This document shows positions 1 to 25,442 of a stretch of 25,442 bases of DNA, piece by piece. Under the pieces are notes generated by a model. That model was not told the origin of the DNA, did no database searches, and saw nothing but the letters and a program-made list of their open reading frames with translations. A program made the position numbers and the translations under genes. Each line of letters starts with the position of its first letter. The stretch's first letter is position 1. This stretch comes from a virus, in the IMG/VR virus record IMGVR_UViG_3300020185_000238, positions 1 to 25,442 of that record; one strand, 5' to 3'.

Positions 1-2
1 AC

Positions 3-859
3 GGGTTTGTTCGGTTTGTACCTCACGAAGAATTGGGCTTGCACTTGGGTGGCCCTGTTATCATCTGCATTGACGAGGTTGGTAAAGCCCTAGACGGTGT
101 GGCCCGAGCGTTACGTGCGTTCTGGTTGGAGCGGCGCTTAGGTAGTTACGACCTACACCCAGATAGCATTATCTACGCGACCACTAACTTTGGTGCTGAA
201 GGCTTGGGTGACTTTCTTGAAGCGCATCAGATGAACGCGCTGACATGGATCGAACTGAAGAAGTGGACAACATCCAATGGATCGGGTGGGGTATCAACAA
301 TGATATTGACCACGGTGTATTGAGCGCAGCCAAGGATAACCCACAGTGGTTCCACAGCTTCCGCGATGTTCCTAACCCAGAAGATAACCCACACATCTTT
401 CACCCGAAAGAGTACCGTAAGGGTTTCGTCACACCACGTTCGCTTGAAGCTGCATCGGACTTGGCGAAGATACGTCACTTGATTGACGATCAAACATTTA
501 CTGCGTCACTTATAGGTACGATTGGTATGCGTACTGCTATGGACTTGGCTACGCATCTCAAGTTGGCAGATCAGCTTCCAACCTTGGACAGCATAAAGAA
601 CGATCCAAGAAACGCTATCGTACCCACAAGCGCAGCAGCTAAATGTATGATCGTGTTTCGGACGTTGGCCGTCATTGAGAAAGAGTGGATCAATAACTGG
701 ATGGACTATCTTGTGCGTCTTGATCGTGAAGCCCAAGGCATGTTTGCCAATGGTGTTCGCGCACCGAAGTACACAAAGCAAGCGATGGTTATGACCAACC
801 GCAAGTTCACCGAATGGGCAGTGGCTAACAACTACATGTTCCACGGTGACAAGGTGTAG
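3..859 (+). CDS. MoxR-type AAA+ ATPase, C-terminal part, interrupted by a frameshift
   Basis: This is the 3' part of an AAA+ ATPase gene that begins before the window. From position 3 the frame reads FVRFVPHEELGLHL, then a Walker B strand VIICIDEVGKA (about 57-90), then a sensor-1-like strand IIYATTNF near 169-191. That frame holds to TWIELKK (about 243-263). The homologous continuation VDNIQWIGWGINN lies one frame back, from 263, and runs to the TAG at 857-859. Joining the two at 263 gives a helix and lid region of the length I expect for phage MoxR-like ATPases. The Walker A segment is outside the window. Such ATPases pair with VWA proteins and remodel client proteins using ATP; the client here is unknown. 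The break could be a one-base assembly error or a true mutation. A slippery programmed site is less likely, because no A AAG or X XXY YYZ heptamer is present. Confidence 0.75.
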
Positions 860-860
860 C

Positions 861-1124
861 ATGAGACAATCAGACTACAGGAGGAAGATGCACAAGAAGC
901 GTAGGGCTAACTTTATGAAGGGTCGATCAGAATACAACAAGACCGCCCTTAATGTTTACGCGCAAGACTTGATGGGGTGGGAACAAAGTGATCGGGACAT
1001 ACGCTGTCCTGAGTGCAGACCCACCGCTTCACATACGGTCAACCCTCACTGTCGTTTATGCGGTGGTGTAGGGGAGACTGATATCAACGTGGCTAGAGGC
1101 CACATACTAGGAGAGGAATACTAA
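861..1124 (+). CDS. Small CxxC zinc-ribbon-like protein (87 aa)
   Basis: The function is not recognised. The N-terminal half is very basic (RRKMHKKRRANFMKGR). The C-terminal half has two Cys pairs, CPEC and CRLCGG, separated by about a dozen residues, and the second looks like a DnaJ zinc knuckle. A four-Cys zinc ribbon binding nucleic acid or protein is plausible. The ATG at 861 comes one base after the ATPase stop, with AAGG at 851-854 spaced six bases away. An ATG at 888 follows AGGAGG (879-884) by only three bases, which is too close to be preferred but stays possible. The gene sits between the MoxR-type ATPase and the VWA gene, ending one base before the latter, so the three are probably co-translated. 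Confidence 0.7.
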   Translation: MRQSDYRRKMHKKRRANFMKGRSEYNKTALNVYAQDLMGWEQSDRDIRCPECRPTASHTVNPHCRLCGGVGETDINVARGHILGEEY

Positions 1125-1125
1125 A

Positions 1126-2436
1126 ATGTTTGGACTAATACTAACCGAGGAGCAGCGCATAGAAAAAGCTGTTGTCTCTATCATGGCGCACCCTAAGTGG
1201 TGTGCCTACGCAGGGATGTTGATGATGGGTAAACGCATTGTCAGCGATGATAACGAGCGTTATCCCACAGCGTGTACCAATGGACGTGACGAGTGGTACG
1301 GACGTAAGTTCGTTGCATCACTCACCGATGCCGAGTTGCGGTTTCTCATACTACATGAGGTGTGTCACAAGATGTTTAGGCATCTCATTACATGGGCTGC
1401 TATTCACAAGATCAACGCTAAGAAAGCTAACTTGGCGTGTGACTTCGTTATCAACGTGCTGTTGGTTGATGCCGATGATGGTGAGGGTTTCATCACCATG
1501 ACAGGTGCGCTGACCACAGGTTGTTTCAACGTCAAGTATCGTAACTGGGACAGTGGGCAGGTGTTCCACGATCTGCCCGATCCGATAAAGCGTGACCCCG
1601 AAGATGGTGACGGTGACGGTGGTATGGGGAAACCCATACGAGGCGATGGCGATGCTGACGATGATGATGCAGGCGGAAGCATTAAGAACGATCAACCATA
1701 TGACGGTACATACCCAGTAGATGCTGACCCGTCGTTTGACGATCACGATTGGGATGGGGCCGAGGACATGACCCCTGACGAGCAGCGTGATCTTGCGCGT
1801 GAAGTTGACGAGGCAGTTCGGTCTGGCGCGTTGGCTGCGGGTAAGATGGGTAACGGCGCAGATCGTAACATCACTGAATTGTTGCAGCCGCAGATTGACT
1901 ATACAGAATACATGGCAGAGTTTTTTACATCGCATGTGCGAGGTAAAGACTTCGGGACATTCAAGCGTCCTAACAAACGTTACCTGAGTGCTGGCGTATA
2001 CATGCCAAGTCTCATGTCTAACGCTATCGGGCCTGTGTGTCTTGCTATGGATATGTCTGGTTCTATCGGACAGCGTGAACAGTCTGTCATGTTGACCGAG
2101 TGTGGTCATATACTTTCAACGCTCAAGCCAGAATGTGTGCATGTACTGTATTGGGACACTACTGTTGTTCGTGCGGAGAAGTACGAGCGTGACGAGTTGG
2201 ACATGATGATAAAATCTACCAAGCCCGCAGGAGGCGGTGGTACAGATGTTAGGTGTGTACCAGCGTATCTTAAAGAGCATCGTATCAAACCAGAAGCAAC
2301 CGTTATTCTTACTGACGGTCACTTGTGGGGTGGTTGCGGTGAGTGGGGTCATCCTACCTTGTGGGTAACGCTCGACCACGCAGGTTGGGAAGCCGATGTT
2401 GGCAAGACCGTACACGTAAGAGCGTGTGATATGTAA
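1126..2436 (+). CDS. Metallopeptidase-like plus VWA domain protein (DUF2201-like)
   Basis: This 436-aa protein has two domains. The N-terminal part carries HEVCH (H77, E78, H81), with D106 in LACDFVINVLL as a likely third ligand, matching the putative metallopeptidase-like half of the DUF2201 family. An acidic low-complexity linker (roughly residues 150-200, rich in D, G and E) joins it to a VWA-like domain with a MIDAS site: D309, S311 and S313 in DMSGS, T373 in GGGGTD, and D397 in TDG. VWA proteins of this type partner with MoxR AAA+ ATPases, and one lies just upstream, separated by the small CxxC gene. Whether the HExxH site is active is unknown. The linker contains one copy of the GAAA hairpin repeat, read as MGKPIR (about residues 167-172). 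The start is the ATG at 1126 with GGAG about 14 bases upstream. Confidence 0.85.
   Translation: MFGLILTEEQRIEKAVVSIMAHPKWCAYAGMLMMGKRIVSDDNERYPTACTNGRDEWYGRKFVASLTDAELRFLILHEVCHKMFRHLITWAAIHKINAKKANLACDFVINVLLVDADDGEGFITMTGALTTGCFNVKYRNWDSGQVFHDLPDPIKRDPEDGDGDGGMGKPIRGDGDADDDDAGGSIKNDQPYDGTYPVDADPSFDDHDWDGAEDMTPDEQRDLAREVDEAVRSGALAAGKMGNGADRNITELLQPQIDYTEYMAEFFTSHVRGKDFGTFKRPNKRYLSAGVYMPSLMSNAIGPVCLAMDMSGSIGQREQSVMLTECGHILSTLKPECVHVLYWDTTVVRAEKYERDELDMMIKSTKPAGGGGTDVRCVPAYLKEHRIKPEATVILTDGHLWGGCGEWGHPTLWVTLDHAGWEADVGKTVHVRACDM
1622..1639 (+). repeat. GAAA-loop palindrome, copy 1 (inside the VWA gene)
   Basis: A perfect 7-bp palindrome, GTATGGG-GAAA-CCCATAC, lies within the acidic linker of the VWA gene and is translated there as part of GMGKPIR. 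The same 18 bases recur exactly at 2445, 3751 and 4942. No stem extension beyond 7 bp is seen here. It lies in low-complexity linker coding sequence, where an inserted in-frame element would be tolerated. Confidence 0.9.
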
Positions 2437-2442
2437 TCAACA

Positions 2443-2464
2443 GTGTATGGGGAAACCCATACAC
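2443..2464 (+). repeat. GAAA-loop hairpin, copy 2 (5' leader)
   Basis: The core palindrome at 2445-2462 is extended by GT on the left and AC on the right, giving a 9-bp perfect stem closed by a GAAA (GNRA) tetraloop. It lies between the VWA stop (2436) and the start of the next gene (2483), just upstream of AAGGAGAACT. An RNA hairpin in the leader is the simplest reading. It could protect or process the mRNA or modulate access to the ribosome site. Confidence 0.9.
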
Positions 2465-2482
2465 AAACTAAGGAGAACTGAA

Positions 2483-2740
2483 ATGTACGATAAGACAGAG
2501 GAAGCGGAGTTCACCGCTGCGTGGGACAGGTACAAGCAACGGTTCAACCCGTTCATCGCTTGCCCCGAGTGCGAAGGCTCTGACCACGTAGGTCAAGTGG
2601 AACATGAGAAGTACGAACTAATGAGTAGCGGTATCTACGAACCTGTTGGTGTGTGGAAAGACTGTGATAATTGTAATGGCTTGGGGGAGATACAGGCCGA
2701 TGAGAATATGGAGACCAAGCATGGCACTAATATATACTAA
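2483..2740 (+). CDS. Small CxxC zinc-finger-like protein (85 aa)
   Basis: The function is not recognised. The protein has CPECEG near its N-terminal third and CDNCNG near residues 56-61, both of the CxxCxG form seen in DnaJ cysteine-rich domains, so one four-Cys zinc site is likely. The rest is acidic and Tyr/Glu rich. The ATG at 2483 is chosen because AAGGAG lies directly upstream at normal spacing. An earlier in-frame ATG at 2447 is inside the hairpin repeat and has no ribosome site. This is the second small CxxC protein beside the MoxR/VWA pair. The 3' end overlaps the next gene by 20 bases. Confidence 0.75.
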   Translation: MYDKTEEAEFTAAWDRYKQRFNPFIACPECEGSDHVGQVEHEKYELMSSGIYEPVGVWKDCDNCNGLGEIQADENMETKHGTNIY

Positions 2741-3743
2741 CCACTTATGTTTCGCAGACGTGGAAACACAATACAACACTACCCCTGTGATACGCAGTAG
2801 GTTCGGTAAGGATAACGACATACGCCCTATCGGTGACAGACGCCGCAAGCATGAGCGTATCCACAAGATCAATGGCAACTGCTACGCAATCATGCAGGGG
2901 TATGGGTATGGTGATCCTGTGTTCCAACCTTGGTACGGGGGTGGCAAGGTAAAACCTTCAGTCAATTCTACTGAACAGTTTGCGGCGTTAGTGTGGCGCA
3001 GACACAGGGATGGTACTGAAACAGTTAAGGTCGCTAACGGCTCTGGCCCACATGGGCATCACAATTCTATATACGATACGCTTACTCGTCACCTGCCGTA
3101 CCCACTACGGTTCGTCAACAAGAATGGTAAGCACTTTGTTCGTATTGGTGGTGAGGACTACTACCTAGCTAAACGTACTAGCGTCCCCGCGCCCATCAAG
3201 AAACATTGGGATGCCTACTACCGCCGAGCAAATGCACAGAGCGTGTATATACGAGAACGCCAAGGGTGGATGACCGCCAAGGACGATGGTGCTGCGTTGG
3301 TGTTCCGTAGGATCGGGGAAGAACAATGGGTGCATGACAGTGGTGGTTTACCGTTGCCCCCTGCGCCGAGAGTGAACAAGGAACTGAAAGACAAATACAA
3401 AACACACATGAACGAGTTCTATGATTGGGGCATCACTATGACCCCTCTTCTTCCACTAGAGACAGGCACATACAACTACGGTGAACGAACCAAGCTAGCT
3501 AAATACAAACAAGAACATTACGGCAATTCTAAGAGACGTGCGTTATGGTTGCGTGATGTGTTGAAAGACCCTGAGCATCCTATGCGTGTGTCAGCGTGGG
3601 TCGATTTCACTACGTCGTTTATAGGGAACAGTGGGTGGTATGAACGAGCCACTATCAAGGAACATATGCAGGAAGGGAATATGACTGAAGTAAGAAGTAA
3701 GTTCAATTCGTGGGTCAACAAGACCGCGAAGTTTATGAAATGA
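2721..3743 (+). CDS. Hypothetical phage protein (340 aa)
   Basis: I do not recognise a family. The ATG at 2721 (MALIYTNHLCF) is chosen because GGAG at 2710-2713 is seven bases upstream; an ATG further upstream at 2646 lies deep inside the preceding gene. The protein is soluble-looking and rich in Tyr, Trp, Arg and Lys. Notable stretches are GYGYGDPVFQPWYGGG near residue 60, GRTRE-type basic segments, and a basic C-terminus. No signal peptide, membrane helix or clear catalytic motif is visible. It overlaps the upstream CxxC gene by 20 bases and is followed by a hairpin leader, so it belongs to the same early block. Confidence 0.7.
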   Translation: MALIYTNHLCFADVETQYNTTPVIRSRFGKDNDIRPIGDRRRKHERIHKINGNCYAIMQGYGYGDPVFQPWYGGGKVKPSVNSTEQFAALVWRRHRDGTETVKVANGSGPHGHHNSIYDTLTRHLPYPLRFVNKNGKHFVRIGGEDYYLAKRTSVPAPIKKHWDAYYRRANAQSVYIRERQGWMTAKDDGAALVFRRIGEEQWVHDSGGLPLPPAPRVNKELKDKYKTHMNEFYDWGITMTPLLPLETGTYNYGERTKLAKYKQEHYGNSKRRALWLRDVLKDPEHPMRVSAWVDFTTSFIGNSGWYERATIKEHMQEGNMTEVRSKFNSWVNKTAKFMK

Positions 3744-3750
3744 TAAAACT

Positions 3751-3768
3751 GTATGGGGAAACCCATAC
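3751..3768 (+). repeat. GAAA-loop hairpin, copy 3 (5' leader)
   Basis: An exact copy of the 18-base GTATGGG-GAAA-CCCATAC palindrome, with a possible extra T-G wobble pair at 3750/3769. It sits between the stop at 3743 and the start at 3786, directly before AAAAGGAGAACTAAA. The hairpin-plus-ribosome-site block closely matches the one at 2443-2485. Confidence 0.9.
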
Positions 3769-3785
3769 GCAAAAGGAGAACTAAA

Positions 3786-4649
3786 ATGGAAGTATCGACA
3801 GTTAAAGAAGCTACAAGTCACGCGCAAATGCACAACATAAAATTGCAGGGACATATTGTGCCTTGGATTGCAGAGTTAGAGAATGCTTTGCCGATCAGCA
3901 CACTTGCGCGTAGTGGTAACAGTGCATGGGTATACTACGATAATGACCCATATTGCTGTGCTTGGGTTGGCTATGGTGATTTTCGTAGGGGTGGTAAGGG
4001 TACTAGCACATACACAGTTTGTAGTCGCTTGATCGCTAATTGTAAGTACAGCGACTACAACCCACAGTACCATATGTCCATGACAACCAAGCTAGAGACA
4101 GCGGTGAAGAACGCCAAGCGTTACATCTCACCGCTTAACGTGGCAGACATGGCAGCTATGTCATCGAAGAATGCGGCTAGATCGTTTCGTGATGTGAGCA
4201 GTAATGCCAACCATGAGATGCGTAAGATGGGTAATAGGTTGTTTCAGCATGACGGTATCTCTAGCAACTATTCGCCTATGGAGACCGAGTTGAAGAACCT
4301 TCTGACATTGGGGCATGAGTTTGTAGACAAGGAGTTGCAAGCAGGGTTGGTAGATTTCTTTGCCCAGAAGGATGAAACCAAAACGCTTGATGCTCGATCG
4401 GATAACGGTGTGTTCATATACACTACTGTACGTAGGGGTGAACAACAGTGCGCCGTGCTGCAGGTCGATGGTCTGTCCAACTACACCCCTGACGTACACC
4501 CACAAAGTTGTGTTCAGTGGTACACACCACAAACGCTGCCCGAAGATATGATGGGTAAGTTTTCTATGTTGCAGCTTGTGGATGATTGTCACTATGTTGA
4601 TGGGGTGGGGTACAGAGTTTCTGATCGTATGTGCTTCCTACTTACTTGA
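3786..4649 (+). CDS. Hypothetical phage protein with a repeated C-terminal module (287 aa)
   Basis: No named family is recognised. The start is the ATG at 3786, eight bases after AGGAGA. An in-frame ATG at 3753 lies inside the hairpin repeat and lacks a ribosome site. The N-terminal half contains WVYYDNDPYCCAWVGYGDF and a charged helical middle. The last 40 or so residues, LPEDMMGKFSMLQLVDD followed by YVDGVGYRVSD, align well with the end of the next gene (LPDWFQGRLAVLSLLEND, YLEGVGHKAND). That suggests a shared module duplicated in tandem. The gene overlaps the next one. Confidence 0.7.
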   Translation: MEVSTVKEATSHAQMHNIKLQGHIVPWIAELENALPISTLARSGNSAWVYYDNDPYCCAWVGYGDFRRGGKGTSTYTVCSRLIANCKYSDYNPQYHMSMTTKLETAVKNAKRYISPLNVADMAAMSSKNAARSFRDVSSNANHEMRKMGNRLFQHDGISSNYSPMETELKNLLTLGHEFVDKELQAGLVDFFAQKDETKTLDARSDNGVFIYTTVRRGEQQCAVLQVDGLSNYTPDVHPQSCVQWYTPQTLPEDMMGKFSMLQLVDDCHYVDGVGYRVSDRMCFLLT

Positions 4650-4927
4650 GCATAAGTGACGTTTTGTACGCGGCTGACGTTTGTTACCGCGTACAAACAG
4701 AGAAAGATACTGGCTGGGTAACGATAGTAAGTCTTGGGATTAAAAGACTTGACGCGATAGTAAAAGATACCTATATACCTTTTGAGGAGCTACCAGATTG
4801 GTTCCAAGGGAGGTTAGCGGTGTTATCCTTATTGGAGAACGATGCTTACTTAGAGGGTGTGGGTCACAAGGCTAATGACAATGAGTTCTATAGCACTTTC
4901 TGGGTAATCGAACCATCTAATCTTTAG
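4631..4927 (+). CDS. Hypothetical protein, paralogue of the preceding C-terminal module (98 aa)
   Basis: This small protein resembles the C-terminal part of the preceding gene product: LPDWFQGRLAVLSLLEND and YLEGVGHK match LPEDMMGKFSMLQLVDD and YVDGVGYR. It is therefore a stand-alone copy of that module, of unknown function. There is no ATG near the start. The options are GTG at 4631 or TTG at 4646, which overlaps the upstream stop (TTGA). Neither has a clear ribosome site, so translation is probably coupled to the upstream gene. Confidence 0.6.
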   Translation: MLPTYLSISDVLYAADVCYRVQTEKDTGWVTIVSLGIKRLDAIVKDTYIPFEELPDWFQGRLAVLSLLENDAYLEGVGHKANDNEFYSTFWVIEPSNL

Positions 4928-4938
4928 AAAAACGCAGG

Positions 4939-4962
4939 GCTGTATGGGGAAACCCATACGGC
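4939..4962 (+). repeat. GAAA-loop hairpin, copy 4 (intergenic)
   Basis: The 18-base core lies at 4942-4959 and is extended outward by G-C and C-G pairs and one T-G wobble to a stem of about 10 bp. It falls in the 69-base gap between the stop at 4927 and the VRR-NUC start at 4997. The extended pairs differ from those of copy 2, which supports selection on the paired structure. A short T-run follows (TTT, later TTTTT at 4975-4979), so weak terminator activity is possible. Confidence 0.9.
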
Positions 4963-4996
4963 TTTGGATGCCAGTTTTTACAGGGGGGTTTGACGT

Positions 4997-5305
4997 ATGG
5001 CTATGACGCCAGAAGCAAAAGTTAAGAAGCAGGTGACACGGCAGCTAGACGCAATAGGTGCGTACTACTTCTACCCTGTCACAGGCGGGTACGGTAAAAG
5101 TGGTGTGCCTGATATTGTAGGTTGCTACAAAGGATTGTTCTTTGGCATTGAGTGTAAAGCGGGTAAGAATAGACCCACGCCTCTGCAAGCTAAAAATTTA
5201 AAAGACATATGCAAAGCGGGTGGCCTAGATATAGTTGTCAATGAGGATAACATGAGTAGTGTTAGTCAGTCACTAACAGCATGGGCAGCAATATCAGATG
5301 ACTAA
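4997..5305 (+). CDS. VRR-NUC domain nuclease (102 aa)
   Basis: This is a minimal VRR-NUC (PD-(D/E)XK superfamily) nuclease. The catalytic core is visible as GVPDIV (D39) and GIECK (E52, K54), preceded by a helix carrying TRQLDAIGAYYFYPVTGG. Stand-alone phage VRR-NUC proteins of about 100 aa are common near replication genes and are presumed structure-specific DNA nucleases acting on branched or forked DNA. The start is the ATG at 4997, eight bases after an AGGGGGG run; the ATG at 5003 is an alternative. Confidence 0.88.
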   Translation: MAMTPEAKVKKQVTRQLDAIGAYYFYPVTGGYGKSGVPDIVGCYKGLFFGIECKAGKNRPTPLQAKNLKDICKAGGLDIVVNEDNMSSVSQSLTAWAAISDD

Positions 5306-5318
5306 GTGGAGTTTCAAT

Positions 5319-5486
5319 ATGATTAATCGCCATGAATACGAGCGCGTGTGTGCGGAGAACCGTGAACTAAAAGCGGAACTTGAGAAGATCACGCAGCAGC
5401 TATTCGTCATGTATGTAACAGGTACAAAGAAGCTAGGAGGGAACATTGACAGCCTTGGAAAAGATGAAGGCGTTGGCCTTGATTGA
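5319..5486 (+). CDS. Short coiled-coil protein (55 aa)
   Basis: This small protein has a heptad-like charged helix (YERVCAENRELKAELEKITQQL), suggesting a coiled coil that dimerises or binds a partner. The function is not recognised. The ATG at 5319 is preferred because GGAG (5308-5311) is seven bases upstream. An in-frame ATG at 5298, which overlaps the nuclease stop, has no ribosome site. The 3' end overlaps the next gene by about 40 bases. Confidence 0.5.
   Translation: MINRHEYERVCAENRELKAELEKITQQLFVMYVTGTKKLGGNIDSLGKDEGVGLD
5435..5440 (+). promoter_or_regulatory. Strong Shine-Dalgarno site that fixes a TTG start
   Basis: AGGAGG at 5435-5440 is followed after five bases by TTG at 5446. 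This near-perfect site supports the TTG over the next in-frame ATG at 5464, which has nothing comparable upstream. Confidence 0.7.
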
Positions 5487-5739
5487 GAACAAACGGATGA
5501 TTGAATATTGTGGGGGTCGATCCCTAAACTACGGGGCCGTGCAGGAACACGCTAGAGGCAGCGGTAAGCCCCGCATGTCCGAGATCGAAAGGTCAAACCC
5601 CGCCAAGCAAATACTGCGTCTATCGGAACAAGGTTTTAGTGCCGCCGAGACCGCACGTATAACGGGCATGTCCGTAGAGGTAATACTACGTAGATGCAAA
5701 CGATACCAAATAAAATTTAAGGAACGCAAAAATGGATAA
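5446..5739 (+). CDS. Helix-turn-helix protein (97 aa)
   Basis: The C-terminal half reads as a homeodomain-like HTH: ILRLSEQGFSAAETARITGM is the first part (helix, turn, helix) and SVEVILRRCKRY the recognition helix. That makes a small DNA-binding protein likely, perhaps a transcription regulator. The N-terminal part is charged. The start is a TTG at 5446, backed by AGGAGG at ideal spacing. The stop overlaps the next start by eight bases. The target site is unknown. Confidence 0.7.
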   Translation: MTALEKMKALALIENKRMIEYCGGRSLNYGAVQEHARGSGKPRMSEIERSNPAKQILRLSEQGFSAAETARITGMSVEVILRRCKRYQIKFKERKNG

Positions 5740-5998
5740 AGCTAAGTTTGAAGCGGTTATGGAGCGCATAGCTAAAGCCGCGCCCGACCAAGCGTCACCC
5801 GAGATTATGTCGCTGATTATCGCTAATCTTGTTCTACTGTTTGAACAGCAAGATTCGTGGCCTCAGATGATGATGGCTGTAACGGCTACCCTATCCGCAG
5901 CTATAAGCGAAGAACGTGAGGAGCACATCGCACGTAACGAAGAAGCAGCGGTGCGCGCTGCCAATGAATTTATGGCGGGTATCTTAAACAAATCATAG
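5732..5998 (+). CDS. Hypothetical small helical protein (88 aa)
   Basis: The function is not recognised. The sequence is predicted largely helical, with a hydrophobic central part (IMSLIIANLVLLFEQ, then PQMMMAVTATLSAAI) and an acidic, Glu-rich C-terminal helix. The hydrophobic stretch is not clearly a membrane segment, because charged residues interrupt it. The ATG at 5732 follows AAGGAA (5719-5724) by seven bases. It overlaps the HTH gene and is the last gene before a structured 112-base spacer. Confidence 0.65.
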   Translation: MDKAKFEAVMERIAKAAPDQASPEIMSLIIANLVLLFEQQDSWPQMMMAVTATLSAAISEEREEHIARNEEAAVRAANEFMAGILNKS

Positions 5999-6005
5999 AG
6001 AATGG

Positions 6006-6078
6006 TGAGGGCGGTTGTGAGTGTAATCAACAATAAGGCAGACCGCAGGTAGGTGGGTTTGAATTATCACCGCCCTCA
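6006..6078 (+). other. Structured intergenic RNA candidate
   Basis: In the 112-base spacer at 5999-6110 a perfect 10-bp stem can form between TGAGGGCGGT (6006-6015) and ACCGCCCTCA (6069-6078). Inside it TAATCAA (6024-6030) can pair with TTGAATTA (6059-6066) with one bulged base. This makes a nested stem around a G-rich apical loop. There is no strong T-run afterwards (TAAAAAC), so it is not a simple terminator. It could be a leader element for the gene at 6111, a processing site or a small RNA. Confidence 0.55.
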
Positions 6079-6110
6079 TAAAAACAATATCATAAACAAG
6101 CGAGAGAACA

Positions 6111-6632
6111 ATGCTAAACACACTAAAGATATACGTGCAACACGTATTGGTGGATAAGAAATGCGGATTTGGAGTTGACATAGACCAAGGGGAGCGTGTC
6201 TTTATACCGCCCAACCTTGTGAAGAAGTATCGACTTGCTGAAGGTACACTTGCTCAGATGCGAGTGATACCCAACACTTCAAGAATGATTAACTCAACCA
6301 AGTATCAGGTTGTAGGTGTTGTCGCTGAGAGCGTAACACATTCTGTTGATACTTTTGATGATGAAGAAGAAACCCCTCGCGTAGTGGTAGCTAAGATGGA
6401 AGATCGCATACTTAGTTTGTTGTCTGAGACAGACAATCAATTCGCACATAGGGCTACTGAGATAGCGTCTAAACTAGACGCAGATAACGATGAAGTGCAA
6501 CTAGCGTTGGGTAAACTGCATCGTGATGGAGAGATTTGGGAGGCCAAGGTATCACGCCTCGGCACTCAAAAGAAAGCGTCCTACTGTCTGTGGGCGTTGG
6601 ATGATGATTGGTTTGTACCAGAATTTGAATAA
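6111..6632 (+). CDS. OB-like plus winged-helix-like protein (173 aa)
   Basis: No named family is certain. The first 60 residues (YVQHVLVDKKCGFGVDIDQGERVFIPPNLVKKYRL) look like a small beta-barrel of the cold-shock/OB type, as in nucleic-acid-binding proteins. The linker around residue 80 is acidic. From about residue 95, MEDRILSLLSETDNQFAHRATEIASKLDADNDEVQLALGKLHRDGEIW reads as a winged helix. A nucleic-acid-binding role in replication or transcription is therefore inferred. The start is the ATG at 6111 after GAGAGAACA. It follows the structured spacer and leads into the replication genes. Confidence 0.6.
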   Translation: MLNTLKIYVQHVLVDKKCGFGVDIDQGERVFIPPNLVKKYRLAEGTLAQMRVIPNTSRMINSTKYQVVGVVAESVTHSVDTFDDEEETPRVVVAKMEDRILSLLSETDNQFAHRATEIASKLDADNDEVQLALGKLHRDGEIWEAKVSRLGTQKKASYCLWALDDDWFVPEFE

Positions 6633-6642
6633 GGAGAGAACT

Positions 6643-7299
6643 ATGACTACCAAGAAAGAGAAGAAGAAGTGGACTAAGGCCGATAAGATTGTGCGGCACT
6701 TGCAGGTAATGGGCAACCAGATGGAGACCGATAGGACAGTAGCTATGAAGTTAGGGGTTGCCTATAGCTACGTCACGAAGGTTCGGAAGGAGCGGTGGAA
6801 AGAGATAGATCACTGTGATCCTGAGTTGGGTAAACCTGTTACTGAGAAAGGGTTCTACGTTTATCACGGTATCAAGGAACGAGGGAAAAACATTAATATC
6901 GTTGAAAAAATACCCGTATATATAACGGATGAGGTTGATCCTACAAAGATTAAAGATGCTGGTGACTTTGCCTACAATCTGACTAAGGGTGGTAAGCCCC
7001 CCGAAGAAGGTACATACACACGTAGCAGTGTCCTTGATACCGCCAAGCAGTATGTCACCAAAGATCGTGAAGCTACGCATGGCGATATGGAGAATAACTT
7101 TGAGGCTATAGCTATGCTGTGGGAGCAGTATTTTAGTTATGAGTGGTCTTTCTCGCCCACCGATGTTGCGATGATGATGGCCCTGTTGAAGATCGCACGG
7201 CTCAAGTCCAACAAACATAACCCTGACAACTACATAGACGCCTGTGGGTACATGGCGTGTGCGGGTGAGTTAGCACTAAAGAAAGTAACAAAGAAGTGA
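6643..7299 (+). CDS. HTH plus DUF6378-like protein (218 aa)
   Basis: The N-terminal 50 residues, after a lysine-rich leader, contain an HTH-like segment (DRTVAMKLGVAYSYVTKVRKERW). The C-terminal half, from VLDTAKQYVTKDREATHGDMENNF to DNYIDACGYMACAGEL, matches the phage DUF6378 pattern as I remember it (HGD, ALLKIAR, D.AGY). Its biochemical role is not established; it is often next to replication or nucleotide genes. The start is the ATG at 6643, directly after GGAGAGAACT. The stop TGA overlaps the polymerase GTG start (GTGA). Confidence 0.65.
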   Translation: MTTKKEKKKWTKADKIVRHLQVMGNQMETDRTVAMKLGVAYSYVTKVRKERWKEIDHCDPELGKPVTEKGFYVYHGIKERGKNINIVEKIPVYITDEVDPTKIKDAGDFAYNLTKGGKPPEEGTYTRSSVLDTAKQYVTKDREATHGDMENNFEAIAMLWEQYFSYEWSFSPTDVAMMMALLKIARLKSNKHNPDNYIDACGYMACAGELALKKVTKK

Positions 7300-9143
7300 A
7301 CCTTGTTACGTTAGACTTTGAAACCTACTACGCGCAGAACTTTTCTCTGGCGAAGATAACGACAGAGCAATACATACGTGACCGTAGGTTTGAAGTGATT
7401 GGGTTGGGGCTAAAACGCGGCCCCAATCCGACCGAGTGGGCGCAGGGTGCCGATGATGTAACCGAACTACTGGCATCTGTTGATTGGGGCAACACGCATG
7501 TACTGGCTCACAACATGATGTTTGACGGAGCCATCCTGAGCTGGCGTTATAACATCAAACCTAAATTCCTACTCGACACATTGTGTATGGCGAGAGCGTT
7601 GCACGGTACAGAGCAAAGCGTGTCTTTAAAAAATGTAGCGGAGCGTTACGGTGTCGGGGAAAAAGGCACCGAAGTTATTATGGCGAAGGATAAACGCCTA
7701 GCCGATTTTACCGAAGAAGAACTGACCGCCTACGCAGGGTACTGTAAGAAGGACGTGGACCTGACTTACGCTATTTTTCAGCAGATGAAAGCCAAGTTCC
7801 CTGAACAAGAGTTAGATATCATAGACGCAACGCTACGCATGTTTACAGAGCCTAGCTTAGAGTTGGATATGGGCATGCTTGAGATGCACCTAGAGGATGT
7901 GCGGGATCGCAAAGACAAGTTGATGGTTGACGCCAACATAACTGACAGAAAAGATTTAATGAGTAATGCCAAGTTCGCGGAGTTGCTGTCTGGGTTAGGG
8001 GTTACGCCACCTGTCAAGATCAGCCCCACGACAGAGAAAGAAACATTTGCGTTTGCCAAGTCTGACAAAGAGTTTCAAGAGTTACAAGAACATGAAGACG
8101 AGCGTGTGCAAACGCTGATAGCAGCTAGGCTCGGTACTAAAAGTACCTTAGAAGAGACACGCACACAGCGGTTTATAGATATATCTAAACGTGGTACTCT
8201 TCCGGTCCCCATTAGATATTATGCGGCACACACTGGGCGGTGGGGCGGTGATGATAAGATCAACCTGCAAAACCTGCCGAGCCGTGGGGCTAACGGTAAG
8301 AAGCTAAAGAAAAGCATTATACCCCCACAGGGTCACACTATAGTTGAATGCGATGCGTCTCAGATTGAGGCGCGGGTGTTAGCTTGGTTAGCCGAGGCAG
8401 ACGAACTAACTCAGGCGTTTTCTGATGGCGAAGATGTTTATGTAAAGATGGCAGCAGCTATATACAAAGTAGCCGAGGCAGACGTTACTGGCGCACAGCG
8501 GTTTGTGGGTAAGACTACGATCCTTGGCGCAGGTTACGGCATGGGGGCTAAGAAGTTTAAAACTCAGCTTGCAGGTATGGGCGTCGAGGTTGATCTAGCA
8601 GAAGCTAGGCGTGTCATAAACATATACCGTGATACATATTGGAAGATACCTACGCTGTGGGATGAAGCCCAGTATATGTTGAAGCAGCTTGTAGACGGTC
8701 ATGCGGTTCGCGTGGGTCGTGAAAATGTGCTGCGTATAGACATACCACAGAGCGCAGTAATCCTGCCATCGGGGTTACGCATGTTTTACGAAGACTTGCA
8801 GTTAGACCCTGCGCCCAAGGGAGTAGAACCCGAAGATGTTTGGCCCGAATACTCATACAAAACGCGCCGTGGACGTAAGAATATATACGGTGGTAAGGTG
8901 GTTGAAAACGTATGTCAGGCATTGGCACGTTGTATCATTGGCGAACAAATGCTACTAATAAATCAGAAGTATAAGTCTGTTATGACTGTGCATGACAGCA
9001 TAGCTATATGTTGCCCCGATGAGGATGTGGTACAAGCAAGGGCACACGTAGAGCAGTGCATGCGTCATGTACCCAGTTGGGCAGCAGGACTACCGCTTGA
9101 GTGTGAAAGCGGTGTTGGCAAATCGTATGGGGATACCGAATGA
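7296..9143 (+). CDS. Family A DNA polymerase with 3'-5' proofreading domain
   Basis: This 615-aa polymerase copies the phage genome. The DEDDy exonuclease comes first: D7 and E9 in TLDFETY, N73 and D77 in HNMMFD, Y149 and D153 in YCKKD. The polymerase part follows. AAHTGRWGG then INLQNLPSRG is the thumb-palm junction, motif A is CDASQIEARV with catalytic D353, a fingers helix carries GAGYGMGAKKF, and motif C is TVHDS with catalytic D567. The usual HDE is HDS here. No 5' nuclease domain is present, as is usual for T7-like polymerases. The GTG start at 7296 overlaps the previous stop (GTGA), without a clear ribosome site, so translation is probably coupled. The stop overlaps the next ATG. Confidence 0.93.
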   Translation: MNLVTLDFETYYAQNFSLAKITTEQYIRDRRFEVIGLGLKRGPNPTEWAQGADDVTELLASVDWGNTHVLAHNMMFDGAILSWRYNIKPKFLLDTLCMARALHGTEQSVSLKNVAERYGVGEKGTEVIMAKDKRLADFTEEELTAYAGYCKKDVDLTYAIFQQMKAKFPEQELDIIDATLRMFTEPSLELDMGMLEMHLEDVRDRKDKLMVDANITDRKDLMSNAKFAELLSGLGVTPPVKISPTTEKETFAFAKSDKEFQELQEHEDERVQTLIAARLGTKSTLEETRTQRFIDISKRGTLPVPIRYYAAHTGRWGGDDKINLQNLPSRGANGKKLKKSIIPPQGHTIVECDASQIEARVLAWLAEADELTQAFSDGEDVYVKMAAAIYKVAEADVTGAQRFVGKTTILGAGYGMGAKKFKTQLAGMGVEVDLAEARRVINIYRDTYWKIPTLWDEAQYMLKQLVDGHAVRVGRENVLRIDIPQSAVILPSGLRMFYEDLQLDPAPKGVEPEDVWPEYSYKTRRGRKNIYGGKVVENVCQALARCIIGEQMLLINQKYKSVMTVHDSIAICCPDEDVVQARAHVEQCMRHVPSWAAGLPLECESGVGKSYGDTE

Positions 9144-9814
9144 CAAATGTTGCGCCTTGGTCGTTTAGTAAGATCAAAAGTTTTCAGCAGTGTCCGAAAC
9201 AGTTCTACTATGAGAAGATACTAAAGCAGTATCCGACCAAGGTAAGTCAGGCTATGCTGTACGGCACACACTTTCATACGGCATGCGAGAACTACATAGG
9301 TAAAGGTGAACCGCTACCTGAGAAGTACAGCTACATGCAGGGCGCTCTGGATTCGCTTAACGCTATCGAAGGTACGAAAATTGCGGAGCAGCGGCTTGGC
9401 CTAACCGAGGATATGCAGCCGTGCAAGTTCGGAGCGAAAGATGTTTGGTTTCGTGGTATCGTAGACTTGGCTATCGTGAATGAGGAAAAGGAAACCGCGT
9501 TTATCGTAGACTACAAGACGGGTAAGAACGCGAAGTACGCAGACAAAGGACAACTTGAGTTGATGGCGGTGTCTATATTTCAGCACTACCCACAAGTTCG
9601 TACTATAAAAGCAGCACTGATGTTTGTAGTACCCAAAGCGTTAATTAAGGCTGAGTATACGGTAGAGCAAGTTCCTGATTTATGGGTGAAATGGCGAGAT
9701 GCTTATGCTAGTATGCAAGCAGCCGCCGATACTGATGTGTGGAACCCACGACCTAGCGGTTTGTGTAGGCAACACTGTCCTGTGTTAGAGTGCGCCCATA
9801 ACGGAAAGAACTGA
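9140..9814 (+). CDS. PD-(D/E)XK nuclease, RecB/Cas4-like, with four conserved-looking cysteines
   Basis: This 224-aa nuclease has the order of motifs found in PDDEXK_1/Cas4-type exonucleases: GTHFHTACE (H46), D109 in RGIVDLAIV, D124-x-K126 in VDYKTGK, then QLELMAVSIF. C18 in QQCPKQF and C209, C213 and C218 at the C-terminus (CRQHCPVLEC) match the one-plus-three cysteine layout that holds an Fe-S cluster in Cas4 and AddB. A DNA end-processing or recombination role is likely. It overlaps the polymerase stop (ATGA), as if the two proteins were made together. No other cas gene is near, so this is not evidence for CRISPR. Confidence 0.85.
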   Translation: MTNVAPWSFSKIKSFQQCPKQFYYEKILKQYPTKVSQAMLYGTHFHTACENYIGKGEPLPEKYSYMQGALDSLNAIEGTKIAEQRLGLTEDMQPCKFGAKDVWFRGIVDLAIVNEEKETAFIVDYKTGKNAKYADKGQLELMAVSIFQHYPQVRTIKAALMFVVPKALIKAEYTVEQVPDLWVKWRDAYASMQAAADTDVWNPRPSGLCRQHCPVLECAHNGKN

Positions 9815-9815
9815 C

Positions 9816-10118
9816 ATGGTTTATAAGAACACCCCCCGCCCGTACAAACGTGAATACCAACTGCAAAAAGCGCGTGGTGAACATGAAGCACGTATGGAGC
9901 GTCAACGCGCACGGCGCAAGATGGATAAGACAGGCAAGGATGCCAACAAGGATGGCAGGGCCGACAAACGTGAGGGCAAGGATATTTCTCATAAGAAGGC
10001 GTTGAGTAAGGGCGGTAAGAATAAGGATGGCGTTTCGGTGCAAAGCCGTAAGCGTAACAGGTCGCACGGTGGTTCGTTAAGTAAGGGCCGCAACAGAAGA
10101 ACTAAAAACAAAAGATAG
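9816..10118 (+). CDS. Small basic HNH-like protein (100 aa)
   Basis: A very basic protein with an HNH-like core: D56-x2-H59 in KDISHKKALSKGG, then N69 and N81 in KNKDGVSVQSRKRNRS. This resembles degenerate HNH motifs of small phage proteins (DxxH, LSxGG, NxxV, NRS). No CxxC zinc knuckles are visible, so nuclease activity is uncertain and a DNA-binding role is the alternative. A DANKDGRAD stretch just before the core looks like a calcium-loop sequence but is probably coincidental. The ATG at 9816 is one base after the previous stop. Confidence 0.6.
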   Translation: MVYKNTPRPYKREYQLQKARGEHEARMERQRARRKMDKTGKDANKDGRADKREGKDISHKKALSKGGKNKDGVSVQSRKRNRSHGGSLSKGRNRRTKNKR

Positions 10119-10140
10119 CATCAGCTACACGGAGAACAGT

Positions 10141-11685
10141 ATGCAAGTAATAAAGAACAAGGCTCTGCTAGTGTCACTAGCGGACCCCAAACAAGTCACG
10201 AGTGTTATACCTAAGAGCGAAGCCGTGGGTACTGATGCAGTGGTTGTTAATTGGGGTATTGATGAAGCGCACAAACTGCGTACCTTGCGGATACCCGCAC
10301 CATCCCCGATAGAAGGACGCTATGCTTGGACAGGGCAACACATCCCTTTCGACCACCAAAAGAAAACCGCAGCGTTCCTAACTATGAACCGCAAGGGGTT
10401 TTGTTTTAACGAGCAGGGTACAGGCAAGACCGCCAGTGCTATATGGGCCGCTGATTATCTTATGAAAGCTGGCAAGGTCAAACGCGCTCTAGTTATATGC
10501 CCCTTATCTATTATGGATAGCGCATGGCGTAACGACCTATTCACCTTTGCGATGCACCGTACTGTGGACGTAGCGCATGGGGTTAAGAAGAAACGCGCAG
10601 CTATAATAGAGCAGGGCGCAGAGTTTGTTATAATTAACTACGATGGTGTAGATATTGTATCCGAGCAGATTAGAAATGGTGGTTTTGACCTTATCATAAT
10701 TGACGAGGCTACCCACTATAAGAACGCACAGGCGAAGCGGTGGAAGACGTTAAAGAAACTCCTGCGTGATGACACATGGTTGTGGATGATGACGGGTACA
10801 CCCGCCGCACAATCGCCCTTAGACGCATATGGATTGGCTAAGTTGGTCAACCCGCAGGGCGTACCTAAATTCTTTGGCTCGTTTAAAGATATGGTGATGG
10901 ACCGCAAGAGCCACTTTAAATTTGAACCTAAGCCAACTGCACCTAAGATCGTACATGCAGTGCTGCAACCTGCGATACGTTACTCCAAAGAAGAGTGTCT
11001 GGACTTGCCAGACATGGTGTACGTGGACAGGGTTGTACCGTTAAGTGGGCAACAGAAACACTACTACAATCTTTTGAAGAAGCGTATGATTATGGAAGTG
11101 GCGGGTGAAGAAGTAACCGCTATCAACGCTGCCGTAAACATGAGCAAGTTATTACAGATATCTGCAGGTGCGGTTTACACTGATGAAAGAGAAACCGTAG
11201 AGTTCGATATATCAGACAGATATAAAGTGCTACGTGAGGTCATAGACGAGAGCAGTCAGAAGGTTCTGATATTTGTCCCGTTCAAGCACACGATAGATAT
11301 ACTTACCGATAAGTTACGAGCCGACAAGATAACGTCTGAGGTAATCAGGGGTGATGTACCTGCACATAAGCGCACCGAGATATTTAAGCGGTTTCAAGAG
11401 GACACTGATCCACAGGTGTTAGTTATCCAACCACAAGCAGCCGCGCACGGTGTAACACTTACCGCCGCTAATACTGTAGTGTGGTGGGGGCCGACTTCAT
11501 CATTGGAAACCTACGCGCAAGCCAACGCTAGGGTTCATAGAGCAGGGCAGAAACACAAGTGTACTGTTATATCGCTACAAGGCTCTTACGTTGAAAAGCG
11601 TATGTACCGTATGCTTGCAGGTCGCATAGACGCCCATGCAGAAATGGTAAATTTATATCATGAAATACTTGACGATCCTAATTAA
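10141..11685 (+). CDS. SNF2-like superfamily 2 helicase/translocase
   Basis: This 514-aa protein has the full set of SF2 motifs in SNF2 style: Walker A EQGTGKT (K96), motif Ia ALVICPLSI, motif II DEAT (D188, E189), motif III MTGTPA, then in the second RecA-like domain VLIFVPF, VLVIQPQAAAHGVTL and motif VI ARVHRAGQ (R464, R467). It would move along double-stranded DNA with ATP to remodel protein-DNA complexes or branched structures. Stand-alone SNF2-type proteins of about 500 aa are common in phage replication blocks. The ATG at 10141 follows GGAG by six bases. Confidence 0.9.
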   Translation: MQVIKNKALLVSLADPKQVTSVIPKSEAVGTDAVVVNWGIDEAHKLRTLRIPAPSPIEGRYAWTGQHIPFDHQKKTAAFLTMNRKGFCFNEQGTGKTASAIWAADYLMKAGKVKRALVICPLSIMDSAWRNDLFTFAMHRTVDVAHGVKKKRAAIIEQGAEFVIINYDGVDIVSEQIRNGGFDLIIIDEATHYKNAQAKRWKTLKKLLRDDTWLWMMTGTPAAQSPLDAYGLAKLVNPQGVPKFFGSFKDMVMDRKSHFKFEPKPTAPKIVHAVLQPAIRYSKEECLDLPDMVYVDRVVPLSGQQKHYYNLLKKRMIMEVAGEEVTAINAAVNMSKLLQISAGAVYTDERETVEFDISDRYKVLREVIDESSQKVLIFVPFKHTIDILTDKLRADKITSEVIRGDVPAHKRTEIFKRFQEDTDPQVLVIQPQAAAHGVTLTAANTVVWWGPTSSLETYAQANARVHRAGQKHKCTVISLQGSYVEKRMYRMLAGRIDAHAEMVNLYHEILDDPN

Positions 11686-11724
11686 TACTATTAGATAACA
11701 AGTATAGATATAAACGGAGGACTT

Positions 11725-12114
11725 ATGACAGTGGACGTGGAAAAACTGACGCGAGTATATACAAGGATACGCGATAAGCGCGCCGAGATATCCGCTAAGT
11801 TTAAAGAAGAAGACAGTGCTCTCGTTGAGCAACAGAACACTGTTAAGCAAGCGTTGTTGGATTACTGTGCCGAAAGTAATATTGACAGCGTTAGAACTGC
11901 AGCGGGTTTGTTTTATCGTAGCGTTAAACAGCGTTACTGGACGAGCGATTGGGAGAGCATGCACAAGTTCGTGTTAGAGCATGAGGTTCCCGAGTTGTTT
12001 GAAAAGCGTCTTAACCAAACTCACATGAAGCAGTTCTTGGAAGAGAACCCTGACCTTGTACCTATGGGTCTTAATGTGGATGCCGAGTACATCCTAACTG
12101 TGAGGAAGAAATGA
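11725..12114 (+). CDS. Hypothetical replication-block protein (129 aa)
   Basis: No family is named with confidence. The N-terminal half is a charged, heptad-like helix (IRDKRAEISAKFKEEDSALVEQQNTVKQALLDY). The second half is compact, with LFYRSVKQRYWTSDWESMHKFV and KRLNQTHMKQFLEENPDLVPMGLNVDAEYILTVR. The plan, coiled coil then a small alpha/beta domain, recalls Gam- or Gp157-type phage proteins, but only in shape. GGAGG at 11716-11720 lies four bases before the ATG. The 3' end overlaps the next start (ATGA). Confidence 0.65.
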   Translation: MTVDVEKLTRVYTRIRDKRAEISAKFKEEDSALVEQQNTVKQALLDYCAESNIDSVRTAAGLFYRSVKQRYWTSDWESMHKFVLEHEVPELFEKRLNQTHMKQFLEENPDLVPMGLNVDAEYILTVRKK

Positions 12115-12308
12115 AGAAGTATGTGAACATATCGGATGTGGCAGAACACTTTTCTGTATCTATATCCACCGTGCGGCATTGGGTTCGGGAAGGTTATATA
12201 CCTGAGCATACATATGTCAAAATCGAAAACACCCAACGGTTTAAGTTGGACGAAGTAGATAAGGCTCTGTCCGCTTTGGGAGAGGATGACACTCCTAACG
12301 ATGGTTGA
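12111..12308 (+). CDS. MerR/excisionase-like HTH protein (65 aa)
   Basis: A single winged-HTH domain: VNISDVAEHFSVSISTVRHW, then REGYIPEHTYVKI and QRFKLDEVDKAL. This is the layout of the helix-turn-helix_17 / excisionase-like family. It is likely to bind DNA. With no integrase in the window a regulatory or origin-binding role is more likely than excision. The ATG at 12111 overlaps the upstream stop. The C-terminal tail is acidic (GEDDTPNDG). Confidence 0.75.
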   Translation: MKKYVNISDVAEHFSVSISTVRHWVREGYIPEHTYVKIENTQRFKLDEVDKALSALGEDDTPNDG

Positions 12309-12987
12309 GTTTAGGCGGCTTAGTTATCAGGACGGTATGTTTGTGCGTGTAGGGGACGGAGAACGGGAAGTGGTGGCAAGTGAAATAGATGTAGTGGTAG
12401 TCAATGCTGCCAACATATCTCGTTTGTACTACAAGAACGACTATGACCCTGCACATACCACGCTACCTACGTGTTGGTCTTCTACAACACAGGCACCTGA
12501 CGAGTTAGTTCCTAGCGAAGACAAGCAAGCCACTAGGTGTATGGACTGCACTCAGAACATAAAAGGTTCGGGTTCGGGGTATAGCAGGGCTTGTAGATTT
12601 GTGCAGAGGGTAGCAGTAGTGCTTGATAGAGAGTTCGATACGGTGTATCAACTACAGTTACCCGCCACGGCTATCTTCGGTAAGGGTAAGAATAATAATA
12701 AGCCGCTACAGGAATACGCTAAGTTTCTGGGTGGTAGGGGAACAAAGACTTCATCTGTGGTGACTACCGTATACCCAGATAATTCCTACGTATATCCCCG
12801 CCTATGCTTCAAGCCTTTACGGTCCTTGGTGCCTAGTGAACTACGTAGTGTTGCAGAGTTAAAGAACGACCCCGCGACATTGCAAGCTATAGCCCGTTTC
12901 GCGGCTGTAAATACTTCCCCGTTCTCAACAGAAGACGGGTTCGACTATAAAAACTCTAAAGGAGAACTACCAAATGGCAAAAGTTGA
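12286..12987 (+). CDS. Cys-motif protein next to the SSB gene (233 aa)
   Basis: No established function is recognised. It has a four-Cys cluster in the middle (LPTCWSS, then RCMDC, then RACRF), which suits a zinc site, followed by RVAVVLDREF and a beta-rich C-terminal half with LQLPATAIFGKG. Its place directly upstream of the single-strand-binding protein, overlapping it by 14 bases, suggests a replication role. Two starts are possible. The ATG at 12286 has GGGAG close upstream with only 3 bases spacing; the ATG at 12301 gives an eight-base overlap with the upstream stop. Confidence 0.7.
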   Translation: MTLLTMVEFRRLSYQDGMFVRVGDGEREVVASEIDVVVVNAANISRLYYKNDYDPAHTTLPTCWSSTTQAPDELVPSEDKQATRCMDCTQNIKGSGSGYSRACRFVQRVAVVLDREFDTVYQLQLPATAIFGKGKNNNKPLQEYAKFLGGRGTKTSSVVTTVYPDNSYVYPRLCFKPLRSLVPSELRSVAELKNDPATLQAIARFAAVNTSPFSTEDGFDYKNSKGELPNGKS

Positions 12988-13699
12988 AAGCCACATTATC
13001 CGCAAAGTTGTTGCGAGATACCCCCGTTTAAATGGGACATATCGGTTTGACCAATCCGCAGGTGAGCGTGGTAAGTCTGTACCCTGTGATCCTACTGCAG
13101 ATGGCGCAAAGTACGAGTTGCAGTTTGTGATGGATGCTGCACAGGCAAAAGACCTGTATACTGTTATGGCTACGGCCTACAATGCACGGGCAGCATCTGA
13201 AAAGAGTTGGCCCCAAAAGTTGGGTAAGGCATCCGAAGTCTTTAAGAAGGACGAGGACGGCAACTACATCGCCAAAGCCGTACTTAAAGGGGCTTACGGT
13301 GCTGATGTAACCAAGCCGCCTGTGCAGGTTGACTCTAAGAACAAACCGTTACCCAAAGACTTTGAGTTGACTACGGGCAGTACGGTCAACGTGCAGGTTT
13401 CCTGCGTCCCGTATAGTATGCGGGATCACGGTGTGTCTTTGCGTTTACGTGCTGTGCAGGTACTAAAATTGGCAGAGCGTGAAGATTATTCCCCGTTTGG
13501 TTCAGAAGAAGGCTTCAGTGTTGAAGAAGCCCCTACCATGATTTCGGGGTTTGAGGTTGATGAAACACCCGCTGCCCCTGCAGTTGTTGATGACGCGTTT
13601 CAAGACGAGACACCCAAGGTACGGGCCAATAAGAAGCCCCCTGTTGTCGAAGAAGCCAAGCTGGACAGTCTTGTAAGTGAGTGGGGTGAGTTAGACTAA
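12974..13699 (+). CDS. Single-stranded DNA-binding protein, gp2.5/DUF2815-like
   Basis: This 241-aa protein resembles phage single-strand-binding proteins of the T7 gp2.5 type. It has an N-terminal region with RYPRLNGTYRFDQSAG, a central YELQFVMDAAQAKDLYTVM, and a beta-rich C-terminal region ending in VSLRLRAVQVLKL. An acidic tail ends in VSEWGELD and probably contacts polymerase or helicase, as acidic tails do in this family. It would protect single-stranded DNA and coordinate the replisome. Its ATG at 12974 has GGAGA upstream and overlaps the previous gene. A hairpin-rich 60-base gap follows. Confidence 0.75.
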   Translation: MAKVESHIIRKVVARYPRLNGTYRFDQSAGERGKSVPCDPTADGAKYELQFVMDAAQAKDLYTVMATAYNARAASEKSWPQKLGKASEVFKKDEDGNYIAKAVLKGAYGADVTKPPVQVDSKNKPLPKDFELTTGSTVNVQVSCVPYSMRDHGVSLRLRAVQVLKLAEREDYSPFGSEEGFSVEEAPTMISGFEVDETPAAPAVVDDAFQDETPKVRANKKPPVVEEAKLDSLVSEWGELD

Positions 13700-13700
13700 T

Positions 13701-13739
13701 ACCCTACACGGTGCGGTATCGTATAGGGTGCCGCACCGT
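13701..13739 (+). promoter_or_regulatory. Hairpin in the leader of the primase-helicase gene
   Basis: In the 60-base gap between the SSB stop and the primase-helicase start, ACGGTGCGG (13708-13716) pairs perfectly with CCGCACCGT (13731-13739). Four further pairs, two of them G-T wobbles, bring the stem to 13 bp around GTATAG. A competing hairpin pairs ACCCTA (13701-13706) with TAGGGT (13724-13729). The two cannot form together. No T-run follows, so it is not a standard terminator. It could balance expression of the upstream and downstream genes. Confidence 0.6.
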
Positions 13740-13747
13740 TAATACTC

Positions 13748-13752
13748 GGAGG
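13748..13752 (+). promoter_or_regulatory. Shine-Dalgarno site that fixes a GTG start
   Basis: GGAGG at 13748-13752 is seven bases before GTG at 13760, which supports this start for the primase-helicase. Confidence 0.75.
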
Positions 13753-13759
13753 ACTAGCA

Positions 13760-16570
13760 GTGGAACGACTAGAATTTCTAAAAAGTGTTTTAAGCAGTGA
13801 AGGGCATTATTGTTTATTTGCAACCAACGGTGAACGTAGAACGCAGAACTTCTATGACACTATTGATGAATTGCATGCGGCAGTAGACACCTTTGATGCT
13901 AAAGACCACGATGTTTATTTTGCGTTAAGCACATTCGTAAACAACACTAATCGTAGGGCCGATAACGCACTACATCTACAATCCTTTTTCGTAGACTTGG
14001 ATTGTGGCCCTAGCAAAGAATACCCGTCTCAGCAGGATGCGCTATCGGCGTTACAGGCGTTTTGCACTAAGACTAGCATGCCCGAACCTACTAAGGTCAA
14101 CTCGGGGCGCGGAATCCACGCTTACTGGGTTTTGTCTGCACCAGTACCTGTGGATGATTGGGTTCCTGTGGCAGAACGGTTTAAAGAGTTTTGTGAGGAG
14201 AACGGTCTCAAGGCCGATCCTGCAGTTACGGCTGACGCAGCGCGTATTCTACGCATGCCTGACACACGTAACTTTAAGGACACACCGCCATCCCCAGTGG
14301 CTTTGATAAGTGCGGAACCAAGTATCGAGCTGGCTGACTTCGTAAGTTTACTGGGAGGCGTTACCCCTGTAAACACAGCCTCTGTTGGCGGTAATGTTGT
14401 GTCGGGATTTATAGCGGTCAATGCTGAGAATAGCTTTGGTCGTATTGTAAAGAAGATACAAATAGGTAAGGGATGCGCTCAACTCGCGCATATACTGACA
14501 GATCAGGCCAATGTGACCGAACCGTTATGGAGAGCGGGACTGTCTATTGCTAAATTCTGCGAAGACGGAGACAGGGCTGCACAGGTAATGTCTAGGGGCC
14601 ACCCTGACTATAACTCTGGTGAAACCCATCAGAAAATGTCTTTGGTTAAGGGGCCGTACACTTGTCGTACATTTAACGGTCTTAGACCTGATGTGTGTAT
14701 GGAGTGTGCTTTATGGGGTAAGATAAAATCCCCCATAGTCTTAGGCAAACAATTTAAAGAAGCGGACGAGGCTGACAACGAAGTTGTTGCACCTAGCGCA
14801 AAGCGTCCCGCCAGTGCGCCTAAAATCTACAATATACCGACATACCCGAAGCCTTACTTTCGCGGCGCTAAAGGCGGCGTGTATAAACGCACCAGTAACA
14901 GTGACGGTGAGATAGAAGAAGAGTGCATCTACCACAACGATATCTATATCATGCGCCGTATATGGGACACAGAGATAGGCCAAGCACTTGTGTTTAGGCT
15001 GCACATGCCCCGAGACGGTGTGCGTGAATGGACGATGCCAATGTCTAGCATCACATCGCGGGATGAATTTAGGAAAGCTATGTCTACGCAGGGTGTGGCT
15101 GCGTTTGGCGCAAAACTAGACAAGATACAGGTGTATATAATGGCATGGATTGAGGAACTACAATTTACTCAAGCAGAGGATGAAGCCCATAAACAGTTTG
15201 GGTGGGTTGATGATAGCATGACCGCGTTCATCTTAGGGGATCGTGTTATCTACGGTAATGATGAAGACTACAACCCACCATCTACACAGACTGCAAGTAT
15301 GATAGATTACTTTACCCCCAAGGGTACTGAGCAAGGCTATCTTGATGCAATAGACTTCTACAATCGGGATGGGTTTGAGTTACACCAATTCACAATCGCT
15401 GCGTCCTACGCTTCGATACTTATGCCACTAACAGGGATCGGCTCTGCTGGGTTACATATGTACGGAGACACAGGTGTTGGTAAAACTACTATGTTGATGG
15501 CAGGGTTATCGGCATGGGGCAACCCCGAAGAACTTTTGCTTGAAGAGCAAGACACATATAATTCTAAGATGCACCGTGGGGAAATATATCACAACCTACC
15601 ACTTATGATGGACGAACTTACTAATACCAAAGGGGGTAAGCTGTCTGATCTAGCGTACCAATTAACAGGTGGTAAGCAGCGTAATCGCATGTCTCAAGGC
15701 GGTAACACCGAGCGACACAGGGGCAAACCGTGGAGCCTACTGGCTATCAGTACAGGTAACACTAGCTTTATAGAAATGATTAGTAGGGTTAAAGGTTTTC
15801 CCAAAGCGGAGGCTCAACGCATACTAGAGTTTAGGACTGAAGCGAAGTTCTTTGGTTCTGCTAGTAAAGCGGAGACTGATAAACTGTGGCCCGCTTTAAA
15901 AGGCAACTACGGTCATGCAGGAGTACGGTTTGTGCAGTGGGTCATAAACAATCGTGTGGAGTGTGAACGTACTATAAAGCATGTGCAATCGCGTGTAGAT
16001 GAAAAGGCTGAACTTGGTCCTGAGAACCGATTTTGGTCTGCCGCTGTTACGGCTATTATATCTGCGCTTATGATAGGCAGGAAGGCAGGGGTACTACCTT
16101 TTGAGGTAAAGCCTGTATTTACGTTTGCGGTGAATAGGTTGCGGGAGCGTAGAGCCTACGTTGCCGATATGGGTTCCTCTGTAACTGAGACGTTGAACAA
16201 TTATATATCCGAACATTGGAGCAACATACTCTGGATCAAAAGTACAGATGATGGTCGTGGTGATATAGACAGTAACCCCTTAGATATGTTGGCACTGCCC
16301 GAGGTCACACCCCGAGGTAAGTTTGTCGCTAGGTACGAGACTGATGTTAAAAAAGTCTATCTATTACCGAAGCCGCTGAAGACTTGGTGCATAGACCAAC
16401 AGATAAACTATGAACAGTTGGTTAGAGATTTAACCGAGAAGATGAAAGCTAAGAAAGTGAGTATACGCCTGAGTAAGGGCACACATATGAACCTACCCGT
16501 TGCTAGAGTTATATGTGTAGATTTTTCTATTGATGGAGTTCCTGATGGATCAGAAGGTGATGAAGATTGA
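13760..16570 (+). CDS. Primase-helicase fusion (AEP-like primase plus DUF927-type helicase)
   Basis: This 936-aa protein joins two replication enzymes. The N-terminal part looks like an archaeo-eukaryotic-type primase: VDLDCG (D79, D81) as motif I, SGRGIHAYW (S115, H120) as motif II, ARILRMPDTRN (R162, R165) near motif III. Cysteines C302, C313 and C316 precede GKIKSPI, a metal-site pattern of such primases. The C-terminal part is a DUF927-type SF3-like ATPase: Walker A GDTGVGKT (K575), Walker B LPLMMDEL (D618, E619), then LAISTGN as a sensor. It would prime and unwind DNA for the polymerase. Start GTG 13760. Confidence 0.88.
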   Translation: MERLEFLKSVLSSEGHYCLFATNGERRTQNFYDTIDELHAAVDTFDAKDHDVYFALSTFVNNTNRRADNALHLQSFFVDLDCGPSKEYPSQQDALSALQAFCTKTSMPEPTKVNSGRGIHAYWVLSAPVPVDDWVPVAERFKEFCEENGLKADPAVTADAARILRMPDTRNFKDTPPSPVALISAEPSIELADFVSLLGGVTPVNTASVGGNVVSGFIAVNAENSFGRIVKKIQIGKGCAQLAHILTDQANVTEPLWRAGLSIAKFCEDGDRAAQVMSRGHPDYNSGETHQKMSLVKGPYTCRTFNGLRPDVCMECALWGKIKSPIVLGKQFKEADEADNEVVAPSAKRPASAPKIYNIPTYPKPYFRGAKGGVYKRTSNSDGEIEEECIYHNDIYIMRRIWDTEIGQALVFRLHMPRDGVREWTMPMSSITSRDEFRKAMSTQGVAAFGAKLDKIQVYIMAWIEELQFTQAEDEAHKQFGWVDDSMTAFILGDRVIYGNDEDYNPPSTQTASMIDYFTPKGTEQGYLDAIDFYNRDGFELHQFTIAASYASILMPLTGIGSAGLHMYGDTGVGKTTMLMAGLSAWGNPEELLLEEQDTYNSKMHRGEIYHNLPLMMDELTNTKGGKLSDLAYQLTGGKQRNRMSQGGNTERHRGKPWSLLAISTGNTSFIEMISRVKGFPKAEAQRILEFRTEAKFFGSASKAETDKLWPALKGNYGHAGVRFVQWVINNRVECERTIKHVQSRVDEKAELGPENRFWSAAVTAIISALMIGRKAGVLPFEVKPVFTFAVNRLRERRAYVADMGSSVTETLNNYISEHWSNILWIKSTDDGRGDIDSNPLDMLALPEVTPRGKFVARYETDVKKVYLLPKPLKTWCIDQQINYEQLVRDLTEKMKAKKVSIRLSKGTHMNLPVARVICVDFSIDGVPDGSEGDED

Positions 16571-16772
16571 AGACCTTAATCCTGACGGGATTAGAGTAAT
16601 TGTAAACTGGGATAAACTTACGGTTAGCGGGTCTGTGTTTATACCCTGTGTGGACACTGAGAAGACTAAAGATCAGGTGTCTACCGTTGCATCGCTACGA
16701 CAATGGGAAGTTAAACACGAAGTTCGTGTAGAAAACAAAATATTGGGGTTACGTATATGGCGTACCGCATGA
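16545..16772 (+). CDS. Small conserved-looking replication-block protein (75 aa)
   Basis: The function is not recognised. The body reads GIRVIVNWDKLTVSGSVFIPCVD and, later, KILGLRIWR, with a helix in between, an alpha/beta plan that suits a small nucleic-acid or protein partner. The ATG at 16545 is preferred because GGAG (16535-16538) is six bases upstream. A TTG at 16530 or an ATG at 16560 are alternatives. It overlaps the primase-helicase by 26 bases and is the last plus-strand gene before the terminator. Confidence 0.65.
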   Translation: MDQKVMKIEDLNPDGIRVIVNWDKLTVSGSVFIPCVDTEKTKDQVSTVASLRQWEVKHEVRVENKILGLRIWRTA

Positions 16773-16776
16773 TATA

Positions 16777-16834
16777 GGGCAGTTAGGCAATATCCATTTC
16801 CACTGCGTGTTGCCTGTTCTCCCTTGAACTGCCC
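16777..16834 (+). other. Nested stem upstream of, and overlapping, the terminator
   Basis: GGGCAGTT (16777-16784) can pair with AACTGCCC (16827-16834), and directly stacked inside, AGGCAA (16785-16790) can pair with TTGCCT (16810-16815). Its right arm shares 16831-16834 with the terminator stem, so the two folds exclude each other. This resembles an antiterminator/terminator pair at the 3' end of the plus-strand block, or a stable 3' end. Confidence 0.6.
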
Positions 16835-16858
16835 CTGCTTAATTGCAGGGGCTTTTTT
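16831..16858 (+). terminator. Rho-independent terminator closing the replication block
   Basis: GCCCCTGC (16831-16838) pairs perfectly with GCAGGGGC (16845-16852) around TTAATT and is followed by six T (16853-16858). It terminates plus-strand transcription just where the minus-strand gene ends. On the minus strand the stem is not followed by a T-run, so it should act mainly on the plus strand. Confidence 0.88.
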
Positions 16859-19800
16859 AACTTACAGGAGAGGACAACCCACCATCATATTCACCAGCAC
16901 TTCTACGCATACTAGGTGAGTACTGCATCCCACCTACCATCTCTTCGGATACGCGTTGGAAGTTTTTATAAGAATTTTTAAATGAGTCCGAAGTTATTAC
17001 TAGCTTTCTAGCATCAGATGGAAGCCTACTATTGTGTTCATTTGCTTCTTCATATGCTCTACGTAACCCTTCAACGTCTCCTTCTCTGCGCGCTTTATTA
17101 GCCTTACGCAGTATTTTCCTTTTGCGATCCTGCATAGAATAGTATTTTTGCCGCTCGTTACGGTTCATATTAAGTTGCTCAATATGAGCGTGGCTTGCAA
17201 ACCCCAACAACTGCCCTGCTAATGTGTACGGACTTGTCGCTGTTATTTCATCGCCACGCAGGGTTAAATTGCCTTCGGTAGCGTAACGTCCAGTTTTCAT
17301 AACATTGCGTACCGCCGCAGGAGATGCAGCTTCAATACCACGCCAGACATTACCCTCTGCAATAAGGCTTGCGCCTCTGCTAACCTGACTTGTTATACCG
17401 ATGACAGGACCACCTAACTGTTCTGCCAAAGTAAACAGCGGGTTCTGGTCTTTGTCTATAAGAGGTGGACGGTACAGCATATTGTTAAGTGCGATGCGAT
17501 CACCGATTTCAAGACCTGTCATGTCGACAAGCCCGCCATACACAGGATCACCCATCCACTTTTTAGTCATAACATCCCAGTTATCTTCATCTTCATCTCT
17601 AAATAACAAGTCGTACATAATGCCGAGTTCTCCAAACAACGGCATTCCTGATGCACCTGCGATAAGTCCTGTAGTTATAAGAAAGTTAGCCCCTTGTGCG
17701 CGGGCTATCCTACGACCATCTACCGCATCTTGGTATGCTTCTTCAGTATCATACTGATCTCGTGGTAATACTTTAGTGGCATCATTAAGCATGCGAAGCA
17801 TCATGTAGTATTTACTAATCGCAAATCGTTTAAACAAGAATAGGATGTTACCTATTGGACCCTGTGCGTATACGGGGCGTCCTGCCGATGCAGTACCTCC
17901 GAGAGTAAACTCTACAAAATCTACTGCCGCCTCAGCCGCAGCTTGTTTGTCCGCATCGGTTAATGCTTTTTTACCACCATTACTTAGTTTATCTATTTCT
18001 AGTTTATAGGCGGCGACCAGTGATACTTCACGTCCGTAGCGTTCCGAGTGATGAAACATAGCCCCACCCCACTTCTGTGAAGTGTCAATTATCTTCTTAC
18101 CAATACGGGATACCCTATCTGAACCTGTATCTCCTGTATACATATCTAATTCTAAGGTTTCTTGCGTTAGTGATTGACCCATTTGCGCTTGTTCAGTTGC
18201 ATATCTAACCAACACATCTAAATCACGTAATCCTTCTGGCACAGATGCAGGATCACTAAAATCTAAATTACCTAATGATAATCCGAAAGCCCCTAGATCA
18301 TACTGCTCTTTAACTTTGTCACCATTCTCATCGTCTACAGTTAGAGTTTTAGCGCGAGGTGCAGCAGCTATTGCCTTAACCGCATCACCAAATGCTCGGG
18401 TAGTTTTACCCGCGCCATATTTACCCGACAGTAACGGCATCACCGACATACCTACATCGAAGAAGGTCAAGGCCGCAGACGAGAAGTTTAACCCCATAGT
18501 CCAGTTAAATCCAAGGTTTGTAGCTATCTGCGACCAGCGTGATACGTTGGGTCGCTGTCCAAATTCTGCGATCTTTTGTAGTCGATCACCTATTTCAGCG
18601 GTCTCTGGGTCTGTGGTAAGTTTAACAATGTCACCCATCACACCTTGAATTTCGGCACTAGATTGTAGTTGAACAACCTGACGATTAAGGTCACGGCCTT
18701 TAGTCTCCATCATATCTATAAGATCGAAGTTAGCGAGGGAGTAGCCTGTAGGTGTAGTGTCACCCAAGAAACCACGGACGCCCTTACGTGTTCGGAACCC
18801 TTGCATAAACGAGCGTTCAGGCAGAGCATCTAATGATAGGTCAAGAATATCGCTGATGACCTTACTACCTTTGCCACCTTCCATCTTCTGCACACCTGCA
18901 GCCTGTAAGACATTCAACACATTAAACACGAACCCCGACGAAGGTGCTTTGCCATAATCGCTGTTTGGGGTTAGCTTTGTAGCTTCAGGTTCTAAACTTT
19001 CTGCAGACAGCATGGGGTTTGGTCTGCTTTGCCCCGTCTTCTCGTCAAAGATTGTATCTAAATTTGCTGCTATAACATCTGGTCGTTTAAGCATAGCTGC
19101 ATTATAATCTTTGACCTTTTGTTTTGCTTCCATCATTGCAATTTTAGTGGGAAAATATTCCACAAAACGATCTACCTGTGGCTTGGCATCAGGGTCTTGA
19201 TCTTGCGGGTCGATAGCTGTGTAAGATAGACGATAACTACCCTTACGCATAAGTGGGAAGTATGGCGTGATTATACCGCTGTCCTTGAGTAGTAGTTCAG
19301 ACAACTTATCAAACGCGGTCTTACGTACCGCTGCATCGTCACTTATACTATTTATACGATCCCTTAGAGCAGGTGCGATTTCGTCATATGTCTCTTGGAA
19401 ATAGTTACGCATGGTGCGGTATACGCGCTGCCCATCTTCACCTATATTTTTGTAGTCTTCTGCCAACGCATCATAGACTGCCAACTTATCTTTACTTAAC
19501 GGGGCGATCTTGGTTATCTTAAAATCAGGATGTTTAGCCGTAAACTCTTTAATATAGTTTTCACGTCTCTCTAACGTGGAATGATTTGTGCGTTCCTTTT
19601 CTAACGATACCGGATCAGTAGTTACAACGCCATAAGAAGTGTAGATATTACGCTTAACTGATGGGTCTATTCTATTAAGCGTGGATGTAGGTACTAGCTG
19701 TTGTAGTGCGTTGTATTGTTCCGCACTCGCTGCCCTACGAAAGTCTTTAATTTGATTTACGATGTAATCTAATTTGATCGTCTTATCACGCAATTTAGAA

Positions 19801-22800
19801 CTTTGCTTGTTAATCACCTTGTTTAGACGCATTCCCGCATCATTGTCGTGGTTGCGCTTCAACGTGTCGGCAAGAATATTTAACGGGGAGACGCCGTAAA
19901 AGAAACTTTTAGCGCCTGTGTATGGCGCTGAGTTTTTAGCGCGGTCCTGCATGTCTCTTAGCTCTTCGCGTGTAGTAGGTTTCACGGCGTCTGTAGCCTC
20001 TTTAGTGGCGTCTACTGCCCCCTCGGGTGTACTAGCTGTAAGATACATAGCGGGAGCGGCACGGGTGCTTAATTGCGGTGCTAAGATATAGTCTAGTAGC
20101 AGATCAGTTCGGTCAAACACTGACTCGGGTGCCCTGCCCATTAAGTTGCGGAACACACGGCGTACCGCTTCTTTAAAATTTTGCCAAGCTGTAGGAAATT
20201 TTAAACCTGACATAGGTATACCCGCTAACTTAACTTGGAAGTCGGGGTTACTAAACGCTTCTGCGATAAATTCATCTATGCTTCGTGTCGCATAGTCACT
20301 ACCTTCGGGCATTTGAGCTTTAACAGCTTCGTATATACGTGTGAGCTGCCGTACTTCTGGTAGATTTTTCCTAGCTAATTGTGCGGCAGTTCCTGCATGT
20401 AGTACCTCATGCAGTATGGTGTGAGCGTTCATGCCTAAATTACTATCTATAGCGATAGTGTTGGTAGCAGGGTAAAACACACCTGCAGCAACGTTACCCT
20501 GCGGGTCTTTAAGTCCACCAGATACCAGTTGTATCTTTGTATCACCTGTATAACCCGCTAATTTATTTGCTACGGAACGTAGAGCCTTCGATGGACTAAT
20601 GTTTGCGATAGCTATTAACGCACCGGATAAATCTCCTGCGGCTAATGTGTTACGTATACTTGGGGGTAGTGGTACACTCTGTGCATACAACTCACTAGCC
20701 AGTAAGTACCTACTATCGTAGTCATCATCACGACTAAGGGTTTCCGACCTACGTTCAAATTGGGCTTCAAGTTGTGACTGTGACAGTCCCAGCCCTATAC
20801 TATCTTGGTTAATATTTTCATCTAAAAGAATATCGGCTGATACTTCTGCGACATTAGCTTCTGATAGTAAATCAGCGTCCGCTAATAAGGGCGCATCCTT
20901 TAGGTACGCTTCTTCTGTCGAATTTAACTTGATTTCGGCTAAGTTTGCTTGATCCTGATCGAATTGGTTAGGCTGTCCTTGTGATGCAGCGGCTGCGGCC
21001 TTGTTCTTCTTTCTTATGTAGTTTGCATAGTCAGCAGCCAACGCTTTCATACGCGCTTTTTTATCTGCTTCCTGCGCTCTGTCGTAACCGCCTTCGCTAC
21101 GCATACGTTCAATACGTTCTGCGCGTTGCCGTGCATATGCTACCGCTCTAGCTTCGGCTAATACAGCAGCGTCCTGTCCCTCTGGTGAGTTTTCAAAACG
21201 TTGCTGCGCTTCTTCTGCCGCCGACATTTCTCTTAGACGTTTATCCTCGTCCCTGCGACCTTTTTGGAGTTCACTCTTTCTCTCCCTACGTAACTGTATC
21301 TGAGCATCTCGTTCCGCAGGGGTGAGGGTGTGGACCGCCATATCTAGTTGTTCGGCTATTACATCAGACGCAAAGTTGTTCACGTCATCCGACATATTGC
21401 TTTCCATCCACTGTAACGCCTGCAGTGCTTTTTCTTGCGTCTCGTTACTGTAAAATTCATACGCGGCGTCTGATACTTCTGCGGCTTCTTCAAATATGGT
21501 ATCTCCGTACACAAAGCCATCTTCGGGGTTTAGTGCGGACGCCATAGCGGGTGTGCCTTCGGGAAACTTTGTAACCTTTGAGGTTCGTTTCTGTATCTTA
21601 GGGTTTTTAGGTGAGGACGCAGGAGCATACAGCACCGACACGACTGCTGCTTCTTCTATCGCGTCTACAGGACGTAGAAAGTTTTTAAAGAATGCTCGCG
21701 CAGCAAAGGCATTCGGGTCTTTCATCTTCTTAGCCGCGTCATCTGTCATATCTAACAAGTTCAATATGCGTTTTTTGTCTTCTAAATCGGTTATATCAGG
21801 TTGCTGGTTTGCGTCCGATATTGCGCCTTGCTGTAGTAGGATACTTCTAGCCGCCTCACCTTGTTTAGTGTTTCGTGTGAGAAACAGTTCACCTATCTTG
21901 TTGAGTAATAGGTTGCCTTGTAGCGACTCTGCTTCCGCTGCTTCTATTTCGCGGGTCAGCATGGCCTTTTGCTGTGCTGGTGGCAGTTCACTTATGGCCT
22001 CTAGTACTTCTGTCCTAACTTTAACGGGGGCCTTTTCTGCTGTGTAGTTTAACCCACTTGTGTCTGATATTTTTGGTCCAGCTACAGGGTTAAGAGCCTT
22101 ATCGTAACTTTGCACGAACTCACTACCCGTTGCACCTGCATCGGGAAATGCTTGATCCGTAGCGTCACCTACAAACTCTCCACTTTCATCTCTTAAATTT
22201 TTGGTCCCAACAGGCAGTTGTGCGCCCTGTTCGGGTTCTGCAACAGGTTCAACTTCGGGTTCTGTAACAGGTTCAACTTCGGGTTCTGCAACAGGTTCAA
22301 CTTCGGGTTCTGCAACAGGTTCAACTTCGGGTTCTGTAACAGGTTTAACGCCTGTGCTACCATCTAGTTCTGTTGTAGAAGTTATAGTGTCTGGAACTAT
22401 TGGCGCACTATCAGGTGTACTTTCTACAGTTATAGGTATGTATTTACGTCTGCCTTTTTTATCGGCAGGGCCAACTATAGGGTTTGTTTCAGCAGCAAGA
22501 AGACTAATTAATTTTGCTGCTCGTGCCCCAGAAATTTTTAAATCACGTTGTAAGGCACTAACTGAAGCTACCTTACGTTCAGTTACTGATTTTCTAGCAT
22601 CTTCAAGTAAAGCAGCGTCATCCACTTTAGATTTTACTGTAGGCTCAGTACTTTTAAACTGTTGTAATGTTTGATTACCCCCAAGCGTTGATCCTCCATA
22701 TCTGTCACCAACTTCTGTAGGAGTGTCTTGTAATGTTTGACTACCACCAAGCCCCGCTATAAATGCGTCTACATTATCCCCATCTACATCTGAAGCTGAT

Positions 22801-23927
22801 ACTCGATCTGCAGCGTTTTCTACAGCGGGAGGCAAACGTCCAGTTAGTCCAGCTAATCCTCCAAGTGGAGTTTGTGTTGCTTCAAAGTCCTTTAACCCTG
22901 CTGCACTGTAAGTTCCAATTCCCGTAGGTTTTTTAGGCGATGATAATTTGACTGAATCTACATCACTGCCTACATCTGAAGATGCGTCATCTACAGGAGG
23001 TTTTAATTTAGTATCAGTGCCTTTATCTAATGATGGCCTTACTATGTTTATTCCACTACCGATTGTACCGCCAAGCAGACCTGCGGCAATACCTACTTCA
23101 CGATATTCTGCTATTGCCTCTGCATCATCTAAAGGCATACCTGCTTGCCAACGTTCTAATACTTGTTGACCAATTTCAGTCGGCACTTCTGATACAGTAC
23201 CCTGTACCCCGCCTGATACTGCTCTAGTAAATATATTTTTTCCGGGTTTTAATAATCCGGTAAGTAACAGTCTATCTGCAATAGTATTTAATGTAGCCGA
23301 TCCTACAGCCGCTGTTAAGGTATTAGTTCTGTTAACAGCGTCTAATTCACCTTTTGCAACTTGTTCTTCAGCACGTTGTAAACCGCTGCCATAAAAAAAC
23401 GGGGTCATAACTCCAATACCTGCAGCACCTCCTACAAGAGGACCACCTGCTAAAGTACCTATTCCAGTAGCAGCTAAACCTGCGCCCATTTGAGGTCCAG
23501 ATTGTCCAGCAATCTCACCCAAATAAGATAGTGTATCTGCAATGCCGCCTTCTCGGGCTTCATCAAAAGTTCTAAACGGTGTAGTTGTACCTGCACGAGA
23601 GAGCTGCGTTCTACGTGCTGCTGCTTCTTGACCAGCGCCAAGATCACTAATAAAGTCAGACCCTACTACATCACCAAAATCTCTAACAGTAGTACCTAAT
23701 GCACTGCGCGCTTGTGTTAAGCCAGATTCAAACCCACGACCAAATGCAGTACCATCATCTACTGCCTGATCTCCGTAAACACTTTCAAATTTAGTTTCAA
23801 AAGCACGTTCTAAGGCTTGAATTTGACCTGTAGCATTAGCAATCTCTTCAGGCGTTGGCTCGTCTCCAGCAAACTGCACATCATATGTTTTACCGCTGTA
23901 GTCGCCCCTGACTTGCATCATGCCCAT
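16857..23927 (-). CDS. Giant polyvalent virion protein with FtsK-gamma-like, zincin and LPD38-like regions (2356 aa)
   Basis: This 2356-aa protein looks like a phage internal or ejected virion protein. In order: a short domain, a Gly/Ala-rich hydrophobic region near residues 139-180 (GAGLAATGIGTLAGGPLVGG), an FtsK-gamma-like winged helix (437-497), five copies of an 8-residue Pro/Glu/Val repeat (about 527-566), a charged coiled coil (about 870-990), a zincin site HEVLH (H1173, E1174, H1177) with downstream DEFIAEAF near 1216-1224, then long helical regions and hydrophobic stretches near 1816 and 2076-2096 recalling LPD38-type polyvalent proteins. Roles inferred: entry into the cell with the DNA, cleavage of a peptide or cell-wall target, DNA binding. 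The ATG at 23927 follows AAGGA by nine bases. No RNA polymerase motifs were noticed. Confidence 0.8.
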   Translation of the reverse strand: MGMMQVRGDYSGKTYDVQFAGDEPTPEEIANATGQIQALERAFETKFESVYGDQAVDDGTAFGRGFESGLTQARSALGTTVRDFGDVVGSDFISDLGAGQEAAARRTQLSRAGTTTPFRTFDEAREGGIADTLSYLGEIAGQSGPQMGAGLAATGIGTLAGGPLVGGAAGIGVMTPFFYGSGLQRAEEQVAKGELDAVNRTNTLTAAVGSATLNTIADRLLLTGLLKPGKNIFTRAVSGGVQGTVSEVPTEIGQQVLERWQAGMPLDDAEAIAEYREVGIAAGLLGGTIGSGINIVRPSLDKGTDTKLKPPVDDASSDVGSDVDSVKLSSPKKPTGIGTYSAAGLKDFEATQTPLGGLAGLTGRLPPAVENAADRVSASDVDGDNVDAFIAGLGGSQTLQDTPTEVGDRYGGSTLGGNQTLQQFKSTEPTVKSKVDDAALLEDARKSVTERKVASVSALQRDLKISGARAAKLISLLAAETNPIVGPADKKGRRKYIPITVESTPDSAPIVPDTITSTTELDGSTGVKPVTEPEVEPVAEPEVEPVAEPEVEPVTEPEVEPVAEPEQGAQLPVGTKNLRDESGEFVGDATDQAFPDAGATGSEFVQSYDKALNPVAGPKISDTSGLNYTAEKAPVKVRTEVLEAISELPPAQQKAMLTREIEAAEAESLQGNLLLNKIGELFLTRNTKQGEAARSILLQQGAISDANQQPDITDLEDKKRILNLLDMTDDAAKKMKDPNAFAARAFFKNFLRPVDAIEEAAVVSVLYAPASSPKNPKIQKRTSKVTKFPEGTPAMASALNPEDGFVYGDTIFEEAAEVSDAAYEFYSNETQEKALQALQWMESNMSDDVNNFASDVIAEQLDMAVHTLTPAERDAQIQLRRERKSELQKGRRDEDKRLREMSAAEEAQQRFENSPEGQDAAVLAEARAVAYARQRAERIERMRSEGGYDRAQEADKKARMKALAADYANYIRKKNKAAAAASQGQPNQFDQDQANLAEIKLNSTEEAYLKDAPLLADADLLSEANVAEVSADILLDENINQDSIGLGLSQSQLEAQFERRSETLSRDDDYDSRYLLASELYAQSVPLPPSIRNTLAAGDLSGALIAIANISPSKALRSVANKLAGYTGDTKIQLVSGGLKDPQGNVAAGVFYPATNTIAIDSNLGMNAHTILHEVLHAGTAAQLARKNLPEVRQLTRIYEAVKAQMPEGSDYATRSIDEFIAEAFSNPDFQVKLAGIPMSGLKFPTAWQNFKEAVRRVFRNLMGRAPESVFDRTDLLLDYILAPQLSTRAAPAMYLTASTPEGAVDATKEATDAVKPTTREELRDMQDRAKNSAPYTGAKSFFYGVSPLNILADTLKRNHDNDAGMRLNKVINKQSSKLRDKTIKLDYIVNQIKDFRRAASAEQYNALQQLVPTSTLNRIDPSVKRNIYTSYGVVTTDPVSLEKERTNHSTLERRENYIKEFTAKHPDFKITKIAPLSKDKLAVYDALAEDYKNIGEDGQRVYRTMRNYFQETYDEIAPALRDRINSISDDAAVRKTAFDKLSELLLKDSGIITPYFPLMRKGSYRLSYTAIDPQDQDPDAKPQVDRFVEYFPTKIAMMEAKQKVKDYNAAMLKRPDVIAANLDTIFDEKTGQSRPNPMLSAESLEPEATKLTPNSDYGKAPSSGFVFNVLNVLQAAGVQKMEGGKGSKVISDILDLSLDALPERSFMQGFRTRKGVRGFLGDTTPTGYSLANFDLIDMMETKGRDLNRQVVQLQSSAEIQGVMGDIVKLTTDPETAEIGDRLQKIAEFGQRPNVSRWSQIATNLGFNWTMGLNFSSAALTFFDVGMSVMPLLSGKYGAGKTTRAFGDAVKAIAAAPRAKTLTVDDENGDKVKEQYDLGAFGLSLGNLDFSDPASVPEGLRDLDVLVRYATEQAQMGQSLTQETLELDMYTGDTGSDRVSRIGKKIIDTSQKWGGAMFHHSERYGREVSLVAAYKLEIDKLSNGGKKALTDADKQAAAEAAVDFVEFTLGGTASAGRPVYAQGPIGNILFLFKRFAISKYYMMLRMLNDATKVLPRDQYDTEEAYQDAVDGRRIARAQGANFLITTGLIAGASGMPLFGELGIMYDLLFRDEDEDNWDVMTKKWMGDPVYGGLVDMTGLEIGDRIALNNMLYRPPLIDKDQNPLFTLAEQLGGPVIGITSQVSRGASLIAEGNVWRGIEAASPAAVRNVMKTGRYATEGNLTLRGDEITATSPYTLAGQLLGFASHAHIEQLNMNRNERQKYYSMQDRKRKILRKANKARREGDVEGLRRAYEEANEHNSRLPSDARKLVITSDSFKNSYKNFQRVSEEMVGGMQYSPSMRRSAGEYDGGLSSPVS
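22230..22349 (-). repeat. Five tandem 24-base repeats inside the giant gene
   Basis: Five contiguous 24-base units begin at 22230, 22254, 22278, 22302 and 22326. They are nearly identical: one alternating T/C base in each, and one further change in the last copy. In the minus-strand protein they encode an 8-residue Pro/Glu/Val repeat (VEPVAEPE type), an acidic, proline-rich flexible linker between the FtsK-gamma-like domain and the following region. They have no spacers, so they are not a CRISPR array. Unit number may vary between relatives. Confidence 0.9.
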
Positions 23928-23939
23928 AGGTTACTATCC

Positions 23940-25442
23940 TTACCTAACATCAATTATTGGATTGTTTATATTTTGATACGGCAATGTCGGAACTATACCT
24001 GCGGGTGCAAGATGTTCAACTAAAGCTGTTTGCGCTCGTTGTAAGTCTTCTCTTGCTTGCATTGCCTCAGTTTTATTTACACCGGGTAAAAGTTCCCCAT
24101 TTAAATTAGTAAATTTTTCATAAGTTTCTGCAGCAGTATCAACGTCTTTTTGAAGTTGAGTATTTATTTGCCCAAAAGTCATTAACGGTTTTTGCGATTT
24201 AGCATTTGCCGCCATGCGCGCAATATCTTTACGAGCTTGTAACGTCTGCTGTGCCATATCCATATCAGCAAGTTTGCCAAGAATATTGAGTTCTTCAGCA
24301 TCCTGTGCTTTTTGACCTTTCATATATGATCCAAAGGCACCCAGACCTGACTCACCTATGGCACTAAGCAGGTTAGGATTACTGCTAGCCATAAGCCGCA
24401 TACCCATCTCAGCTAGACCTAACCACTTATCTTGATCTGCCGACTTCTCACGTTCTGCTAAAATATCCAACAGCTTCTGCTCGTAGGACGATGGAGAGTC
24501 ACTAGCACGGTTAGCCATAGGATTAATGGCAGCTATGCCTGTATCTTTTGCGGGTGTAACTACATTTCCATTCTTAACAGTTTTGTCGATTAACGGTAGA
24601 TTTTTTAAAATTTCTGCTGCGTCTTTGTCTATAACTGTATCAGTTTTAGGAGGCCCATCATAACTAAACGGAAGCGTTGTATTAGCATCTCCAGCATCAT
24701 TGGGCACCATAAAGTCGGTTGTAGATTTTGGAGGAATAGTTGTAGTCTCTTCTAAGTCAAAATCAAAATAGTTATCTCCACCACCAAGGGCTGCTGCTCC
24801 GAAGTTAGCCGCTGTTTTTCCAGTATTTAGAACTGCAGTCCCTACATTATCCGCAGCCGTAATAACTTGTCCCGAAGTTAACGCTCGTTCAGGTACAACA
24901 GATGGCTCAGGTATATATTCCGCTCCCGCAGCCCTTGCTAATACGCTTGTCATATCACTTGCTTTTTTTATTGCAGAATCAGTTCTATCTAAAAGAGCCT
25001 CTTCTTGACGTTTGCGGGCTGTTTCAAATTTACGTAATCTATGTGCTTCTTTCTGATCATCAGTTAAATTATCTACAAGTCCTACACCTTCTGCTGTAGC
25101 AACTCTGTTATCCATATCAAACGTATTAGGAAACGCCGAACCTGTGTATGCTTTAATTCCTGTTTTTGCATCTCGTGCTTGCTTAGAGATAAGTTCTTTA
25201 TAAGATAAATCTGGATTATCTAATTGATTACGTGGAGCGGAAGGTACTAACCCTAGCCCTGTTTTTTGTAAAGTTGTATAGTCTAGAGACGAGCGCACGG
25301 GACTAGAAGCTGTATAAGCGTTTTCTCCTGCGGTTAATCCTTCGGCCCTTTCTGCATCCAATCTTGCTTCTGCGAGATCAAATCTTTCATCAGCATCAAC
25401 GTCTTTTTCCTCCATTGCGCGTAACCGTTTACGCACTTCAAC
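23940..25442 (-). CDS. Probable internal virion protein, 5'-truncated
   Basis: The open frame runs to the window edge (500 codons plus stop visible), so the gene starts outside and the GTG at 25436 is not a convincing start. The N-terminal visible part is a charged helix (RKRLRAMEEKDVDADERFDLAEARLDAE). The centre is low-complexity with Pro, Thr and Asp. The C-terminal half contains QDKWLGLAEMGMRLMASSNPNLLSAIGESGLGAFGSYMKGQ, a pattern I associate with phage internal virion (ejection) proteins, followed by a helix with many Ala and Gln. Twelve bases separate it from the giant gene downstream, so they are co-transcribed. The identification is by resemblance. Confidence 0.65.
   Translation of the reverse strand, partial: VEVRKRLRAMEEKDVDADERFDLAEARLDAERAEGLTAGENAYTASSPVRSSLDYTTLQKTGLGLVPSAPRNQLDNPDLSYKELISKQARDAKTGIKAYTGSAFPNTFDMDNRVATAEGVGLVDNLTDDQKEAHRLRKFETARKRQEEALLDRTDSAIKKASDMTSVLARAAGAEYIPEPSVVPERALTSGQVITAADNVGTAVLNTGKTAANFGAAALGGGDNYFDFDLEETTTIPPKSTTDFMVPNDAGDANTTLPFSYDGPPKTDTVIDKDAAEILKNLPLIDKTVKNGNVVTPAKDTGIAAINPMANRASDSPSSYEQKLLDILAEREKSADQDKWLGLAEMGMRLMASSNPNLLSAIGESGLGAFGSYMKGQKAQDAEELNILGKLADMDMAQQTLQARKDIARMAANAKSQKPLMTFGQINTQLQKDVDTAAETYEKFTNLNGELLPGVNKTEAMQAREDLQRAQTALVEHLAPAGIVPTLPYQNINNPIIDVR

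Follow-up and report, generated by a model that had tools for sequence, protein, structure and literature searches.

The repressor of the temperate actinophage phiC31 has about 18 palindromic operators, conserved inverted repeats that lie across the phage genome. In L5, a cluster A mycobacteriophage, many near-identical short stoperators are found in short gaps and genes downstream of promoters and are bound by a small phage repressor, and between cluster A phages stoperator sequence and repressor co-diverge (PMC6550527, PMC9283540). The window described here, a stretch of 25,442 bases that is a fragment of a phage of ~60 kb, carries palindromes that recall both systems. As in L5, many near-identical short sites occur per phage genome, and their sequence co-diverges with a phage protein, here called the hub protein, that would bind DNA; as in phiC31, multiple palindromic putative operators are spread across a phage genome. 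The L5 sites, however, are asymmetric 13-bp sequences that a monomer binds and that point in the direction of transcription, whereas those found here are palindromes of 13–18 bp without polarity, with spacers in both orientations. L5 phages are temperate, whereas no tyrosine integrase (PF00589) was found here in 14 records, although the positive control was found in all 14 genomes (serine integrases lay outside the search), and no similarity was detected between the L5 repressor and the hub proteins. The palindromes are probably double-stranded DNA operators of a predicted phage-encoded early regulator, stoperator-like and probably dimeric.

Palindromes of the window and its close relatives

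The 18-mer GTATGGG-GAAA-CCCATAC (GTATGGGGAAACCCATAC) is present in four exact copies on the + strand of the window, compared with a chance expectation of 0.04, and no further copy was found at up to 3 mismatches in the 25,442 bases. The four identical palindromes that a sequence-only reading had placed at 1622, 2445, 3751 and 4942 are thus exact matches, and three of them do lie in gaps. Copy 1 (1622–1639) is coding and falls within the GMGKPIRG linker of a VWA-like metallopeptidase ORF (DUF2201_N and DUF2201; 1126–2436, + strand); the homologous linker of L046, L047, L048 and L052 carries GTAGTT or GTAGTG palindromes. Copies 2 and 3 each lie in the gap that separates a stop codon from the following Shine-Dalgarno (SD) sequence. 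Copy 2 (2445–2462) follows the VWA stop codon (2436) and precedes the SD of an ORF starting at 2483, and in relatives its left flank is conserved and the downstream gene differs. Copy 3 (3751–3768) is found in the leader of a 287-aa ORF without family match (3786–4649, + strand), and the same position in relatives holds a GAAA spacer, a TTTC spacer or the palindrome GTTAGTG-AAC-CACTAAC. Copy 4 (4942–4959) lies in the leader of a gene for a VRR-NUC, Holliday-junction-resolvase-like nuclease (4997–5305, + strand), and its spacer is inverted in L029, L146, L147 and L153. An imperfect GTTAGTG-type palindrome, GTTAGTCAGTCACTAAC (5261–5277), is located inside the VRR-NUC ORF, at the same place as in the relative G002, and is possibly the vestige of another operator type. 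The sequence-only reading had also described flanks that extend the stem, and GT/AC indeed lengthens copy 2; copies 3 and 4 each have an adjacent T-G step, to which copy 4 adds more pairs. The term compensatory does not apply to these pairs, as the four copies are separate sites whose positions are not homologous, and two Watson-Crick pairs directly beside the core are found at copy 2 alone.

Several other features of the window were recorded. The gene after copy 2 (2463–2740) differs from that in L005, L008, L015 and L017 next to a constant left flank, as if cassettes had been exchanged at the palindrome. An AAA ATPase is split (33–323 and 245–859) by a one-base difference between the window (GTGGACAACATCC) and G001 (GTGGACAAACATCC) that may be genuine or an artefact of assembly. 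Tandem repeats of 24 bp at 22230–22349 encode a PEVEPV repeat in a 2356-aa minus-strand ORF. An Rfam search of the window returned nothing, and ARAGORN found no tRNA. A CCAGTT element (4971–4976, + strand) follows copy 4; in all families, CCAGTT and a conserved downstream sequence (often CGGAGCAGC..GCG) occur 8–12 nt after many hub palindromes, for example in L115 (1637, 1752 and 1858) and in L045, L046, L048, L055, L066 and L086, and may be part of an origin, a promoter or a small RNA.

Scanning IMG/VR for the exact 18-mer gave 33 stretches. Contigs with near-identical genes hold 8–11 copies of the GTATGGG palindrome, which are restricted to 1.7–10.0 kb of G001 (59.1 kb) and 39.6–48.0 kb of G002 (59.3 kb), so that the close relatives have ~10 sites within an 8.3 kb early region of a 59 kb genome. 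The single exact copies in the unrelated contigs L001, L004, L006, L012–L014, L018, L020 and L030, several of them large phages, look like coincidental hairpins and were set aside. Among near-identical phages, GAAA and its reverse complement TTTC are found at one and the same site between almost invariant arms, with 7 GAAA and 5 TTTC alleles at copy 3, 10 and 4 at copy 4, and 5 and 4 in the DUF3150 leader; the spacer of this family prefers GAAN. Template switching at inverted repeats inverts spacers and homogenises arms (PMC8604942, PMC8794818), and both effects match copies 3 and 4. Template switching at the palindrome probably produced the inversion as a neutral side effect, and the inversion would in that sense be a matter of mutation here and not of function. 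A G-to-A change beside copy 4 was considered as a signature of such an event and gives no proof, since one allele has this change without the inversion.

The G002 genome (L120) has a few GTTAGTG sites alongside GTATGGG and is probably a recombinant. There, GTTAGTG-AAC-CACTAAC replaces GTATGGG-TTTC-CCCATAC in the ATPase leader and, as also in L148 and L150, in the leader of the 287-aa ORF, with flanks nearly unchanged; two operator types thus appear to circulate in one near-species.

Half-site and spacer length follow the hub protein type

More distant relatives, gathered through the VWA protein, carry other repeated palindromes, namely GTTAGTG-N3, GTTAGGG-N4/N3, GTAGTG-N3, GTAGTT-N3, TTTATGG-N4, CTAACA-N1, CTAACA-N2, CTGTAA-N2, TCTGACA-N2 and TTAGGG-N6, a single locus holding as many as 18 exact copies, versus 1–2 in shuffles. 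The motif search in related phage genomes that the sequence-only reading had proposed yielded GTATGGG copies in the close relatives and different palindrome families at orthologous places further out. There are ~8–18 near-identical short sites per early region in each phage, and in those metagenomic genomes that were checked over their full length they fall within one early stretch of ~8–14 kb. By DNA polymerase, the closest relatives in culture are the Rhizobium phage RHph_TM3_14A (MN988472) and its sisters, with 34% identity and a syntenic replication region. RHph_TM3_14A resembles the phages described here in its syntenic AAA-VWA-PolA-RecB-VRR-NUC-SNF2-primase genome and in having 41 copies of GTTACCTYNNRAGGTAAC genome-wide (at most 2 mismatches of 14), with 38 copies in the first 50 kb compared with 0.07 expected. 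It differs in that the sites, which are unannotated, have another half-site and occur genome-wide and not only in the early region; its candidate regulator is a positional guess, chosen by location alone and not by homology. No repeated palindrome was found in the 50 kb checked of KPP25 and Rollin, two other DNA polymerase relatives.

In relatives, the first gene of the early region is the hub gene, encoding a product of 170–240 aa, and the contig of the window begins ~4 kb downstream of the corresponding place. For the hub proteins, Pfam and PHROG returned no match of note, and PDB and BFVD none, fold searches included. One hub model (pLDDT 74.7) shows two helices paired much as in a helix-turn-helix, the second of which contains the NPSTVWARVRKYA segment, and the protein is probably a dimer that binds the palindromes via the helix around the YWQ motif. 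Among 84,980 bacterial and archaeal genomes, none has a hub relative with the YWQQQIG-type pattern; together with the absence of a PF00589 integrase, this leaves a function in lysogeny unsupported. An initial regulator candidate, a Myb/GcrA-like helix-turn-helix gene (L115, 3731–4228), was discarded, as it is absent between the DUF3150-like gene and the ATPase in the operator-bearing G007. L083 has two hub paralogues in one early region (1189–1764 and 2448–2939).

A concerted change of site type was observed in sibling phages. L046 and L047/L048 share 91–99% identity around the sites, yet six sites are GTAGTT-N3-AACTAC in L046 and GTAGTG-N3-CACTAC at the orthologous places of L047/L048, including one in the VWA coding sequence; one coding site, common to the siblings, is not switched in L046. 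Within 6.9 kb of L046 no gene-length stretch other than the hub gene fails to align with L048, and the two hub proteins belong to different, remotely homologous subfamilies (hhalign 94.5%, E 7.5e-8).

The correspondence extends to single residues. As the combined hub alignment was too diverse for scanning, subset A4 was used, which led to 80 further loci. Across 82 hub loci, whether the half-site has G or T can be told without exception from the residue after YWQQQI[G/N], serine occurring with GTTAGGG (19 of 19) and alanine or threonine with GTTAGTG (63 of 63), and this column is the sole error-free splitter among those covered in all loci. On the hub tree L217 falls inside the GTTAGTG clade with starred support, yet it carries both changes, as judged from a single site beside the hub gene where the contig ends; its position implies at least two independent switches. 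Similarly, in the CTAACA superfamily an NPS-type helix goes with spacer 1 and a YW[QM]RVK helix with spacer 2 in all 23 rows, some of which represent the same or near-identical contigs, and an iterated search of this superfamily also recruited a GTTAGGG-type hub protein (E 7e-4). The serine/alanine rule fails in the hub subfamily of the window, where the aligned residue is S or K and the sites are constantly GTATGGG. At the level of sequence it is clear that half-site and spacer length vary in step with the type of hub protein, including in the siblings that changed in concert.

Site placement and probable mode of regulation

Based on crude gene calls, 76% of 464 distinct sites are not wholly coding, compared with 26% of random positions, and 42% are located at −60 to +50 of a predicted gene start, compared with 17%. 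In RHph_TM3_14A the right arm of the palindrome often serves as the SD as well (GAGGTAAC n ATG), and in the CTAACA phages the start codon often falls within the palindrome. When positions were measured from the end of the −10 element of 104 consensus sigma70-like promoters, the interval from −50 to +25 contained no palindrome centre, and ~70 site-promoter pairs fell at +25 to +150, sites being ~40–100 bp downstream of the promoters. The sites thus cluster in the early region, where genes begin and downstream of sigma70-like promoters, which they leave free. Another set of sites, for the most part orthologous, is located at −50 to −100 relative to promoters; in L079, the single case of this kind that was inspected in detail, a hairpin resembling a terminator stands between the site and the next promoter. 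From their location within transcribed regions, the sites are more likely to affect elongation than to occlude promoters or to serve classical upstream activation, which is why they are designated stoperator-like, and placement at +25 to +150 would be compatible with an elongation block as in L5. The regulator would be made from the first early gene, the hub gene, and its dimer would bind the palindromes and thereby influence transcription at positions inside the transcribed region. RNA polymerase would most likely be slowed or stopped by such a roadblock, so that the early genes are damped or shut off, and the hub protein may also regulate its own gene.

It is unlikely, if worth serious consideration, that the hub operators have a positive role instead, the hub protein being an activator or an antitermination or processivity factor loaded on RNA polymerase just past promoters. 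Promoter-proximal sites in the transcribed region would suit Q- or nut-like loading, and in the absence of a detected tyrosine integrase there would be no lysogeny to maintain; however, at least 10 sites are found per region, many of them distant from promoters and just before terminators, and symmetric sites lack the polarity of transcription.

An RNA hairpin in early mRNA leaders, as a translation regulator or a processing or stability element, is improbable, even though strong folds are predicted at all four copies of the window (z −2.6 to −4.3; 14 pairs and −26.3 kcal/mol for copy 4) and sites are found before or over SD sequences and start codons. In imperfect copies read on the mRNA strand, a selected stem should keep G-U and avoid A-C, but 12 G-U, 13 A-C and 18 other non-pairs were counted in RHph_TM3_14A and 5, 15 and 68, respectively, in the other families, where no compensatory change was found in the imperfect copies. 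Covariation thus gave neither an excess of G-U over A-C nor compensatory change on the transcribed strand. Spacer inversions, the perfect palindromes with spacers of 1–2 nt in related families, the sites in coding sequence and beside terminators, and a specificity that tracks a protein gene speak against the hairpin as well. A counter-example is the copy 4 site of L148 and L150, which has lost the DNA palindrome and retains an imperfect 11-pair stem with two G-U pairs. Within a family, spacer length is fixed and spacer sequence varies, which fits a dimer on duplex DNA. Compared in this way, the palindromes are almost certainly double-stranded DNA sites for a regulator protein and not RNA hairpins. 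From the sequence-only reading, a selected regulatory element tied to gene leaders is retained, whereas the selected RNA or single-stranded DNA hairpin is abandoned in view of the G-U counts, the spacer inversion and the spacers of 1–2 nt.

Selfish dispersed palindromes of the REP or RPE kind, copying themselves round the genome, would account for exact copies, insertion into coding linkers and both spacer orientations, yet are very improbable, as orthologous positions are kept while the sequence changes family-wide, and as the sites are linked to hub type and fixed in placement relative to promoters. N4-style hairpin promoters for a virion RNA polymerase, an idea of the sequence-only reading that foldable palindromes ahead of early genes would fit, are hardly credible, since a constant stem with a variable, invertible loop is the reverse of the varying stem and conserved 3-nt loop of N4, consensus sigma70-like promoters exist 40–100 bp upstream of the sites, and PF00940 (T7-type RNA polymerase) had no match in ten records, a weak point because the control was likewise silent.

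Recognition and possible immunity types

For the predicted double-stranded DNA operators and their regulators, a recognition code of protein-DNA pairs can apparently be read from sequence alone, because related phages swap the regulator and its docking sequence together. Hundreds of predicted operators, dozens of predicted cognate regulators and siblings that switch type represent a natural data set for protein-DNA recognition, in a family without name or structure, and RHph_TM3_14A offers a cultured entry point. The finding also raises the question of why an immunity-like circuit of many operators is maintained in phages in which no tyrosine integrase was detected. We suggest, with considerable reserve, that the hub proteins may be a new family of DNA-binding proteins through which virulent phages have exchangeable regulatory types: early genes of an incoming phage would be damped by a resident phage of matching type, and siblings would escape by switching regulator and operators jointly, which would amount to an immunity-type system without lysogeny.
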